Assembly (NCBI GenBank): GCA_004144175.1
Contig: SEFT01000002.1
Coordinates: 1-64,000 of the forward strand
DNA: 64,000 nt
Source: Sphingobacteriales bacterium
GTDB lineage: Bacteria; Bacteroidota; Bacteroidia; Chitinophagales; Chitinophagaceae
Reading direction: 5' to 3'
The notes beneath the pieces were generated by a model. The model had not been told where the DNA came from. It made no database searches and was given only the letters and a program-made list of their open reading frames with translations. Made by a program: the position numbers and the translations under genes. Below, piece by piece: positions 1 through 64,000 of the stretch; the stretch's first letter is position 1, and the number at the start of each line of letters is the position of its first letter.

Positions 1-34
1 CCAAAATAATCCCGCTTCCCCCTTCCCCCTCCCG

Positions 35-53
35 TATATTTGAATTATCTTTG
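35..53 (+). promoter_or_regulatory. Two overlapping-range Bacteroidota -7 boxes
   Basis: TATATTTG (35-42) and TATCTTTG (46-53) both match the Bacteroidota -7 consensus TAnnTTTG. They lie 31-49 nt upstream of the ATG of the E1 gene. No convincing -33 TTG is visible because the upstream sequence is a C-rich tract at the window edge. One of the two probably drives the E1 gene. Confidence 0.5.
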
Positions 54-83
54 TAAATCATTTGAAATAATAGTACTATATAT

Positions 84-2474
84 ATGCTGCAGGAAGTAAC
101 ATCTCCCACGTCATCAAAACTATCTTTCGACGAGTTCAAAGCCGAAGTACTGAAGGACTATCGCATGGCCGTAGCCAGCCGCGAGGCCAGCCTCATAGGC
201 CGCCGCGAGGTGCTTACGGGCAAGGCTAAATTCGGCATATTCGGCGATGGTAAAGAACTAGCACAGATAGCCGCAGCAAAGTGTATGAAGCCGGGCGACT
301 TCCGCTCGGGCTACTACCGCGACCAGACGCTGATGTTTGCCACAGGCATGAGCGATATTGAAAAATTCTTCTCGCAGCTATATGCCAACCCCGATACGGA
401 GAACGAACCTGCTACGGGCGGCCGCATGATGAATGGCCACTATGGTACCCGCTGGCTCGACGACAATGGCGACTGGAATGACCTGACACAGCAACCCAAC
501 TCATCGAGCGACATCTCCCCCACTGCCGGCCAAATGGTGCGCGCACTGGGCCTTGCCTGTGCATCGAAGATGTACCGCAATGTACCCGAAACGCAGCAGG
601 GCTTTGAGAAGTTCACCAAAGGTGGCAACGAGGTAGTATTCTGCACTATCGGCGATGCATCTACATCTGAAGGCCTGTTCTGGGAAACCGTGAATGCGGC
701 AGGCGTGCTGAAAGTGCCGCTGGCGATCTTCGTTTGGGACGATGGCTATGGCATATCCGTACCGCGCAAATATCAAACAACCAAGAACTCCATCTCACAA
801 GCCCTTGCAGGTATGCAGTGGGACGAAGAGACCGGGGGACTGAACATATACCGTGTAAAAGGTTGGGACTATGCAGGCCTTGTCGATACCTTCCAGAAAG
901 GCATCGACCACATACGCCGCACGCATACCCCTGCTATCTTCCACGTGCAGGAAGTAACACAGCCGCAGGGCCACTCTACCTCGGGTTCGCACGAGCGCTA
1001 CAAGAGCAAAGAGCGCCTTGACTGGGAAAAAGAATGGGATTGCGTAACGAAGATGCGCGAGTTCATCACCGAGAACAACATCGCGGTTGAAGAAGAGATA
1101 GTAGCGCTGGAAAACGAAGCCAAAGACGAAGCCCGCGCCAGCAAGCAGCGTGCATGGGATGCCTTCGTAGCGCCTATCCGCGCACAGATACAACGAGTAA
1201 CGGACCTTTGCAATGCTGTAACCGCAGAAGGCGCATCAGCCGAAATAGGTACATTGGTGCAGCAACTAAACGCCATTAAGGAGCCGATCCGCAAGGATGT
1301 AATGCAGACGCTGCGCAAGGTGCTGTCTAAATGCAATGTAAGCTCAGCAGCGGTCGACAATCTGCGTAACTATTACAGTACACTCCTAGAGGATAATAAA
1401 TCACGTTTCAGCTCACACCTGCATTCCGAGTCGGCGCAGAGCGCTATGAAGGTGCAGGAGGTAGCCCCCGACTTCTCCGACGATTCGCAGATGCTCAACG
1501 GCTACGAGATACTTAACAAGTACTTCGACCTCACCTTCGCATCCAACCCTGCCGTAGTAGCATTCGGCGAGGACCTTGGTAAGATCGGCGACGTAAACCA
1601 AGGCTTTGCAGGCCTGCAGGAAAAATACGGCGAACACCGTATTTCCGATACCGGCATCCGCGAGGCCACCATCATTGGTCAGGGCCTGGGTATGGCCATG
1701 CGCGGCCTGCGCCCAATAGCCGAGATACAATACCTCGACTACCTGCTTTACGGCCTGCAACCCCTCAGCGACGACGTGGCTACCTTGCAATACCGCACCA
1801 AAGGCGGCCAGAAATGTCCGCTCATAGTACGTACCCGCGGCCACAGGCTCGAAGGCATCTGGCACAGTGGCTCGCCCATCGGTATGATCATCAACAGCAT
1901 CCGCGGTATGTACCTCTGCGTGCCTCGCAATATGACGCAGGCTGCCGGTATGTACAACACCCTGCTAAAAAGCGACGAGCCGGGCATCGTTATCGAGTGC
2001 CTGAACGGCTACCGCCTGAAAGAAAAAATGCCCGATAACCTGGCTGAATACACCGTACCATTCGGCGTACCGGAAGTGATCCGCGAGGGCAATGATATCA
2101 CCATCGTGTCTTACGGTTCTACGCTCCGCGTTATCGAGGAGGCCATCGTAAACTACCTGGAGCCACAGGGCATCTCCTGCGAGGTAGTAGATGTGCGTAC
2201 CCTGCTGCCGTTCGACATCAACCATATCATCGTAGAGTCGCTGAAGAAAACCAGCCGTATCGTCTTCATCGACGAAGACGTGCCAGGTGGCGCTACCGCC
2301 TACATGTTCCAGCAGGTGATGGAAAAACAAGGCGGCTATAAATGGCTCGATGCTACCCCGCGTACCATCAGCGCACAGGCTCACCGCCCTGCCTACGCTA
2401 CCGATGGCGACTACTTCAGCAAGCCCAATGCAGAAGACATCGCAGCAGCTATCGAGGAGATCGTAAAAGAGTAA
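84..2474 (+). CDS. Fused 2-oxoacid dehydrogenase E1, alpha and beta subunits in one chain
   Basis: Thiamine-diphosphate-dependent E1 component of a 2-oxoacid dehydrogenase complex, which decarboxylates a 2-oxoacid and transfers the acyl group to lipoylated E2 in the cytoplasm. Residues 1 to about 400 are the alpha subunit, with the ThDP motif GDASTSEG near residue 190. From about residue 470 the beta subunit begins (GYEILNKYF, then VVAFGEDLGKIGDVNQGF) and runs to the C-terminus. The two halves are joined by a charged linker. At 796 aa the length fits the fused form common in Bacteroidota, where alpha and beta are separate genes in most other bacteria. Branched-chain 2-oxoacids or pyruvate are both possible substrates; I cannot decide from sequence alone. 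It is followed by a strong terminator and appears monocistronic. Confidence 0.92.
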   Translation: MLQEVTSPTSSKLSFDEFKAEVLKDYRMAVASREASLIGRREVLTGKAKFGIFGDGKELAQIAAAKCMKPGDFRSGYYRDQTLMFATGMSDIEKFFSQLYANPDTENEPATGGRMMNGHYGTRWLDDNGDWNDLTQQPNSSSDISPTAGQMVRALGLACASKMYRNVPETQQGFEKFTKGGNEVVFCTIGDASTSEGLFWETVNAAGVLKVPLAIFVWDDGYGISVPRKYQTTKNSISQALAGMQWDEETGGLNIYRVKGWDYAGLVDTFQKGIDHIRRTHTPAIFHVQEVTQPQGHSTSGSHERYKSKERLDWEKEWDCVTKMREFITENNIAVEEEIVALENEAKDEARASKQRAWDAFVAPIRAQIQRVTDLCNAVTAEGASAEIGTLVQQLNAIKEPIRKDVMQTLRKVLSKCNVSSAAVDNLRNYYSTLLEDNKSRFSSHLHSESAQSAMKVQEVAPDFSDDSQMLNGYEILNKYFDLTFASNPAVVAFGEDLGKIGDVNQGFAGLQEKYGEHRISDTGIREATIIGQGLGMAMRGLRPIAEIQYLDYLLYGLQPLSDDVATLQYRTKGGQKCPLIVRTRGHRLEGIWHSGSPIGMIINSIRGMYLCVPRNMTQAAGMYNTLLKSDEPGIVIECLNGYRLKEKMPDNLAEYTVPFGVPEVIREGNDITIVSYGSTLRVIEEAIVNYLEPQGISCEVVDVRTLLPFDINHIIVESLKKTSRIVFIDEDVPGGATAYMFQQVMEKQGGYKWLDATPRTISAQAHRPAYATDGDYFSKPNAEDIAAAIEEIVKE

Positions 2475-2495
2475 TCAGAACAGAATTACATATTG

Positions 2496-2526
2496 AAAGC
2501 CCGGCCCCGCGCCGGGCTTTTCTTTT
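2496..2526 (+). terminator. Rho-independent terminator of the E1 gene
   Basis: AAAGCCCGGC (2496-2505) pairs perfectly with GCCGGGCTTT (2511-2520) around a 5-nt loop, followed by a T-rich run, 21 nt after the E1 stop codon. Confidence 0.9.
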
Positions 2527-2589
2527 CACATTTCGTTGACGGAGGCCAAGGCTGTTTTTCCGTAATTTTATTGGAAACAAAGCACATAC

Positions 2590-3045
2590 ATGAACCTCAA
2601 ACGAATCTTCCTGTTCCTCTTACTGGCAGGAGGCATCATTACCACTAACCTCGCCAACGCACAGGACAAGCTGGAGCAACAGATACTCGTCCTCGTCAAC
2701 CAATACCGTGCAGACCATAAGCTGCCACCTCTCGAGCTGTTCAACACCATCAACACCGCTGCCGAAAAGCACAGTGGCGATATGGCCAGCAAGCGCGTAC
2801 CCTTCGGCCATGCGGGCTTCGATGCCCGTATCGACGGACTACTCGACAATATAAAAGGCGCCGAAGCAGCCGCCGAGAACGTAGCCTACGGCCCCACCAC
2901 CGCCGAAGAGGTAGTAAAGATGTGGATCGCTAGCAGTGGCCACCGCAAGAACATCGAAGGCAACTTCAACCTCACCGGCATAGGCATAGCCCAGGATAAG
3001 AACGGACGCCCTTACTACACGCAGATATTTGTGAGCAAGAAGTAA
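2590..3045 (+). CDS. Secreted CAP-domain (SCP/PR1-like) protein
   Basis: A 151-aa exported protein. Residues 1 to about 24 are a signal peptide (basic start, hydrophobic core, ANA-Q cleavage-like site). The rest is a single CAP domain: LVNQYRADHKLPPLE at the first helix, HSGDMA carrying one conserved His, ENVAYG with a conserved Glu, and WIASSGHRKNIEGNFNLTGIGIA carrying the second His and the final strand. Bacterial CAP proteins of this size are secreted, and their biochemical role is mostly unknown. It has its own spacing from both neighbours (115 and 52 nt), so it could be transcribed alone or with the DoxX gene downstream. Confidence 0.9.
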   Translation: MNLKRIFLFLLLAGGIITTNLANAQDKLEQQILVLVNQYRADHKLPPLELFNTINTAAEKHSGDMASKRVPFGHAGFDARIDGLLDNIKGAEAAAENVAYGPTTAEEVVKMWIASSGHRKNIEGNFNLTGIGIAQDKNGRPYYTQIFVSKK

Positions 3046-3097
3046 GCGCTGGCAGTATTAATATGCAAGTACTATCTTAGCGCCACAACATCAGTAC

Positions 3098-3505
3098 ATG
3101 GCATTATTCACCAAACTCTCAAAATACTCTGCTACAGGCCTGCTCATTATGCGCGTAGGGCTGGGCATTATGATGGTGCTGCACGGCTACCCGAAGCTGG
3201 CCGGAGGGTCGGGCAAGTGGGCTAAGATAGGCGGCGCAATGGCCAACATGGGCGTAACTGCCTACCCCGAGATATGGGGCCTTATGGCCAGCCTGGCAGA
3301 ATGCCTCGGCGGCGTGTTCCTCATACTTGGTTTCTTCTTCCGTCCCAGTTGCTTGCTGCTGCTGTTTACCATGATCGTAGCGTGTATGAGCCATCTGGCT
3401 GGCGGCGACGGCATTATGGGCGCATCACATGCTATAGAGCTGGGCATCGTGTTCCTGGGGCTGTTTATACTGGGGCCGGGTAAGTATTCAATCGACAAGA
3501 GCTAG
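3098..3505 (+). CDS. DoxX family integral membrane protein
   Basis: A 135-aa protein with four predicted membrane helices and the DoxX family pattern: LIMRVGLGIMMVLHGYPKL in helix 1, GLMASLAECLGGVFLILGFF in helix 2, and an aliphatic third and fourth helix ending ELGIVFLGLFILGPGKYSID. DoxX proteins are small inner-membrane proteins. Some are linked to quinone or sulfur oxidation and redox stress, but most, like this one, have no assigned substrate. The ATG at 3098 is well placed, and a strong bidirectional terminator follows 16 nt after the stop. Confidence 0.88.
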   Translation: MALFTKLSKYSATGLLIMRVGLGIMMVLHGYPKLAGGSGKWAKIGGAMANMGVTAYPEIWGLMASLAECLGGVFLILGFFFRPSCLLLLFTMIVACMSHLAGGDGIMGASHAIELGIVFLGLFILGPGKYSIDKS

Positions 3506-3520
3506 TATATAAAACGACAT

Positions 3521-3565
3521 AAAAGAAAAGGCCTGCCGATGTATCATCAGCAGGCCTTTTCTTTT
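3521..3565. terminator. Bidirectional terminator between doxX and the receiver-like gene
   Basis: A 16-bp perfect inverted repeat, AAAAGAAAAGGCCTGC (3521-3536) with its complement at 3550-3565, flanked by A and T tracts on opposite sides. It can terminate the plus-strand DoxX gene and the convergent minus-strand gene at 3588. Confidence 0.92.
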
Positions 3566-3587
3566 CGTTATATATAGCGAACTACAC

Positions 3588-4019
3588 TTACGCTCTTGTG
3601 GCGTACAATGAAGTAGGATAGTTTCCGTGCAGCTTCACGCGTTTGCGTTTGGTGAAGGCTGTATCAGCCAGTAGTGCCGTTTTAATGCTGTCTATTACGT
3701 TGTCGCATATCATATTGCGCTTGTCGCGGCTGGCGGTGCGCTTGCGGTTCACCAGGTACACATCGTCTTCCGACAGCGTGTATATCACCGGCAGGCTGGC
3801 GTAGTGTATATTATCCAGCAGCTCGTGGTATACCTTGGTGCTGCTCAGGCCCGGAGCATCGGGGTTTACAAATACCACCGACGGTTTTATTTCTTCGATC
3901 ATCTCGCTTACTATATTATCGCTGCAGGTATATACGGCAAAGCCCCTGTCTCTCAGCATCTCTGCGTCCGGCGCCAGATATTCGGCATTGTTGCCCACCA
4001 TCAGTATCCTTATACGCAT
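3588..4019 (-). CDS. Degenerate response-regulator receiver-like protein
   Basis: A 143-aa single-domain protein whose N-terminal 115 residues follow the receiver fold: RIRILMVG (strand 1), a helix, GFAVYTC (strand 2), PSVVFVNPD (strand 3), and LPVIYTLSEDD (strand 4). The phosphoacceptor Asp that normally ends strand 3 is replaced by Asn (FVNPDAPG). The acidic pair after strand 1 is also lost (GNNAE), while a Thr/Ser remains at the strand-4 switch position. So phosphorylation is unlikely, and this looks like a pseudo-receiver with a basic C-terminal tail. No histidine kinase or output domain is adjacent. The fold assignment is by pattern only. Confidence 0.6.
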   Translation of the reverse strand: MRIRILMVGNNAEYLAPDAEMLRDRGFAVYTCSDNIVSEMIEEIKPSVVFVNPDAPGLSSTKVYHELLDNIHYASLPVIYTLSEDDVYLVNRKRTASRDKRNMICDNVIDSIKTALLADTAFTKRKRVKLHGNYPTSLYATRA

Positions 4020-4087
4020 AATAAATAGTTTTAAAAGTTGATCGATTACATTTACATATTTAAATACTCTAAACTCTGTGCCAACCC

Positions 4088-4351
4088 CTATATATTCGTC
4101 AATCTATTTATCAACATTATTTGATATAGATTGTGAACCAGCTCTTTACAATCGTTCATCCTTACGTTCGCCATTATCAGCATCTGTTGAGTGATCTCGC
4201 GCTCTATATTAAAGAAGTGCTTTAAGATGACCATCAAAACCCCAACACAAAAATTGCTACTCATACCCTTGGTTATTACTGCTCTTATTAAATTTCTTTT
4301 CTCTTTACTATAAGACAATAAAACTCCGTGCCAAGGTTTGCAGCCGTTCAT
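4088..4351 (-). CDS. Small uncertain ORF with weak ClpS-like pattern
   Basis: An 87-aa ORF in AT-rich sequence, ATG preceded by an A-rich stretch. I do not recognise it with certainty. Part of it, KPWHGVLL and then ILKHFFNIEREITQQMLIM, resembles the order VLLNDD ... VLxKFF ... E.ATQxML of the ClpS N-degron adaptor. The NDD signature and the GKA/CG region are not preserved, and an insertion would be needed. It may be a decayed ClpS-like gene, or the likeness may be chance. An internal ATG at 4264 is an alternative start. Confidence 0.3.
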   Translation of the reverse strand: MNGCKPWHGVLLSYSKEKRNLIRAVITKGMSSNFCVGVLMVILKHFFNIEREITQQMLIMANVRMNDCKELVHNLYQIMLINRLTNI

Positions 4352-4721
4352 TTTCTTTGATTACTATGACAATAGATATATGCATAGCCATAAATTAAAA
4401 CCAAGCATATTTATATATCCTGATAATTAGTGCAGCAGTAACAATTTTGTTAAAAATTGGGGAAAGATTTTTTGCAGCAGAGGCCGGGATGGCTATTAAC
4501 CGTCCGTTGCGTCGCACTCTTGTGCGTTTGGGAAGTCTACTTAGCTGTAGTCATTAAATATAAAAAAACAAATGCTTGCAAACAACACTACATGACAGCC
4601 TAAATGTATTGTAACAGTATTTGAAATACCCATGTATAATACAAGAGCATTTAAAGGCATTAGCGAACAACTTGTAGTTGATCCTTGCTATGGGCAGCAC
4701 AAGGACAAAGCTAATTACTAT
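4352..4721. other. Gene-free AT-rich spacer at the left edge of the accessory island
   Basis: About 370 bp with no ORF worth calling on either strand. Base composition drops sharply compared with the E1/DoxX region. The only recognisable item is the short dispersed repeat at 4514-4537 and the GC-richer block around it (4480-4545). No tRNA or integrase remnant was seen. Confidence 0.6.
4514..4537 (-). repeat. Dispersed repeat, copy 1 (inverted relative to copy 2)
   Basis: Read on the minus strand this is GACTTCCCAAACGCACAAGA followed by GTGC. It matches 21 of 24 positions with the plus-strand sequence at 10311-10334. It includes a small hairpin, CGCAC TCTT GTGCG. The two copies lie close to the two edges of the AT-rich accessory block, in opposite orientation. 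Confidence 0.6.
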
Positions 4722-5510
4722 CTATAAAGAACTAGTAGCGGCAACCTTATAATTTTCTTCAATTTCCTTAAATGACTGCTCCAAATGGTTCTCCTTAGCA
4801 ACTTCAAATGCTTTTCGTTCGCTATCCTTGCAATTCAAATAAAATTCCCTGTTCACATACTCTAGGAGCTCATCTCGAAAGTTTTCTATAATTAAGAAAA
4901 CTATTGATCTCAGCTTTTCGATATCTTTTAATTTTAAGTCAAATTCCTGCTGTTTACTGCTATCAAAGTCGCTCCCGTGACCAATTGAATTCCGGTTGAG
5001 CAAAAGATTACTATTAATATAATGTTCTCTCGTTGACAGAGCATTTTTATAGTTAAGACCAAGAATAGACAAGATTTTCTTGAACACCTTAGGTTTTAAA
5101 TTTGATTCTGTGTCGATGATGCTGTTATCTTGATCTCCATCAATTTTTACGTTGATTTTAAATTTCAAATCTTGATACTTCAAGTATTTGTCAATAAAAT
5201 CTAATTCGTTTACCAATGATAAGCTTTCTTTATTCTCAATACAGCGGCTAACATGCTGCTTCAAAACAATAGCCTTAAAGTTTACGCACAGATCACTAGT
5301 TTTTAATTTTTTTTCAGATACATATTTGATATATAGCTTAGAACTTTTTTTTATATACCCTTCCCAATGAGCGTACAATAGTAGAATAAGAGACTTAAGT
5401 ATAACTGTTTTTTCGCTTTCAGACTTTGCAATTAACATCAATTCCGAAATCTCTTTTTTTCTCCAAGCTAGATCCTCATCTAAATTTTTTTCAAATTGCT
5501 CATCCCTCAT
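4722..5510 (-). CDS. HEPN ribonuclease-like protein, MAE_28990 type
   Basis: A 262-aa all-helical protein. The N-terminal part (EDLAWRKKEISELM, then a long helix with ILKSLILLLYAHWEGYIKKSS) matches the MAE_28990/MAE_18760 HEPN family as I know it. Around residues 172-178 it carries LNRNSIGHG, the R-x4-H motif that in HEPN RNases supplies the catalytic Arg and His, so it may be an active RNase. The ATG overlaps the end of the DUF262 gene by 4 nt (ATGA), indicating translational coupling. HEPN proteins of this kind are found in toxin-antitoxin and abortive-infection modules; that role is inferred here from the neighbours. AT-rich and unlike the flanking housekeeping genes. Confidence 0.75.
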   Translation of the reverse strand: MRDEQFEKNLDEDLAWRKKEISELMLIAKSESEKTVILKSLILLLYAHWEGYIKKSSKLYIKYVSEKKLKTSDLCVNFKAIVLKQHVSRCIENKESLSLVNELDFIDKYLKYQDLKFKINVKIDGDQDNSIIDTESNLKPKVFKKILSILGLNYKNALSTREHYINSNLLLNRNSIGHGSDFDSSKQQEFDLKLKDIEKLRSIVFLIIENFRDELLEYVNREFYLNCKDSERKAFEVAKENHLEQSFKEIEENYKVAATSSL

Positions 5511-6613
5511 ATTTGGAAAAATCTTTTTGAAAATGCAGTTAGACCTTGGATACGAGGTACAGCCTTTATTCCCCGTGCGGAATGCGTGAGGTACTCTTCG
5601 TTTTCATACATTTCCTTTATCTTATTTACAAATGCTCTAGGCGTCATTTTGTTTACCTTATTTATGTTCTGAGCAACTCCTGGCGTTATGGCCTCAAAAC
5701 TCGAAGCAAGAAACTGCCCTTCAAACACCTTTTTTTCAAAGTTATATTTCTTAAATGCGTTCCCTTTCAACGTTGATGCAAGCCAATCGAACGTCTTCTT
5801 AAATATTTTTATTTCGGTATCTAAGTCAAAGCTTTTATCCTCTATAAGGTTTGTAGTTTCTGCATCAATGAATTCGCTTAAGAGAATGTTTGCCCTTTTG
5901 TATTTGGAAAAATCAACCTTACCATATTTAGCTATAAAATATCGGAGAATGAGCTCCATATGAAACTCAATTTTGAATCTCTCATCTTGAAGAGGCAGGG
6001 TCTCAATAAAACTCGGATAGTTTTTTAGTTCATTTATCTTATCATAAAACCCAGTATTCAACATTATAATAAGACAATTTCTTATCTCTTGGGGTTCTAA
6101 ATGCAATCCCCCCGTGTTTAGCCGCTGGAATAATTCGTACTGTGCTTGAATACTATTTTCTGTAAGAATGATATTGACTCCTAACTTGGATCGTCTTAGT
6201 ATTCTTTTTATTTCATCCGGAAGTGTGGTCCAATCAAAGCCCTCTAACGAAGGTAATTTTTTAGTCGTGGTCAATTTGAGTGGATCATATCCTTTAAGTT
6301 CTGCTGTAAGTTGCAAAATTGTTGAAATTCGCTGTACGCCATCAACAATGCTCCATACGCCTCCCTGTTTCTGTGCAACGAAAATTGGTGGAATTGGGAT
6401 ACCAAGTAGTATTGACTCAATAAACTTTGATTTTTGTTCATCGTCCCACCTGAATAGACGCTGATAGGCGGGGTCTAGCTCTAGTTCATCGTCCTTATAC
6501 AGGTTAATTAGTTCGCCGATAGACATGCTATACCCATCAGTCTTAATATTTTTTCTTTCTTGACTTAATTCCTTAAGTAGTGCCCCTTCGTTGTGTGTGC
6601 TCTTAGCTTTCAT
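5507..6613 (-). CDS. DUF262 (ParB/GmrSD-N-like) protein without an HNH domain
   Basis: A 368-aa protein. Residues from about 30 to 200 form the DUF262 domain: ELDPAYQRLFRWDDEQKSKF, a GIPIPPIFV strand, and the family signature VDGVQR (a D-G-Q-Q-R variant) near residue 90. The DUF262 domain is the NTP-binding part of GmrSD- and SspE-type anti-phage proteins. Those usually carry a C-terminal DUF1524 HNH nuclease, which is absent here: the rest (to residue 368) is a helical region without an H-N-H pattern. The open frame extends to 6679 and into the upstream gene, but the ATG at 6613, 28 nt after the restriction-modification stop, is the better start. The next gene (HEPN) could supply the nuclease activity in trans. 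Confidence 0.8.
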   Translation of the reverse strand: MKAKSTHNEGALLKELSQERKNIKTDGYSMSIGELINLYKDDELELDPAYQRLFRWDDEQKSKFIESILLGIPIPPIFVAQKQGGVWSIVDGVQRISTILQLTAELKGYDPLKLTTTKKLPSLEGFDWTTLPDEIKRILRRSKLGVNIILTENSIQAQYELFQRLNTGGLHLEPQEIRNCLIIMLNTGFYDKINELKNYPSFIETLPLQDERFKIEFHMELILRYFIAKYGKVDFSKYKRANILLSEFIDAETTNLIEDKSFDLDTEIKIFKKTFDWLASTLKGNAFKKYNFEKKVFEGQFLASSFEAITPGVAQNINKVNKMTPRAFVNKIKEMYENEEYLTHSARGIKAVPRIQGLTAFSKRFFQI

Positions 6614-6641
6614 ACGGTTTATTTCAATAAGATTAGTATCA

Positions 6642-9134
6642 TTAAGTAAAGTTATCGTGGTCCAAAAAACGATCTCCATTAAAATGAATCATGTGGGTGG
6701 GATTATCCGCGATCCAAACTTCAGTCTCCCATGAAATATCTGCAAGATATTTTGTCATCGTTTTCTTGTCGGGAAAGGCTGTTACATACACCAAACCAGC
6801 GGTTGACATTCCGAATAGTTTTTGTAGTTCATCATAACGTTTTCCATCTACAGGTCCGTGACTAGTTACAGCTTCTATTAAGTAGAGCCAGTTTTGTCTG
6901 CTATCATATAAAATCACATCTGGCATTTTTCCATGATCTTCGGCCCTTACACCTAATTTCATCAATTCATCCTTAGCTTGATCTATTCCTTTATTAGCAG
7001 TATCTCCTATATATAATACTTGGGAACTGGGAGCAAAGTTTTTCGTAAAATCTAATATAATATCTTTTATAAGCTTGCTGTGCTGTCCGGGCGACAACCT
7101 GCCGATGATTTCATTGTTTTGTTCAATTACCACGTGTTCAACATCCCGCTCCATTGCATACCTTTTTACTAAACTAGGTTGCTGTTCCAGAAATCTCTTT
7201 AAATTTAAATCCCAATCTCTCGTATTGAAAGATTTTAGAAGATTAAATGCCTCTGAAGTTAACTGGTAACATGCTTTAGGTGAATTTATCGGCCGGTTAG
7301 GATTATCTGGATTATAAACAAGAATACCTGCCGATACAAATTGATGTAAAGTTTGTCGCCGAAAAGCTTCACGAGTGTTAGGCGCGTATTGTTTATGGTA
7401 ATAAACTTTGCACCATTCCATAATAGGCGTTACTCCTAACATTGGACATTGTATATCATGCCAATTACCTGTAGGCAAATGTTGCGATAATGCCAATAGG
7501 GTTAACGCCGATCTCTCATTAATTTGGGCTTTAGGTAATTCTAACTGCTTTAATATAGATACTGCATTTTCAATTTTTTCCTGAATTTGCAGCGTGATAT
7601 CTGAAATGCGCTTTCCTGTCATAGCAAATATTTCTCTACTGACGATATAGTCTATTTCTTTGTGCGTAAGTGATAAATTTATAATTTTTTCCCCTATTCG
7701 CTTAAGAGTGTTAAGGTCGGGATAAGGAAGTGCTCTTAGATCAGTGGCATTAACCTGAGTATGCCCTCCAAACTGTCTGTAATATTCATCTAATAATGTA
7801 CTGTTGAGATACCCAAATAGTCCTTTAGCTAGAGTCTCATCTAACCCTCGTTTATTATGGTGAAAGACATTTAGCTTGTTCTCAAAACCTATCAAATCAA
7901 ATGGTAATTTTGAATCGTAAAAAGTAGCAACAATTCGCTTTCTTTCCTCCTTACTTGAAAATCGTTTTACTATTACGTAGGAACCTTTGTTTTGCCACAA
8001 TGACGATAAGGTATGAGAATTGCAAATTATCCAGTCGGGTTTACGGCCCTCTTTGGGCCAAGTCACTTCGTTGCCTAAATGGACAGGGTACAACAAGGGT
8101 ACTGCATTGTCTTTAAACTCATGGCTTAAAAAATCAGCTACCCGAAAATCGACGACTGCGCCTGTACTTACCTCAATATCTAAATCTTTTAAACTTGACT
8201 TAAAACTCGATAAGCTATTTACTACAATTTGTTCCCGCTCTGAGGCTGCAATATGTATAAATTTTTGTTGGTCATTAGGATTTACTACACTGTCCATATC
8301 GACTTCTCTAACGGTCATGTCTGATGCAACAAATTCTTGGCTTTCTATATCATAATGGAAATCAGCAGAAGGACTCGAAGTTATTTTTACTTTTTTCTCT
8401 TGGTTGCTTTTTTCGCAATAGATAATGACATTCTCTTGTAATACGTCATCAAATGTATTCTCCCGATGATCGAAAATGTGAATCTGTCTAATTGACGTTT
8501 CCTTCAATAGTAAATCTCTGAAGTGGTAGTAATATGGACCGTTACAAAAAGATCTAGGTATAATTGCAACCATTTGCCCATTAGGTGCCAATAGTTTAGT
8601 GGCTAACGCAATAAATCCAGAATATAAATTTACGGTTTCAATACCCACGCGTCTAAGCGCCATACGATGATCACTAGTTGAATTCAGCTTTTTATACGGC
8701 GGATTCATTATTACGTGCGTATATGGCTGTTCTATCTTATGGCTAGAAAGAAGGCTCGAACTATGTAAAATGAAATCTTTTAAATTGAATTGCGACTTGA
8801 ATTTTATCCCTCGTATTCCTGTCTCATATTCACATGCCGTTAATGTTTGCCTCACAAAGGGCTCAACTATTGGCTCAATATCATACATATCAATCTCAAA
8901 ACTAGAAACGTTCTTCTGCTGAATTAGATTATCTGCAAATGCGGCAGATAATGAACCTATTCCACATCCAGGATCTAGAAGTCGAACATCCCCTTGTATG
9001 GTATTGAACAAGCTTGCCATAAATTGACATACAGGAAGAGGCGTATAAAACTGGCCAAAAATTGATTTCTTTTTGGGATCTAATAAGCCATTTACTTTCA
9101 GTCTATTTTCTTCAGTTATACTACTAATCAACAC
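6642..9134 (-). CDS. Fused type II restriction-modification protein: N6-adenine methyltransferase plus PstI/BsuBI endonuclease
   Basis: An 830-aa single-chain R-M protein. Residues 1 to about 450 are an Eco57I-like N6-adenine methyltransferase: GQFYTP at 27-32, SAM motif LDPGCGIGS at 53-61, catalytic NPPY at 144-147, then a target-recognition-like part. From about residue 520 the sequence matches BsuBI/PstI endonucleases: a winged-helix part (REAFRRQTLHQFVSAGI, RPINSPKACYQLT) and the catalytic part (IGDTANKGID, PDVILYDSRQNWLYLIEAVT with Glu about 754, then WETEVWIAD). In the PstI and BsuBI systems methylase and nuclease are separate genes; here they are one polypeptide. PstI/BsuBI cut CTGCAG, so that site is a guess for this enzyme. 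GTG start at 9134 with a stop four codons upstream; TTG 9131 is an alternative. First gene of the R-M/DUF262/HEPN operon. Confidence 0.88.
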   Translation of the reverse strand: MLISSITEENRLKVNGLLDPKKKSIFGQFYTPLPVCQFMASLFNTIQGDVRLLDPGCGIGSLSAAFADNLIQQKNVSSFEIDMYDIEPIVEPFVRQTLTACEYETGIRGIKFKSQFNLKDFILHSSSLLSSHKIEQPYTHVIMNPPYKKLNSTSDHRMALRRVGIETVNLYSGFIALATKLLAPNGQMVAIIPRSFCNGPYYYHFRDLLLKETSIRQIHIFDHRENTFDDVLQENVIIYCEKSNQEKKVKITSSPSADFHYDIESQEFVASDMTVREVDMDSVVNPNDQQKFIHIAASEREQIVVNSLSSFKSSLKDLDIEVSTGAVVDFRVADFLSHEFKDNAVPLLYPVHLGNEVTWPKEGRKPDWIICNSHTLSSLWQNKGSYVIVKRFSSKEERKRIVATFYDSKLPFDLIGFENKLNVFHHNKRGLDETLAKGLFGYLNSTLLDEYYRQFGGHTQVNATDLRALPYPDLNTLKRIGEKIINLSLTHKEIDYIVSREIFAMTGKRISDITLQIQEKIENAVSILKQLELPKAQINERSALTLLALSQHLPTGNWHDIQCPMLGVTPIMEWCKVYYHKQYAPNTREAFRRQTLHQFVSAGILVYNPDNPNRPINSPKACYQLTSEAFNLLKSFNTRDWDLNLKRFLEQQPSLVKRYAMERDVEHVVIEQNNEIIGRLSPGQHSKLIKDIILDFTKNFAPSSQVLYIGDTANKGIDQAKDELMKLGVRAEDHGKMPDVILYDSRQNWLYLIEAVTSHGPVDGKRYDELQKLFGMSTAGLVYVTAFPDKKTMTKYLADISWETEVWIADNPTHMIHFNGDRFLDHDNFT

Positions 9135-9343
9135 GGAAAGAAGTCACAATTTTTTGCTAAGATAAACGATTTCCCTGCTGGCATGAGAACGCAGTTTGGT
9201 GTACACATGTATTATTCGCGCGCTGACCCGAGAATTAGGTTTAGCGATTCGCACTGTGTCCTTGCGCCAATAATAAATGCGCGAGTGTGCTATGCACAAG
9301 TTACCTCCGCACCTACGCCAGCAAATTTTCAATAGCATTAAAG

Positions 9344-9394
9344 AAAGGGGGTGTACCATTTGCCTTCCCAATTTTCAATAGGGCAACTTTACGG
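9344..9394 (+). promoter_or_regulatory. Duplicated leader element, copy 1
   Basis: AAAGGGGGTGTAC (9344-9356) and GCAACTTTACGG (9383-9394), separated by 26 nt, end 21 nt before the DUF4373 ATG. The same two blocks with the same 26-nt spacing recur at 10408-10458. A direct repeat AATTTTCAATAG (9324-9335, 9370-9381) is interleaved in this copy only. Probably a promoter or translational leader; the function is inferred only from conservation and position. Confidence 0.55.
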
Positions 9395-9415
9395 CACACA
9401 AAAACCTTATCGATT

Positions 9416-10138
9416 ATGGGCAAGGTCAGAACCTTCCGCCACCCCGTGCAGCCCCTTTCCGACGACCGTATCTCTATCCTCATCGCCGAGCGCGGAGCCC
9501 TTGGCTATGGCGCTTACTGGATGGTGCTGGAAGCCCTGTACCGCGAGCCGTCGATGCAGCTACCCTACGACGAAACCTGCCTGCGTAAGCTATCGGCACA
9601 TACAGGCATCAGCCTGCACGACTTCCGCTGGTTGCTGGACGATATGATAGAAGTTTACGGCCTGCTCGTGGTGCACGACAATTGCCTGTCATCGACCATT
9701 GCCTACCGCAAGCCGCCCAAGAGCGCCGCGCCATCGGTACTATCCACAGCACCCGCGGCCATCAGCGAAACGCCCGGGAGCCAGCCGGCTACACGCCGCC
9801 CTGCCCCGCAAGCCACTACACCCGCCGTTGATACAAATGATATTCCGCTTGAAGTGTTCCTGCACCCCGAGCTACCCTATACCGTGCCGCAGCTACGCTT
9901 TTACGACCGGCTAAAGAAATACATAGATGCCAAAGCGCCGCGGGTAGCAGAGATGAGGCAACCCCTCACCCGCGACCAGGTTGTGGAGATCGGCAACAGC
10001 GCTTACCACGATGCCCATATACACGCCATCGTCGATGCCATGAACACCGAGGCCCGGCTCCACACCCGGTTTACTTCTGCGTATGACGCGTTTAAGTATT
10101 TCGCTACGGTAGTGCCGATGAAGACCAAGCCTGCCTAA
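9416..10138 (+). CDS. DUF4373 (Lin1244/Lin1753 N-terminal) domain protein
   Basis: A 240-aa protein. The N-terminal 90 residues match DUF4373: FRHPVQPLSDDRISILIAE, RGALGYGAYWMVLEALYRE, LPYDETCLRKLSAHTGI, then FRWLLDDMIEVYGLLVV, a winged-helix fold known from phage replication or initiation proteins. A Pro/Ala/Ser-rich linker (about 100-150) leads to a helical C-terminal part. The frame is open from 9287, but the ATG at 9416 follows the duplicated leader and begins the recognised domain. It is higher in GC than the R-M operon and lies on the opposite strand. It suggests phage or plasmid ancestry of this part of the island, but no other replication gene is nearby. Confidence 0.75.
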   Translation: MGKVRTFRHPVQPLSDDRISILIAERGALGYGAYWMVLEALYREPSMQLPYDETCLRKLSAHTGISLHDFRWLLDDMIEVYGLLVVHDNCLSSTIAYRKPPKSAAPSVLSTAPAAISETPGSQPATRRPAPQATTPAVDTNDIPLEVFLHPELPYTVPQLRFYDRLKKYIDAKAPRVAEMRQPLTRDQVVEIGNSAYHDAHIHAIVDAMNTEARLHTRFTSAYDAFKYFATVVPMKTKPA

Positions 10139-10145
10139 TAGAGAT

Positions 10146-10286
10146 CGTCATTACGAGCGAAACGCAGTGAAGCGTGGTAATCTCCCTAGCGTTTGCAGTC
10201 CGTGCAATCACGGCGTCCATTACTCCGATGATGCCTATTGCATAGGCTCAGGAGATACCCACGCTCGTACCTCGCTCGGTATGACG
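10146..10286. repeat. Long imperfect palindrome (REP/MITE-like)
   Basis: The left arm 10146-10185 starts CGTCATTACGAGCGA and ends GCGTGGTAATCTCC. The right arm 10251-10286, read on the minus strand, starts CGTCATACCGAGCGA and ends GCGTGGGTATCTCC. The arms of about 36-40 nt enclose a 65-nt loop. The wording (CGTCATTxCGAGCGA ... AATCTCC) is typical of dispersed intergenic repeats in many bacteria. There is no coding capacity and no clear target-site duplication by eye. Confidence 0.7.
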
Positions 10287-10310
10287 GCCTTGATGAAAGC
10301 TCGCTCAGGA

Positions 10311-10334
10311 GACTTACCGAACGTACAAGAGTGC
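10311..10334 (+). repeat. Dispersed repeat, copy 2
   Basis: GACTTACCGAACGTACAAGA followed by GTGC matches the minus-strand copy at 4514-4537 at 21 of 24 positions, with weaker likeness continuing 3'. The short word GCTCAGGAGA at 10305-10314 also occurs at 10247. This is near the right edge of the accessory block, in opposite orientation to copy 1. Confidence 0.55.
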
Positions 10335-10407
10335 CCCGAAGGGTCGGGATAAACTCTGCAACGGAGGCCTAATAGTAGCAGGTCCGCAGGCTGCAAAAAG
10401 AACAAAC

Positions 10408-10458
10408 AAAGGGGGTGTACATCCGTGCATCTCTGCCGGAACATCCGCAACTTTACGG
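10408..10458 (+). promoter_or_regulatory. Duplicated leader element, copy 2
   Basis: AAAGGGGGTGTAC (10408-10420), 26 nt, then GCAACTTTACGG (10447-10458), identical in both blocks and in spacing to 9344-9394. Here it ends 19 nt before an ATG (10478) that opens a low-complexity ORF. The spacing conservation suggests a functional unit rather than chance. Confidence 0.55.
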
Positions 10459-10477
10459 GTTAAATACCTGCTGCGCT

Positions 10478-10762
10478 ATGCCCTATCATACCAACATTAC
10501 CACCACCCGCCTGCACCCCGCCAATCCGCAAAATTGGCAGAATTTACAGCCACTCCACGGCAGCACAGCAGCAGCGCAACACCAGCACAACGGCAGCACA
10601 GCGCCACCACAACAGCAGCCCAGCAGCAGCACAACGACAGCTTTACAGCAGCTTTACAGCACCGTACGCAAAGGGGAAGCAGGTACCATACCTCCACCAT
10701 ACCGCTACCGAAACTATGTTTCCGCTCTGCAAGCGCTACCACCACCCCAAAACAGGGTGTAA
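10478..10762 (+). CDS. Low-complexity small ORF downstream of leader copy 2
   Basis: A 94-aa ORF rich in Gln, Ser, Thr, Ala and Pro, not a family I recognise. Its ATG stands at the same place relative to the duplicated leader as the DUF4373 start, which is the main reason to call it. The middle (about 10557-10660) is made of CAGCAC-type short repeats, including ACGGCAGCACAGC at both 10557 and 10590. The other forward frames are also open here, as expected from such repeats, so the real frame is uncertain. It may be a decayed or repeat-expanded gene. Confidence 0.3.
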   Translation: MPYHTNITTTRLHPANPQNWQNLQPLHGSTAAAQHQHNGSTAPPQQQPSSSTTTALQQLYSTVRKGEAGTIPPPYRYRNYVSALQALPPPQNRV

Positions 10763-10942
10763 ATCATAGAGATACGCCAGTTTGGCACCGGCCCGGAAAC
10801 GGCCCCACTACCCGGTTAGTAAAAATATGCGTACATATAAATTCTGAAACATAACTTTACTGTAAGAATAGAGACCGGCTGAGCAAAGCCACCTGCCCAA
10901 AAGCGAACGACGACCGCAGGTTTTCTTTATTCAGTACCATCT

Positions 10943-12250
10943 ATGGCACTTGATATTTTTATCACACTTTTCCTGGTTATACTTAATGGATTCTTTGTAG
11001 CCGCTGAATTTGCCATTGTTAAGGTGCGCACCTCGCAAATAGAAGTACAGCCTAATATTAATAAGGCTCTGGCCAAAACAGCCAAGGGCATTGTTAACAA
11101 CCTGGATGCTTACCTGGCGGCTACACAGCTGGGCATCACCCTTGCCAGCCTTGGCCTCGGCTGGGTCGGCGAAGATGTAATGTCGCGGATGATATTGAAT
11201 GCGGTACACTCCTTCAACGCCACGATGAGCGAGGAGACTGCCCATAAGATAGCCGTCCCTATTGCGTTTGCCATCATCACGGTGCTGCACATCATATTTG
11301 GCGAGCTGGCCCCTAAGTCGCTGGCTATACGCTACCCCACTACTACTACGTTTGCGGTGGCCTGGCCGCTCAAGGTGTTTTACTTTGTGTTCCGCCCGTT
11401 CATCTGGAGCCTCAATAACATAGCTAACCTGATACTGAAGCTCTTCGGCATCAAGCCCATACATGGCAGCGAGATACACTCGGAGGAAGAGCTGAAGATG
11501 ATCATCAGCGAAAGCCAGGAGGGCGGCGCCATCGAGCAGACCGAGCGCGAGCTGATACAAAACGTATTCGACTTCGACGACCGCCGGGTATCCGACATCC
11601 AGACGCTGCGCAAGAACATCACCGGTATCGACATCAACCTGTCGGTAAAGGAGGCTATTGACTTTGCCATTAAAGAAGGCTACTCGCGCTACCCTGTATT
11701 CGAAGAGACCATCGACGATATCAAGGGTATCATCTATACCAAAGACCTGATGAGCACCATGGTATCGAACCCCGGGGCAGTGTCTATCAGGCCGCTCATA
11801 CGCAAGGCCTGCTTTGTGACCGAGAATAAGAAGATAAAAGACCTGTTGAAAGAGCTGCAATCGCGCCGTATGCAAATGGCCGTTGTGACCAATGAAATAG
11901 GCGAAGTATCGGGCATAGCCACTATGGAAGACATACTGGAAGAGCTGGTTGGCGAGATACAGGATGAGTACGATAACGAGAAGCCATACGTAGAGAAGAT
12001 CAGCGACGACACCTTTATAGTAAGCGCCCACCGTAAGCTGTCCGACATCAACAAGTACCTGCCCTACCGCTTCGAGGAAGATGAGCACTACGAAACCCTT
12101 GCAGGCTATATAGCCGATAATCACCCTAACGACCTGGTCGAGAACGAGAAGTTGGTAATGAACGGCTACGAGATAACGATCATCAAGATGTACCGCAACT
12201 CGGCCGAGACGGTACAGTTAAAAGTTTCTCAACAAGCAGACGAGGCTTGA
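10943..12250 (+). CDS. Hemolysin-family CorC/CNNM-type membrane protein
   Basis: A 435-aa inner-membrane protein with the usual three parts. Residues 1 to about 190 are the DUF21/CNNM membrane domain (FLVILNGFFVAAEFAIVKVR, QLGITLASLGLGWVGED, IIFGELAPKSLAIRYP). Residues about 200-335 hold a CBS pair (YSRYPVFEETIDDIKGIIYTKD and QMAVVTNEIGEVSGIATMED). The C-terminal CorC/HlyC domain follows (FIVSAHRKLSDINKYLPY, DLVENEKLVMNGYEITIIK). Members take part in magnesium or cobalt efflux and ion homeostasis; true hemolysin activity is not established. Length is standard. It marks the return to ordinary chromosome after the island. Confidence 0.92.
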   Translation: MALDIFITLFLVILNGFFVAAEFAIVKVRTSQIEVQPNINKALAKTAKGIVNNLDAYLAATQLGITLASLGLGWVGEDVMSRMILNAVHSFNATMSEETAHKIAVPIAFAIITVLHIIFGELAPKSLAIRYPTTTTFAVAWPLKVFYFVFRPFIWSLNNIANLILKLFGIKPIHGSEIHSEEELKMIISESQEGGAIEQTERELIQNVFDFDDRRVSDIQTLRKNITGIDINLSVKEAIDFAIKEGYSRYPVFEETIDDIKGIIYTKDLMSTMVSNPGAVSIRPLIRKACFVTENKKIKDLLKELQSRRMQMAVVTNEIGEVSGIATMEDILEELVGEIQDEYDNEKPYVEKISDDTFIVSAHRKLSDINKYLPYRFEEDEHYETLAGYIADNHPNDLVENEKLVMNGYEITIIKMYRNSAETVQLKVSQQADEA

Positions 12251-12300
12251 CATATTTAAGAAAAACCACTTAACTTAGTAGTCCACAAAAACGGTGAATT

Positions 12301-12876
12301 ATGTTCGTAAAAACTGATCGGACCACTATTCGTCCGTTTGTCCATGAAGACCTGGATGAACTAAGCAGCCTGTGTGCGCTTACGGAGACAATGGCATTTA
12401 TACCGCCATATTTCGGTCCTGAAACGAGGGAACAGGCAGCAGCCCGCCTGGATAAATACATCAAGCATTACGAGGAGCATGGGGTGAGCTTCGGCCATGT
12501 AGCAAATGATGAGGGCAAGTTTATAGGCCGTGCGGGTCTTTACTTTGTACCGGAGGTAAGCCGCTTTGAGATAGGATATTCTTTGCTGCCGCAGTACTGG
12601 GGGCAGGGCTTAGCCACCGAGATAGCACAGGGTTTGTTAGACTATGCTTTCGATACCCTGAATATGGATAGTGTATGCGCCCGCACCATAATGGGCAATC
12701 AGGCTTCGGAGGCAGTGCTGCACAAGACAGGCTTTAGCTTCCTTGGAGAAAGGGCTTTCCGCCTCGATGACCGGATTTTCTTCTGGAACTATTTCGAGCG
12801 TGATAATGATGACCTGCCTACTTATCGTGAGCAGTCAGCGGGTCAGTTTCAGATGGAAGAGTGGGACTATGTATAG
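12301..12876 (+). CDS. GNAT family N-acetyltransferase (RimJ/RimL type)
   Basis: A 191-aa cytoplasmic acetyltransferase. It starts with the RimJ/RimL-type opening (TDRTTIRPFVHEDLDELSSL) and has the acetyl-CoA binding motif YWGQGLATE preceded by the strand FEIGYSLLP. A later segment, AVLHKTGFSFLGERAFR, is the usual final strand region. The substrate cannot be predicted; relatives modify ribosomal protein N-termini, antibiotics or small amines. It starts 50 nt after the CorC gene and ends with its own terminator. Confidence 0.88.
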   Translation: MFVKTDRTTIRPFVHEDLDELSSLCALTETMAFIPPYFGPETREQAAARLDKYIKHYEEHGVSFGHVANDEGKFIGRAGLYFVPEVSRFEIGYSLLPQYWGQGLATEIAQGLLDYAFDTLNMDSVCARTIMGNQASEAVLHKTGFSFLGERAFRLDDRIFFWNYFERDNDDLPTYREQSAGQFQMEEWDYV

Positions 12877-12902
12877 GATCTCATAACAAGTACTATAAAT
12901 AA

Positions 12903-12927
12903 CAAGAGCGCCTTCGAGGCGCTCTTG
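12903..12927. terminator. Bidirectional terminator
   Basis: CAAGAGCGCCT (12903-12913) pairs perfectly with AGGCGCTCTTG (12917-12927) over a TCG loop, between the convergent GNAT and cytochrome c genes. Confidence 0.85.
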
Positions 12928-12938
12928 CTAGTATATGT

Positions 12939-13928
12939 TTAGCGACTGGCTAGTTGTTGCTTGGGTGTGAACTTCTCTACCTTATTCTCTATCGGCTTCA
13001 CGGTGCGCAAATAGGCATAGATGCTGGCAAGGTCGCTCTCGGTCATGCGGGAGTACATCATCCAAGGCATGATGGTGTTGAAGTCGCCCTCGCCCAGCTT
13101 TGGCGAATGGTAGTTGGCACCTGCGTACATTTTGAAACGGCTAATAAAAGTAGCTTGATCCCAGGCGGCAAGGCCTGTAGCATGAGGGGTAAGATTTGGC
13201 GTGCGTATAGTGCCCATCGGCAGGTTGAACTCTCTGCCACCGGCATACTCCATCCCCTCGACAAACTGGCCTTTTTCGAATGGTGTATGGCAATCGGCAC
13301 AGGCAGCCATCTGCACCAGGTAGCCGCCATATTTGATGGTATCGGACGGTGCGGGCCTGGTGGTAAGCGCGGCTGGGTGCGGTATGGTATTGAGAATAAC
13401 ATTGAACACCCCTGCGGCCTGCGACTCCGGTACATCGTTCTTTACTTCGGGCAGGGTGCGAAGGTAGGCGATGATGGAATAAATGTCTTCCTTGTCCATC
13501 TTGCCATAGTTATGGTATGGCATTACTGGGAAGATGGCCCTCCCTTCTTTATTAACGCCTGTGGTAATGGCGCGGAATATCTCTCCATCGCTCCAGTGTT
13601 TTAGCCTATAAGGCGTAATGTTCTTGGAGTAAAAGGTGCCGGGGAAGCCGAGCTTCTCGTCGAATACTTCTCCGCCACCACCAATAGTACCTGGTAACAA
13701 TGGACCGGAGAACTGTGTCCAGTCGCGCTTTGAGTGGCAGTCGATGCAAACGGCTACGGAGTTGGCGAGGTATTCACCGCGCTGTACTCGTTCGGGTGTT
13801 ACCTCTACCTTTAGCTGAGGGGCATCACCTACGTTGGGTAGCGCCAGTTTTACATATGCGACAATACCAAGGATGACTACCAGGACCAAGCCGATAATGA
13901 TGCCGGTCCATTTGAAAAATTTCTTCAT
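12939..13928 (-). CDS. Membrane-anchored diheme cytochrome c
   Basis: A 329-aa periplasmic electron-transfer protein. An N-terminal membrane helix (about residues 8-27) anchors it. It has two c-type heme sites, CIDCH at 61-65 and CADCH at 210-214. Candidate axial Met residues lie in PVMPYHNYGKM after the first heme and in MPWMMYSRMTESD near the C-terminus. The two cytochrome c domains resemble those in cytochrome subunits of alcohol and related dehydrogenases, but no dehydrogenase is adjacent, so its electron donor is unknown. Monocistronic by position. Confidence 0.9.
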   Translation of the reverse strand: MKKFFKWTGIIIGLVLVVILGIVAYVKLALPNVGDAPQLKVEVTPERVQRGEYLANSVAVCIDCHSKRDWTQFSGPLLPGTIGGGGEVFDEKLGFPGTFYSKNITPYRLKHWSDGEIFRAITTGVNKEGRAIFPVMPYHNYGKMDKEDIYSIIAYLRTLPEVKNDVPESQAAGVFNVILNTIPHPAALTTRPAPSDTIKYGGYLVQMAACADCHTPFEKGQFVEGMEYAGGREFNLPMGTIRTPNLTPHATGLAAWDQATFISRFKMYAGANYHSPKLGEGDFNTIMPWMMYSRMTESDLASIYAYLRTVKPIENKVEKFTPKQQLASR

Positions 13929-14089
13929 AGCGTGTGTGATTGTGACGCAAAAATATATAACACAAATTACAATTCATACTTTTTTACTGAATATTGCTCC
14001 ACTATAATAAATGTGAAAAACGGTGGATTGTTTATTAGTTTAACTTAAAACGGCACGATATTTTGACCTATACATTAAAAGCAAACGTT

Positions 14090-14629
14090 ATGAAAGCTAA
14101 GAAACTATTGATAGCCGCCCTGATGTTGTTTGCACCGGCCATAGGTTTTGGACAAGGAAAGGGTAATGGAAAAGGAAATGGAAACGGCAATAAACATGGC
14201 CATAACAAGGCTGCCAAGGTAAAGGCGAAAGACAATGATAATCGTGCATGGCAAGGTAAGGATCGCAATGTGGTAGTAATTGACAACGACCGACGCGTGC
14301 GTACTACCCGCCGTACACAAGGCGGACCGCCACCGTGGGCACCGGCGCATGGCTACCGTGCAAAACAACACGCATACTTCCCTGACTACTATACATTCTA
14401 TGATGCCAACAGGCGTGGGTATGTGTATTGGAACAATGATAGCTGGCTGTTCTCCAAGAGCCTGCCATCTTTCTTATCAGGTGTAAACCTGGGAACGGCA
14501 CGTTTCCAACCGCTAAACGATATACCATTGTCGGCAGCGCCGCAGACATATTATTCGAGGTATAGCAGTGCATACCCAGCAAGGCAGGTAAATATTATAG
14601 ACCTATACCTCGCTAAAAACTCGATATAA
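14090..14629 (+). CDS. Secreted basic protein with Gly/Asn/Lys-rich N-terminus, unknown function
   Basis: A 179-aa exported protein with signal peptide MKAKKLLIAALMLFAPAIGF followed by a Gly/Lys/Asn repeat-like region and many basic residues. The middle contains PPPWAPAHGYRAK, and the C-terminal half is rich in Tyr and Asp (FPDYYTFYDANRRGYVYW), a pattern seen in small secreted proteins of Bacteroidota that I cannot assign to a named family. The open frame begins at 14063, but ATG 14090 starts the signal peptide. A perfect 19-bp terminator follows. Confidence 0.75.
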   Translation: MKAKKLLIAALMLFAPAIGFGQGKGNGKGNGNGNKHGHNKAAKVKAKDNDNRAWQGKDRNVVVIDNDRRVRTTRRTQGGPPPWAPAHGYRAKQHAYFPDYYTFYDANRRGYVYWNNDSWLFSKSLPSFLSGVNLGTARFQPLNDIPLSAAPQTYYSRYSSAYPARQVNIIDLYLAKNSI

Positions 14630-14639
14630 ATATTCTATT

Positions 14640-14679
14640 AAACTGATAGAGCGTGCTACATAGCACGCTCTATCAGTTT
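14640..14679. terminator. Perfect 19-bp bidirectional terminator
   Basis: AAACTGATAGAGCGTGCTA (14640-14658), CA loop, exact complement at 14661-14679. It separates the convergent secreted-protein gene and the barrel gene of the sigma operon. Confidence 0.93.
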
Positions 14680-14696
14680 AAACACAATCCTGATCT

Positions 14697-16667
14697 TTAT
14701 TTTATCTTCTTCTCACGAATAAAGTTGTAGTTGAAGTTTACCTGTACAGATGGCGCTTTGAATACCTTGTCTGATACTGCTCTTGTTCCCGGAGTGTTTG
14801 CGTTGCTGAACATCGGGTTTGCAAGGCGAAGGTCAAGGTGCATAGCAGGCGACACATTGTAGCCTACACCCAGCATATAACCCATTCCGTGCATCGAACC
14901 AAAGTCAGATGGCGCTAACTGAATGCCTTGTGGCTTGGGCTCTGTTGATGAAGTAACAGGCGCTTCAGTTATTGGAGTTGGATTAGGTGTTGTAGAGAAA
15001 TAGTACGCATAGTTTACACCCATGAACACGCTGATAGTATTGAAAGAGTAACGTACTGCTACCGGCAATTCTACTGCACTAAGCGAATTTATCTTATACT
15101 GAGTAAGCGTAGGCGTATACTTATAAGTAGTCTGGTTGTTTTGAACGATCTGCTGGATAGGACCAAAATCTCTTGAATCAAAAGTATTACCACCGGCATT
15201 GAAGCGATGTACATATTTCAACTCAGAGAAGATACCCCAACGTTGGTTCAGGCTCAGGTTACCACTTATGCCCATCTGGAAGCCGGCCATAGCATTTGAA
15301 CCTAACAGTCCGTTAAGGCCTGCAACGATGCCAGGATAGAACATCACCTCATTAGTACTGAACCTTGCATCGCGCACCATTTCCTCCAGCTTCTTAGGGC
15401 TCCAGATCGATTCTTTCTTCCTGCGGTTCTTAGATGCAGGAGCTACTTCGCCCTTAAAGCTTTCTTCAGCAGCTATGCCCGATGCAGGAACTACCGTATT
15501 ATCTACCGGAGATACTGTTTCTGAACCAATAGCTGGTTTGGCATCTTCGCCCGCAGCTGCCAATATAAACTTGTCGCGCTCTACAGTACCTACCGATATT
15601 GTATCGATCTTCAGTTTACCTTCCTTAGTAACCGACTCCCTCGTCTCGATCTTCGCGATCGATTCTTTCGCTACTACAACTTTATCAGCGCTACCACCGT
15701 TTGCATTGCTGCCGTTAGATGTATTTCCTGTCGCGGTTACTTGTGTTGCCGGCTTATTATTGTTATTGTTATCAGCAGTCGCTTTTGTGTTAGCCAAGCC
15801 GGTCGTGCTGGTTGTAGTATTTCCTTTAGCTTTCTTTATTTGTTTTGTGCTTACCGCTTTATTCGTTTTTGCGGCTGCTTCAGTAGGTGTGGTTACTACG
15901 GTTCCGCTATTTACCACGGTGCCGGCAGTTTTGGTATTGCTGCTATTTGCTCTACTATTCTTCGCAATACGCGCTTTCTTTCTGCTATTCGTATTAGGCG
16001 TTGAAGTTTCGGTAGATGTACCGGCTGTCTCTATAACCGCACCAGTTACAGGCGCTGATTTTACATTATTATTGATGCTGCCCGCAGTTGAAGCAAAGGT
16101 TTTTTCTGATTGACCATTCTCATTGGTATTCAATGAATTGTCGGTTTTATCAGCAGCGTTTTTATTTGCAGCTTTAGCAGTTGCATTACCCGATGCCGCA
16201 GGTGTGCTTATAGCAGCTTTCCCCGCAGTTGTTGATGAAGTATTGCCGTTAGTACCGCTGTTATTCTTAGCGTTTGAATTGCCTGCAACATTAGCAGTAC
16301 CCGATGATACCTCTTTAGTCGATTTACCGCTAAACTGGTTGTCGCTGTTAGCTGCTATTTGGGCCAGCTTTCCGTTTCCGCCTGATGTGTGGCCCGTAGA
16401 TGCAGTAGCACCTTTGGTAACATCACCGTTGTTGCGGAAAGACGTAACTGCCTGGTAACCGCCCAAACCAACGGCCGATATAGCTACCACACCCGTGATA
16501 ACGCCCAGCATTCTGCGCCAGTTAAAAGCACTACCCGGTTGCTGCACAGGCATCTCCTTGTCCAGCAGGTCTCGCATTTGCAGCCAGCCTCCGGGACGCT
16601 CCTTCTCCTCTCCACCGCCTAAGCGCTGTCGTAGCAGGTCATCGATATTTATCATGTTTTTATCCAT
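14697..16667 (-). CDS. Trans-envelope protein: anti-sigma-like N-terminus, inner-membrane helix, low-complexity stretch, C-terminal beta-barrel
   Basis: A 656-aa protein directly downstream of an ECF sigma factor (13-nt gap). Residues 1-50 look cytoplasmic, with the RPGGWLQMRDLLDKEMP segment resembling the P..xW..m..Ld motif at the start of Bacteroidota anti-sigma-like proteins. Residues 54-72 form one membrane helix. Residues about 80-430 are Ser/Thr/Asn/Ala/Lys-rich low complexity with no Cys. Residues about 435-656 form an outer-membrane beta-barrel domain with alternating strands (GFQMGISGNLSLNQRWGIF, GYMLGVGYNVSPAMHLDLRL), ending VNFNYNFIREKKIK. Read literally, one chain could link the cytoplasm, periplasm and outer membrane. 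Family known only as predicted porin or barrel; the sigma-regulating role is inferred. Confidence 0.72.
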   Translation of the reverse strand: MDKNMINIDDLLRQRLGGGEEKERPGGWLQMRDLLDKEMPVQQPGSAFNWRRMLGVITGVVAISAVGLGGYQAVTSFRNNGDVTKGATASTGHTSGGNGKLAQIAANSDNQFSGKSTKEVSSGTANVAGNSNAKNNSGTNGNTSSTTAGKAAISTPAASGNATAKAANKNAADKTDNSLNTNENGQSEKTFASTAGSINNNVKSAPVTGAVIETAGTSTETSTPNTNSRKKARIAKNSRANSSNTKTAGTVVNSGTVVTTPTEAAAKTNKAVSTKQIKKAKGNTTTSTTGLANTKATADNNNNNKPATQVTATGNTSNGSNANGGSADKVVVAKESIAKIETRESVTKEGKLKIDTISVGTVERDKFILAAAGEDAKPAIGSETVSPVDNTVVPASGIAAEESFKGEVAPASKNRRKKESIWSPKKLEEMVRDARFSTNEVMFYPGIVAGLNGLLGSNAMAGFQMGISGNLSLNQRWGIFSELKYVHRFNAGGNTFDSRDFGPIQQIVQNNQTTYKYTPTLTQYKINSLSAVELPVAVRYSFNTISVFMGVNYAYYFSTTPNPTPITEAPVTSSTEPKPQGIQLAPSDFGSMHGMGYMLGVGYNVSPAMHLDLRLANPMFSNANTPGTRAVSDKVFKAPSVQVNFNYNFIREKKIK

Positions 16668-16680
16668 CTGGATAAAATTT

Positions 16681-17256
16681 TTATTTTTTGTAATGTAATT
16701 GCAGTTTCTCTATCTTATCCTTCAGCATGCGCCGCCCTTCCGAGAGGTGCCATTTTGAAGTTCCTTCACTTATATTAAGCATTTTGCCTATTTCCTTATG
16801 TGCATATCCTTCCATCACATACATATTGAACACTGCCCTTGTGGCATCGGGTAAAGACTGTACCAATTCTAATAACTGGTTGTAATACAATCTGTCCGCG
16901 TGGTCTTTATGTACCAGCTGGTCCTTATCGGCCAGCATGATGTGCTCGTTATACCGCACATTCTGTTTCACATAATCCGAAACGGCGTGGAAGACGATCT
17001 TCCTTAACCAACCTTCAAAAGAACCTTGAAACGTGTATTGCTCTATCTTTTGAAAAGCCCGCAGAAATCCGTTGTTCAGTACTTCTTCCGCTTGCATTTC
17101 CTGGTCGATATACCTTCTTACCACCCCCATCATCCTGGGGTAAAACAGATGGTACAGTTTCTCCTGGGCACTGCGTTCGTTGCGAATGCATCCCTGTATG
17201 AGTTCCTGTAGCTCACTCGTCTGTCCTGGTACTGTATATGCCAAAGCTATAGGCAA
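16681..17256 (-). CDS. ECF-type RNA polymerase sigma factor
   Basis: A 191-aa sigma-70 family protein of ECF architecture. Region 2 includes KLYHLFYPRMMGVVRRYI and EEVLNNGFLRAFQKIEQY, then FEGWLRKIVFHAVSDY. Region 4 is a helix-turn-helix (VFNMYVMEGYAHKEIGKMLN, SEGTSKWHLSEGRRMLKDKI). No ATG is in frame near the domain start: the best start is TTG at 17256, with TTG 17244 as alternative, and a stop codon lies eight codons upstream. It is the first gene of a two-gene unit with the barrel protein that likely senses the envelope for it. Confidence 0.9.
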   Translation of the reverse strand: MPIALAYTVPGQTSELQELIQGCIRNERSAQEKLYHLFYPRMMGVVRRYIDQEMQAEEVLNNGFLRAFQKIEQYTFQGSFEGWLRKIVFHAVSDYVKQNVRYNEHIMLADKDQLVHKDHADRLYYNQLLELVQSLPDATRAVFNMYVMEGYAHKEIGKMLNISEGTSKWHLSEGRRMLKDKIEKLQLHYKK

Positions 17257-17437
17257 GTAACGGGTTTTTTTAAAGATTTACACCTATATAGACTTTTGTC
17301 CAATCAGATGCGTTGGGTCTACCCGTCAATATTTTAGAGGATTAACAATTAGATGACGCACTAATGTACGAAATAGCACGAATACACCTAGCTAAAAAAC
17401 ATATAAAAGTTCTTATAAATAAAGGGTTTCGGCCGAT

Positions 17438-19363
17438 TTAGAGGGTATAGCGGAGGCCGGTAAGCCAGTTGATGCCAGGCATGGGGCGACTGTTAACAAC
17501 ACTGTACTTTTGATCCCAAATATTGTTGACCTGCAGGCTCAATTGCAAAAAATGCCCTTTTAGTAGCCTTCCGTATAGAATCTGGGCATTACCTGTATTA
17601 TAAGGCAAAAGGTATTGGGACTCGTCGACCGTAAGGAAACGGTAACCGGTATAGGTATGGTTATAATTAAAATACCACGACCGGTAAGTAAATCCGGCAT
17701 TCAATTGGCCGTTATACCGCGGTGTATAAGGTATCTGCATACCGATGCTATTGTCATTTGATACATATGACTGCTCTGTGACGGCTAGTATATATGACGT
17801 ATTAACCCCGAGGTGAAACTGCCACTTACCAAGATTATAGCTCAGCTTGTTCTCCGTCTCCAGCCCCTGGCTATTTACGGTAGCAATATTATGAGGCGTC
17901 CAGATAGCGCCGCCAAACCAGATGATCCAATCTTTAATATCCCGGTTAAAAAGCGAGGCGTCGTGCTGAAACACTACCCTTTTGTCGGAATTTGTACGCA
18001 CGCTATAGCCTGCATCCTGACTCCAGCCCTGCTCCGGTTTTAAGCGCTCGTTGCCGCCGGGCTGGTAGTACAGCTCGTTGAGCGTAGGAGCGCGGAAGCT
18101 GCGTTGCACGTTTGCGCGTACAGCAAACCAATCGGTAAGCGCAAATGAAGCATTAAGCCCCGGCAACAATACAGCCAAATCGTTTATCCGTTCGGCACGC
18201 AGGTTGGCTGCAACATTCAGCCTGTCTCTGAATACCGATAATGCATATGCCCCTGCTATAGCTAGCCGGTTTTGCTGCTTGACGTCATTCGTTAGCTCCC
18301 GCTTCATCCACGAAAGGTGAACAGGAGCAAATAACAGGAACTGGTGATGGCTTCTATATTGATACTTCAGGCCTACCTCTGCATACAGTTGGCTGGTGGT
18401 GTTGTCAGACCTTAGCGTAATTGCATCGTCGCGATATAGCATGAGGTCATTAAGGTAGGCTGCTTTTGCATGTACAGCGTTATTCCTGCCTTTTCGGTTC
18501 CACTCGGCCAACAGGCGTAGTGATTCGTCACGCTGATTCTTTACGGAATAAGATTCAAACAGCGCGCGGGGTATCTCCCGATAGTATTGTTGGTACCAGC
18601 CTGTGAACTTGATGGTATTTTGCTTGTCGACCCTATAACCCAACTGGCCCAGCAGCGACCCGCTTTGCAATAGCGCGTTGTTCATTCGTAGCTGATTGCC
18701 ATTGTGGGTATAGGAAAAGTCATTCTTAGCCGTTTGCCCGAAAGCGCTGACAGACGCGGCAAACTTACTAGTGCTGATGCCTGACTTAAGCCCCAACTGA
18801 TATTGACCGAAACTGCCTGCAACTGCCGATATGCTGTGAGTGGAGTAACCGTTGGTATCGAACGCAGGCAGGTCATTCTCTACCAGCAGTGCGCCGCCCA
18901 CATTTCCACTACCCCATAGTGCCGATGAGCCGCCATATACTATATTAACCTTGCTGATGAGCGCAACCGGCAACAACGACACATCAGCCATACCCATTGC
19001 GGTATTTTGTATCGGCACGCCATTCCAGTATACCTGCGACTGCGCAGCTGACGAGCCACGGAAGTTGAGCGTAGCCAGGTTGTTGAAGCCATAAGACTTT
19101 ACAAATACCGGCACCTGCTGCGATAGAAGGTTAGCCATTGTCTGGTATTGGTATTGTTGCAGGGTAAGGCTATCGATGCTGGTTACCTTTTGACCGGGGG
19201 CGAAGGTATTGATACGGTCATCATTCGAAACATGCCGCTTGCGCCTCGACCTGATCTTCACTTCCCGCAGCGTGTCAGCAGATTGCTGCGCATAAGCATC
19301 ACCAAAACAAAACAGCATTGCCAAAAGCAATGCTGTTTTGGTATTATTTCGGAATGCGTACAC
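17438..19363 (-). CDS. btuB: TonB-dependent receptor, BtuB-like vitamin B12 transporter
   Basis: A 641-aa outer-membrane receptor. Signal peptide 1-25 (ending AYAQQ) is followed by a TonB-box-like stretch (DTLREVKI). The plug domain follows (LLSQQVPVFVKSYGFNNLATLNFRGSSAAQSQVYWNG), then a barrel ending in the aromatic-rich C-terminus GLRYTL. It is the last gene of an operon preceded by a cobalamin riboswitch, with a BtuG-like lipoprotein just upstream. That context, rather than sequence alone, makes B12 or another corrinoid the likely substrate. GTG start at 19363, 5 nt after the upstream stop. Energised by TonB-ExbBD encoded elsewhere. Confidence 0.87.
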   Translation of the reverse strand: MYAFRNNTKTALLLAMLFCFGDAYAQQSADTLREVKIRSRRKRHVSNDDRINTFAPGQKVTSIDSLTLQQYQYQTMANLLSQQVPVFVKSYGFNNLATLNFRGSSAAQSQVYWNGVPIQNTAMGMADVSLLPVALISKVNIVYGGSSALWGSGNVGGALLVENDLPAFDTNGYSTHSISAVAGSFGQYQLGLKSGISTSKFAASVSAFGQTAKNDFSYTHNGNQLRMNNALLQSGSLLGQLGYRVDKQNTIKFTGWYQQYYREIPRALFESYSVKNQRDESLRLLAEWNRKGRNNAVHAKAAYLNDLMLYRDDAITLRSDNTTSQLYAEVGLKYQYRSHHQFLLFAPVHLSWMKRELTNDVKQQNRLAIAGAYALSVFRDRLNVAANLRAERINDLAVLLPGLNASFALTDWFAVRANVQRSFRAPTLNELYYQPGGNERLKPEQGWSQDAGYSVRTNSDKRVVFQHDASLFNRDIKDWIIWFGGAIWTPHNIATVNSQGLETENKLSYNLGKWQFHLGVNTSYILAVTEQSYVSNDNSIGMQIPYTPRYNGQLNAGFTYRSWYFNYNHTYTGYRFLTVDESQYLLPYNTGNAQILYGRLLKGHFLQLSLQVNNIWDQKYSVVNSRPMPGINWLTGLRYTL

Positions 19364-19368
19364 GATGT

Positions 19369-20457
19369 TTAGTTCTGATGAAAGTAAAATTGCCCCGGGC
19401 CTACACTCGTTTCAAACTCGCCTTTGCGGTTGCCGTCGGTATCGTAGATATAAACGATGCCTTTCTGCGTAAAGCCTTTTGGGTCGCCAACAAATATCCG
19501 GTTGTTATCGGGCTGTATGCCCAATGCCCAAAAGTACTGAAATTGCTGCGCCTTGATGAATGGTTGTTCGGGAAGTTTGTCGGCGTCAATCTGCATCCGG
19601 TAGATGCCATTATACTCGGTACCGCCATTATAGTCAACTTCGATAAAATACAGCATATCCTGCTCACGGTTGAAGACAGGCTTGATCGGATCGGCTTTTG
19701 CGGGGAAGTTGAATGAACGGGTAACCTGCGCGGTTGCGGGATCTACCTGTGTCAGCGCAGCGTCTTTGCCTTTATATACATTGCCCGACAGTACCCATAT
19801 CTTATTGTTCTTATCCAGCACCACACTATGCGGTGCGCGGCCTGCAACGGCTATCTCTTTGTCCAACTGGTCGGTAGCTGTATTCAGTACAAACACTTTA
19901 TCTGATGCGGTGTCCCAAGCTGCGACATATGCTTTGCCATTGTACAATAACATACCCTCAGGGTTCTGCGCAGGTAGTGCAACAGAACCAATTGTTTGCA
20001 TGGTGTTAGGGTTGATGATGTACATCTTGTTGCTATAAAGGGTTGAGACGTAGGCCTTATCGGCACTTACGGGCAGTATATATCTTGGCTTCGGTATGTT
20101 AATGATGCCTACTTGCTTGTGGTCATTCTTATCGAGCACTACTATCTTGTCGGAATTGTTGACGGCAAGAAACATCCTGTCGCCGATCACCTGTATACTT
20201 TGCAGCACATCACCCAGTTCAGCGTTGTTAGCCGACTTGTAGACATCCCTATACGCAGTACCTGTTTTCAGGTCGTACATATCGAGTGCACTATTACCAT
20301 TGCCAAGGCTGCCTTCAGATACGATATAAACCTTATCGGTGCTATCGCTGGCCGGCGGCTTTGGTAGCTCGGTTGGCTTGTCCTTTTTACAAGCAGCAAA
20401 AAGAACAAGTAGGCCTAGTAGTATTTGCTTTACAGCTTTGTAATCCGCTCTACCCAT
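19369..20457 (-). CDS. btuG: BtuG-like surface beta-propeller lipoprotein
   Basis: A 362-aa lipoprotein. The lipobox LFAACKK places the lipidated Cys at residue 23. The rest consists of repeated propeller blades of about 45 residues (DKIVVLDKNDHKQVGIINIP, YSNKMYIINPNTMQTIGSV, SDKVFVLNTATDQLDKEIAV), consistent with a YncE/DUF5074-type beta-propeller. In Bacteroides, BtuG is a surface beta-propeller lipoprotein that binds B12 and sits over BtuB. The same gene order and riboswitch here support that role by inference. The ATG at 20457 overlaps the upstream gene by 28 nt, so the two are translationally coupled. Confidence 0.75.
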   Translation of the reverse strand: MGRADYKAVKQILLGLLVLFAACKKDKPTELPKPPASDSTDKVYIVSEGSLGNGNSALDMYDLKTGTAYRDVYKSANNAELGDVLQSIQVIGDRMFLAVNNSDKIVVLDKNDHKQVGIINIPKPRYILPVSADKAYVSTLYSNKMYIINPNTMQTIGSVALPAQNPEGMLLYNGKAYVAAWDTASDKVFVLNTATDQLDKEIAVAGRAPHSVVLDKNNKIWVLSGNVYKGKDAALTQVDPATAQVTRSFNFPAKADPIKPVFNREQDMLYFIEVDYNGGTEYNGIYRMQIDADKLPEQPFIKAQQFQYFWALGIQPDNNRIFVGDPKGFTQKGIVYIYDTDGNRKGEFETSVGPGQFYFHQN

Positions 20458-21431
20458 TTATTTCCTTTTGCATCGCTGAACTGCAGGTAGTATATACCGC
20501 TATGGTATGCTGTAAATGATATTTTATTTTCTGGCTGCGACAATACCGTTGATGATAATACTTTGCCTGTAACATCTGTAATAAGCAAACTTATAGGCTC
20601 ATCACTGCCACTGCCCAATTGAATATTCAGATAATCAGCTACCGGGTTGGGATAGATGCTTGTAAGATTTTTGTTCTTAAAGTCATCGACACCAACGTCA
20701 CGCAGATAGATGGCCCCAACAGCATCAAGGTCGAAACCGCCGCCCGGAAATGGCGTAGGGTAAGGGTCGTTTATCTTTCTACCGCTCGTATCGAGTGAGG
20801 TATTATTACTTACCGAACCAATAACGTCCACCACCCTTACATGTGTCACCTGATTTATATCCAGCCCCGGCTTACCCGCCAGTTCTTCCAGGTCGAAAGG
20901 TGTGCCATAGCCGCCTGAGTACTTGCCAGCAAGGTTGTTGATATACTTTGCATCCAGATATACACCAGCACCGGGCACTTGTGTCGTTTCAGGCGTGTAA
21001 GATGCCGCGGGGAAACGAAAATAATTGATGCCATCGGAGCTCACCTCTACAAAAGCCAATTCAAGGAAAGCTTCTTCTTTATTTGAGGGGTTTATAAACC
21101 CATTCTCAAATACTGCAAAATCAGCACCTGCACCATTATAGATAGGTGATGAGAACGTAAGCACCGCTACTCCGCTATCGCCAAGGCTTATGACTGAATT
21201 ATCTGCCGCACCGACAGCATCGCTATTGAGGCCTATGGTAGGCGAACCTTTTGACGGGTCGGCAATATCCAGCCAGCCCCGCTCTACGGTGCAACCGCTT
21301 GCCCAGCCTTTTATTTGCGCGCTGCTCTTGCTGATGGCAGTAGTACCCGCAACGCCTGCCTGTGGTGCAAACTGTGCGGAGGCAGTTTGCACCATAACGA
21401 TGGCAGGAATCAGATATAAAGACAGTTTCAT
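20430..21431 (-). CDS. T9SS-secreted cell-surface protein in the B12 operon
   Basis: A 333-aa exported protein with a signal peptide (about 1-19, TASAQ). The central domain (ADFAVFENGFINPSNKEEAF, then VEVSSDGINYFRFPA and a GGGFDLDAVGAIYL strand) is a lectin-like beta-sandwich type found in surface proteins near B12 receptors of Bacteroidota. The last 75 residues, starting SIYPNPVADYLNI and ending WVERITKL, are a T9SS type A sorting domain, so it is expected at the cell surface. It starts 2 nt after the DUF4465 gene ends. Its role in corrinoid capture is inferred from the operon only. Confidence 0.8.
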   Translation of the reverse strand: MKLSLYLIPAIVMVQTASAQFAPQAGVAGTTAISKSSAQIKGWASGCTVERGWLDIADPSKGSPTIGLNSDAVGAADNSVISLGDSGVAVLTFSSPIYNGAGADFAVFENGFINPSNKEEAFLELAFVEVSSDGINYFRFPAASYTPETTQVPGAGVYLDAKYINNLAGKYSGGYGTPFDLEELAGKPGLDINQVTHVRVVDVIGSVSNNTSLDTSGRKINDPYPTPFPGGGFDLDAVGAIYLRDVGVDDFKNKNLTSIYPNPVADYLNIQLGSGSDEPISLLITDVTGKVLSSTVLSQPENKISFTAYHSGIYYLQFSDAKGNKWVERITKL

Positions 21432-21433
21432 TG

Positions 21434-22447
21434 TTATTGTTTTACAAAGCGTGTGCTTACCGGCTGGCCTTCACCTGTCAGTTGCAGCATGTATACGCCC
21501 GGCGCCCAGGTAGCAACGTTGATATTTGTGATCTTCTCCGTAATAGGTTGTGTAGCTATTACGCGGCCTGTAGCATCTATCACTGATACTTGTTTCAGGT
21601 TGTTATCTACTGCCTCAATAAATAGATTAGTTGTTGCAGGGTTAGGGTAAACTTTGGCAGCCAGCACACCATTTACATCGCGTACGTTGCTGGTTTCGAA
21701 GGTCTCGAAATTATCCATTGCGAAGTAAGAAGGCGTATTCATACCAAACATACCTGTATCTGAAGAGCTGAGTACAAATTGCAGGCTATCTACCTTGCCC
21801 AGCGAAAGCAGGTTAACCCATTTCCAGCCGTTCAGGATGGTGTCTTTTGAATTGTCGGTAAAGCGAAAATCGGCCAGGTATACATCTACACTATCGGTAG
21901 TAAGGCTACCGCTCCTGTATCCTTTGATGGTCACTTTAAACCAGTCGGGATAGTTGCCTGTCGGCTCCGGGAAGTTAGCAGAAGTGTCACCAAATTTTTT
22001 CGCAACGAAGTCGCCTTCTTTCATAGAATGGTAGGCATAGGTTGTATTGGTGATGAAAAAGCCGTTTACGGGCTGCCCTTTTGCTTTACCTTTCAGGTGT
22101 ATCTTGTTGGTGATGCCATATGCAATTGCATATTGACTGGAGGTATCATAGCCTTTCACCGTGATCGCAGAGTGGTCATTCATATAGCCTCTTGTAGTAG
22201 TATCCCGCATGTTAGAATAGCTGAAACCATTGCTCCAGAAAGACATACCCCAGCCAGTATCGTATACGCAAGGGAAGTGCGCCAGGCCATCGTCGAAACC
22301 TACGTCTTTACCAGGTGCGGTTTCATTAGCATAGAATGTATCGGCCTTCGGCAGCATAAGCGTATCGAATTTGGCTACGGTTTGGGCATTAATGCCTGCG
22401 ATGCTCAGCAGGAGCGCAAAGAATAAGAGTGTAAATTTTTGTTGCAT
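21434..22447 (-). CDS. DUF4465 protein with T9SS sorting domain, first gene of the B12 operon
   Basis: A 337-aa exported protein. Signal peptide 1-22 (SIAGINAQ) is followed by a DUF4465 beta-sandwich (WSNGFSYSNMRDTTTRGYM, AIAYGITNKIHLKGK, YLADFRFTDNSKDTILNGWKWVNL). The C-terminal sorting domain begins VYPNPATTNLFIEA and ends STRFVKQ. The frame is open from 22456, but ATG 22447 starts the signal peptide. It is the gene directly after the cobalamin riboswitch, about 140 nt downstream. It could be a corrinoid-binding surface protein comparable in role to Bacteroides BtuH; I cannot establish homology to BtuH. Confidence 0.82.
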   Translation of the reverse strand: MQQKFTLLFFALLLSIAGINAQTVAKFDTLMLPKADTFYANETAPGKDVGFDDGLAHFPCVYDTGWGMSFWSNGFSYSNMRDTTTRGYMNDHSAITVKGYDTSSQYAIAYGITNKIHLKGKAKGQPVNGFFITNTTYAYHSMKEGDFVAKKFGDTSANFPEPTGNYPDWFKVTIKGYRSGSLTTDSVDVYLADFRFTDNSKDTILNGWKWVNLLSLGKVDSLQFVLSSSDTGMFGMNTPSYFAMDNFETFETSNVRDVNGVLAAKVYPNPATTNLFIEAVDNNLKQVSVIDATGRVIATQPITEKITNINVATWAPGVYMLQLTGEGQPVSTRFVKQ

Positions 22448-22595
22448 ATGTATCAATTGAATTAAATAAACTGTTCAATTGCTGCAAATGGAAAGCAGAT
22501 AATAATAGATGCAAAGATAGTACAGATACGGACCAGTGCTGTTCTATTACCTGTGCCTTTATTCCCGAAAGCAGCGTAATTATATATTGTATCAA

Positions 22596-22755
22596 TGGCA
22601 GGTCTTCTGACTTACTTCACCTTTTTGCGGCCTTCCCGTCTTTATAAAAACAGTGGCGTGAGGATGCAAAAGGTATAAAATGAAGCTTACAGCATCGGGT
22701 AATGTCCGGGATTTACACCCGGTTCCCTTTTCATTCCGACTGGCGGAAACCTTTG
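22596..22755 (-). promoter_or_regulatory. Cobalamin (adenosylcobalamin-type) riboswitch
   Basis: Read on the minus strand, the element has the class hallmarks in order: GGTTTCCGCC near the 5' end, GGGAACCGGGTGTAAATCCC, GCTGTAAGC, GCCACTG, GGGAAGGCCGC, and the 3' AGTCAGAAGACCTGCC. It lies in the leader of the DUF4465 / T9SS / BtuG-like / BtuB-like operon. Corrinoid binding is expected to switch the operon off. Exact ends are approximate. Confidence 0.95.
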
Positions 22756-22761
22756 ATGGCG

Positions 22762-22769
22762 CAAAAGTA
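22762..22769 (-). promoter_or_regulatory. -7 box in front of the riboswitch
   Basis: TACTTTTG on the minus strand fits TAnnTTTG and lies 7 nt before the 5' end of the riboswitch, the expected distance to a transcription start. No clear -33 TTG is seen. Confidence 0.55.
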
Positions 22770-22864
22770 AGGAAAAAATAGCCCGTTGGCTCGTGAAAGG
22801 GAGAATATTTTTTTGCAGGCGTTTGTACGCTGTCTCATTTGCTGTGTCTCTACTCGCCTACTTT

Positions 22865-22896
22865 CTTTTTTCTTTTGCGTCGCCAAAAGAAAAAAG
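22865..22896. terminator. Hairpin between rlmB and the B12 operon leader
   Basis: CTTTTTTCTTTTG (22865-22877) and its exact complement (22884-22896) around CGTCGC. This A/T-rich palindrome sits after the rlmB stop on the minus strand and could terminate it. It also resembles common intergenic repeats of this phylum. Confidence 0.6.
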
Positions 22897-22936
22897 TAAA
22901 AGAGATGAAGGTTGAAAATGAAGTTGAATAGAAGTG

Positions 22937-23686
22937 CTAAACCACCCGCTGTCTCACTGCTTCATACAATATCATCCCCGCGGCAACAGATACGTTCAAT
23001 GAATCGAAGTTAGTAGCCATGGGTATGCGTATCAGTGCATCAGCACGGCGGATGACATCTTTGCTGATTCCTGTATCTTCAGCGCCCATTACAATTACCG
23101 AAGGGCCGGTCAGGTCGGCTTCGTATACAGGTATGCTACCCTGCATTTGCGTACCTAATACCTGTATGCCGTTGAGCCGGAAGGTATCTACTGCTTGCTG
23201 CACCGATGGTGTACGACACAGCATGATCTTGCGCAAAGCACCTGCCGAGGTCTTAATAGCTTCTTCGGTGAGGGATGCCGATGAAGAGGTTGGCAATACC
23301 AATGCCTGTGCACCACAACAAAGTGCAGTGCGGGCGATAGCGCCAACATTGCGTACATCAGTTAAGCCGTCGAGCAATACGAATAGTGGCGTTTGTCCCT
23401 GATCTACCACATGCGATATACCCGATTGTAAATCCACATACTGTAGTAAGCTTGTCCACGCTACTATGCCCTGATGCTGGGCTTTGGTCAGGTTATTCAG
23501 CTTCTCTACCGGCACCTGGCTTATAGGGATGTTCTGCTGCTTGGCTAGTTGTTTTATCTCGTTTATCTCAGAGCCAGTGGCCGTGCGCAGCAGGAATATC
23601 TTCTCTATAGCAGTACCCTGCTGAACAGCTTCCAGTACAGGCTTGCGACCAATAAGCAAAGGCAGGGAACGTGCATGCAGCTTCAT
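22937..23686 (-). CDS. rlmB: 23S rRNA (guanosine-2'-O-)-methyltransferase RlmB-type (TrmH/SpoU family)
   Basis: A 249-aa SPOUT methyltransferase that methylates a ribose in 23S rRNA. The N-terminal substrate-binding part (PLLIGRKPVLEAVQQG) is followed by the SpoU knot motifs: DVRNVGAIARTALCCGAQAL (motif 1), VIVMGAEDTGIS (motif 2) and IPMATNFDSLNVSVAAGMILYE (motif 3). Length is normal for RlmB. A general TrmH-like role cannot be excluded, because the family includes several targets. Confidence 0.9.
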   Translation of the reverse strand: MKLHARSLPLLIGRKPVLEAVQQGTAIEKIFLLRTATGSEINEIKQLAKQQNIPISQVPVEKLNNLTKAQHQGIVAWTSLLQYVDLQSGISHVVDQGQTPLFVLLDGLTDVRNVGAIARTALCCGAQALVLPTSSSASLTEEAIKTSAGALRKIMLCRTPSVQQAVDTFRLNGIQVLGTQMQGSIPVYEADLTGPSVIVMGAEDTGISKDVIRRADALIRIPMATNFDSLNVSVAAGMILYEAVRQRVV

Positions 23687-23719
23687 AAGATAAACGTACG
23701 ACTAAATTGTGGTTAAAGA

Positions 23720-23908
23720 TTATTGTTGGCTATCGGCGGGCAATGCTTGATAGGCAGTAAGACAATCGGGACAGAGGCAATCGCTGAACGATGACCGTAG
23801 TTGTTGTAGTGCCTCGGCACTCAGCGTGTATTGCTCACACCAACAACCATGGCTATCGGCGCGGCATTCAAACTCTTTATCACAGCGGGAGCATTTCTTA
23901 TAGCTCAT
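23720..23908 (-). CDS. Cysteine-rich CWC family protein
   Basis: A 62-aa protein dominated by Cys: KKCSRCDKEFECRADSHGCW continues CE, and later CLCPDCLTAY. This is the pattern of the small cysteine-rich CWC family, presumed metal (zinc) binding, of unknown function. It lies 33 nt upstream of rlmB on the same strand and is probably cotranscribed with it. Confidence 0.85.
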   Translation of the reverse strand: MSYKKCSRCDKEFECRADSHGCWCEQYTLSAEALQQLRSSFSDCLCPDCLTAYQALPADSQQ

Positions 23909-23933
23909 ACCCTAAACCAGATTGAAATAATAA

Positions 23934-23957
23934 GGGTACCGGAAACATCCGGCACCC
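23934..23957. terminator. Terminator of yebC
   Basis: GGGTACCGGA (23934-23943) pairs with TCCGGCACCC (23948-23957) with one mismatch around AAAC-A. On the minus strand the stem is followed by a T-rich tail, just after the yebC stop. Confidence 0.8.
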
Positions 23958-23978
23958 TCGGGATCTATTAAAGATGGA

Positions 23979-24689
23979 TTAAGCCATATTGTGGAACACG
24001 CGCTGCACGTCGTCGTCTTGCTCCAGGCGCTCGATGAGTTTGAACACATCATCAGCCTGCTCTTCGGTGATCTCAACGCTGTTCAGCGGTATCCATTCCA
24101 GTTCCGACGAAAGCGGTGTAATGTTCCTTTCTTCCAGCGCCTTTTGCATGTTACCAAAATCGTTAAACTCGCAACGAACGATCAGTTTACCTTCGCTGTC
24201 CTCGCCCAACTCTTCCAGTCCAGCGTCTATCAGTTCCAGTTCCAACTCTTCGGCAGTCAGTCCCGCCGGTTCCAGTTTGAACACCCCCAGATGTTTGAAC
24301 AGAAAACCTACAGAGCCACTGTTACCCAGGTTGCCGCCACCTTTGGTAAAGTGCGAACGAACGTTGGCAACAGTACGTGTAGTGTTATCCGTAGCTGTTT
24401 CTACCAGTATCGCTATACCATGCGGTGCATAGCCTTCATAAAGTACTTCATCGTAGTTGCTGGTATCCTTACCCAGTGCGTTTTTAATAGCGCCTTCGAT
24501 GCGGTCTTTCGGCATGTTGAAAGACTTGGCATTCTGCATGATGCGGCGCAGCATCGGGTTAGTGTTTGCATCAGGACCGCCTTTTTTTACAGCAATGGCT
24601 ATCTCCTTACCTATACGGGTAAATTGCTTTGCCATGCGGTCGTAGCGGGCAAACATTTTGGACTTTCTTACTTCAAATATCCGGCCCAT
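23979..24689 (-). CDS. yebC: YebC/PmpR family regulator
   Basis: A 236-aa protein of the YebC/TACO1 family. Typical segments: the start MGRIFEVRKSKMFARYDRMA, then NPMLRRIMQNAKSFNMPKDR, the Gly-rich loop YEGYAPHGIAILVE, and NLGNSGSVGFLFKH in the second domain. Members are described as DNA-binding regulators, and more recently as translation factors helping ribosomes through difficult sequences. Which role holds here cannot be read from sequence. Standard length, single-gene unit with its own terminator. Confidence 0.93.
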   Translation of the reverse strand: MGRIFEVRKSKMFARYDRMAKQFTRIGKEIAIAVKKGGPDANTNPMLRRIMQNAKSFNMPKDRIEGAIKNALGKDTSNYDEVLYEGYAPHGIAILVETATDNTTRTVANVRSHFTKGGGNLGNSGSVGFLFKHLGVFKLEPAGLTAEELELELIDAGLEELGEDSEGKLIVRCEFNDFGNMQKALEERNITPLSSELEWIPLNSVEITEEQADDVFKLIERLEQDDDVQRVFHNMA

Positions 24690-24771
24690 AGTATTATATA
24701 ATTATCTATGTTGATTTTTATGTTGTGCGCAAAAATAAGAATTGTTTTGCGAGTAATAGTAATATGCCTGA

Positions 24772-25371
24772 TTATTCGCTTATGGCTCCCAAAAGCATAT
24801 TAAACTCCACCCCAACAATCACACCCGAATTATTGATATTGGTATATACACCAGTACTTAATCCCCAACTGCCACCAAGCAAAAATTCGAGGCTTGGGTT
24901 CAACACCGCACCAAATACCGGCACCTTCTTGCGATCATAAAACCAGTCGGTAGATGAAAAGAACATACCACCACTACTAACGCTAGTAAAGTTATCGGGG
25001 TAAGAACGGACGCCGCCACTCAGCCCGCCTTTAGCAGAAACTCTCACATGCGTGCCAAGATCTATCATATCGCCGTACAATACCGATAGCAGATAGTGAT
25101 ACTCCTTGGGTTTAGGGTCCCACGACCCAAATCCACCACCAGTGTAGTTAGGCGGAACATTGCCTGACTTGCCTATATACATGGTACCCTGTACGGCCAA
25201 TATCCTGTGCGACCTGAATATGTGGTTTACAGCCAGCTTTATTTGGGTTGCTGTGCCTATACCAAAGCCACCTTCCAGATAGGTACTATCGCCCCATGGC
25301 AGCGATTGAGCAATGGTTTGCGCCGTACATAAAAGCAGAAAGGCCAGGGTTAAGCTAAGTTTTCGCATCAT
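24772..25371 (-). CDS. Exported outer-membrane-like protein, paralogue of the gene at 27513
   Basis: A 199-aa protein with signal peptide (1-21, AQTIAQ) and a series of amphipathic strands, probably a small beta-barrel. It shares ordered segments with the protein at 27513-28127: YGDMIDLGTHVRVSAKGGL versus YGRMINLPTPYVRLALKGGL, YPDNF in both, LNPSLEF versus LNPSVEF, and GVYTNIN versus GLYSNIN. Not a family I can name. Confidence 0.7.
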   Translation of the reverse strand: MMRKLSLTLAFLLLCTAQTIAQSLPWGDSTYLEGGFGIGTATQIKLAVNHIFRSHRILAVQGTMYIGKSGNVPPNYTGGGFGSWDPKPKEYHYLLSVLYGDMIDLGTHVRVSAKGGLSGGVRSYPDNFTSVSSGGMFFSSTDWFYDRKKVPVFGAVLNPSLEFLLGGSWGLSTGVYTNINNSGVIVGVEFNMLLGAISE

Positions 25372-25403
25372 TCTTTAGGATAGGCAAAATTCAATATACA
25401 AAA

Positions 25404-25427
25404 AAGAAGAGCCATAGGGCTCTTCTT
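25404..25427. terminator. Terminator hairpin
   Basis: AAGAAGAGCC (25404-25413) pairs with GGCTCTTCTT (25418-25427). It lies just after the stop of the minus-strand gene at 25450. Confidence 0.8.
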
Positions 25428-25449
25428 CTCGATTATATTTCTGTTCGGC

Positions 25450-26172
25450 TTAGAATCTTATAGAAAGATAAAGCACCACCGGCATGCGGAATGACCCATC
25501 CGCTATCTCTTTATCTACTTTAGATGTTTTAGTAATGATCTGCGATCCGCCAAATGGGGGGACATTGTTATTGAACTCGCGGCGCGTAATGGTAACGGTT
25601 TGCTTCGTTTCGCCAAAACGGTAGTAGAAGCTGGCCTCGGTGCCTATCAGTATCCTGTCGGTAACGTTGAAGCGCAACCAGCCCATAGGGCCGGCACCCA
25701 TTGTGTTAATGCTGCTTTTCACCTTTGTAGTAGTCGTGTCGGATGCACGTACCACCGTCGTTGTTGTTATATTGTCGTTGCCATACAATCCATCAATACC
25801 CACGCCTGTCGACCATCGGCTGGCAAGCCTGAACGCTTTTTCGATACCCAGCCTGGCCTGTATGTTATTGTTATCATTGTCTTGCTTCGTTACGCCATCA
25901 TCGTTGCCAGTAGTGCTGCGGTTGTAGCCGATACCCGTGCGCAATCCCCAGCCGCTTTTAGCCAGGTTGATGGAGTACGTAACCAAAAAAGGGTTGTTGA
26001 TAGCGGCGGGGGCACTGTTGAAGTTAAACACCTGCCTTATCAGCTCATTCATCTGCACACCTACCTGGTGTTCAAAGCGTTTTGTTTTGGGTTGTTCGGC
26101 AATGTCGTCCTGGGCATAAGCAAAATGAGTACCTGTGGCAAATAATGCCAGCGAAAGCGCAATCTTCTTCAT
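25450..26172 (-). CDS. Outer-membrane beta-barrel protein, unknown function
   Basis: A 240-aa exported protein: signal peptide 1-20 (THFAYAQ), then strands with alternating hydrophobic residues and turns rich in Asn, Asp and Thr (GWGLRTGIGYNRSTTGN, SRWSTGVGIDGLYG, ILIGTEASFYYRFGE), ending FRMPVVLYLSIRF with an aromatic C-terminal residue, the usual barrel signal. It starts 27 nt after the MauG-like gene ends on the same strand and is probably cotranscribed. The substrate is unknown. Confidence 0.75.
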   Translation of the reverse strand: MKKIALSLALFATGTHFAYAQDDIAEQPKTKRFEHQVGVQMNELIRQVFNFNSAPAAINNPFLVTYSINLAKSGWGLRTGIGYNRSTTGNDDGVTKQDNDNNNIQARLGIEKAFRLASRWSTGVGIDGLYGNDNITTTTVVRASDTTTTKVKSSINTMGAGPMGWLRFNVTDRILIGTEASFYYRFGETKQTVTITRREFNNNVPPFGGSQIITKTSKVDKEIADGSFRMPVVLYLSIRF

Positions 26173-26199
26173 TGTGTGTGTAGTATGTGTGTTTGGGTA

Positions 26200-27339
26200 T
26201 TAATTCGCTTTGAAAGGGTCTGACAACATCGGGTCTGTTATCATTTTGGAATCTGTCAGGGTATTCAGGAAGGCAATAATAGCCGTCATCTCGTTTTTTG
26301 AGATATTCATACGCATCGGCTTGCCGTAGTCGTCTTTCAACCGTTCGTCCAGATTCTTCGATGCCGATATGCCTTTGCTGTAATGGTTCAGCACATCTTC
26401 AATGGTCTTAAAGCGGCCATCGTGCATATACGGGCCGGTGAGCGACACGTTCCTCAGATTCGGTATCCTAAACCTGCCATTGTCGTTGGGCACACCGGTT
26501 ATGGTACCAAGCCCCTTATCGGCGTAGGAAGAATCGAGGCCAATATCCATTAGCGGGTTGCTCATACCAGAGTATCCATCTACAGTTACCTGGTGGCAGC
26601 TGTTACAATTATATTTGGTAAAAAACAGGCTGTGCCCCTGGGTCTCCAACGCATTCAGTTGCCCGTTTCCTTCTTCGGCTGCATCAAAACGCGTGTTTTC
26701 AGACTTGATAGCTGCCATAAACATGACAAGCGATTCTTTTATGCGTTGTACGGTAATACCTTCGCTGCCATAGGCAGTTTTGAACAGTGCAGGATAGTAA
26801 TCGAGCCGTGCAAGCTTTTCGGGCAGGACATCAACATTCTCAATGCCCATCTCTATGTGGTTGGAGACAGGGCGTAGCACCAGGTCAAGCAACCCGGTAG
26901 ACCGACCGTCCCAAAACAATGATTGATTGCCACCAGTATTTGGCTGTAAGGGATCGATAATACCACCATTGAACCTGTTGGTAACAAACAAGTTCTGGAT
27001 AGCCATAGAGTTACGGCCCGTTTGCTTGTTCTCAAAGCCACGGCTGAACTGCACGTTATCAGAAAAGGCAAACTCCTGCCTGTGACAGCTGGCGCAGGCT
27101 ACGGCGTTATTTAGAGAAAGCTGTTTATCGTAGAAAAGAACCCTGCCCAGCGTGGCTTTTTCATTAGCCAGTGGCGTTCGCAATCCCTGCTCAAAATACT
27201 TATGCGTTGCAGCAGGAAGGTTAGGTTTTGCAGTAGTGGCCGTACCACTATGGTTAGACGTTGCAGGCTCCTTTTTATTGCACGAATATGCAAGAACAGA
27301 TAATGCTGCTACTATTGATAAAAGGCCTATCTTTTTCAT
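26200..27339 (-). CDS. MauG/CcpA-type diheme cytochrome c peroxidase, lipoprotein
   Basis: A 379-aa periplasmic diheme protein. A lipobox (VLAYSCNKK) near residue 17 suggests membrane anchoring. Heme sites are CASCHRQEFAFSD (first domain) and CNSCHQVTVDGY (second domain). FGKxx-type contacts are less clear, but GRNSMAIQNLFV, FWDGRS, and FRIPNLRNVSLTGPYMHDGR are typical of bacterial diheme peroxidases. They reduce hydrogen peroxide with electrons from small cytochromes, or in MauG relatives oxidise proteins. The frame is open to 27468, but ATG 27339 begins the lipoprotein signal. Confidence 0.9.
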   Translation of the reverse strand: MKKIGLLSIVAALSVLAYSCNKKEPATSNHSGTATTAKPNLPAATHKYFEQGLRTPLANEKATLGRVLFYDKQLSLNNAVACASCHRQEFAFSDNVQFSRGFENKQTGRNSMAIQNLFVTNRFNGGIIDPLQPNTGGNQSLFWDGRSTGLLDLVLRPVSNHIEMGIENVDVLPEKLARLDYYPALFKTAYGSEGITVQRIKESLVMFMAAIKSENTRFDAAEEGNGQLNALETQGHSLFFTKYNCNSCHQVTVDGYSGMSNPLMDIGLDSSYADKGLGTITGVPNDNGRFRIPNLRNVSLTGPYMHDGRFKTIEDVLNHYSKGISASKNLDERLKDDYGKPMRMNISKNEMTAIIAFLNTLTDSKMITDPMLSDPFKAN

Positions 27340-27512
27340 AGGGTGGTTTGTTTTGGTTTTGTGATGCCTTATTATAAACGTAAATATATTGTAATTCCTT
27401 GGGCCGGTTGTCCTATTTTTTCTGCCTACATAGACGATATGTATCTGCAAGCAGGTTGGCAATGACAAAACGATTTTTCAATAACGCACACAATTCGTGC
27501 CTGATTGCGTAT

Positions 27513-28127
27513 TTATAGAGATCTATTTATGCTTTTCCTGTTGCGTAGTTTGCCAAATAGTATACCACCTTCTAAGGCAAAAACAGAAGAACGTCTATTG
27601 ATGTTAGAATAGAGTCCGACATTAAAGCCAAAATGCCGTGTGAGTGGGAATTCTACTGAAGGATTCAATACAATGCCAAGATGATCTTCGACGACATAAT
27701 CAAAATCATAATTCTGGTTGGAGAAGGAAAACATACCTTTTGACACCGGCCTTGGTCTGAAGTTGTCCGGATACTGTATTGTACCTAAAGCCAGTCCGCC
27801 TTTCAGTGCCAGTCGAACGTAAGGTGTAGGTAAGTTGATCATCCGGCCGTAGCAGAGCGCTGCCATGCTAACACCAATTCCCGGCATTCCACTGCCTATC
27901 ACCGTGAATGGCTCTTCAAAATCGGCGGGGGTACTACCTGCTGTTTTATCGTAAAAGGCGTAGCTAAGTGATATGATATGTTTGCTGTTGATGATGCCAT
28001 TCAATTCCGCTTTTACGCCTGAATGCGTTCCTCCGCCACCTCCTAGTTCTCCGTACAAAAACAGCCCCTGTCCTTTGCATAGGGGACAGAGGACAAACAG
28101 GGTGGCAAACAGCAACAGGTTTTTCAT
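27513..28127 (-). CDS. Exported outer-membrane-like protein, paralogue of the gene at 24772
   Basis: A 204-aa protein with a signal peptide (1-20, CPLCKGQ, possibly a lipobox-like LCPLC) and barrel-like strands. It shares the YGxMI, RxxxKGGL, YPDNF, LNPSxEF and YxNIN segments with the protein at 24772. The two flank the peroxidase pair and probably arose by duplication. A C-terminal basic tail (RNRKSINRSL) is unusual for a barrel. Function unknown. Confidence 0.68.
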   Translation of the reverse strand: MKNLLLFATLFVLCPLCKGQGLFLYGELGGGGGTHSGVKAELNGIINSKHIISLSYAFYDKTAGSTPADFEEPFTVIGSGMPGIGVSMAALCYGRMINLPTPYVRLALKGGLALGTIQYPDNFRPRPVSKGMFSFSNQNYDFDYVVEDHLGIVLNPSVEFPLTRHFGFNVGLYSNINRRSSVFALEGGILFGKLRNRKSINRSL

Positions 28128-28142
28128 CGCGGTACAATTACA

Positions 28143-28772
28143 TCACTTCGGCACATAAATTACATATTTTTCCGATTCAAAAACGGGCTCGGGGAAAATA
28201 TCGTGTACATCCCATGCCTGTGGCTTCAATCCTGATTCTGCTATTTCCTTTTTAAGATCTCCACCTTTCAGGCATATCAGCCCGCTCGCGAACTCTTCGC
28301 TTTTTTGCCCTTTCCTGAGCACAGGGTTTATCCATTGCCAAAGCTCACCAAGCGGCGCTACGGCACGCGATACCGCAAAGTCAAAAGTACGGCCTTTTAT
28401 CTCCTCTACCCTTTTGTGTACGGCGGTTACGTTCTTCAGGCCTATGGCATTGGCCACTTCCTGCACCACTTTTATCTTCTTGCCAATGCTATCCGACAGC
28501 AGGAACTCTACATCGGGGAAGAAGATAGCCAGCGGTATGCCGGGGAACCCCCCACCTGTTCCTATATCCACTACCTGCGCCCCTTTATCGAAGTTGCAAA
28601 GTGCAGCTATGGCCAGTGAATGCAGCACATGGCGTTCGTACAGTGTGTCTATATCCTTGCGCGATATCACATTGATCTTTTCATTCCAGTCTTTATACAG
28701 GGGTTCCAGCATTTCCAGCTGCTGCACCTGAGCATCGGTAAAGTCGTCGAAGTACTTGAGTATTATTTCCAC
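28143..28772 (-). CDS. rsmG: 16S rRNA (guanine527-N7)-methyltransferase RsmG
   Basis: A 209-aa SAM-dependent methyltransferase modifying the 530 loop of 16S rRNA. The substrate part (YKDWNEKINVISRKDIDTLYERHVLHSL) leads to the SAM motif VDIGTGGGFPGIPLAI and then LLSDSIGKKIKVVQEVANAIGL and DFAVSRAVAPL, all characteristic of RsmG/GidB. GTG start at 28772, overlapping the end of the glycosyltransferase by 10 nt, so the pair is coupled. Confidence 0.95.
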   Translation of the reverse strand: MEIILKYFDDFTDAQVQQLEMLEPLYKDWNEKINVISRKDIDTLYERHVLHSLAIAALCNFDKGAQVVDIGTGGGFPGIPLAIFFPDVEFLLSDSIGKKIKVVQEVANAIGLKNVTAVHKRVEEIKGRTFDFAVSRAVAPLGELWQWINPVLRKGQKSEEFASGLICLKGGDLKKEIAESGLKPQAWDVHDIFPEPVFESEKYVIYVPK

Positions 28773-29914
28773 TGTTGTTTGTTTTTCCAGAGTACAAATG
28801 GAGCGAACGCAAAGTTATAGATCATCCAGCCTATATCCATGAGGGGGAAGAATAGCGTCAAGCCTTTTTCATGCGTTTGTTTGGCGGCCTCCTTCCACAG
28901 TATCCATACCGGCAGGCAACGCAGCGCCATAGCTATCAGCACCGTTTCGCGGTCGCCTATAACTAGCAGCAGGAAGAATAGCAGCCAGGTAAGCGCATGC
29001 ACCACCGCATAGCCACCCACCAGCAGCCAGTTAGCAGGACGATAATACTTACCGGTCGAAAAGTGCCGTTGCTTTTGCGCCACCCAATCGGCATACGTCT
29101 GCTTCGCATCCGATATGGTAAATGCTTCGGGATCAGATATAATAGCAAGGTTATCTTTGGTAGCCACAGTATTTATCAGCAGGTCGTCGTCGCCCGATGG
29201 CAGCTTGGCCCATGCTTCGGATTGCTGGGCCTGTAGCAATGCATTTTTGGTACAGGCTATATTGCGCCCAACCGCCATATACGGCCTCCCGGCTCTGGCG
29301 TAGCTGCTGTATTGCAGGAAGGTATGCACCGTCTCCCAGCGGATAAAGGTGTTTAGCCAGCCCGCCTCTTGCCTGAACTTACCATAACCAGCCGATATAG
29401 CCTTACCATCGTGCAATGGTGATACCATATGCTCCAGCCAATGTTCGCTGGCGGGGGTACAGTCGGCGTCGGTCATTAGTAGGTAATCATATTGTGCAGT
29501 TGATGCGCCCTTACGGAGTGCTTCTTTTTTGCCGGGCAGCCGGCGGTCGATATCATGCGGGATGTTGACATAACTTAGATGGCCGTACTGTCGACTCAAC
29601 TCCGCCAGCACCATTTCCGTATCGTCTTCCGAACCATCATTTACTACTACAACTTCAAACAATGGATTGCCCGTTTCGTTGGTGTATCTTTGCGACAGTA
29701 CCGCAGGCAGGTTCTTTCTTAAATTTTCGGCTTCGTTGCGTGCGCAGATAATAACTGATACAGGCTTTCTGTTAACTATACGGTAGTTTTCTGCAGGAAA
29801 GAAGAAGTGCGAAAAAATCCGGAAGATATAGCCATACTGGACTATAATAGAAAACAGGAAAACACAGAGCAGTATTTGCGCGATCACGCCGCAAAGAAAG
29901 CATAAAGAAGCCAA
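28763..29914 (-). CDS. Membrane-associated family 2 glycosyltransferase
   Basis: A 383-aa GT-A fold glycosyltransferase. An N-terminal membrane helix (about 9-33) is followed by PVSVIICARNEAENLRKNLP, VVVVNDGSEDDTE and the DxD metal motif in YDYLLMTDADCTPASEHW. A QxxRW-like end (DWVAQKQRHFSTGKYY) precedes two to three C-terminal membrane helices. That layout is typical of enzymes that transfer sugar onto lipids or growing polysaccharides at the inner membrane; the sugar is unknown. There is no ATG: TTG 29914 is the longest start and GTG 29887 the alternative. Divergent from tgt across 49 nt. Confidence 0.88.
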   Translation of the reverse strand: MASLCFLCGVIAQILLCVFLFSIIVQYGYIFRIFSHFFFPAENYRIVNRKPVSVIICARNEAENLRKNLPAVLSQRYTNETGNPLFEVVVVNDGSEDDTEMVLAELSRQYGHLSYVNIPHDIDRRLPGKKEALRKGASTAQYDYLLMTDADCTPASEHWLEHMVSPLHDGKAISAGYGKFRQEAGWLNTFIRWETVHTFLQYSSYARAGRPYMAVGRNIACTKNALLQAQQSEAWAKLPSGDDDLLINTVATKDNLAIISDPEAFTISDAKQTYADWVAQKQRHFSTGKYYRPANWLLVGGYAVVHALTWLLFFLLLVIGDRETVLIAMALRCLPVWILWKEAAKQTHEKGLTLFFPLMDIGWMIYNFAFAPFVLWKNKQQWK

Positions 29915-29963
29915 AACAGCAGGACTTTGTACATACCTGCCGTTTCGGGACTAGTATAGTAAA

Positions 29964-31094
29964 ATGGAATTTACACTACAGGCAAAAGATACCAACAGCA
30001 CTGCCCGCGCGGGTACCATCACTACGGCACATGGCGTTATCGAGACTCCCATTTTCATGCCCGTAGGTACCGTAGGCAGTGTAAAGGCGGTGACACAGGC
30101 GCAGCTAAAGGATGAAGTAAAGGCTGAGATAATACTGGGTAATACCTACCACCTGTACCTGAGGCCCGGCACCGAAGTGCTGGAGGCTGCGGGTGGATTG
30201 CACAAATTCAACGGTTGGGACAGGCCTATACTGACCGATAGCGGCGGCTACCAGGTATTCTCGCTATCAAACAACAGGAAGCTTACAGAGGATGGGGCTG
30301 TGTTCCAGTCACATATCGATGGGTCGAAGCACCTGTTTTCGCCCGAGCGAGTGATGGATATACAGCGCAGCATAGGCGCCGATATCATCATGGCGTTTGA
30401 TGAGTGCCCTCCCTACCCTTCAGAGTATTTGTATGCAAAGAAGTCGATGGAACTGACGCATCGCTGGCTGACGCGTTGCGTGCAGCGGATGAGCGAAACA
30501 GAGCCGATGTATGGACATGCGCAGTCGCTGTTCCCCATAGTACAGGGCAGCACATATAAGGACCTGCGACAAGATTCGGCAAAGTTCATTGCTGATATGG
30601 ATTGCGATGGCAATGCCATAGGCGGACTATCCGTAGGCGAGCCCGAGGAAATGATGTACGAGATGTGCGGCCTCTGCTGCGATATACTACCCGCCGACAA
30701 ACCCCGCTACTTGATGGGCGTCGGCACACCGTGGAATATCCTGGAGAACATAGCGCTGGGTGTAGATATGTTTGACTGTGTGATGCCTACCCGCAATGGG
30801 CGTAATGGTATGCTCTTTACCACCAAAGGCGTTATTAATATAAAGAACAAACGCTGGGCAACCGACTTCACGCCCATAGATGATGGGCTGGATTGCCATA
30901 GCAGCAACTTTTATACGAAGGCGTACCTGCGCCACCTTTTTGTTGCCAACGAGATACTGGGCCTGCAGATTGCCAGCGTACACAACCTGGCATTTTATCT
31001 GCATTTGGTAACGCAGGCGCGTACCCATATTTTGCAGGGCGACTATATGCAATGGAAGAATGCCATGATACCGGTACTAAAACAAAGACTATAA
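29964..31094 (+). CDS. tgt: tRNA-guanine transglycosylase Tgt
   Basis: A 376-aa TIM-barrel enzyme that swaps guanine-34 for the queuine precursor preQ1 in tRNAs with GUN anticodons. Conserved pieces: GTVGSVKAVTQAQLK, GNTYHLYLRPG, LTDSGGYQVFSLS (first catalytic Asp), FDECPPYPS and the nucleophile region DMFDCVMPTRNGR. The zinc site is incomplete: aligning DFTPIDDGLDCHSSNFYTKA without gaps to the usual CxCxxC region gives Leu, Cys, Ser at the three Cys positions, while the downstream His (ASVHNL) is kept. First of two plus-strand genes with the LptF/G permease. Confidence 0.95.
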   Translation: MEFTLQAKDTNSTARAGTITTAHGVIETPIFMPVGTVGSVKAVTQAQLKDEVKAEIILGNTYHLYLRPGTEVLEAAGGLHKFNGWDRPILTDSGGYQVFSLSNNRKLTEDGAVFQSHIDGSKHLFSPERVMDIQRSIGADIIMAFDECPPYPSEYLYAKKSMELTHRWLTRCVQRMSETEPMYGHAQSLFPIVQGSTYKDLRQDSAKFIADMDCDGNAIGGLSVGEPEEMMYEMCGLCCDILPADKPRYLMGVGTPWNILENIALGVDMFDCVMPTRNGRNGMLFTTKGVINIKNKRWATDFTPIDDGLDCHSSNFYTKAYLRHLFVANEILGLQIASVHNLAFYLHLVTQARTHILQGDYMQWKNAMIPVLKQRL

Positions 31095-31116
31095 GTATAA
31101 GCGACCGCGCAGGAAC

Positions 31117-32190
31117 ATGAAAAAACTGGATTGGTATATCATCAAGAAGTTTATCGGCACTTTCATTTTTGCCATACTTATTATGGCGGTGATCTCCTGC
31201 GTGATCGACTATAATGAGAAGCAGGAAGATTTTACCATTAAGAACATCCCATGGGGTGAGCGGCTGGAATATTTCAAGAACTTCATTCCGCACATTGTTG
31301 CGCTGCTGTTTCCGCTGTTCATATTTATCGCTACCATTTTCTTTACCTCCAAGATCGCCTACAAGTCAGAGATCATTGCGATACTGGCAGGGGGTGTTTC
31401 TTACCAGCGGTTTTTACGGCCTTATATAATAGGTGCAGTTTTTCTTTGTGGGATATCCTTCCTTGCCAACCACTACGTTGTGCCCGCGGCTAATAAGGAC
31501 AGGATTGCATTTGAGAATAAGTACCTCCATTATACGGCATCACAGTCGGACAGGAATATACATCTCCGGCTGTCGAAAGACCTGTATGTATATATGCAGA
31601 GCTACGATTACGTAGCCAATATGGGTTACCGATTTACGGCTGAAACTATCTCGGGCACATCGCTGAAGGAAAAACTGATGGCCGACCGCGCCAGCTACGA
31701 TACGCTAAAACAAGAATGGACCTTATATAATGTAGCCGTCCGTACCAACAATGGTATATCCGAAAAGCTGGAGAACCATACCGAACTAAAAAAGAAATAT
31801 CCTTTCACTCCCTTCGACCTGGAAGAGGATGAGACCATAAAAGAAGCCCTGACCACCCCGGAACTCGAAAAGTACATAGCCCGCGAGAAGCTAAGAGGCC
31901 GCGAAACACTCAACTTCTTTTACGTAGAAAAATACCGCCGTACTTCTCAACCTGTGGCAGGCATCATACTCACCATCATTGGCGCCTGCATTGCCAGCCG
32001 TAAGATAAGGGGCGGTAGCGGGTTACATTTGGCGCTCGGCATTGTCATCAGCGCCCTGTATATCATGGCCTTACAGCTCACCAATACATTCTCTACCAAG
32101 GCAGGGCTGGAACCGATCATTGCAGTATGGATACCGAATATGGTATTTGGGGTACTTGCGTTGTACCTGTTCATCAGGCAAGTGCGATAA
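31117..32190 (+). CDS. LptF/LptG family permease
   Basis: A 357-aa inner-membrane protein of the YjgP/YjgQ family, part of the ABC transporter that extracts lipopolysaccharide from the inner membrane toward the Lpt bridge. It has the start YIIKKFIGTFIFAILIMAVI (helix 1), helices in the first 110 residues, a periplasmic jellyroll (about 125-260, YTASQSDRNIHLRLSKDLYV), and three helices near the C-terminus (PVAGIILTIIGACIASRKIR). It follows tgt by 22 nt. LptF and LptG cannot be told apart here; the second subunit is not in the window. Confidence 0.92.
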   Translation: MKKLDWYIIKKFIGTFIFAILIMAVISCVIDYNEKQEDFTIKNIPWGERLEYFKNFIPHIVALLFPLFIFIATIFFTSKIAYKSEIIAILAGGVSYQRFLRPYIIGAVFLCGISFLANHYVVPAANKDRIAFENKYLHYTASQSDRNIHLRLSKDLYVYMQSYDYVANMGYRFTAETISGTSLKEKLMADRASYDTLKQEWTLYNVAVRTNNGISEKLENHTELKKKYPFTPFDLEEDETIKEALTTPELEKYIAREKLRGRETLNFFYVEKYRRTSQPVAGIILTIIGACIASRKIRGGSGLHLALGIVISALYIMALQLTNTFSTKAGLEPIIAVWIPNMVFGVLALYLFIRQVR

Positions 32191-32438
32191 CCTGCACATT
32201 ATCAGCCATTCATAGACACTTACTTATAGCGCTGCTACACAGAGCTATGACATACTGTGGCGTTTGCAGTAAACAGCAATATGGGTAATAGACAGTGCAT
32301 ATATAAGGCATAACGAAATTCATATCTACTCTAGCTGCAACGACTTACCGGCGGGTGCATCATTAAGTTATCAACAGTTGAGGAATTAGCGAACCCAAGG
32401 CATATTTTTTTACCTATACCTTACCTAAATCATTTACC

Positions 32439-33215
32439 ATGCGTGCAATATGGACAGGTGCTATAGGCTTTGGTCTGGTGAATATACCCATTCGTATATT
32501 CAGCGCGACCCAGTCGAGCACATTAGACCTAGATATGCTAGATAAGAAGGATCATGCAAATATCCGCTTCCAGCGTGTGAACGAAAGTACCGGCCGCAAG
32601 GTAGAATGGGGAGATATAGTAAAAGGCTACAAATACGATGGCGACTACGTAATTGTAACAGATGAAGATTTTGAGAAGGCAAGCCCGGAAAAGAGCAAGA
32701 TGATAGGCATTAATGAATTTGTGAAAGAAGAACAGATCAGCAGCCTTTATTATGAAAGCCCATACTACCTGGAGCCCAGTAAGGGTGGCGAAAAAGCCTA
32801 TGCACTGCTGCGCGATGCCCTAAAGCAAAGTGGCAAGGTAGCACTGGGCAGCTATGTTATGCGCACGAAAGAAAACTTCTGTATGCTGAAGGCACAGGAT
32901 GATATGCTAGTGCTGATGAAACTGCGCTTCCCCGAAGAGATACGAAAACCCGATGAGCTACAGCTACCTGCAAAGGCCGAGGTGAAAGCGGCTGAAATAA
33001 AAATGGCAATAGCGCTGATCAACCAGCTTACGCCAAAGAAGTTCAATATATATAAGTATAAAGACACATACACCGAAGCGCTGATGAAGGTGATAGAAGC
33101 GAAAGCGAAAGGCAAGAAAATAACACAGCCGAAGTTCAAGATGGTACATAATAAGACCAAAGACCTGATGGCGCAGCTGAAAGAAAGTATTGAAACCCGA
33201 AAAAGAGCATCGTAA
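32439..33215 (+). CDS. ku: Ku protein, bacterial non-homologous end joining
   Basis: A 258-aa Ku homodimer subunit that binds double-strand DNA ends and recruits LigD. Family start MRAIWTGAIGFGLVNIPIRI, then RVNESTGRKVEWGDIVKGYK, YYLEPSKGGEKAYALLRDAL, and the end ETRKRAS. The Lys-rich C-terminal extension seen in some species is short here. The stop at 33213-33215 is followed immediately by the ATG of ligD, so the two are one operon. A 248-nt upstream spacer shows no clear promoter box. Confidence 0.96.
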   Translation: MRAIWTGAIGFGLVNIPIRIFSATQSSTLDLDMLDKKDHANIRFQRVNESTGRKVEWGDIVKGYKYDGDYVIVTDEDFEKASPEKSKMIGINEFVKEEQISSLYYESPYYLEPSKGGEKAYALLRDALKQSGKVALGSYVMRTKENFCMLKAQDDMLVLMKLRFPEEIRKPDELQLPAKAEVKAAEIKMAIALINQLTPKKFNIYKYKDTYTEALMKVIEAKAKGKKITQPKFKMVHNKTKDLMAQLKESIETRKRAS

Positions 33216-35867
33216 ATGAGCCTGGAAAAGTATAAGCAGAAACGCAACTTTAAGGATACTCCCGAGCCCGAGGGAAAGGTTGAGAAGCGCAAGACAAAGT
33301 TAACTTTTGTAGTACAGCGGCACCATGCTTCGCACCTGCATTACGACTTCAGGCTGGAGGTAAACGGTACGCTCAAAAGCTGGGCTGTTCCTAAAGGGCC
33401 ATCGCTGAATCCGAAAGATAAACGACTGGCGATGATGGTAGAAGACCACCCAATCTCTTACGCCACCTTTGAGGGCGATATACCGGATGGCAACTACGGC
33501 GCAGGTCATGTGGATGTATGGGACCACGGCACCTATGAACCGGTGAATGAGAAAAGCGAAGTAATAACGCAGGAACAATTTGAGAAAGATATTCGTAGTG
33601 GTAGTATCAAGTTCCGCATGAATGGCAAGAAGCTGAAAGGCGAATTTGCACTGGTGAACCTGAAGAAAGATGAAAAAAGCTGGCTGCTGATAAAACACCG
33701 CGACGAACATGCCACTGATGAAGAATATACAGCTGAGGATTACGCGAAGAAAAGCTCACTAGCCTACACGGCCAGCCGTAATACAGGCAAAAAAACGCCA
33801 ATAAAAAAGGCGACGGTAAAAAAAGCCGCACCTAAAAAAATAGCAGCAAAGAAGACTGCTGCCAAGAAAACAGTGGCGAAAAAAGCTGTTAAAAAAAAAG
33901 TCCTTACAGATAGCAGCACAAGCATAACACCCTACTCCGTACGCAAAGGCGGTGACAAATATACCGACTACATAAAGCCGATGATGGCCAAGTTGCACGA
34001 TGCAGCATTCGATAGCAAAGACTGGATATTTGAGATAAAATGGGATGGCTACAGAGCGATAGCCGAATTAAATGCCCGCAACTCCAGGCTATATTCACGC
34101 AATGGCCTTTCTTTTGAAATGGGATATGCAGCTATTTTTGAAGAGCTGAAAAAGATAAAGCAAAAGATAGTGCTGGATGGCGAGATAGTAGCGCTGGACG
34201 AGGATGGAAAACCCAGCTTCCAATTATTGCAGCAATATGGAATGAACCCAGAAAGCTCGAATCTCGTCTATTATGTATTCGACCTGCTGTATGTAAACGG
34301 CACATCGGTTGAAAAACAACCCCTGATAGAAAGGAAAGACCTGCTGAAAAGCCTGTTGCCCGAAAGCGACGTTATAAAATACTGCGATCATATTGAAGGC
34401 AAAGGGACAGCCTTCTTTAAAGCCATGCAAAAGCAGGGGCTTGAGGGTATGATCGCCAAGCGTGCAGATAGTCATTACTACGAAGGAAAACGCAGTGGCG
34501 ACTGGCTAAAGGTGAAGCATATGCTAACGGACGAAGCCGTGATAGCAGGCTATACTGAAGCACGCGGGGGTCGGAAGTTCTTCGGTGCGCTGATACTGGG
34601 CGTGTACGAAAACGGCAAACTGCAATACATAGGCCATACAGGCACAGGGTTCGATGATAAGACGCTACGCGAAGTACACAAACAAATGCAGCCATTGGTT
34701 ACAGATGAAAATCCTTTTGGTACCAAAGTACGCGTAAACTCGCCTGTGACATGGGTAGAACCCAGGCTGGTATGCAACCTGAAGTTTACCGAGGTAACTG
34801 CCGATGGTAACAGACGCCACCCTGTATTTATGGGCCTACGGATAGATAAAGCGGCCGAAGACGTAACGGGAGAAGCACCTGTAGCTAAAGAAGCGAAAGA
34901 GCCGGTTGAAACACCTGCTAAAAAAACTAAAACCGCCACCGAACCAAACGACAGCACCATGGACAAGACAACCACTATAAGCGGCAAGAAACTAACACTC
35001 ACCAACCAGGATAAAATATACTGGCCAGATGAAGGCTATACCAAGGGCGATGTGATAGCATACTATGCCAGCGTATATAAGTATATAGGCAAGTATCTTA
35101 AGGACAGGCCTGAATCCTTGAAACGTAACCCGAATGGCATAAAAGGCCCGGCTTTCTTTCATAAAGACGCGGGCGAACAGGCGCCTGATTGGATGGCCAC
35201 CTACCCAACCTGGAGCGAATCGGCGGAGAAAACAATAGACTATCTGCTGATAAACGACAAACCATCGCTGCTGTATGTGGCTAACCTCGGATGCATTGAA
35301 ATAAACCCATGGAACTCGCGCACCGCCAACCCTGATAAGCCCGACTACCTGGTGATAGACCTCGACCCGTCGGACAAGAACAGCTTTAATGATGTGGTAG
35401 ACTGTGCGCATGTAGTAAAGGGTATATTCGATAGCGCAGGCATTGACAGCTATTGCAAAACCTCTGGGTCTACCGGACTGCATATATACATACCGCTGGG
35501 TGCCAAGTATGACTATGAACAGACCCGCCAATTTGCAGAGATCATAGCGCAAATGACCGTAGACGAGCTGCCTAACCTGGCTACAATAGAGCGTTCGCTG
35601 AGCAAACGCGCTAAAAACAAAGTGTATATTGATTTCCTTCAAAACAAGGAAGGCGCTACGCTATCTACTGTTTACAGCCTGCGACCCAAGCCCGGCGCAC
35701 CGGTATCTACTCCGCTTGACTGGAAAGAAGTAAAACATGGCATCGACCCGCGCGACTACAATATTGAGAACACTGTAAAACGGCTGGAAAAAAGAGGAGA
35801 CCTGTTTGCACCAGTACTGAAGAAAGGCATTGACATGATAAAGTCATTAAAACACCTAGGCATGTAA
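33216..35867 (+). CDS. ligD: Multifunctional DNA ligase D (phosphoesterase, ligase, polymerase)
   Basis: An 883-aa NHEJ enzyme. Domain order: 3'-phosphoesterase (1 to about 180; HHASHLHYDFRLEVNGTLKS, DGNYGAGHV); a Lys/Ala-rich linker at about 190-228 of histone-H1-like composition; ATP-dependent ligase (about 240-545) with the nucleotidyl Lys in KWDGYR near 274; a second linker (about 548-588); and primase-polymerase (about 589-883; KIYWPDEGYTKGDVIAYY, DLDPSDKN, TSGSTGLHIYIPL). This PE-LIG-POL order matches Pseudomonas rather than Mycobacterium LigD. It works with Ku to trim, fill and seal broken ends. The polymerase DxD acidic residues and SGSTGLH motif are intact. Confidence 0.96.
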   Translation: MSLEKYKQKRNFKDTPEPEGKVEKRKTKLTFVVQRHHASHLHYDFRLEVNGTLKSWAVPKGPSLNPKDKRLAMMVEDHPISYATFEGDIPDGNYGAGHVDVWDHGTYEPVNEKSEVITQEQFEKDIRSGSIKFRMNGKKLKGEFALVNLKKDEKSWLLIKHRDEHATDEEYTAEDYAKKSSLAYTASRNTGKKTPIKKATVKKAAPKKIAAKKTAAKKTVAKKAVKKKVLTDSSTSITPYSVRKGGDKYTDYIKPMMAKLHDAAFDSKDWIFEIKWDGYRAIAELNARNSRLYSRNGLSFEMGYAAIFEELKKIKQKIVLDGEIVALDEDGKPSFQLLQQYGMNPESSNLVYYVFDLLYVNGTSVEKQPLIERKDLLKSLLPESDVIKYCDHIEGKGTAFFKAMQKQGLEGMIAKRADSHYYEGKRSGDWLKVKHMLTDEAVIAGYTEARGGRKFFGALILGVYENGKLQYIGHTGTGFDDKTLREVHKQMQPLVTDENPFGTKVRVNSPVTWVEPRLVCNLKFTEVTADGNRRHPVFMGLRIDKAAEDVTGEAPVAKEAKEPVETPAKKTKTATEPNDSTMDKTTTISGKKLTLTNQDKIYWPDEGYTKGDVIAYYASVYKYIGKYLKDRPESLKRNPNGIKGPAFFHKDAGEQAPDWMATYPTWSESAEKTIDYLLINDKPSLLYVANLGCIEINPWNSRTANPDKPDYLVIDLDPSDKNSFNDVVDCAHVVKGIFDSAGIDSYCKTSGSTGLHIYIPLGAKYDYEQTRQFAEIIAQMTVDELPNLATIERSLSKRAKNKVYIDFLQNKEGATLSTVYSLRPKPGAPVSTPLDWKEVKHGIDPRDYNIENTVKRLEKRGDLFAPVLKKGIDMIKSLKHLGM

Positions 35868-35921
35868 GTGAATAGAATCTGTTAGTAGCTTAGTGTAGTC
35901 CATCAAATTCAGACCCTTGAT

Positions 35922-37181
35922 ATGAGACTTTCCGGAGCAATACTGCTGCTGCTTCTGCTGAACATTTGTGCTTTCACTGCAATGGCGCAGGAAGAGCTAT
36001 TGACCATTACGGTGCTGAATCAACAGAACCGAAAACCCGTGACAGATGCCGTTGCCTATACTCCAAATACGGTACTGGCGCACACAAATGACAAGGGACA
36101 GATTGCCTTATCCGCAAACGCTTTCCGTCAACACAAGTTCGTTATAGTATCAGGTGCCGGCTACCAGACCGATACCATATGGGATTATAAAAGTACACTA
36201 CAACTAAAACCCCTTAGCAGTACGCTAAAAGAAGTAGTTGTGAATGGCAGCAAAGTGAAAAGGATATTTAATTCGCAGGCCGACTTCATTGCTGATTACG
36301 AAGTGCTGGACGACGCCATTCTACTCGCGGCTTACCGTGGCGCATTGGGAGATAAAAGCAGACTAATACTGATAGGTAGTGACGGAAAAACGCAATCGTC
36401 GGTACAGGTACCGGGCGAGGTAGTGGGCCTGTACCGTAGCTGCATCAACGATCTGTACTATGTAAGCACCGAAGGGTTTTATTGGCTATCGGCAGGCAAT
36501 GGTAAAATACGCGTAGCTGAAAAGAAGTATAAGCCACAACTGCTGCCATTGCTCAAACAATGCCAGGTATTCTACAACGACCATTTTTATTATAAGTACC
36601 TGCATCGCGACTCATTCGTAGCTCGGTTTGCCTATGCGCATTATGACAGCGCCATCCAGCACGAGTTTTATAAATTGGAAGATTCAGCATCGGCAGAGGT
36701 TAGCCTGGAGGAATATCATGAGATACTAAGACTGCTGGATAATGGGCTATATAAAGATGCATTCAGGTGGAAGAACAACCGCGGCATGTGGGACCGGGAA
36801 GCTCTTGGTAAGATTAATGGCGATATATATAAAATAGACACCAGCCTGGTGATCTTCAACTTCTTAAAAAAGACTCTGCACCACTACACCTACGACGGCA
36901 CACCCATAAAGGACATACCGCTGCAAATAAACTGGAAGACCATAAAGAGGCTGGAAGTGGTATGCGATGCAGAGAGAGGCTCATTCTTTATTCACCGCTT
37001 CGACAATAATTCTGCTCACTACCTGGAGAAACTAGATATCCATACAGGACGAACCACAGAGCGGATAAATATAGACAAACCGCTTATAACAAAGCTGAAG
37101 GTATATAATGGAAAATTATATTACTTGTACCAAAACAAAGCTGACCAATCTGTGCTCCAGCTCTATAGCCAGGAATTTTAA
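35922..37181 (+). CDS. Exported protein with carboxypeptidase-regulatory-like N-terminal domain
   Basis: A 419-aa protein with signal peptide 1-22 (AMAQ). Residues about 25-105 form a CarboxypepD_reg-like beta-sandwich (LTITVLNQQNRKPVTDAVAY, NDKGQIALS, FVIVSGAGYQTDTI), a module common at the start of Bacteroidota surface proteins, here followed by LKEVVVNG. The remaining 300 residues have repeated Tyr-rich strand pairs resembling a beta-propeller (LYRSCINDLYYVSTEGFYWL, LKVYNGKLYYLYQNKAD). No TonB receptor or peptidase domain is present. Function not recognised. Confidence 0.7.
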   Translation: MRLSGAILLLLLLNICAFTAMAQEELLTITVLNQQNRKPVTDAVAYTPNTVLAHTNDKGQIALSANAFRQHKFVIVSGAGYQTDTIWDYKSTLQLKPLSSTLKEVVVNGSKVKRIFNSQADFIADYEVLDDAILLAAYRGALGDKSRLILIGSDGKTQSSVQVPGEVVGLYRSCINDLYYVSTEGFYWLSAGNGKIRVAEKKYKPQLLPLLKQCQVFYNDHFYYKYLHRDSFVARFAYAHYDSAIQHEFYKLEDSASAEVSLEEYHEILRLLDNGLYKDAFRWKNNRGMWDREALGKINGDIYKIDTSLVIFNFLKKTLHHYTYDGTPIKDIPLQINWKTIKRLEVVCDAERGSFFIHRFDNNSAHYLEKLDIHTGRTTERINIDKPLITKLKVYNGKLYYLYQNKADQSVLQLYSQEF

Positions 37182-37384
37182 TACTTATTCCAACTATCTA
37201 ATAAAATTCTGCGTCTATATAAACAGACACTAATAACATCCCGCTGACAGCCCCTTTGGCCCACTCTATTTAAACGCTCCACATAACCCGGATACTCCCA
37301 GTTGCGAAGAAATTTTCATGAACAATAAACCCTATTCTTTTTTTCTTACTTAAGTTTAATATCTTACGCGACACTCACGACTGC

Positions 37385-38074
37385 ATGCTTGCCAGAAAGA
37401 ACCTGACGAGGTACACCAATATTTTATTTACCATATACATTATTACCCTGCTGGTTTGCAGCATCTTCTTCTTCTTTCGCATCCGTGTGATGGAAAATAC
37501 GTTCGACTCGATTAATCGTACGGTAGAAGTAAAGCTGAATCTGGAGAAAGTGCTTTCGAGCCTGAGAGATGCGGAAACAGCGCAAAGAGGGTTTCTGATA
37601 ACGAGGGATACGACCTTCCTGGAGCATTATGATGAAGCTTATCAAAACGTCTTTCATGCCATAGAAGAACTGCGACATCTGACTACCGACCAACCTGGCC
37701 AACTCCAAAACACGGCGCAGCTTTCAGATGTTGCCAAGAAACGCTTCATCCGCCTGCAAAACACCATGGAAAATGACAGTTTCCTTTTAGCCAATCGAAC
37801 CTTCAAGCGAGAAAATCTGCTGATGGGCAGGCAAGTAATGACCGAAGCGCGCGACCTGATACAAAAGATGAATGGTATCGAAGACCAGCAACTGGAAGAA
37901 CAGAAAAAACGTAAAGACAGCGTTACGGAATTGACGCCACTCTATACACTTGGTATATTCCTTTTCTCGCTGGTTGTCATTATTATATGCTACATACTGA
38001 TGATGCGCCGCCATACGGCAGTAGCCGGCAGAATGCAACAGCGAAAAGAACGAATGACAGCACGGCACGATTAG
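37385..38074 (+). CDS. CHASE3-domain membrane protein without output domain
   Basis: A 229-aa protein: membrane helix at about 13-33 (ILFTIYIITLLVCSIFFFF), a periplasmic four-helix CHASE3 sensor (about 40-180; LSSLRDAETAQRGFLITRDT is a characteristic CHASE3 segment), a second membrane helix at about 188-207, and a short basic cytoplasmic tail. CHASE3 domains normally feed histidine kinases, cyclases or chemoreceptors; here the protein ends about 20 residues after the second helix. It overlaps the convergent dusB gene by 4 nt. It may be a stand-alone partner or the remains of a kinase. Confidence 0.82.
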   Translation: MLARKNLTRYTNILFTIYIITLLVCSIFFFFRIRVMENTFDSINRTVEVKLNLEKVLSSLRDAETAQRGFLITRDTTFLEHYDEAYQNVFHAIEELRHLTTDQPGQLQNTAQLSDVAKKRFIRLQNTMENDSFLLANRTFKRENLLMGRQVMTEARDLIQKMNGIEDQQLEEQKKRKDSVTELTPLYTLGIFLFSLVVIIICYILMMRRHTAVAGRMQQRKERMTARHD

Positions 38075-39069
38075 GCCACCGTCAACTCTTGCTTGCTATA
38101 ATGCGCCTCTATTTCCGAGAATATTTCGTCTAACTCTGCCAGGCTTTCAGTGGTCACCAGCCTTGTACGGAATTCTTTAATATGAGAAAGCCCTTTCAGG
38201 TAATTGGCATAATGCCTGCGCATTTCCAGTATTCCCAGTTTTTCACCTTTCCACTGTACCGAGCCATATAGGTGCTTCTTACAAGCAGCTATACGTTCCG
38301 TAAGTGTTGGTAGCGATAAAGTTTCGCCCGTCGCCAGGAAGTGCTTGATCTCGCGGAATATCCAAGGATAGCCGATCGCGGCGCGGCCTATCATAATGCC
38401 GTCCACACCGTATCTATTTTTGTATTCCAGCGCTTTTTGCGGGCTATCTATATCTCCATTACCGAATATTGGTATCTGTATGCGCCGGTTTTCCTTCACT
38501 TTGGCGATTAGCCTCCAGTCAGCTTCGCCTTTATACATTTGCACGCGGGTACGACCGTGTACAGTAAGGGCCTGTATGCCTACATCTTGCAAGCGCTCAG
38601 CCACTTCCTCTATATTCTTAGTACTGTCGTCCCAGCCCAGGCGGGTCTTTACCGTCACAGGCAGCCTTGTAGAGCGCACCACGGCTTTGGTAAGGCGTAC
38701 CATCAGGTCTATATCCTTTAGTACCCCTGCCCCCGCACCCTTGCACACTACCTTTTTTACGGGGCAGCCAAAGTTAATGTCCAGCAGGTCGGGGTTAGTA
38801 GTATCTACTATACCCGCAGCAAGGGCCATAGCCTCTTCGTCGCCGCCAAATATCTGAATGCCTACAGGGCGCTCGTAGTCGAATATGTCGAGTTTTTGAC
38901 GGCTTTTGATCGCATCACGTATCAATCCTTCCGATGATATAAATTCAGTATACATCAGGTCTGCACCATGTTCCTTACATACAGCGCGGAATGGCGGATC
39001 GCTTACATCCTCCATTGGCGCCAGCAGCAGCGGACACTCCCCAAGCTCTATATTGCCGATCTTTGCCAT
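38071..39069 (-). CDS. dusB: tRNA-dihydrouridine synthase, DusB type
   Basis: A 332-aa FMN-dependent TIM-barrel enzyme that reduces uridine to dihydrouridine in tRNA. Motifs: LLLAPMEDVSDPPFRAVC (FMN site), INFGCPVKKVVCKGAGAGVL with the catalytic Cys, LPVTVKTRLGWDD, ALTVHGRTRVQMYKG, and IFGNGDIDSP plus VDGIMIGRAAIGYPWIF. Length is typical. Divergent from kup. Its 3' end overlaps the convergent CHASE3 gene by 4 nt, so no shared terminator fits between them. Confidence 0.94.
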   Translation of the reverse strand: MAKIGNIELGECPLLLAPMEDVSDPPFRAVCKEHGADLMYTEFISSEGLIRDAIKSRQKLDIFDYERPVGIQIFGGDEEAMALAAGIVDTTNPDLLDINFGCPVKKVVCKGAGAGVLKDIDLMVRLTKAVVRSTRLPVTVKTRLGWDDSTKNIEEVAERLQDVGIQALTVHGRTRVQMYKGEADWRLIAKVKENRRIQIPIFGNGDIDSPQKALEYKNRYGVDGIMIGRAAIGYPWIFREIKHFLATGETLSLPTLTERIAACKKHLYGSVQWKGEKLGILEMRRHYANYLKGLSHIKEFRTRLVTTESLAELDEIFSEIEAHYSKQELTVA

Positions 39070-39141
39070 GAAGGCGCAAAGTTACTATGAATATGGGAAT
39101 TAGCCATTTACGCAAACGGACATTAACAATTTGCGTATTTA

Positions 39142-39174
39142 TTGTTATGGATATGTACCAATACCCTAAATTTG
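39142..39174 (+). promoter_or_regulatory. Promoter of kup
   Basis: TTG at 39142-39144 and TAAATTTG at 39167-39174, 22 nt apart, match the Bacteroidota -33/-7 promoter layout (19-21 nt usual). They are placed about 30 nt before the GTG start of kup. Confidence 0.6.
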
Positions 39175-39204
39175 CGCCTTGTATATAAATAACCACTCCA
39201 TACT

Positions 39205-41163
39205 GTGGGAAAAAATCTGAATAAGGCCACCCTGGCCGGAGTAATTGTGGCGCTAGGTATTATCTATGGTGATATCGGTACGTCTCCCCTCTACGTTTTT
39301 AATGAAGTCTGTAATGGTAAGGTAATATCCGATCTGCTGATCATAGGGGTATTGTCCTGCATCATCTGGACGCTCACTATCCAAACGACCATCAAGTACG
39401 TAATACTGACGCTACAGGCGGATAACAAAGGTGAAGGGGGCACTTTCGCACTCTTTGCGCTCGTAAGGCGCCACGGCAAGTGGACTGTATTCCCGGCTAT
39501 GGTGGGCGGGGCAGCTTTGCTGTCCGATGGTATGATAACGCCACCTATCTCTGTAACCTCCGCTATCGAGGGTCTTCGTAACATCCCTGCGATGCGGGAT
39601 ATTACGGACTGGACGATCGTGAACATCGTATTGGGTATCATTACGGTTATCTTTTTCTTCCAGCAGTTTGGTACCAGTATCATTGGCAAGCTTTTTGGCC
39701 CCGTGATGCTTATATGGTTCCTGATGCTGGGTGTGCTGGGTGTTACGCATATCAGCGACGATCCGGAAGTATTTAAAGCATTTAATCCCTACTACGCTAT
39801 AAAACTGCTTACGCAGTATCCTAAAGGCTTCTGGCTGCTGGGTGCGGTGTTTCTTTGTACTACGGGTGCCGAGGCATTGTATTCAGATCTTGGGCACTGC
39901 GGTAAGGCCAACATCCGCCTATCGTGGATATTTGTAAAGCTCTGCCTGATACTTAACTACCTGGGCCAGGGCGCATGGCTGCTGGCACATAAGGGTATGG
40001 TATGGGATGCACATGTTACCAATCCCTTCTTTATGCTAATGCCCGAATGGTTCCTGCTGATAGGTGTGGCAATAGCTACCATAGCAGCCATCATTGCCAG
40101 CCAGGCAATGATATCAGGGTCATTCACGCTCATCAGTGAGGCCATCAAACTGAACCTGTGGCCGAAGATGAAGATCAACTACCCTACCATTGAGCGTGGG
40201 CAGCTTTATATACCAGGCATCAACCTGCTGCTGTTTACAGGTTGCGTTATTGTAGTGCTAATATTCCGTAAGTCAGCCAATATGGGTGCTGCGTATGGTC
40301 TGGCTATTACGCTCTGTATGATCATGACATCGTGCTTGTTTGCTTATTACATGTTCATACGCAGGGTGGCTATTATCTGGATCGTTGGTTATCTGATGCT
40401 ATTCCTCACGCTGGAGACATCCTTCCTGATAGCAAACCTGGAGAAATTCCCGCACGGCGGTTATGTGGCACTGATCGTTGCCGGTGTACTTTTCCTGACG
40501 ATGCTGGTATGGTTCAAGGCCCGTAAAATCAAGAACCGCTACGTAGAATTTGTGCGGATGGAGGACTACACGCATATACTGCAGGAGCTGAGCAATGATA
40601 AAAGCATTCCCAAATACTCCACCCATCTGGTGTATCTTACCAGTGCTAACAACCCTAAAGAAATAGAGCATAAAGTCATCTACTCAATATTATACCGAAA
40701 GCCTAAGCGTGCGGATATTTATTGGTTTGTACACGTAGATGTAGTGGATGACCCGTATACAATGGAGTACACTGTGCAGACGATCATACCCAATGAAATA
40801 GTACGCGTAGAGTTCCGCCTCGGTTTCCGGGTGGAGCATAGGATACAGCTGATGTTCCGCAAAGTAGTGGAAGAAATGGTGCAGAATAAAGAAGTGAACG
40901 TAGTGAGCCGTTACGAATCGCTGAGTAAGAACAATGTAATGGGTGATTTCCGATTCATCGTTATGGAGAAATTCCTATCGCGCGATAATGCACTACCGCT
41001 TTGGGAGCGCCTGATGATGCGGGGCTACTTCATCCTTAAACGCTTCAGCCTGTCGGAAGAACGTGGCTTCGGGCTCGATTCATCAGACGTAACGCTGGAG
41101 AAATATCCGATAATCGTATCTGCCGTGTCTGATTTTAATTTGAAAAGACTGAACGACGACTAA
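39205..41163 (+). CDS. kup: Kup-type potassium uptake protein
   Basis: A 652-aa inner-membrane K+/H+ symporter of the KUP/HAK/KT family. The first helices carry the signature VALGIIYGDIGTSPLYVFNE, with later GEGGTFALFALVRRHGKW, GDDPEVF-like (SDDPEVFKAFNPYYAI), and TTGAEALYSDLGHCG. About twelve helices lead to a cytoplasmic C-terminal domain (from about residue 460). GTG start at 39205 is supported by the promoter just upstream; no in-frame ATG lies nearby. A hairpin terminator follows. Confidence 0.95.
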   Translation: MGKNLNKATLAGVIVALGIIYGDIGTSPLYVFNEVCNGKVISDLLIIGVLSCIIWTLTIQTTIKYVILTLQADNKGEGGTFALFALVRRHGKWTVFPAMVGGAALLSDGMITPPISVTSAIEGLRNIPAMRDITDWTIVNIVLGIITVIFFFQQFGTSIIGKLFGPVMLIWFLMLGVLGVTHISDDPEVFKAFNPYYAIKLLTQYPKGFWLLGAVFLCTTGAEALYSDLGHCGKANIRLSWIFVKLCLILNYLGQGAWLLAHKGMVWDAHVTNPFFMLMPEWFLLIGVAIATIAAIIASQAMISGSFTLISEAIKLNLWPKMKINYPTIERGQLYIPGINLLLFTGCVIVVLIFRKSANMGAAYGLAITLCMIMTSCLFAYYMFIRRVAIIWIVGYLMLFLTLETSFLIANLEKFPHGGYVALIVAGVLFLTMLVWFKARKIKNRYVEFVRMEDYTHILQELSNDKSIPKYSTHLVYLTSANNPKEIEHKVIYSILYRKPKRADIYWFVHVDVVDDPYTMEYTVQTIIPNEIVRVEFRLGFRVEHRIQLMFRKVVEEMVQNKEVNVVSRYESLSKNNVMGDFRFIVMEKFLSRDNALPLWERLMMRGYFILKRFSLSEERGFGLDSSDVTLEKYPIIVSAVSDFNLKRLNDD

Positions 41164-41191
41164 AAGTGATCATTTACTATTAGAATATTGG

Positions 41192-41217
41192 AAGCTCAGC
41201 TCTCATCGGCTGGGCTT
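41192..41217 (+). terminator. Terminator of kup
   Basis: AAGCTCAGC (41192-41200) pairs with GCTGGGCTT (41209-41217) with one G-U, followed by a T/C-rich run, 28 nt after the kup stop. Confidence 0.65.
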
Positions 41218-41282
41218 TCCCTTTGGCTTGCTGCGATGGCAATAAAGAGGCTTGCAACAGCAACCGATAACCGGAAGCAAAA

Positions 41283-41310
41283 AAAGCCCCGCCATATATG
41301 GCGGGGCTTT
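41283..41310. terminator. Strong terminator of the PPIase operon
   Basis: AAAGCCCCGCCATA (41283-41296) is an exact inverted repeat with 41297-41310. It follows the PPIase gene on the minus strand and is bidirectional in form. Confidence 0.9.
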
Positions 41311-41331
41311 CATTTATCATTCTGGCTAATG

Positions 41332-43305
41332 CTACTTCTGTATCATAGCATTCAGCACATCTTCGTTCATCTTCACAGGATACTTCTGGCGCATTTGTTT
41401 GTTCCATTCTTGCTCCAGGTAATCCTGGTATTCTGCCACTACATAACCCTTAGCATCTTCCAGCGACTTAGTAGTAGGCTCGTTGAATACTTCATTAACT
41501 CTTACAACTGTATAAGTGCCATCTGTATTCTTATGAGCTTCGGTAGTTGGTTTTGCTTTAGCTATTTCCGTGCGGCTGGCATCTGTGAACTTCGAGAATT
41601 CAAAGCGTCCGCGCTGTACCGTTACTGCATCAGGGTTAGCATCCGAATTCATCTTCTTTATTACATCTTCTTCTTTTACGTTCTTCGCAGATATGAGCTT
41701 CATGCCTTCCTTCATCGCAGCCTCGTCTTTAAAGCGATATACTGCACCATTAAAGCCAGGCTCCCATTTGTATTTGTCTTTGCGCGTTTCGTAGAATGCC
41801 TTCAGTCCTACGGTATCTTTAGAAGCCTTCCCCCATACATTACGGTCCATTAGCTCGAAGAGCATGATTCCATCTCGGTATTCTGTCATAAGGTTCTTAA
41901 AGTCAGGGTGCTCTTCTACCAGTCTATGCTCTTCAAAGTCATTCACCACGTTTTGCACGTACATATTATATACATCGCGCACTACGGCACTGCGTGCACC
42001 GTTCAGACGGCCGCGTGTTATTTTTTCAGCAAACTGCATAAAGTCGCTTTGCTTGTATTCTTTCTTACCCAATGAGAACAAAGGCGCATTCATCGACTTA
42101 AAATCAGAAGCTTCAAAAGAATTAGCATTCTTGCCTGTATCAGGTATAGCCATGATGCGTTTCAGCAAAGCATCGTAGTTAGCTGCATTTTCTTTAAAGC
42201 CGTTCTGCTGCTTTATCTTATTAAAGAAGCTTTCTCTGGCCATGCCGGCCCTTGAGTCGTTCTCTACCTTACGCTTCAGCTGCGGAAATAGCGTGTCATA
42301 AGGCTTCAGCGGATATTTGTCAATGAGCTTAATAACGTGGAAACCAAAATCAGTTTGTATTGGTGCCGACACATCACCCGGCTTTTTGAGCGAATAGGCT
42401 GCGTTCTCAAATGCAGGGGTCATACGACCTACGCCAAACACAGGTAACACTCCCTCCTGGTCTTTAGTGAATTTGTCATCAGAGTACTTCTTAACCAGCG
42501 ACTCAAATGATGCTCCACTTTTCAGCTCTGCCTGCATCTGCTCTACGCGCTTACGGGCTTCAGCTATACCCTCCTCCCCTTTAGACTTTGGTGAAGAGAT
42601 CAATATTTGTGCTACTTTAAGTTCGCCTTTTGCAGGGCGTCTGTCCAGTACCTTTATAATGTGATAGCCAAACTGCGTACGGAACGGGGTAGAAACTTTA
42701 CCAACAGGTGTATTGTAGGCTACATTCTCAAAAGGAAAGATCGTTTGCAGTGCGGTAATGTAACCTACCTCGCCGCCCGCCTCTTTCGAACCTTTATCGT
42801 CAGAAAACTTTGCTGCCAGGGCAGAAAAGTCGCCTTTCTTGTTCGTTATTGATTTGTATATGCTATCTATCCTATTATACGCTTCGACAGTATCCTTGCC
42901 GCCTGCCATCATAGGTACCGACACCAGTATATGCGCCACTCGAACTTCTTCCTTCAGCCTGTTATACGCCTCGCGTATCAGTTGGTTGCTAACCTCTTCG
43001 TCAGTCAGATAGTTCTTGGCCAACTGCTTACGATAATTATTCAGTTCATACTGGATGTTCTCCATCGTATCCAGGTGCTGAAGCTCTGCTTCCCTTACCT
43101 TCATACGAAACAGCGAGTATAGCTCCAGGTATTCCCTCAATGCCTTTTCAGACATATCAGGTTTCTTGCTAATGGTGTTCTTTGTATAAACCCTTACAAA
43201 TTCATCTTTGCTAACCGGGTTGTTTCCATAAGTAAATAATGTTTGAGCAAATCCTGAGCTAACGTAGAGTCCCGCAGCCAGGCATGTTAATACCAGCTTT
43301 CGCAT
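41332..43305 (-). CDS. Periplasmic peptidyl-prolyl isomerase with two parvulin domains (SurA/PpiD-like)
   Basis: A 657-aa exported chaperone. Signal peptide 1-20 (SSGFAQ) is followed by an N-terminal helical region, then two parvulin rotamase domains: first from VRVAHILVSVPM to FGYHIIKVLDRRPAKG, second from LKVAQILISSPKSKG to FGFHVIKLIDKYP. A long helical C-terminal part of about 300 residues follows, and a parvulin-like remnant may be hidden there (VVRVNEVFNEPT). SurA-type proteins escort outer-membrane proteins through the periplasm. Last gene of a three-gene minus-strand group with two TlpA-like thiol proteins, 25 nt downstream of them, pointing to a shared role in envelope protein folding. 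Confidence 0.9.
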   Translation of the reverse strand: MRKLVLTCLAAGLYVSSGFAQTLFTYGNNPVSKDEFVRVYTKNTISKKPDMSEKALREYLELYSLFRMKVREAELQHLDTMENIQYELNNYRKQLAKNYLTDEEVSNQLIREAYNRLKEEVRVAHILVSVPMMAGGKDTVEAYNRIDSIYKSITNKKGDFSALAAKFSDDKGSKEAGGEVGYITALQTIFPFENVAYNTPVGKVSTPFRTQFGYHIIKVLDRRPAKGELKVAQILISSPKSKGEEGIAEARKRVEQMQAELKSGASFESLVKKYSDDKFTKDQEGVLPVFGVGRMTPAFENAAYSLKKPGDVSAPIQTDFGFHVIKLIDKYPLKPYDTLFPQLKRKVENDSRAGMARESFFNKIKQQNGFKENAANYDALLKRIMAIPDTGKNANSFEASDFKSMNAPLFSLGKKEYKQSDFMQFAEKITRGRLNGARSAVVRDVYNMYVQNVVNDFEEHRLVEEHPDFKNLMTEYRDGIMLFELMDRNVWGKASKDTVGLKAFYETRKDKYKWEPGFNGAVYRFKDEAAMKEGMKLISAKNVKEEDVIKKMNSDANPDAVTVQRGRFEFSKFTDASRTEIAKAKPTTEAHKNTDGTYTVVRVNEVFNEPTTKSLEDAKGYVVAEYQDYLEQEWNKQMRQKYPVKMNEDVLNAMIQK

Positions 43306-43330
43306 GTGTGTTACTTAATTTTTTTTGTTT

Positions 43331-44782
43331 TTATTGTTTCGTTGTCTTTTCCTTTCGCTCCAGCATTTCTATCAGGCTTCCAAGGTTCGTATGGTCGATC
43401 CTTTTACCTCTGATAATCTTCTTCTCGTCGAGCAAATATATGACAGGGGTGCTGTATATATCGTAGTCGGCCCTGAAATTTGACTTATGCTCCGGATCGT
43501 AAACATGTGTCCAGTCTTCAAGTTTCTTCTCATTTATTACCTCCTGCCATTTTTTAGCGTCACCTTCCGTCCGTACGGCAAATACTTTTACCCCTTTTGC
43601 TTTCAAAGATGCTTCATACAGTGAGTCCAGCTTAGGCACCTCGGTAAGGCAATGACCGCAGTCAGGAGACCAGAATAAAAGCAGCGTGTACTTAGCTTTC
43701 ATATCCCTCAGCGAGTGCATCTTACCTGTGATATCCTTCATCTTTATCTCAGGAGCAATGTTGCCTATTACATTCGGCGCTATCTTACTTGCACGGTCTA
43801 TGTACTTCTGCAGCACATCAGGCTCCAGCCAGAAAGCATCGCCCTTCATGTAATAGTTCTCAACAAGATACACAAAAACAGCGTCCATACCCATTATTTT
43901 GCTGCTTTCTGCATTGCGGGTAAGCCACCAGAGGGTATATTTAAACATATCCTTAGTACCACGAGCCTTTGCCAGCAGCATATTACTCTCTTTTATCACA
44001 CTGTCTTCTACCTGCATTACTAGCTTGTTCATGTACTCTTCGAGGCGAGCTTCGTACATAGGTGTATATATGAGGCGGTCGTCCTGCATGTTGAATTTAT
44101 CCCAGTAGTGATCTTTATAATACCGGTAGCCAAACATGGAGTCTACTGTTCCATCAGGCAGCCGGTGGTCGCCTTCCGGTACTACCGGCTGCTCCAGCGC
44201 ATTGAAGATATTGGCCAGTAGTGTACCTTTATTAGCATCGGCAAAGCTTTTGCGGTATTCGGTCAGTTTTTTTCCGGAAGCCCTCATTTTGTCGTATACC
44301 TTAGTGGTATCGGCTTGGGTCTTAGCGGTCTTCAGTTCACTTTGCAAGCCCTCCTGCTCTTGGCCAAAGTCTTTCAAGAACTTCATATAGTCAGCAAAGG
44401 CGTCGTTCTCGGGCGAGTTTTTAACCTTAACGCTCGTAGGCAGGTCGCTCATATTTGCGGCGATACTGATATCATTGCCGTTATTGAGCAGGAACTCAAA
44501 GTAGGTAGACCGGTCTTTAAAAAGCATCATATAAATACCGCCTGCTATTTTTTCTTTGCTATTGAATTTGGCGACGCCGTTCTTATCAATGCGCGCCGAA
44601 TCGGCCTTATATATAGTAGGCAATGGCTTTCCATAGTAATGGGCCAGATATACTATGCTATCTTGTTTTTCGGTATTGGTCAACTTCAGCTGTATGTTAT
44701 ACCCGTCTTTCGAAGCCGGTTTTTGAGCAATTGCTGCACCGCTGAGTGATAATAAAGCCAGACAGGCGAATAAATTTTTCAT
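43331..44782 (-). CDS. TlpA-like thiol-disulfide protein, CGHC active site
   Basis: A 483-aa exported redoxin. Signal peptide 1-19 (GAAIAQ). Residues about 25-330 are the DUF4369/DUF5106-type region usual in Bacteroidota thioredoxin-like proteins. The C-terminal thioredoxin domain has the active site WSPDCGHCLTE near residue 373 and the cis-Pro region YSTPVIYLLDEKKII. It acts in the periplasm on disulfides, with reductant from an unidentified membrane partner. The neighbouring gene at 44795 is a close paralogue; they lie 12 nt apart and are followed by the PPIase. Confidence 0.88.
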   Translation of the reverse strand: MKNLFACLALLSLSGAAIAQKPASKDGYNIQLKLTNTEKQDSIVYLAHYYGKPLPTIYKADSARIDKNGVAKFNSKEKIAGGIYMMLFKDRSTYFEFLLNNGNDISIAANMSDLPTSVKVKNSPENDAFADYMKFLKDFGQEQEGLQSELKTAKTQADTTKVYDKMRASGKKLTEYRKSFADANKGTLLANIFNALEQPVVPEGDHRLPDGTVDSMFGYRYYKDHYWDKFNMQDDRLIYTPMYEARLEEYMNKLVMQVEDSVIKESNMLLAKARGTKDMFKYTLWWLTRNAESSKIMGMDAVFVYLVENYYMKGDAFWLEPDVLQKYIDRASKIAPNVIGNIAPEIKMKDITGKMHSLRDMKAKYTLLLFWSPDCGHCLTEVPKLDSLYEASLKAKGVKVFAVRTEGDAKKWQEVINEKKLEDWTHVYDPEHKSNFRADYDIYSTPVIYLLDEKKIIRGKRIDHTNLGSLIEMLERKEKTTKQ

Positions 44783-44794
44783 CGGGATGATCTT

Positions 44795-46231
44795 TTATAA
44801 TTTTTTCTTAGTAGCGTTTTCTTTTTCTTCCAGCATCTCGACAACTGCTGCTATATTGGTATAATCCAGCTTTTTTCCCCTGATTATTTTTTCACGGTCG
44901 AGCAAATATATAATTGGGGTACCATAAACATCGTATTTGGCGCGGTAGTTCGATTTTCGCTCCGGGTCGTAAATATGCGCCCAGTCTCTTAGGTTCTTCT
45001 TTGTTACAAATTCTTTCCATTTCCCCTCGTCGCCTTCCGTACGTACGGCTACTACTCTTACACCTTTATCTTTAAGAGCAGCACGGTATACGGAGTCCAC
45101 CAGCGGCAACTGCTCCCTACATCCACCACATTCGGGCGACCAAAATACGATGAGTGTATACTTTGCATTGAAGTCGTAAAGCGAAAATGGACGTTTCTCC
45201 ATATCTACCATTTTGATATCAGCACCCTGATTACCTATCACGTTTGGTGCTATTTTTCGTGCACGGTCTATATAACCATCCAGATAGTCTTTGGTAAGCC
45301 AGTATGCATCGCCCTTCATGTAGTAGTTTTCTACCAGGTACACAAATGCCTGATCCATGCCCATGATACCGCTGTACTGCGTACGCTGGGTGAGCCACCA
45401 AAGCGTATACTTAAATATCTCCTTATGCCCGCGTGTTTTCTCCAGTAGTATAGCAGCTTCTTTTTGCAGGCTGTCAGGGGTAGGATCGACGAGGTTGGTA
45501 AAATAATATTCCAGCTTTGAATCGTACAGCGGTGTATACACCAGGCGATCGTCCTTAAAGTTGAACTTATCCCAGTAGTGAGCCTTATAATAGCGGTAAG
45601 CAAATGCGGTATCTTCCTGGCCATCGGGCAGATAATGCTTGCCCGGCGGCACCGCAGGTGTTTCCATGGCTTTAAAGATACTAGCCAATAACGACCCGGG
45701 ATATTTGGTCATCTGCTCTACCCTGAACTCATTCACCTTACGGCCGGCCAGGGTCAATCGATCGATAGCAGCGGCGCTGTCGGCTTTCGTCTTAGCTTTT
45801 GCAAGTTCATTACTGCTATTTTGTTGCACGCTGCCATAGGCTTTTACAGCCGCCAGATAAGTAGCAAATCGTGCATTGTCGGCGGTATTACGAAACTTGA
45901 CACCATCGGGCAGTTGGCTGGCAGTTACATCGATGCCCATGTCATCGCCATTTTGCAGCAAGAACTCGAAGTAGCTCTTGCCATCGGCCAGTATAATGAT
46001 GTAAATACCGCCTATTATCTTTTGACTGCTTATGAAAGTAGCCACCCCATTTGCGTCAAGCGTGGCAGAGTCGGCCTTGAAGATAGATGGAAATGCCTGC
46101 CCGTAGTAGTTAGCCAGGTAAACCGGTGCATTTTTTACATCCGTAAACTTTACCTGCACCTTATAGCCGTCGGCTGCAAAAGCCTCCGCAAAACCCACTA
46201 AGAAAAGTAGAGCAAATAAAACTTTTTTCAT
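44795..46231 (-). CDS. TlpA-like thiol-disulfide protein, CGGC active site
   Basis: A 478-aa paralogue of the next gene, colinear over its whole length: NYYMKGDAYWL versus NYYMKGDAFWL, RARKIAPNVIGN versus RASKIAPNVIGN, and RGKKLDYTN versus RGKRIDHTN. Signal peptide 1-19 (AEAFAAD). The thioredoxin active site is WSPECGGCREQ near residue 366: Gly replaces His between the cysteines, which would be expected to alter redox potential. First gene of the three-gene operon; upstream, across about 150 nt, is divergent rlmD. Confidence 0.88.
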   Translation of the reverse strand: MKKVLFALLFLVGFAEAFAADGYKVQVKFTDVKNAPVYLANYYGQAFPSIFKADSATLDANGVATFISSQKIIGGIYIIILADGKSYFEFLLQNGDDMGIDVTASQLPDGVKFRNTADNARFATYLAAVKAYGSVQQNSSNELAKAKTKADSAAAIDRLTLAGRKVNEFRVEQMTKYPGSLLASIFKAMETPAVPPGKHYLPDGQEDTAFAYRYYKAHYWDKFNFKDDRLVYTPLYDSKLEYYFTNLVDPTPDSLQKEAAILLEKTRGHKEIFKYTLWWLTQRTQYSGIMGMDQAFVYLVENYYMKGDAYWLTKDYLDGYIDRARKIAPNVIGNQGADIKMVDMEKRPFSLYDFNAKYTLIVFWSPECGGCREQLPLVDSVYRAALKDKGVRVVAVRTEGDEGKWKEFVTKKNLRDWAHIYDPERKSNYRAKYDVYGTPIIYLLDREKIIRGKKLDYTNIAAVVEMLEEKENATKKKL

Positions 46232-46345
46232 ATTAATTTCCCGATGAAAACAATTGCCTTACAACAATTGACAGACGCTGTTTTGCCCGCAGTACATTAT
46301 TGTAAAATTATATCATTCAGACAGTGTAACCTAGCCCGGAGGTTG

Positions 46346-46353
46346 TAAATTTG
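46346..46353 (+). promoter_or_regulatory. -7 box of rlmD
   Basis: TAAATTTG matches TAnnTTTG. Transcription would start around 46360, which makes the TTG at 46362 nearly leaderless and favours the TTG at 46380 as the rlmD start. Confidence 0.55.
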
Positions 46354-46379
46354 CACCTCATTTGAGCAATTTTAACATT

Positions 46380-47792
46380 TTGGCGCGTAAGAAAAAGCAG
46401 GCTATACACAATATAAAGATCGATGCATATGCAGCGGAAGGCAAAAGCATAGCACACCTCGAAGACGGGAAAGTACTGTTCGTAGAGAACGCCATACCCG
46501 GCGACGTGGTGAATGTATGGGTGCATAAATCGAAAAAGAACTGGGCTGAAGGCAAGGTGACCGAGTTAGTTGTGCCCTCCCCTTTTCGTGTACAGCCTTT
46601 TTGCCAGCACTTTGGTGTATGCGGCGGCTGCAAATGGCAAATGCTGCCTTACGAAAAACAAATAGTCTATAAGCAACAGCAGGTGCAAGACCAGCTGCAA
46701 CGCATAGGCCATGTGACACTGCCGGAGATTCAACCTATCATCGGTAGCCAGCACGAACGTTACTATCGCAACAAACTGGAGTTTACTTTTTGCACACAGC
46801 GATACCGAACCAATGAAGAGATAAAAGCTGCAGATGGTGCGCCCTTTCCGCTGGAGCCAGTGCTCGGCTTCCACGCACCGGGGCTCTTCGATAAAGTGGT
46901 AGAGGTAAAGACCTGCTACTTACAACCCGAGCCAACCAACATACTGCTGGATGTAGTGCGTAGATATGCAGAGGCTAATAATCTTTCTTACTACGATTAC
47001 CGTTCGCAAAGTGGCTGGCTGCGTAATATGATTATACGTGTGGCCCGCACAGGCGAGATTTTGATAAACCTGATCATACAGCATGAAGATGCGCGTAAGC
47101 GCAAAGCGCTGCTGGACCATATACTAGCTAATGTACCGGGCATCACTACCCTGCACTACACCATCAACCCTAAGGTGAATGATAGCATACACGACCTGGA
47201 AGTGCATTGCTACCAAGGCAAGGGGTACATAGAGGAGACGCTGGAAGACTTCCGCTTTAAGATATCGCCTAAGTCATTCTTCCAGACTAATACGTACCAG
47301 GCAGAGGCGCTGTACCAGATGACGCGCGAGTTTGCGGGGCTTACAGGCACTGAAACCCTGTATGACCTGTATTGCGGTACGGGAAGCATCGGCATCTTCT
47401 GCTCTAAGAAAGCTGGTAAGATAATAGGGATAGAAGCCATAGACGATGCCATAAAAGATGCACGTGTAAACGCCGAAATGAATGGCCTGACCAACTGCAC
47501 CTACTACACCGGCGACGTGGCCACCATCTGCACCGACGAATTCTTTGACAAGCACGGCCGCCCCGATGTAATCATCACCGACCCGCCACGCGCAGGCATG
47601 CACGAAAAACTGGTGCAGCAACTACTACAGATACGCGCGCCTAAGGTGGTGTACGTAAGCTGCAACCCTGCCACGCAGGCCCGCGACCTGGCACTGCTAG
47701 ACAAAGCATATAAAGTAACACGCCTGCAACCGGTAGATATGTTTCCGCATACGCACCATATTGAGAACATTGCGCTGCTGGAGTTGAGGTAG
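46380..47792 (+). CDS. rlmD: 23S rRNA (uracil-C5)-methyltransferase RlmD-type
   Basis: A 470-aa enzyme with an N-terminal TRAM domain (AHLEDGKVLFVENAIPGDVV), an iron-sulfur cysteine set (FCQHFGVCGGCKW and a later Cys in TCYLQPE), and a SAM-dependent methyltransferase domain: LYDLYCGTGSIGIF, DPPRAGMHEK, and the catalytic Cys in VYVSCNPATQARD. It methylates U1939 (or U747 in RlmC relatives) of 23S rRNA. No ATG is present: TTG 46380 gives MARKKKQ and fits the promoter; TTG 46362 is the longer alternative. Confidence 0.9.
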   Translation: MARKKKQAIHNIKIDAYAAEGKSIAHLEDGKVLFVENAIPGDVVNVWVHKSKKNWAEGKVTELVVPSPFRVQPFCQHFGVCGGCKWQMLPYEKQIVYKQQQVQDQLQRIGHVTLPEIQPIIGSQHERYYRNKLEFTFCTQRYRTNEEIKAADGAPFPLEPVLGFHAPGLFDKVVEVKTCYLQPEPTNILLDVVRRYAEANNLSYYDYRSQSGWLRNMIIRVARTGEILINLIIQHEDARKRKALLDHILANVPGITTLHYTINPKVNDSIHDLEVHCYQGKGYIEETLEDFRFKISPKSFFQTNTYQAEALYQMTREFAGLTGTETLYDLYCGTGSIGIFCSKKAGKIIGIEAIDDAIKDARVNAEMNGLTNCTYYTGDVATICTDEFFDKHGRPDVIITDPPRAGMHEKLVQQLLQIRAPKVVYVSCNPATQARDLALLDKAYKVTRLQPVDMFPHTHHIENIALLELR

Positions 47793-47799
47793 GATTTAG

Positions 47800-47916
47800 T
47801 TCTACCTCAGCCACCTACGCCCCGATTGCCGCAAGCTGTTGAAAAATGCCGAAGGAATCATTCATGTGAATATTACTGAAGATCCGGCGTATATGGTGGC
47901 GGTGGAGAAGGGTTGA
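47800..47916 (+). pseudogene. Orphan 3' gene fragment
   Basis: A 38-codon open stretch ending in a TGA, with no start codon in place (an in-frame TAG precedes it). It reads like the tail of a real protein: LLKNAEGIIHVNITEDPAYM followed by VAVEKG. I do not recognise the parent family. It probably remains from a gene lost by deletion next to rlmD. Confidence 0.4.
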
Positions 47917-47928
47917 GAAAAACAACAA

Positions 47929-48458
47929 TTATTCCTTCTTATTAATTTTCTGCAATTGTTCTATATCATCTCTATCTTTTTTTCTGGCAGTTGCTTTTTT
48001 ATCTTCAATTAAATCAATGTAACTCATGAAATGAATTCGGACATTTTCAAGTTCAGCTGTTTGTTTCCTTTTGTTCGCTTCGGAAAACTTTATGTTAGCC
48101 ATAATTTTAGGCAAAGCGTCAAACGTAAAGTCTTCAAAATCTAACTTGAAAAATGAATTACGAGGGTCAGGACTGCGTTCGTTCCTAAATTCTGTAATGC
48201 CCTGCCCATTTCTTCAATAACATTCAAAAAGTTGAAGTAGTTATCATAGGTTGGATTATACCAAATATCAATGTCGGGTTTATCAGTTAGTTCGCCGTCA
48301 GAATCAACTGAATGCCGGTAGTATCCGTTTAAGGCTACAGCCGTACCACCAATAAGCATATATTGCACACTATGTTTTTCCAATAGTTTGCATATCGTCA
48401 GTAAGCTATTTCTGAGCTTGCCTTCCATATCACCCATTAAAGCTTGCGGATGACTCAT
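47929..48458 (-). pseudogene. Nucleotidyltransferase gene broken by a frameshift
   Basis: Two ORFs in different frames form one protein. The 5' part (48458 down to about 48190) reads LLEKHSVQYMLIGGTAVALN and later KPDIDIWYNPT, the GG and D-x-D features of a pol-beta-like nucleotidyltransferase, and then runs off into nonsense. Shifting frame after GRALQ gives EFRNERSPDPRNSFFKLDFE and continues through 47929 without a stop. The whole span is 530 nt, one short of a multiple of three, so a single lost base (a G near 48190-48194) explains the break; the intact product would be about 176 aa. It may be real decay or a sequencing error. Confidence 0.75.
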
Positions 48459-48597
48459 CTTTTACATTAGAAGACGAAATCTCTCTAATAACTCTTTCTA
48501 AATCAGTATGCTTTTTCAATTTGGCTTCAAAATCTGCATCTTTCTTTTTGCTAGATTTTAAATCTTCAAATGATGTAAACTTTTTCGCACATTCCAT
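48430..48597 (-). CDS. Small 55-aa charged protein upstream of the nucleotidyltransferase
   Basis: An ATG at 48597 opens a 55-codon frame, too short for most ORF filters: MECAKKFTSFEDLKSSKKKD, then a helical Lys/Glu-rich stretch and HTDLERVIREISSSN, ending FNG. It overlaps the start of the nucleotidyltransferase by 29 nt in another frame, which suggests a coupled pair. Similar short helical ORFs precede nucleotidyltransferases in many genomes and may be partner or antitoxin-like; that is inference. The base composition matches the next gene, not the flanking chromosome. Confidence 0.55.
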   Translation of the reverse strand: MECAKKFTSFEDLKSSKKKDADFEAKLKKHTDLERVIREISSSNVKDESSASFNG

Positions 48598-48821
48598 TTC
48601 ATTAAATATGATTACATGTAAAGATATTGATTTATTCTCATGCTGCCACTTAGCCCACTCACATTGCTAGCCCAGCGGTGAAACATAGGCATCGATTAAA
48701 AATAACCTATAGCAATGAAAGAATTCCACTGAGTAATGGACAAGTTGAAATTTGCTTATCGTACCTCGGAAGGTTTCAATTAACATACGCTCAAATGGGT
48801 AGTATTCCATATACAATTCCA

Positions 48822-49610
48822 CTACGAATTATCATAAGTAATACCTCCTTTACCCGACAGTACGGCAATTCCTAATACTACAATAAGAAGCAACACAATA
48901 AAACTGACATACCAAAGCAATACGCGCCAGGCAAAGCCACCACTAGTATAAAGCCCTTTTGTTGCCTGGTGATACACCCGCACGGGTTGAAGGCAGGCTA
49001 TGGTTATGATCCCAAGAATTCCATATTCCACAATCTTAGAGTCGGTGTTGTAGAAGCTATATATGCTTACAATAGCTATGAAAGCCCAGATGGCGCAGGT
49101 AAGCAGCAGGCTACCGGCGATGATGGAATGTTCGGCAAAATTCAGCTTCGGCCTGCGAAAGCTCACCAAACCGCTGAATGCGAAAAACGGGATAAGCAGA
49201 AATAACAGCAATTTAAAATATTGCTTAACATGATTGGTCACATCAACACTATCCCCTTACGCCACCGGACCTGTTGGCGCTGCGGCCTCTTTTATATCAT
49301 AGAACGCTTTAAAATAATGGATGGCCAGAGCATTGATACCTATTACGATCAGGATAAGGTAAAATACATTGTAGTACTTAATCCTTTTACCCGAGATGTA
49401 ATCCATAGCCATATGGCCGGGACGAAGAAAAGATTCCTTCAGCGTATACAATAACCCTTTGTCGAAATGCCAGAGACCGTGGACCAGGTCGTGCTTTACG
49501 AGATGAGACATTGTGATACGGTGTGTATCAGATTTCTGTCCGCATTCGTGGCAATATTTGCTGATAAGTACTGCACCACAATTCAGGCACGCATGATGAT
49601 GACCTTCCAT
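48822..49610 (-). pseudogene. DUF3667 membrane protein interrupted by an in-frame stop
   Basis: The 5' part (49610-49257) starts with a zinc-ribbon (CLNCGAVLISKYCHECGQ) and the DUF3667 core (WHFDKGLLYTLKESFLRPGH, then DYISGKRIKYYNVFYLILI). The 3' part (49241-48822) continues with membrane helices (YFKLLLFLLIPFFAFSGLVS). Both are in the same frame, separated by TAA at 49257-49259 and five further sense codons. Together they give about 262 residues, a normal DUF3667 length. One base change in that codon would restore the gene. It could be a nonsense mutation, a sequencing error, or two separately translated pieces (GTG at 49241). Confidence 0.75.
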
Positions 49611-49708
49611 ACTATTAGCAGCGTTAGGATAATAGATTAATTAAACCTTTTAGCCGCAAAATAAGCAGAGAATGTAAGGAAATCAAGGTAATGACTGTGA
49701 ACAGCTTA

Positions 49709-50275
49709 TTATCTGATCTTCCTCCTGATGCGGCTAAGCGACGTGGGGGTAACGCCGATAAAAGACGCAAGGTATTTCTGCGGTATCTTTTGCAGGTAAG
49801 CTGGCTTGTTCAGGAGGTCGAGGTAGCGCTTTTCTGCGGTATCTCTTTGCAGGGAGGTAAACCTGTTTATCAGGTTCAGTACTACATCCTCCAGGAAGTT
49901 CTTCATCATTTCCTGCATCTTGGGGTACACCTCATAGAGCTTGTTTAACTCTGTTTTGGGAAGCACCAATATTTCACTGTCCTCTATCGCCTGTATGAAA
50001 TAACTCGTAGGTTCACCGCTTATAAAGCTGGCAATTTCGATAGCTGAACTATGCTCGAACGAGAACCATACCGAAGTTTCCACTTCGTCCGAAATATTGA
50101 ATAACCGCAGGCAACCCTTTTGCACAAAGACCATATCCTTACACACCTCCCCTTCGTGCAACAGGTATTCGTTCTTCTTTACAACCCTGCGCGCGAACCT
50201 GCCGGCGATATCGTTCATCTCCGCATTGGTAAGCGCTACATAGCCGGCAATAAATTGTTTCAGTTCCGCGGTCAT
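49709..50275 (-). CDS. Crp/Fnr family transcriptional regulator
   Basis: A 188-aa regulator. The cyclic-nucleotide-binding-like beta-roll covers residues about 25-115 (NEYLLHEGEVCKDMVFVQKG, FEHSSAIEIASFISGEPTSY), followed by a dimer helix and a C-terminal helix-turn-helix (QKYLASFIGVTPTSLSRIRR). It lacks Fnr cysteines and the full cAMP contact set, so the ligand is unknown. Its 5' end faces the NTF2-like gene across about 107 nt; divergent placement makes that gene a plausible target. Confidence 0.9.
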   Translation of the reverse strand: MTAELKQFIAGYVALTNAEMNDIAGRFARRVVKKNEYLLHEGEVCKDMVFVQKGCLRLFNISDEVETSVWFSFEHSSAIEIASFISGEPTSYFIQAIEDSEILVLPKTELNKLYEVYPKMQEMMKNFLEDVVLNLINRFTSLQRDTAEKRYLDLLNKPAYLQKIPQKYLASFIGVTPTSLSRIRRKIR

Positions 50276-50382
50276 ATCGGGGACAAAGCTCAGTTTCGGT
50301 ATTTGCTACGGTTTTTTTCAGGCAATATTACTATAATCCCGAAAATGGTGCGATTTTGTTGAAAGATAGAAAAACACCTGCG

Positions 50383-50736
50383 ATGTCTCTACCAAACAAT
50401 AAAAAGATACTGGAAGAAGCTAATAAAGCGGTAACCAATGGCGACAACGGAGGATTTCTCGCCTACTGCACCGATGATACGATATGGACATTCGTGGGCG
50501 ACAGAACATTGCGCGGCAAAGAAGCTGTTAGGCAGTATATGGCAGAGGTATACGCCGAACCACCAAAGTTCGATGTGGAGCAATTCATCTGTGATGGTGA
50601 TTTTGTGACCGCCATCGGAAAGATCAGTATGAAAAATGAACAAGGTGTAGTTGTCAATTACGCTTACTGCGATGTATGGCGATTCGAGGACGGTAAAATG
50701 GCAGAGCTGAAGGCTTTTGTTATAGAGTTGAAGTAG
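50383..50736 (+). CDS. NTF2-like (SnoaL-type) protein
   Basis: A 117-aa cone-shaped alpha+beta barrel of the NTF2-like superfamily: an N-terminal helix (KKILEEANKAVTNGDNGGFL), CTDDTIWTFVGDRTLRGKEA, then strands FVTAIGKISM and VNYAYCDVWRFEDGKMAEL. Some members are isomerases or dehydratases, many only bind small ligands; no catalytic residue can be assigned. The frame is open from TTG 50356, but ATG 50383 starts the domain. Divergent from the Crp/Fnr regulator. Confidence 0.82.
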   Translation: MSLPNNKKILEEANKAVTNGDNGGFLAYCTDDTIWTFVGDRTLRGKEAVRQYMAEVYAEPPKFDVEQFICDGDFVTAIGKISMKNEQGVVVNYAYCDVWRFEDGKMAELKAFVIELK

Positions 50737-50797
50737 TTTCGTTTTATCTTTCGTGGCATCCGCTGTTACCAACTGACACCATGGGAAAAAACCAACA

Positions 50798-51322
50798 TTA
50801 ATGACGTGGCGCCGACGATTCTTTTAATACCTTTCGGTTCAAATTTACATTCAGCGATATCTGACTACGCCCTATCCCAAATACATTATTGCTGCTTTTG
50901 AAAGTGTTGTAACCGTAATATAGTCCCAGATGACCAAAAACGGTAAGGCCAGCCCTGGGGGTAAAAATGAGATGATTGGTAGCTGCAAAGTCGGTATTGT
51001 TCCGTAGTTCTGCCCCTAACGCCATCAGCGCACCTCCAAATTCAAAGCCTGCCTTATAGGCATAAAACGGACTGCGGGGACTATATCCTGCAAGATCCGC
51101 TTCTAAGGCACCATAGACGACAAGCGAAGTTGGCGAGTGGCTATTTACATTACTGTAAACATACGATGCACCAATGGAAGTAAACCATGATCGTTGCCAC
51201 CCGACCTCAAAACGCGCACAGACATTCTTATTAATCTTTCCCTTGCCTAAATCATTATCATACTCTTGGCATATGGCGTGGAGTGGGATGATAAAATATA
51301 TTGTAAGGAGGAGGAATCGCAT
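50798..51322 (-). CDS. Exported barrel-like protein, unknown function
   Basis: A 174-aa protein with signal peptide 1-18 (LHAICQ) and alternating strands (CARFEVGWQRSWFTSIGASY, LTVFGHLGLYYGYNTFKSS) ending SQISLNVNLNRKVLKESSAP plus RH. This suggests a small outer-membrane barrel, though the C-terminal tail is polar. No family recognised. It stands alone, 61 nt from the stop of the convergent NTF2-like gene. Confidence 0.6.
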   Translation of the reverse strand: MRFLLLTIYFIIPLHAICQEYDNDLGKGKINKNVCARFEVGWQRSWFTSIGASYVYSNVNSHSPTSLVVYGALEADLAGYSPRSPFYAYKAGFEFGGALMALGAELRNNTDFAATNHLIFTPRAGLTVFGHLGLYYGYNTFKSSNNVFGIGRSQISLNVNLNRKVLKESSAPRH

Positions 51323-51449
51323 AAAAGTCGGTTTACCACATCGTATTTATGTACATTATCTACAGAATCCTTTCGGAAGGTTTCATCGCAAAATACATCT
51401 ATCTTATAAGGTCTTACTTGTTTCATATTATGCGCTCAAAGTTTTACAG

Positions 51450-52097
51450 CTACCCAATCCTCACCTTCGGCCCCAAAAACTTCGGCTCAACGCCCAGCAG
51501 ATAGTCAACAAACACCTTTACCCTCGCCAGCTTCTCGCGGAATTGTGTCTTTTGGCCGGCGTTGCCGATTACATCATCCGCATTATAGCCTACGGCGTTT
51601 ATCCCCTCACGTTGGGCTATGTATAACGCCCGTTCATTATGGAAACGTTGAGAAATGACCGTTGCGGAATTTTGTGAAAATATCTCGCGCAGCCTTATCA
51701 TCGAGTCGAACGTGCGGAAGCCTGCATAGTCGAGGTATATATGGCTCGAGTCGATGCCTGCGGCTATCAGGTCGGTGCGCATCATCTCAGGTTCATTATA
51801 GTCCTTGCGGCTATTGTCGCCACTGATAACCAGGTATTTGATCTTGCCTGCCTTCATCAGTTTGGTGGCAGCTTCTATGCGGTAGGTATAGTATCTGTTC
51901 AGGTATCCGCTCTCGAGGTATTTGCCGGTGCCCAGCAGCAGCCCCACCTTGTTGTAAGGCACAGATTCCGTATCGTAGAAGGTCTTCCCCTTCGATATGG
52001 CCTCTACCCTGCTATCGCAGTATAGTACGGACAAAATGGGTAAGGCTACAATCAGCACCACAATAATGATAAACAGGCTTCTTTTACGCATATACAT
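51450..52097 (-). CDS. SanA/YdcF-like DUF218 protein
   Basis: A 215-aa protein anchored by an N-terminal helix (RKRSLFIIIVVLIVALPILS) with a DUF218 domain: VGLLLGTGKYLESGYLNRYY, IKYLVISGDNSRKDYNEPEM, and HIYLDYAGFRTFDSMIRLRE. SanA relatives act in envelope integrity and vancomycin exclusion; the molecular activity is not known. The frame opens at 52139, but ATG 52097 precedes the membrane helix. Divergent from the cyclase gene. Confidence 0.85.
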   Translation of the reverse strand: MYMRKRSLFIIIVVLIVALPILSVLYCDSRVEAISKGKTFYDTESVPYNKVGLLLGTGKYLESGYLNRYYTYRIEAATKLMKAGKIKYLVISGDNSRKDYNEPEMMRTDLIAAGIDSSHIYLDYAGFRTFDSMIRLREIFSQNSATVISQRFHNERALYIAQREGINAVGYNADDVIGNAGQKTQFREKLARVKVFVDYLLGVEPKFLGPKVRIG

Positions 52098-52192
52098 TGA
52101 AGATACAAGGAAGTAATAAAACAGAATGCCGGGCAACATTAAAATAACCTGTTATGGTACAATTATTTAGTGCTCATCAGTAATTCTACAAA

Positions 52193-52855
52193 ATGCGAAA
52201 CAGCTCATCTTCTGCCTGGATAGATATTTCGGCAACCCTATCGAACGATTCGGTGGTATGGCCGGGCAATAAACCTATGCAGATAGAGAAGGCATCGAAG
52301 ATTGGAGTTGGTGGTGCAGACTGCAACAGCACCAATATCTCGATGAACGTTCATACGGGCACCCATATGGATGCACCGCTGCATTTTATAGAAGATGGCA
52401 ACGATATTATGAGAACGGACATAGACGCTTTAATCGGACACGCAAAGATTTTTCACATCAAGGACGATCAGCACATTACCTACAACGAAATAAAAGATTT
52501 CCCTATAGAGCAAGGCGACCGCATTCTGTTCCGCACCCGCAACTCGGATGTGGATTGGGAGATGGCTCCCTTCGTGGAAGACTATGTGTACCTGTCTCCC
52601 GACGCCGCCCGCTTCCTCGTAGAGAAAGAAGTACGCACCGTGGGTATCGATTACCTGTCGGTGGCCGAAAAAGGCAACGCAGCAGAGGTACACAAGATAT
52701 TGCTGAATGCACCCGTGCATGTAATAGAAGGCCTGCGCCTTAACAATGTTGAACCCGGCGATTATGAGATGATATGCCTGCCCATGAAGGTAAAAGGCTC
52801 AGACGGCGCACCTGCCCGAGTGGTGATAAAACCGTACAACAAGTCAGCCAATTGA
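52193..52855 (+). CDS. Cyclase family protein (kynurenine formamidase-like metal hydrolase)
   Basis: A 220-aa cytoplasmic hydrolase with the family metal motif HTGTHMDAPLHF, the start WIDISATLSNDSVVWPG, and the later VRTVGIDYLSVAEKG and NAPVHVIEGLRLNNVEPG. Members hydrolyse N-formylkynurenine or other amide or lactone bonds, usually with zinc or manganese. No other tryptophan-degradation gene is near, so the substrate is open. It is followed 15 nt later by the DUF1801 gene, likely the same transcript. Confidence 0.88.
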   Translation: MRNSSSSAWIDISATLSNDSVVWPGNKPMQIEKASKIGVGGADCNSTNISMNVHTGTHMDAPLHFIEDGNDIMRTDIDALIGHAKIFHIKDDQHITYNEIKDFPIEQGDRILFRTRNSDVDWEMAPFVEDYVYLSPDAARFLVEKEVRTVGIDYLSVAEKGNAAEVHKILLNAPVHVIEGLRLNNVEPGDYEMICLPMKVKGSDGAPARVVIKPYNKSAN

Positions 52856-52870
52856 TGCTATTTTAGCAGC

Positions 52871-53248
52871 ATGAGCCAAAATGAACTGGACAGCTTATTG
52901 AGTGCCTACCCTGCGCATGTACAGGAGCTGGTAGAGCTGCTTCGTACATTTATCAAAGCAAGGATCAAGGGTATTGAAGAAACACCTGATCTTCCTGCTA
53001 AGATCATTGGCTATGGCTTCAGCAACGAGTATATCGACAGCATCTGTACCATCATACTATCTCAAAAAGGGATAAAGCTGGGCTTCTATAAGGGTACATT
53101 GCTACCCGACCCTGCCGGACTGCTGGAAGGCACCGGGAAGGTGCATAAATATGTAGCTATCAAATCGGCCACAGATATTGAAAACCCCGCACTCGAAAAG
53201 CTGCTGCTGGATGCCTATGACGCTTACCTCGAAAGAAAGCGCACTTAA
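52871..53248 (+). CDS. DUF1801 domain protein
   Basis: A 125-aa protein of the YdhG/DUF1801 fold: an N-terminal helix (LVELLRTFIKARIKGIEETP), KIIGYGFSNEYIDSICTIIL, then KGIKLGFYKGTLLPDPAGLL and KVHKYVAIKSA. Relatives include frataxin-like iron chaperones (Fra), but metal binding cannot be judged here. It ends 2 nt from the convergent RDD gene. Confidence 0.8.
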   Translation: MSQNELDSLLSAYPAHVQELVELLRTFIKARIKGIEETPDLPAKIIGYGFSNEYIDSICTIILSQKGIKLGFYKGTLLPDPAGLLEGTGKVHKYVAIKSATDIENPALEKLLLDAYDAYLERKRT

Positions 53249-53250
53249 AA

Positions 53251-53976
53251 CTATTTTCGTGTAAGGAAATTATAATCGTGCAGCAATTGTTGTAAGAATG
53301 CACGCGGCTCCATATCGTTCTGTATATGAAGCACTTCCTTTATCCGGTGCGTTACCTGTAGTGTATATATTTCGGTGTCTTTGCTAAAAGGGGTATTCAA
53401 TAGATTGCGTATACCGTTGATATCGCGGTCGGTCAGGCGCATCACCTCGGGGAACAACGGCTTATAACTTAAGTTCTCCGTCACATCCATGTAAATGGTT
53501 TCCTTCAGGTTGGTCTTGCCTGTTTGGTCTATCACTACGGTGCCTGCAGCCAAGTCGCCCAGCCGCTGGCTCATCGATGTAAATGTGATGGTGAGTATGG
53601 CACCGAATCCCATTGTAATACCAATATCGGCCATGCGCAGCACCCAGCGCAGCAGGTATTGGCTCAGGGTAGGCTCCTTACCATTGGCATCTACGACCTT
53701 TATACCCAGCACTTTTTTACCGACCGATTGCCCATTCCACAACACCTCCATTATAAGGTGGTAGGAAAACGCCGGGATCGTTACAAACAGGTAGGAGAAT
53801 ATACTACCCAAATACTGCTCTACACGCAGGTACGGCACTGCAAACCGCATCATCAGGAATACGAAAGCATACATAATGACGATGTCGATCATCCAGGCAA
53901 GTATCCGCTTATGTAAGGGGGCTATCTTAAACTCCAGGTCTATATTAAAAGGGGTACTGATGGTAATGATGGACAT
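53251..53976 (-). CDS. RDD family membrane protein
   Basis: A 241-aa protein with an RDD domain: KRILAWMIDIVIMYAFVFL (the RxxAxxxD variant), a second helix, GQSVGKKVLGIKVVDANGKE, and further helices LRMADIGITMGFGAILTITF. A cytoplasmic tail of about 90 residues follows, with charged helices. The frame opens at 54057, but ATG 53976 gives the domain start. It lies divergently, 83 nt from the SpoIIM gene, in the conserved RDD/SpoIIM/MoxR neighbourhood. Confidence 0.85.
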   Translation of the reverse strand: MSIITISTPFNIDLEFKIAPLHKRILAWMIDIVIMYAFVFLMMRFAVPYLRVEQYLGSIFSYLFVTIPAFSYHLIMEVLWNGQSVGKKVLGIKVVDANGKEPTLSQYLLRWVLRMADIGITMGFGAILTITFTSMSQRLGDLAAGTVVIDQTGKTNLKETIYMDVTENLSYKPLFPEVMRLTDRDINGIRNLLNTPFSKDTEIYTLQVTHRIKEVLHIQNDMEPRAFLQQLLHDYNFLTRK

Positions 53977-54059
53977 ACGCTGCGGGCAATACACAAATGT
54001 AACGGGTTTAGGTGGTATGTTATTTGTTTCTGCTAACTTTACTACCGTACAAATCATCT

Positions 54060-55016
54060 ATGCGAGAGGGCCAGTTCATTAAGCAAAATATTGACCGCTG
54101 GAAAAGCTACGAAACACCAACCAACGACCCCGACGAGCTGGCCAAACGCTTTGTATATCTTGTTGACGATCTGGCATTTGCAAAGACATTCTATCCACAG
54201 AGCAATACTACCCGGTATATCAATGGCATTGCAGCCACTATCTACTTATCTATCTATCGCAATAAAAAAGAGAAAAAGAACCGCTTTGCTACGTTCTGGG
54301 CTCTGGAGTTGCCGCTCATTATGAAGAAGTATCAGCGCAACCTGATGTTCGCTTTCTTATTCTTTACGCTGTTTGTAGCCATAGGGGTGTTCTCGGCCAT
54401 GCAAGACCAAACCTTTGTACGTGCAGTGTTGGGCGACGGTTATGTAGAGATGACGGAACAGAACATCGCCAATGGCAACCCCTTTGGTGTATACAAGAGC
54501 GAGAACGAGATACTGATGTTCTTTACCATTGCGCTCAATAACATCACCGTTTCTTTCAATGCCTTTGCCATGGGTATTTTCGCTTCGGTAGGTACACTGT
54601 ACATGCTGTTCAAGAACGCGCTGATGGTAGGTGTGTTTGAGTACATGTTCTTCAACCATGGCCTGGGGCTAAAGTCAATACTCGTGATATTCGTACATGG
54701 CACCTTAGAACTGTCGGCTATCGTGATAGCGGGATGTGCGGGGCTGGTGCTGGGCAACTCCCTATTATTCCCAAAGACGTATACACGCATGCAGTCGTTA
54801 TCAAGGGCGGCCAAGGATGCAGTCAAGATCGTTGTAGGTCTTGTGCCTGTGTTCATCGTGGCTGCTTTTTTCGAGAGCTTTGTAACACGTCATACCGAAA
54901 TGCCTGTCTGGCTCAGCCTCATCATACTAGGCACCTCATTGACCTTTATCCTTTGGTACTTTGTTTTCTATCCCATTAAAGTAAGTAAGCGCATAGTAAA
55001 TGAAGTACGTCCGTAA
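54060..55016 (+). CDS. SpoIIM-like membrane protein
   Basis: A 318-aa protein, the Bacteroidota relative of stage II sporulation protein M; no sporulation is implied. An N-terminal soluble part (REGQFIKQNIDRWKSYE, LAKRFVYLVDDLAFAKTFYP) leads to helices with ALNNITVSFNAFAMGIFASV and FFNHGLGLKSILVIFVHGTL, then VIAGCAGLVLGNSLLFPKTY and a C-terminal helix pair. It starts a five-gene plus-strand operon through to DUF58. ATG 54060 is chosen over the longer open frame from 54012. Confidence 0.86.
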   Translation: MREGQFIKQNIDRWKSYETPTNDPDELAKRFVYLVDDLAFAKTFYPQSNTTRYINGIAATIYLSIYRNKKEKKNRFATFWALELPLIMKKYQRNLMFAFLFFTLFVAIGVFSAMQDQTFVRAVLGDGYVEMTEQNIANGNPFGVYKSENEILMFFTIALNNITVSFNAFAMGIFASVGTLYMLFKNALMVGVFEYMFFNHGLGLKSILVIFVHGTLELSAIVIAGCAGLVLGNSLLFPKTYTRMQSLSRAAKDAVKIVVGLVPVFIVAAFFESFVTRHTEMPVWLSLIILGTSLTFILWYFVFYPIKVSKRIVNEVRP

Positions 55017-55692
55017 CCTTATACCCTTTATTTTCATTACGTGCTTATTGCTGCTTGCAGTGGATAATATATGCTTTGCAGATACTGTAGTGGTGACAGA
55101 TGAGCAGTGGCAAGAACTGGCCAATGATAAGGCTTTTAGTTATGCCGGTGAAAAGGAGACGGTAGAACAAATAAATCAACAGGAGCCAAATATATTTACC
55201 AGTGGGCTGATGTCCTTAATCAGTTTCTTCAGCAGCTCATTTGGCCGGGTACTTATCTGGACCGTGTTCTTTGTCTTTATTGCATGGATATTGTTCAAAG
55301 TATTTTCAAATCAGGGGCTATTTGCACCACGTAGTCAAAAGCTTTCGGATGATGAGCCAATGCCAACGCCCAATCATGAAGACGATCTATTATTGGCCGA
55401 CTGGGAAAAGCGTATGCAGCACGCAATGAAGGCTGGCGATATGGCCATGGCTATAAAATACAGTTACCTACACCTGCTAAAACTATTACAGCAAAAAGAC
55501 CTCATCAGCTTCCGTAGCGATAAGACCAACTATGAATATTACCATGAGCTGCGCGACGCCACCTACCGCAAGCCGTTTAAGCAGCTCACCAACCAGTATG
55601 AATACATATGGTACGGTAAGTACCCCGTATCGGAGCAGCAGTATAGTGAGTATATGAGCACATTCAACACCCTAAAAGCGAAGTTGGCATAG
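55000..55692 (+). CDS. DUF4129-domain protein
   Basis: A 230-aa protein: signal-like hydrophobic start (LIPFIFITCLLLLAVDN), a central membrane helix at about 83-105 (FGRVLIWTVFFVFIAWILF), and a cytoplasmic C-terminal DUF4129-type region with LADWEKRMQHAMKAGDMAMA, IKYSYLHLLKLLQQKDLISF, and YRKPFKQLTNQYEYIWYGKY. It overlaps SpoIIM by 17 nt and the next gene by 1 nt. DUF4129 genes sit beside MoxR/DUF58 in many phyla; function unknown. Confidence 0.85.
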   Translation: MKYVRNLIPFIFITCLLLLAVDNICFADTVVVTDEQWQELANDKAFSYAGEKETVEQINQQEPNIFTSGLMSLISFFSSSFGRVLIWTVFFVFIAWILFKVFSNQGLFAPRSQKLSDDEPMPTPNHEDDLLLADWEKRMQHAMKAGDMAMAIKYSYLHLLKLLQQKDLISFRSDKTNYEYYHELRDATYRKPFKQLTNQYEYIWYGKYPVSEQQYSEYMSTFNTLKAKLA

Positions 55693-56939
55693 TGACGCTG
55701 AGACTTGCATATATCATACTGCTACTGCTGCCGACACTCACCGGCTGCGAACGTTTGCTGAAAAAGAAAACCAACTGGAACGTAACACTGAAACGAGAGG
55801 ACAAGATACCTTACGGAACTTACTTGGCTTACAGGTCACTTGCACTCTACTTTCCGCAAACCAGTGTAAAACAGCTATCGCAATGGTACAGATACGGCAG
55901 TCTTGCAGACTCTATGCGGTTGTATAATGGTGAGAAGTCGCTATTAGTACTGGTTGGGCTCGACTTCAGAGTATCATCACTTGAGTGGCAACGCCTGCAA
56001 GATTTTGCCGAAGCAGGAAATGAGATCGTACTTTTCTGTAGCCGGCTCGATAGCAAAATAGAGACGAAACTTCGGTGCCGTAAACATGGATATGGCATAG
56101 AGGAACAACGCCTTAATTCATTCAATACCGGGAAGGAGAATATGTATGCGTTGAGCCTTGTCTACAACCCGGTTCATTATGGTTATGAGGGCCGGTCCTT
56201 GCAGGGCTATTTTACTACAGGCTCAAAACCGAGTAAGGAAGAATTGATAAGCCTGGCGCAAAGCGGCAACCCCAAGCCTGATACACTGGGCTACGTCAAC
56301 CAGCAGCCAGACTTTATCCGTTACGCCATAGGTGATGGCCATATAAGCCTGCATGGCGCACCACTGGCGCTTAGCAACTACTTCCTGCTACAGCCAGGGA
56401 ACAGGAAATACCTCGATGGCATATGGCAAACATTACCCACCGGCATAAAGCACATATACTGGAACGACTACTATAAGCGCGAAAATAAGAACTCTGATTT
56501 CGATATGCTCTGGCAATACCCTGCTACGCGCTGGGCGCTTATCATTGCATTGCTCACGCTCGGGCTATATGTGTTCTTTGAGAGTAAGCGCAAGCAGCGC
56601 ATTATACCCATAGTAGATAGGCCCGAAAATGCTTCCGTATCTTTTGTAGAGACGGTGGGCAGGCTTTATTACAATAAAGGCAATCATGCCAACCTAGCCG
56701 ACAAGATGATACAGCACTTCCTGGAATGGGTGCGTATGAATTATTACCTGAACACCAATGAGCTGAATGATACCTTCATTCAGCAATTAAAAAGTAAGTC
56801 GGGACAGCCGGAGGCTGCGGTGACAAGGCTGATACAAATGATACATGAAGTGCGCCTGCAATCGGCAACAGTGAGCGAACCATATCTTTACGAACTTTAT
56901 AATACTATTCAGTTATTCTACAACAATAAAGCTAAATGA
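55692..56939 (+). CDS. DUF4350-domain membrane protein
   Basis: A 415-aa protein: hydrophobic start (LAYIILLLLPTLTGCER) with a possible lipobox Cys, a DUF4350 region (about 40-260; YGTYLAYRSLALYFPQTSVK, EAGNEIVLFCSRLDSKIETK, AIGDGHISLHGAPLALSNYF), a membrane helix at about 278-298 (WALIIALLTLGLYVFF), and a cytoplasmic end. GTG start overlapping the previous stop by one base; 4-nt overlap with the MoxR gene. Part of the same operon; function unknown. Confidence 0.85.
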   Translation: MTLRLAYIILLLLPTLTGCERLLKKKTNWNVTLKREDKIPYGTYLAYRSLALYFPQTSVKQLSQWYRYGSLADSMRLYNGEKSLLVLVGLDFRVSSLEWQRLQDFAEAGNEIVLFCSRLDSKIETKLRCRKHGYGIEEQRLNSFNTGKENMYALSLVYNPVHYGYEGRSLQGYFTTGSKPSKEELISLAQSGNPKPDTLGYVNQQPDFIRYAIGDGHISLHGAPLALSNYFLLQPGNRKYLDGIWQTLPTGIKHIYWNDYYKRENKNSDFDMLWQYPATRWALIIALLTLGLYVFFESKRKQRIIPIVDRPENASVSFVETVGRLYYNKGNHANLADKMIQHFLEWVRMNYYLNTNELNDTFIQQLKSKSGQPEAAVTRLIQMIHEVRLQSATVSEPYLYELYNTIQLFYNNKAK

Positions 56940-57919
56940 CCGAACATACACCGGAACATATACCGCCGCACGAGCATGGCTCTCTGCTGCAACTACTGAA
57001 CCAGATAAAGGAACAGATAGAACAGGTAGTGGTAGGCCAGGATGGTATGATAGAACTGCTGCTGGCAGGCCTGTTGGCCGATGGGCATATACTGATAGAA
57101 GGTGTGCCGGGCGTAGCTAAAACACTGACTGCCAAGTTGCTTTCACGGTTGATAGATGCGCACTTCTCGCGTATACAATTCACCCCCGACCTGATGCCGA
57201 GCGATGTGCTGGGTACCAATGTATTCAACCCACAGAAGGGCAGCTTTCAGTTCAATGCAGGCCCTATCTTCAGCAACCTGGTGCTAATAGACGAAATAAA
57301 CCGTGCACCTGCCAAGACGCAGGCAGCACTATTCGAGGTAATGGAAGAACGGCAGGTAACAGTAGAAGGGCATACCTACAAAATGCAAAGCCCCTTTATG
57401 GTAGTGGCCACGCAAAACCCGATAGAGCACGAAGGCACCTACCGCCTGCCCGAGGCGCAGCTTGACCGCTTCCTGATGAAGATAGTGGTAGGATACCCCA
57501 GCCTCGAAGAAGAGATAAAGATTCTGGAGCGCCACAACGACCGCGACATCAGCGATATGCTGACTGGTATAAAACCCATCGTAACTACTGCTATGCTGGC
57601 CAATGCCCGGCAACAGATAAGGCAGATACATATAGAGCCAAAGCTGCTAGAGTTTGTAGCGAAGCTGATATGGGAGACCCGCAACGACCGTTCGCTATAC
57701 ATCGGAGCCTCTCCGCGCGCGTCTATATCGCTGCTGCATACATCTAAGGCGCTGAGTGTGCTCAATGGTCGCGACTTTGTGATACCCGAAGATATATTAC
57801 AGGCTGCCCCCGCAGTATTACGTCACCGTATTAGTCTTACTCCCGAGCGTGAGATGGAAGGCATAACAGCCGACGATGTAATAAAAGAGATCATCGCAAG
57901 GATGGAAATACCCAGATAG
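56936..57919 (+). CDS. MoxR family AAA+ ATPase
   Basis: A 327-aa ATPase. Walker A GVPGVAKTLT near residue 57, Walker B NLVLIDEINRAPAKT, sensor-1 VVATQNPIEHEGTYRLPEAQ, and the C-terminal lid with YIGASPRASISLLHTSKALS. MoxR proteins act as chaperones for maturation of partner complexes, often together with DUF58 and VWA proteins encoded next to them. Here DUF58 follows by 2 nt; no VWA gene is within the window. Confidence 0.94.
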   Translation: MTEHTPEHIPPHEHGSLLQLLNQIKEQIEQVVVGQDGMIELLLAGLLADGHILIEGVPGVAKTLTAKLLSRLIDAHFSRIQFTPDLMPSDVLGTNVFNPQKGSFQFNAGPIFSNLVLIDEINRAPAKTQAALFEVMEERQVTVEGHTYKMQSPFMVVATQNPIEHEGTYRLPEAQLDRFLMKIVVGYPSLEEEIKILERHNDRDISDMLTGIKPIVTTAMLANARQQIRQIHIEPKLLEFVAKLIWETRNDRSLYIGASPRASISLLHTSKALSVLNGRDFVIPEDILQAAPAVLRHRISLTPEREMEGITADDVIKEIIARMEIPR

Positions 57920-57921
57920 TC

Positions 57922-59259
57922 TTGAAGCCGAAGAACTACATATACGACCTGTTTCTTTCACCCGCATGGTATTTTTACATGACGGGTGCGGTCTTCCTAT
58001 TTTTCATATCCTTCTTTTTCTCGGTATTATTTGAGGCCGCAGTGATGTATTCGGTTGGTGTATTGCTGTTCACGGTTATTGATTTTTACCTGCTTTTTGT
58101 AAGAAAAGGTGGAATTGTAGCTACGAGGTCTATGCAGTCCAGGTTTAGCCTGGGTGATAATAACAATGTCACTGTCTCCTTGCAGAATCAATACGCTTTT
58201 AAGGCCAGGCTACGCATCATCGACGAACTGCCCGAACAATTCCAGGAGCGGAATTTCCTGCTCTTTACCGAGATGGCCCCACGTGGCAAAGAAAAGTTAA
58301 GCTACATACTAAAACCTACCACACGTGGTGTTTTTGAATTCGGCAATGTGCTTTGCTTTGTCAGGAGTCCGCTAAGGCTTATACAGCGCAGGTTCAGCAC
58401 CGATGGCGAAACGAACATCAAAGTATATCCATCCTTTCAGCAGCTTAAGAAATACCAGCTCATAGCCACGTCCGATAACTATGTGGCAGGTATGAAGAAA
58501 GTACGCCGCCTGGGCCATAGCATAGAGTTTGAAAAGATAAAGAACTATGTGCCGGGCGACGATGTGCGTACCATCAACTGGAAAGCCACTGCCCGCAGCA
58601 GCAGCATCATGGTAAATACCTTTACCGATGCCCGCCAGCAGCAGGTTTATTGCCTATTGGATAAAGGCAGAGCCATGAAGATGCCCTTCGATGGCCTCAC
58701 CCTGCTCGATCATTCTATAAATGCTGCTCTGGCATTACTGAATATTACACTGCTAAAGAATGACCGCGCCGGGCTGGTGACGTTTGCCGATAAAGTGGAT
58801 GACATGGTGGTATCAGAAAAAAGGACGGGGCAACTCAACCACCTGACCGAAGCGCTCTATAAACAACAGACAGACTTCAAAGAAAGCAGCTACGAAGCGC
58901 TGTGGATGGCACTGCATCGCGGTGTTACACAACGGAGCTGCCTGATATTGTTCACCAATTTTGAAACTTATTCTTCCTTGGAGCGGCAATTGCCTTACCT
59001 CAAGAGAATGGCTTCGCGCCACCTGTTGTACGTCGTATTTTTTCAAAACACACTGCTCAAGCATATACACGAGACCGAGCCTGATACTACTGAAGGCATC
59101 TACATTAAAACTATAGCCGAGCGGTTCGATTTTGAGAAGCGGCAGATCGTAAAAGAACTGCGCAGGCATGGCATCTTATCCATCCTTACCACCCCGCAGG
59201 CGCTCACTGTAGATGCCATCAACAAATACCTGGAGCTAAAAGCAAGACAGCTGTTGTAG
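57922..59259 (+). CDS. DUF58-domain protein
   Basis: A 445-aa protein with two N-terminal membrane helices (about 12-58), a beta-rich middle (FGNVLCFVRSPLRLIQRRFS), the DUF58 signature KKVRRLGHSIEFEKIKNYVP followed by GDDVRTINWKATARSSSIMV, and a VWA-like C-terminal half with QQQVYCLLDKGRAMKMPFDG. Start is TTG at 57922, 2 nt after the MoxR stop. Likely a client or partner of the MoxR ATPase at the inner membrane. Last gene of the cluster. Confidence 0.9.
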   Translation: MKPKNYIYDLFLSPAWYFYMTGAVFLFFISFFFSVLFEAAVMYSVGVLLFTVIDFYLLFVRKGGIVATRSMQSRFSLGDNNNVTVSLQNQYAFKARLRIIDELPEQFQERNFLLFTEMAPRGKEKLSYILKPTTRGVFEFGNVLCFVRSPLRLIQRRFSTDGETNIKVYPSFQQLKKYQLIATSDNYVAGMKKVRRLGHSIEFEKIKNYVPGDDVRTINWKATARSSSIMVNTFTDARQQQVYCLLDKGRAMKMPFDGLTLLDHSINAALALLNITLLKNDRAGLVTFADKVDDMVVSEKRTGQLNHLTEALYKQQTDFKESSYEALWMALHRGVTQRSCLILFTNFETYSSLERQLPYLKRMASRHLLYVVFFQNTLLKHIHETEPDTTEGIYIKTIAERFDFEKRQIVKELRRHGILSILTTPQALTVDAINKYLELKARQLL

Positions 59260-59301
59260 GCAGAAAAACACTATTTTGCTGCTGATATTGCATTGATACT
59301 T

Positions 59302-60279
59302 ATGGGGTTTGGTAGCCGTACCTATTGTTTGGTTTTTACTGTTTGTTTTGCTGCTCTTGCGCTATCGGCGTGCAAGAAGGAGCAGCTTGACTGGCAGCAA
59401 GTGCAGCAACTCGATAGCCATACTACCGACCGGCTAAATGAGGTCATGTTTATTAACGACAGCATTGGCTTTGCCGTAGGTGGTCAACGCTTTTATACTG
59501 CTACCCTGCTCACTACCCGCGATGGCGGCAGTACCTGGGAAACACACAGCTTTCCCGAAGCAGGTAAAGGACTGTACGGGATAACAACTGATAACAACGG
59601 CACTATCTACATCTGCGGTTTCGATGGCAAGCTGCTCTATTCCGAAGACAAGGGCACGACATGGCAATTCAACCAGCTCTCTATCTGGGACTCATATAAA
59701 GGACTGGCCTTCGCAGGTGATAAAGGCTTAGCTATTGGCGGCATTAGCTTTAGTAAAGGCTTTATCACGCAGCTCTCCAATAAGAATGTATCTCTCCATG
59801 ATACTACTGCCTATGAGCTGAATGATATAGAAATGACCGATGACAATACAGGCTACATCAGCGGTTTTGGCGTGGTAATGAAAACAACCGATGGCGGTAA
59901 TACCTGGGCTATGCAGGACATTAACAACGATAACTTTTCAGCCATCTGTGTGTGGGATAAGCTACACGCATGGGTATGCGGCTACAATGGCAGCATCCAC
60001 TACACAGAGAATGGCGGCGATAAATGGGAAAAGTTGAAGGGCGCCAACGCTGCCCTGGGTAGTAAACACAGGCTGCTCGATATACTCTTTACCAACCCTA
60101 CCGACGGCTGGGCCTGCGGCGAAGAAGGACTACTGCTGTATACACAGGATGGCGGCCACAGATGGAAGGAGTACAAGCATTTCACCAACGAAGCGCTCCG
60201 TAGTATATCATCCTCACCCGATGGCCATATCATAGTAGCGGGCGACAACGGAGCACTCTATAAGCTCGCCGCCCGGTAG
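59302..60279 (+). CDS. YCF48-like (photosystem II assembly factor-like) lipoprotein
   Basis: A 325-aa protein with lipobox LSACKKEQ near residue 25 and a series of BNR/YCF48-type propeller blades: TTRDGGSTWETHSF, SEDKGTTWQFNQL, TTDGGNTWAMQDI, TENGGDKWEKLKG, and TQDGGHRWKEYKH. The repeats D-GG-xxW identify the fold. In cyanobacteria YCF48 helps photosystem assembly; non-photosynthetic members like this one are surface or periplasmic proteins of unknown role. The frame opens at TTG 59293; ATG 59302 is preferred. Confidence 0.85.
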   Translation: MGFGSRTYCLVFTVCFAALALSACKKEQLDWQQVQQLDSHTTDRLNEVMFINDSIGFAVGGQRFYTATLLTTRDGGSTWETHSFPEAGKGLYGITTDNNGTIYICGFDGKLLYSEDKGTTWQFNQLSIWDSYKGLAFAGDKGLAIGGISFSKGFITQLSNKNVSLHDTTAYELNDIEMTDDNTGYISGFGVVMKTTDGGNTWAMQDINNDNFSAICVWDKLHAWVCGYNGSIHYTENGGDKWEKLKGANAALGSKHRLLDILFTNPTDGWACGEEGLLLYTQDGGHRWKEYKHFTNEALRSISSSPDGHIIVAGDNGALYKLAAR

Positions 60280-60315
60280 GCCAACATTAGTTTAGGGTTT
60301 TGCCCTCATACTTAT

Positions 60316-60323
60316 TATTTTTG
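60316..60323 (+). promoter_or_regulatory. -7 box of lysS
   Basis: TATTTTTG matches TAnnTTTG, 64 nt before the lysS ATG. No convincing -33 TTG at the proper distance. Confidence 0.4.
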
Positions 60324-60387
60324 CACACATTTCCGGAGGCTCGCCTCTGTACATACAATTTTTATCAAATTTTATCTGACAATCAAA

Positions 60388-61908
60388 ATGCAAGCAACAC
60401 TTAGCGAACAGGAAGTAGTGAGGCGGGAAAAACTCAGGGAACTTCAAAGTCTGGGCATTGACCCATACCCTGCCCCTTTATTCGAAGTCACTCACACAGC
60501 TAAGGATATAAAGGACAACTATACAGACGAGAAAGCAGAAGAATACAAGTCGGTATCTATCGCAGGCCGCATCATGAGCGTGCGCGATATGGGCAAGGCT
60601 AACTTTGCTGTGATACAGGATGCTACAAGCCGTATACAGATATACATCAAGCGTGATGATATATGCCCTGACGAGGATAAGACCTTGTACAATACAGTTT
60701 GGAAAAAGCTGTTGGACATTGGTGATATCATCGGCATCAAAGGTTATGTATTTACAACCAAGACCGGTGAAACGTCGATACACGTAGAGCAGTTCACACT
60801 GCTTACAAAAGCGCTGCGCCCATTGCCTATCGTAAAGGAAAAAGACGGTGAAGTATTTGATGCGGTAACAGATCTTGAGTTCAAATACCGCCAGCGCTAT
60901 GCCGACCTGATTGTGAACCCCGGCGTGCGCGACACTTTTGTGAAGATCACAAAGATGAAGAATGCTATCCGCAACTTCCTCAATGAGCGCGGTGCGCTGG
61001 AAGTAGATACGCCTGTGTTGCAAAGCATACCCGGTGGCGCCATTGCACGTCCATTCGTTACGCACCACAACGCGCTTGACATACCGCTGTATCTGCGAAT
61101 TGCCAATGAACTATACTTAAAACGCCTCATCGTAGGTGGCTTCGACTGGGTATATGAGTTCAGCCGCAACTTCCGCAATGAAGGTATGGACCGCACGCAC
61201 AACCCCGAGTTTACAGTACTGGAGTTTTATACTGCATACAAGGACTATCTGTGGATGATGGAGACTACAGAGCAAATGCTGGAGCAAACTGCTATTGCGA
61301 CGAACGGCACTTCTAAAATAGAGATAAACGGCGTAGAGGTAGACTTTAAAGCGCCATACAAACGTATCAGTATGTATGACGCCATTAAAGAGCATACGGG
61401 CATCGACATAAGTAATATGAACGAGGCGCAATTGTTGGATGTATGTAAGCAACTGCATATAGAAACAGATGCATCCATGGGCAAAGGCAAACTGGTGGAT
61501 GAAATATTCGGCGGTAAATGTGAGAAGCACTATGTGCAACCTACATTCATTACCGACTACCCTATTGAAATGAGCCCGCTGACTAAAAAGCACAGGGATA
61601 AACCAGGTGTGGTAGAGCGTTTCGAACTGATCGTGAACGGTAAGGAGATAGCTAACGCCTATAGTGAGTTGAACGATCCGATAGACCAGCGCGAGCGCTT
61701 TGAAGATCAGGTGAAGCTGATGGAACGCGGCGATGAAGAAGCGATGTATATCGACTACGACTTTTTAAGATCGTTAGAGTATGGCATGCCTCCTACAGCA
61801 GGTATTGGTATCGGCATTGAGCGCCTGGCGATGATGTTAACAGGGCAGGTTTCTATACAGGATGTACTGCTCTTCCCGCAGATGAGGCCCGAAAAAACAA
61901 ATGACTAA
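60388..61908 (+). CDS. lysS: Lysyl-tRNA synthetase, class II
   Basis: A 506-aa class II enzyme charging tRNA-Lys. The N-terminal OB-fold anticodon domain (about 55-160) starts with VSIAGRIMSVRDMGKANFAV. Catalytic motifs: motif 1 around FLNERGALEVDTPVLQSIPG, motif 2 FRNEGMDRTHNPEFTVLEFY, and motif 3 GIGIGIERLAMMLTGQVSIQ, with ANAYSELNDPIDQRERFEDQ typical of LysRS. Length is normal for the bacterial type. A good terminator follows. Confidence 0.97.
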   Translation: MQATLSEQEVVRREKLRELQSLGIDPYPAPLFEVTHTAKDIKDNYTDEKAEEYKSVSIAGRIMSVRDMGKANFAVIQDATSRIQIYIKRDDICPDEDKTLYNTVWKKLLDIGDIIGIKGYVFTTKTGETSIHVEQFTLLTKALRPLPIVKEKDGEVFDAVTDLEFKYRQRYADLIVNPGVRDTFVKITKMKNAIRNFLNERGALEVDTPVLQSIPGGAIARPFVTHHNALDIPLYLRIANELYLKRLIVGGFDWVYEFSRNFRNEGMDRTHNPEFTVLEFYTAYKDYLWMMETTEQMLEQTAIATNGTSKIEINGVEVDFKAPYKRISMYDAIKEHTGIDISNMNEAQLLDVCKQLHIETDASMGKGKLVDEIFGGKCEKHYVQPTFITDYPIEMSPLTKKHRDKPGVVERFELIVNGKEIANAYSELNDPIDQRERFEDQVKLMERGDEEAMYIDYDFLRSLEYGMPPTAGIGIGIERLAMMLTGQVSIQDVLLFPQMRPEKTND

Positions 61909-61914
61909 CTTTAG

Positions 61915-61941
61915 AAGCCCGTTTAACAACGGGCTTTTTAA
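61915..61941 (+). terminator. Terminator of lysS
   Basis: AAGCCCGTT (61915-61923), TAAC loop, AACGGGCTT (61928-61936), then T-rich tail. It starts 7 nt after the lysS stop. Confidence 0.9.
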
Positions 61942-61952
61942 TGCGATAGAAT

Positions 61953-62564
61953 ATGAAGATAACATTAGCAATTGCTGCGTTGATTATAAGCAGTGCAACA
62001 CACGCACAAACATACAGTGACAGCATACTAGAGCACCGCAAACATTACAAGCAGGAGTTCATCACCGAAGAGCGTAGCCCGCTGAAGGGAAACGACACTT
62101 CATTTCTTAGCTTTTATACGCCTGATGCTAAATACAGGGTAATGGCAAAACTGAAAAAAACGCCTGAAGCACAACCCTTCCAGATGCCTACCCGCAGCGG
62201 CAAGACCAAAACCTACAGGCAGTATGGCACACTGGAGTTTAGCATCAATGATACACCGCAGGTATTACAGGTCTTTCAAAGCATCGACCTGATGAAGAAG
62301 GATAAGAAGTATGAAAAACATCTCTTCTTGCCCTTTACCGATGCTACCAGCAGTTTCGGTACCTATGGCGGCGGCAGGTATATCGATCTGTCTACCGATG
62401 ACATTACAAACAATAGAACCATAGTGATCGACTTCAATAAATGCTATAATCCTTACTGCGCCTACGCTACGGGCTATAACTGCCCGATACCACCTGCAGA
62501 GAACAGGCTACAGATAGCCATTACCGCAGGAGAGCTGATGTATGGCAAGGTGCACGAAGAATAA
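61953..62564 (+). CDS. DUF1684 family exported protein
   Basis: A 203-aa protein with signal peptide 1-19 (SSATHAQ) and the DUF1684 core: SGKTKTYRQYGTLEFSINDT, LFLPFTDATSSFGTYGGGRY, and FNKCYNPYCAYATGYNCPIP followed by a conserved Pro-Pro-x-x-Asn. The three nearby Cys in the last motif are family features. DUF1684 proteins are secreted or periplasmic and have no established activity. Confidence 0.9.
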   Translation: MKITLAIAALIISSATHAQTYSDSILEHRKHYKQEFITEERSPLKGNDTSFLSFYTPDAKYRVMAKLKKTPEAQPFQMPTRSGKTKTYRQYGTLEFSINDTPQVLQVFQSIDLMKKDKKYEKHLFLPFTDATSSFGTYGGGRYIDLSTDDITNNRTIVIDFNKCYNPYCAYATGYNCPIPPAENRLQIAITAGELMYGKVHEE

Positions 62565-62583
62565 GCCAAGGTGGCCTATAACG

Positions 62584-62613
62584 AAAGAGAGACGCCATAC
62601 AGCGTCTCTCTTT
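62584..62613. terminator. Bidirectional terminator
   Basis: AAAGAGAGACGC (62584-62595) is an exact inverted repeat with 62602-62613 over a 6-nt loop, between the convergent DUF1684 and ompH genes. Confidence 0.92.
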
Positions 62614-62636
62614 CTATTCAAAGTCTGATTTAAATA

Positions 62637-63149
62637 CTATTTGATACCTAGCTTGGTTTTTACCATTGGCAGCAGGTTATCTGTTTCTCTTACATGCAGC
62701 AGGCCACCAGAGCTAGCGTCAAACACGTAATCAAAACCTTTTTCTTTTGCTACATCTTTGATGGCTTTATCAGCTTTCTCCAGTATAGGCTTGTACAGCT
62801 CTTCTCTTTTCTTTTCCACTTTCTCGGTAGCGCTTTGGTTAGTCGACTCAATGCGGTTCTGCAGGTCTACTATTTCTTTTTGCTTTACTTCCTTTACCGC
62901 TTCCGACATTGTTTTTTCCTGCGCCTGGTAGTCTTGTACTTTCTTCTCATACTCCTTACTCATGGTCTGCAGTTGATCCTGGAATGCTTTAGCATAGGTT
63001 TGCAGGTCGGCATCAGCTTTAGTTATCTCAGGCATAGCTCTCAAAAGCTCGCGCGAATCAATGTATCCAAATTTGGTAGTGGTCTGGGCTACTACGGTGT
63101 TGCCTATCATCAATAAACCGAAGGCAAGGAACAATACGATCTTCTTCAT
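62637..63149 (-). CDS. OmpH/Skp periplasmic chaperone, second copy
   Basis: A 170-aa exported chaperone. Signal peptide 1-21 (NTVVAQT), then KFGYIDSRELLRAMPEITKA, a long charged coiled-coil pair (YEKKVQDYQAQEKTMSEAVK), and the end KGFDYVFDASSGGLLHVRET. Skp-type jellyfish trimers hold unfolded outer-membrane proteins for BamA. It lies 53 nt downstream of a second ompH and behind bamA, the standard order in Bacteroidota. Confidence 0.93.
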   Translation of the reverse strand: MKKIVLFLAFGLLMIGNTVVAQTTTKFGYIDSRELLRAMPEITKADADLQTYAKAFQDQLQTMSKEYEKKVQDYQAQEKTMSEAVKEVKQKEIVDLQNRIESTNQSATEKVEKKREELYKPILEKADKAIKDVAKEKGFDYVFDASSGGLLHVRETDNLLPMVKTKLGIK

Positions 63150-63202
63150 TTTTATTATTAGTTGCTTTTTATTATTTACTTACGCGTGCAAAGTAAATGC
63201 CA

Positions 63203-63718
63203 TTATTTAGTTATTCCAAGTAATTTTAACACATCATCGCTCTTGTCCAGCTTCACATCGGCATAGAACAATCCTGATCCTGAAGCTTTATCGTACACCA
63301 AATCGAAGCCTTTTGATGTAGCCATCTTTTGCACCGCATTGTACACTTTATCCTGTATCGGCTTTACCATTTTCTGACGCTCTTTGAACAGATCGCCCTC
63401 GAAGCCGAAACGCTGCTTTTGCAGGTCGCGTGCAGTTTTCTCCTTCTCCACTATCTCATCTTCACGTTTTTTGCGCATATCATCCGATAGCATGGCGCGC
63501 TCGGCCTGGTATGCTTTGTACATTCTTTCTACTTCCTGCATCCTGCTGTCGATATCCGTCTGCCAGGTTTTCGATAGCTGGTCCAGCTTCGTATTGGCAT
63601 CCTTATACTCTACCACCTTATCCAAAATATATTTAGAATCGATAATGCAGTACCGCTGTGCGCTTGCGCTAAAGGCTAGCCCTGCCACCAGCATTGCGCT
63701 CATGATCAACTTTTTCAT
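63203..63718 (-). CDS. OmpH/Skp periplasmic chaperone, first copy
   Basis: A 171-aa paralogue of the gene downstream: signal peptide 1-20 (FSASAQ), RYCIIDSKYILDKVVEYKDA, charged coiled coil from about 45 to 125, and the end KGFDLVYDKASGSGLFYADV followed by LLGITK. It sits 51 nt after the bamA stop. The pair probably forms mixed or alternative trimers serving the BAM complex. Confidence 0.93.
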   Translation of the reverse strand: MKKLIMSAMLVAGLAFSASAQRYCIIDSKYILDKVVEYKDANTKLDQLSKTWQTDIDSRMQEVERMYKAYQAERAMLSDDMRKKREDEIVEKEKTARDLQKQRFGFEGDLFKERQKMVKPIQDKVYNAVQKMATSKGFDLVYDKASGSGLFYADVKLDKSDDVLKLLGITK

Positions 63719-63769
63719 AGTCTTGTAATTTTTTCTTTTAAACTGATTTTTAACTATTAAACATTAACA

Positions 63770-64000
63770 TCAATCCGGCTCCATACCCAACATAAAGGTG
63801 ACTGCCGATATCTGGCCCAGGCGCGTATTACCCGTAGCACGGTTGAAGCTATCGAAGCCGACACCATAGTCAAGCCCTAGCAAACCAAACATAGGTAAGA
63901 ACAGGCGTATACCCACACCAGCCGAGCGTCTCAGCTTGAATGGATTGTACTCCCTGAAGTTGCCCCAGGCATTTGCTGCTTCTACGAAGGTTAAACCATA
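63770..64000 (-). CDS. bamA: BamA, 3' end only (runs off the window)
   Basis: The last 76 codons of an outer-membrane assembly factor BamA/Omp85. Visible: FVEAANAWGNFREYNPFKLR, then RSAGVGIRLFLPMFGLLGLD and YGVGF, the strand pattern of the final barrel region (the -RxxxGxGxR-FLPMxGLLGxDYGxGF- wording is characteristic). It ends ISAVTFMLGMEPD, which fits the C-terminal end of Bacteroidota BamA. Stop TGA at 63770-63772. The POTRA domains and most of the barrel lie outside the window. Confidence 0.9.
   Translation of the reverse strand, partial: YGLTFVEAANAWGNFREYNPFKLRRSAGVGIRLFLPMFGLLGLDYGVGFDSFNRATGNTRLGQISAVTFMLGMEPD

Follow-up and report, generated by a model that had tools for sequence, protein, structure and literature searches.

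Within the stretch of DNA analysed here (the window, 64,000 nucleotides of a Sphingobacteriales contig), the ORF list places three open reading frames on the minus strand at positions 4722-9134. The first in reading order (6642..9134, minus strand) encodes, according to the ORF list and Pfam, a fused restriction-modification (R-M) protein of 830 amino acids with a GTG start. Its stop lies 28 nt from the ATG at 6613 of a gene for a DUF262 (GmrSD_N) protein of 368 amino acids (5507..6613, minus strand; Pfam), this ATG being taken as the start where the mechanical ORF begins at 6679, and the DUF262 gene in turn overlaps, by the 4 nt ATGA, a gene for a 262-amino-acid HEPN protein of the MAE_28990 type, a predicted RNase (4722..5510, minus strand; Pfam). 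Positions and overlaps, when recomputed, agree with the tight order given in a preliminary description of this DNA, and so does its remark that the genes are AT-rich: in 1-kb windows, GC is 0.33-0.38 inside the operon versus 0.50-0.56 on the near flanks (0.51-0.55 over 1-4000 and 0.50-0.56 over 9001-12500), and it is 0.43-0.51 farther to the right. The operon is part of a lineage-specific insert at 4310..10930 (ends approximate, no strand assigned), which also holds a Lin1244-like gene on the plus strand (9410-10138; Pfam). The insert was delimited by comparison with the congeners G573 and G780, from both of which the low-GC DNA is absent and in which the genes that flank it lie close together.

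The fused protein matches BsuBI_PstI_RE (1.7e-58), BsuBI_PstI_RE_N (2.7e-49), Eco57I (1.4e-11) and N6_Mtase (8.3e-11) in Pfam, and is laid out as a gamma-class N6-adenine methyltransferase (residues 1-505, approximately), a HTH region (519-656) and a BsuBI/PstI catalytic domain (673-820). The motifs DPGCGIG (at residue 54), NPPY (144) and EAVT (754) are all present and, with the Pfam matches, bear out the earlier assignment of a methyltransferase and a BsuBI/PstI endonuclease to one chain. At least 97% of 32 aligned methyltransferase places (35 loci supplied) retain D54, G58 and N144-P-P-Y147, and for E754 of the endonuclease the figure is likewise at least 97%, of 35 places. The protein thus resembles BsuBI/PstI type II R-M systems in having both a methyltransferase with motif I and NPPY and a BsuBI/PstI endonuclease domain, with conserved motif residues, and differs from them in that M and R are in one chain and a DUF262-HEPN pair is added.

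The DUF262 protein matches GmrSD_N (PF03235, DUF262) in Pfam at 2.3e-25 and, because no other family is found on it at E<=1, it is without the usual DUF1524/HNH domain, as had been proposed. DNA cleavage of the GmrSD type by this protein was set aside on the same ground. It is like GmrSD, BrxU and SspE in its DGxQR-type motif (D91, G92, Q94 and R95 of VDGxQR are invariant in 34/34), and unlike them in lacking a DUF1524/HNH nuclease (in GmrSD, a His-Me finger enzyme). Its structure, predicted as a single chain, matches the N-domain of ParB (5k5a, E 3.9e-4) and, less well, BrxU (7p9k, 8e-3), so that, as modelled, it is a ParB/Srx-like NTP-binding fold. In PADLOC the best match is NsnA (9.3e-56), which we take to be, probably, the DUF262 protein of Menshen (NsnABC). 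The likeness to Menshen stops at this match, since a scan of six window ORFs around the pair found no AAA/OLD-type NsnB, whose PADLOC model matches an AAA ATPase protein; on the meaning of the PADLOC name "Nsn", the literature searched held nothing relevant. According to the accessible part of PMC10952713, type IV enzymes bind nucleotides through DUF262, and BrxU complements BREX.

In the HEPN protein, which matches HEPN_MAE_28990 (1.7e-36) and HEPN_RiboL-PSP (2.4e-29) in Pfam, R173-x4-H178 is invariant in overlapping sets of 12/12, 30/30 and 37/37 sequences, as expected if the R-x4-H motif is kept, and E20, Y46, E50, G51 and N137 are likewise invariant (30/30). The fold is predicted with a pLDDT of 90.9; compared with the PDB, the model has no match at E<=0.001, and a HEPN toxin appears only at E 6.8. 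Pfam finds no ABC domain on it and PADLOC no model at E<=1, hence PD-T4-2_B is unmatched. PD-T4-2 contains DUF262 and HEPN proteins (PMC10952713, as far as its text is accessible) and gives E. coli protection against T4 (Vassallo et al. 2022, PMC9519451, in part). The window is like it in having a DUF262 protein, matching PD-T4-2_A at 5.9e-34, beside a HEPN protein on the same strand; it is unlike it in that only one of the two PADLOC models is matched, and in its R-M partner, of which the accessible descriptions of PD-T4-2 give none. In PrrC-PrrI, too, a HEPN RNase (at the window a predicted one) is linked to R-M as a second line of defence (PMC3710099, accessible part), but PrrC is a single polypeptide that includes an ABC NTPase and its R-M system is of type Ic, whereas in the window DUF262 is a protein of its own and the system is of type II.

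Relatives of the two smaller genes indicate what belongs together. In 79 of 80 loci, the DUF262 and HEPN genes are direct neighbours on the same strand, and in the remaining one (L075) the contig ends inside the HEPN gene; L086, whose DUF262 match stops at the record end, was kept out of the 80, and weak or partial HEPN matches (G152, G311, G549, G760:C161, G1107, G1055, G984 and G1020) were left out of the locus set. The two proteins co-diverge (Spearman 0.92; 66 comparisons, 12 loci), and the divergence of the pair is loosely correlated with that of the methyltransferase (Spearman 0.29). The DUF262-HEPN pair is one unit. It occurs on plasmids, on phage contigs and in one genomic insert: the plasmid collection held four records with a HEPN relative, and 125 plasmid and 148 phage records had distant DUF262 relatives (the matches examined in detail were H5, H7-H11, H18, H21 and H35). 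Two overlapping genes in such places could be a toxin-antitoxin or addiction device, in which a HEPN toxin and a DUF262 antitoxin keep the complex of R-M genes stable on mobile DNA. We consider this improbable, as R-M systems can act as addictive elements themselves, the invariant nucleotide-binding motif of DUF262 exceeds the needs of a plain antitoxin, and PD-T4-2, which resembles the pair, defends against phage.

By the queries used, a methyltransferase or R-M gene was found near 36 of the 79 pairs, in several layouts, and near none of the other 43, counts that are not independent of adjacency because the queries were partly drawn from the same loci, and that miss other kinds of system (L130, among the 43, does adjoin a type I system). 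An independent comparison used Pfam on adjacent and farther ORFs, with 123 of 330 farther ORFs chosen at random as the control. N6_Mtase was found in 15/123 adjacent versus 2/123 farther ORFs (p=8e-4) and BsuBI_PstI_RE in 10 versus 1 (123 each; p=0.005), and all three control matches are parts of systems that adjoin a pair (the type I HsdM of L130, the second half of the methyltransferase of L125 and R of L081). By sample, R-M or methyltransferase genes lie beside the pair in all five genomes whose HEPN match is full or nearly so at phylum level and in one of five further matches (L081) at order level; among the seven loci of two further samples (L129-L135), only L130 demonstrably has an R-M system next to it, and L131, its near relative, probably has one too. 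In trees with one row per 85% cluster (L012, L017, L052, L124 and L125 omitted as short or broken, L087 restored, and L088 omitted for its long branch), clades of 14 and 6 rows, both at 100/100, have a methyltransferase in every row, and its type differs between close relatives inside them; L130, labelled "none" in the trees though it adjoins a type I system, is outside both. A common defence pair that lands in defence islands by chance would account for the many pairs with no R-M gene found nearby, and for the KwaB-like gene near L011. Such a passenger is nevertheless hard to reconcile with an enrichment that is confined to the immediately adjacent ORF and absent from the second to fourth neighbours, with two whole methyltransferase-linked clades, and with pairs embedded inside operons with short overlaps, and we give it little credence.

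In L007, L008 and L009 the embedded pair separates M from R of a BsuBI/PstI system, and in L015 and L017 it does so in MjaI systems, which are unrelated. Altogether, the partners of the pair comprise BsuBI/PstI, MjaI, XhoI/PaeR7I, type I and other methyltransferases. In several prophage-like copies, Pfam on part of the ORFs recognised a methyltransferase beside the pair and no endonuclease, the cassette being the pair and a lone convergent methyltransferase (L067 and L053 are examples of a pair with a lone methyltransferase). A 216-amino-acid protein before M in L006, a candidate endonuclease, had no Pfam or PADLOC match. The neighbourhood thus recurs, and the preliminary description stands on this point; its restriction to BsuBI/PstI does not, given the other partners and the 43 of 79 pairs with none found. 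Since the pair has other partners or none found, and diverges separately from R-M, a fixed three-gene system is ruled out. So is the pair as a standard part of BsuBI/PstI loci, for it is present in 1 of 34 such places in the phylum-level sample (some of the other 33 are on short contigs).

The target sites are CTGCAG for PstI and BsuBI/PstI systems, CTCGAG for XhoI/PaeR7I and CTAG for MjaI; those of the three partner families all start with CT and end with AG, which may be chance.

With 43 of 79 pairs lacking a methyltransferase or R-M gene by the queries used, the pair is probably able to act alone. An independent defence that senses modified phage DNA, as GmrSD and BrxU do, and complements an R-M system that cuts plain DNA, would fit these unlinked pairs and the role of DUF262 in type IV enzymes and of BrxU beside BREX. 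It leaves unexplained why pairs sit between the M and R genes of two unrelated systems, and also the methyltransferases with no recognised adjacent endonuclease, and we regard it as rather unlikely. That related modules are often placed beside or inside DNA-methylation systems suggests that DNA- and RNA-directed defences work together.

The reading we favour, by a little over even, is a type II R-M system (BsuBI/PstI, in one chain) with a coupled DUF262-HEPN module that gives abortive infection through an RNase held by DUF262. From the observed gene content, order, overlaps, conserved motif residues, recurrence and co-divergence, we infer an RNase activity, its inhibition by DUF262, a trigger and a phage phenotype. 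The R-M protein would methylate its own sites and cut unmethylated incoming DNA, and the HEPN protein would be an RNase effector kept inactive by the DUF262 protein, a putative ParB/Srx-type nucleotide-binding switch, the overlapping genes functioning as a single unit. Infection would disturb whatever DUF262 monitors, the module would fire, and translation would stop in the infected cell, with abortive infection as the outcome. What is monitored may be the methyltransferase or the methylation state of the DNA, since the neighbour that most commonly stays constant in the linked clades is a DNA methyltransferase (mostly N6-adenine), not an endonuclease.

A narrower form of this coupled module, and compatible with it, is a guard like PrrC, in which the R-M protein restrains the RNase and a phage anti-restriction protein that inactivates restriction releases it. 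Such a back-up RNase was proposed in 2013 for R-M-linked HEPNs, as part of a multi-pronged defence (PMC3710099, accessible part), and would agree with the embedding of the pair in M-R operons. It sits less well with the several methyltransferase-linked prophage-like copies beside which Pfam on part of the ORFs recognised no endonuclease, and with R-M partners of differing types, with which protein contact would need remaking each time; we hold it as a tentative possibility. The copies in which a methyltransferase and no endonuclease was recognised suggest that the endonuclease may be optional, and a back-up RNase that waits for restriction to fail may be an incomplete account. Within the clades linked to methyltransferases, the pair itself might be the restriction arm. 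It would stay quiet as long as its methyltransferase works or self DNA bears the mark, and sensing unmarked DNA or a disabled methyltransferase would make the RNase fire on the cell, a proposal we likewise put forward only tentatively.

The layered defence of the preliminary description remains plausible, and its parts were correctly named; the idea itself is not new, nor is it specific to BsuBI/PstI. A table in Anantharaman et al. 2013 (PMC3710099, accessible part) already places MAE_28990 HEPN in an operon with ParB nuclease and DNA methylase genes, and the window shares with this entry the HEPN family, the ParB-fold partner (here DUF262) and the DNA methylase, all in one putative operon. 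That row is silent on R-M type, layout, clade structure and the swapping of partners, and BsuBI together with HEPN was not found in the open-access literature searched; against that literature, the embedding between M and R, the partner swapping and the endonuclease-less cassettes appear new.

R-M systems are usually regarded as self-contained DNA cutters. Here an RNase pair recurs with unrelated methyltransferases, inside M-R operons and, seemingly, with a methyltransferase alone in phage contigs, and the loci named above are direct test cases. If our reading is true, DNA methylation can serve as the licence for a suicidal attack on RNA.

The preliminary description of this region as an AT-rich operon of three tightly spaced minus-strand genes proved accurate. 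We found its ORFs at 6642-9134, 5507-6613 and 4722-5510 on the minus strand, and Pfam bears out their identities as, respectively, a restriction-modification (R-M) protein that fuses an N6-adenine methyltransferase to a BsuBI/PstI endonuclease, a DUF262/GmrSD_N protein (no second Pfam family at E<=1) and a MAE_28990-type HEPN protein. The first two genes are separated by 28 nt, the last two share a 4-nt ATGA overlap, and GC content is 0.33-0.38 within the operon versus 0.51-0.55 over 1-4000 and 0.50-0.56 over 9001-12500. Relatives keep the motif residues of the methyltransferase, the endonuclease and HEPN in sequence comparison. The flanking genes are 7.4 kb apart in the window versus about 0.94 kb in the congeners G573 and G780, the only two of 14 other genus genomes searched with both flanks in this arrangement, and similarity to them ends near 4264-4309 and resumes near 10940. 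Because the flanks lie close together in these genomes, we place the operon on an insert of about 6.6 kb. The insert also contains a Lin1244-like gene, flanked by a 17-nt direct repeat (94% identical; 9340-9356 and 10404-10420). Between that gene and the insert end, a 33-nt unit recurs at 10546-10666 as nine overlapping in-register copies that are spaced 11 nt apart and 61-73% identical to the reference one. The window genome has two more, distant DUF262 matches, at locus L002 (G000:C15) and at G000:C24:220673-221185.

The DUF262-HEPN pair is a unit. We collected 80 loci (the window, 11 genome contigs, 44 viral contigs, 16 from genome draws and 8 plasmid or phage records), and in 79 of them a DUF262 ORF is followed by a co-directional HEPN ORF no more than 300 nt away; at the exception, L075, the contig stops inside HEPN. 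One gene of the pair is split or cut in a few of the 79 (for example L012, L017, L052, L078 and L125). Across 12 of the 14 BsuBI/PstI loci (L052 and L056 excluded), identities of DUF262 and HEPN co-vary (Spearman 0.92, 66 comparisons), those of methyltransferase and endonuclease do so at 0.61, and those of DUF262 and methyltransferase are loosely correlated (0.29). Between L003 and L008, where the position of the pair differs, identity is 64% for the methyltransferase, 73% for the endonuclease, 52% for DUF262 and 43% for HEPN. Upstream of the pair in L010 (4158-6554) lies a 798-aa protein for which neither Pfam nor PADLOC gives a match at E<=0.01. The DUF262 structure model (pLDDT 90.0) matches the N-domain of ParB (5k5a, E 3.9e-4); weaker matches are BrxU and ParB bound to a CTP analogue or CDP. 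Residues D91, G92, Q94 and R95 of DUF262 are invariant (34/34). The HEPN model is confident and almost wholly helical. A PDB search with it gave nothing at E<=0.001, so HEPN is a predicted RNase by Pfam and its R-x4-H motif.

The pair meets R-M genes in several layouts. With BsuBI/PstI systems, it follows separate or fused methyltransferase and endonuclease genes (window, L003, L004, L005, L055, L056), lies between them (methyltransferase-DUF262-HEPN-endonuclease; L007, L008, L009), faces them (L076, and L051 with one ORF between) or is divergent from them (L081); L052 and L111, of mixed order, were grouped with the facing loci. L052 has two tandem BsuBI/PstI-like endonuclease ORFs (8440-10482) beside one methyltransferase and a pair with a split DUF262. 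An N6_N4 methyltransferase and a MjaI endonuclease enclose the pair in L015 and L017, and on a Corynebacterium plasmid the pair faces a PaeR7I system (XhoI domain). Where the pair is embedded, adjacent genes overlap or have at most 7 nt between them, except at the HEPN of L017, which appears broken. The MjaI-locus methyltransferases (L015:5844-7154, L017:9493-10785) have a C-terminal SNase-like (PF00565) match. In the methyltransferase-DUF262-HEPN operon of L006, a 216-aa protein before the methyltransferase (4732-5382), with no Pfam or PADLOC match, is possibly an unrecognised endonuclease. In prophage-like cassettes the pair is tail to tail with a methyltransferase, at <=24 nt or overlapping (L053, L054, L057, L058, L062, L063, L067, also L065 and L068-L070). 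In the first seven the methyltransferase has 416-439 aa, and six of these loci have a Peptidase_S24 repressor gene upstream of the pair, immediately so in L053, L057, L058 and L067, and separated by a few small ORFs in L054 and L063; farther out are a KilA-N gene (L058) and an AAA_24 gene (L053). Endonuclease queries matched none of the ORFs of the cassette loci, L110 and L125, and those ORFs that were Pfam-scanned contain no endonuclease family.

The recurrent neighbourhood looked for beyond the window does exist. With queries partly derived from the loci themselves (within 2.4 kb, E<1e-20), a BsuBI/PstI system is near 14 of the 79 pairs, MjaI near 2, XhoI/PaeR7I near 1, a type III res gene near 1, and a methyltransferase without a recognised endonuclease near 18 (gamma-class 15, beta-class 3). 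By source, such genes accompany the window, 7/11 pairs of genome contigs, 5/16 of genome draws, 19/43 of viral contigs and 4/8 of plasmid or phage records. The same queries found none at 43/79 pairs, or at 36/66 representatives when pairs are clustered at 85% HEPN identity. The figure of 43 overcounts loners, since in L130 the pair and a type I hsdM-hsdS operon converge (L130:2965-7804) and its cluster mate L131 has an identical layout judged by ORF lengths; from L130, the methylation link may reach past type II and III systems. Independently, we compared by Pfam (E<=1e-4) 123 ORFs immediately adjacent to the pairs of cluster representatives with 123 taken randomly from 330 second-to-fourth neighbours. 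N6_Mtase occurs in 15 versus 2 (one-sided Fisher p 8e-4) and BsuBI_PstI_RE in 10 versus 1 (p 0.005), and all three control matches come from systems beside a pair (L130 HsdM, the second half of the L125 methyltransferase, the L081 endonuclease). Eco57I (10), N6_N4_Mtase (4) and RE_MjaI (2) also adjoin pairs and are absent among the best 25 of 120 control families, where single matches could hide.

Genome draws were also made without selection for R-M. Among 395 genomes sampled evenly across the phylum, HEPN matched in seven (two weakly), and a methyltransferase or R-M gene adjoins the pair in all five full or near-full matches, window included. BsuBI/PstI domains turned up in 33 of the 395 genomes (34 places, several on short contigs), with the pair at the window's place only. 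A draw of 396 genomes from the order gave five further matches, with R-M genes adjacent only in L081, and 20 genomes from one order added nothing. Two further draws (248 and 250 genomes) gave seven more fetched loci, L129-L135, of which L130 adjoins the type I system, L131 probably does, and the other five have no R-M neighbour found. The type I linkage of L130 and the further draws lacking R-M neighbours point in opposite directions, leaving the odds as they were.

In a maximum-likelihood tree of joined DUF262 and HEPN (61 rows, one per 85% cluster; L012, L017, L052, L124, L125 and L088 left out, L087 restored), two clades of 14 and 6 rows, each with 100/100 support, have a methyltransferase beside every pair. 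The label for presence or absence requires 7 changes on the tree, where shuffled labels average about 20. Close relatives nevertheless have different partners: a lone gamma methyltransferase in L110 versus BsuBI/PstI in L111, likewise L063 versus L076, and BsuBI/PstI in L004 versus another gamma methyltransferase in L006. What both clades keep is possession of a methyltransferase rather than any one R-M system.

Compared with known DUF262-HEPN modules, the window locus is a new variant. PD-T4-2 is entered as DUF262 plus HEPN in PMC10952713, and PMC9519451 reports higher T4 plaquing upon its deletion. The portions seen of PMC12839542 and PMC13092281 concern HEPN back-up effectors as well as other HEPN systems and do not treat this pair. 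The mechanism of the DUF262-HEPN/R-M locus is one that we infer, and its boldest version, in which methylation would gate the pair, seems to us possible but less likely than not. PMC3710099 tabulates HEPN proteins of the MAE_28990 family as occurring "in operon with a ParB nuclease and DNA methylase genes". It also suggests that HEPNs linked to R-M systems are restrained by R-M subunits and would be released once restriction is neutralised. This earlier idea of R-M coupling gains support here from layout and phylogeny.
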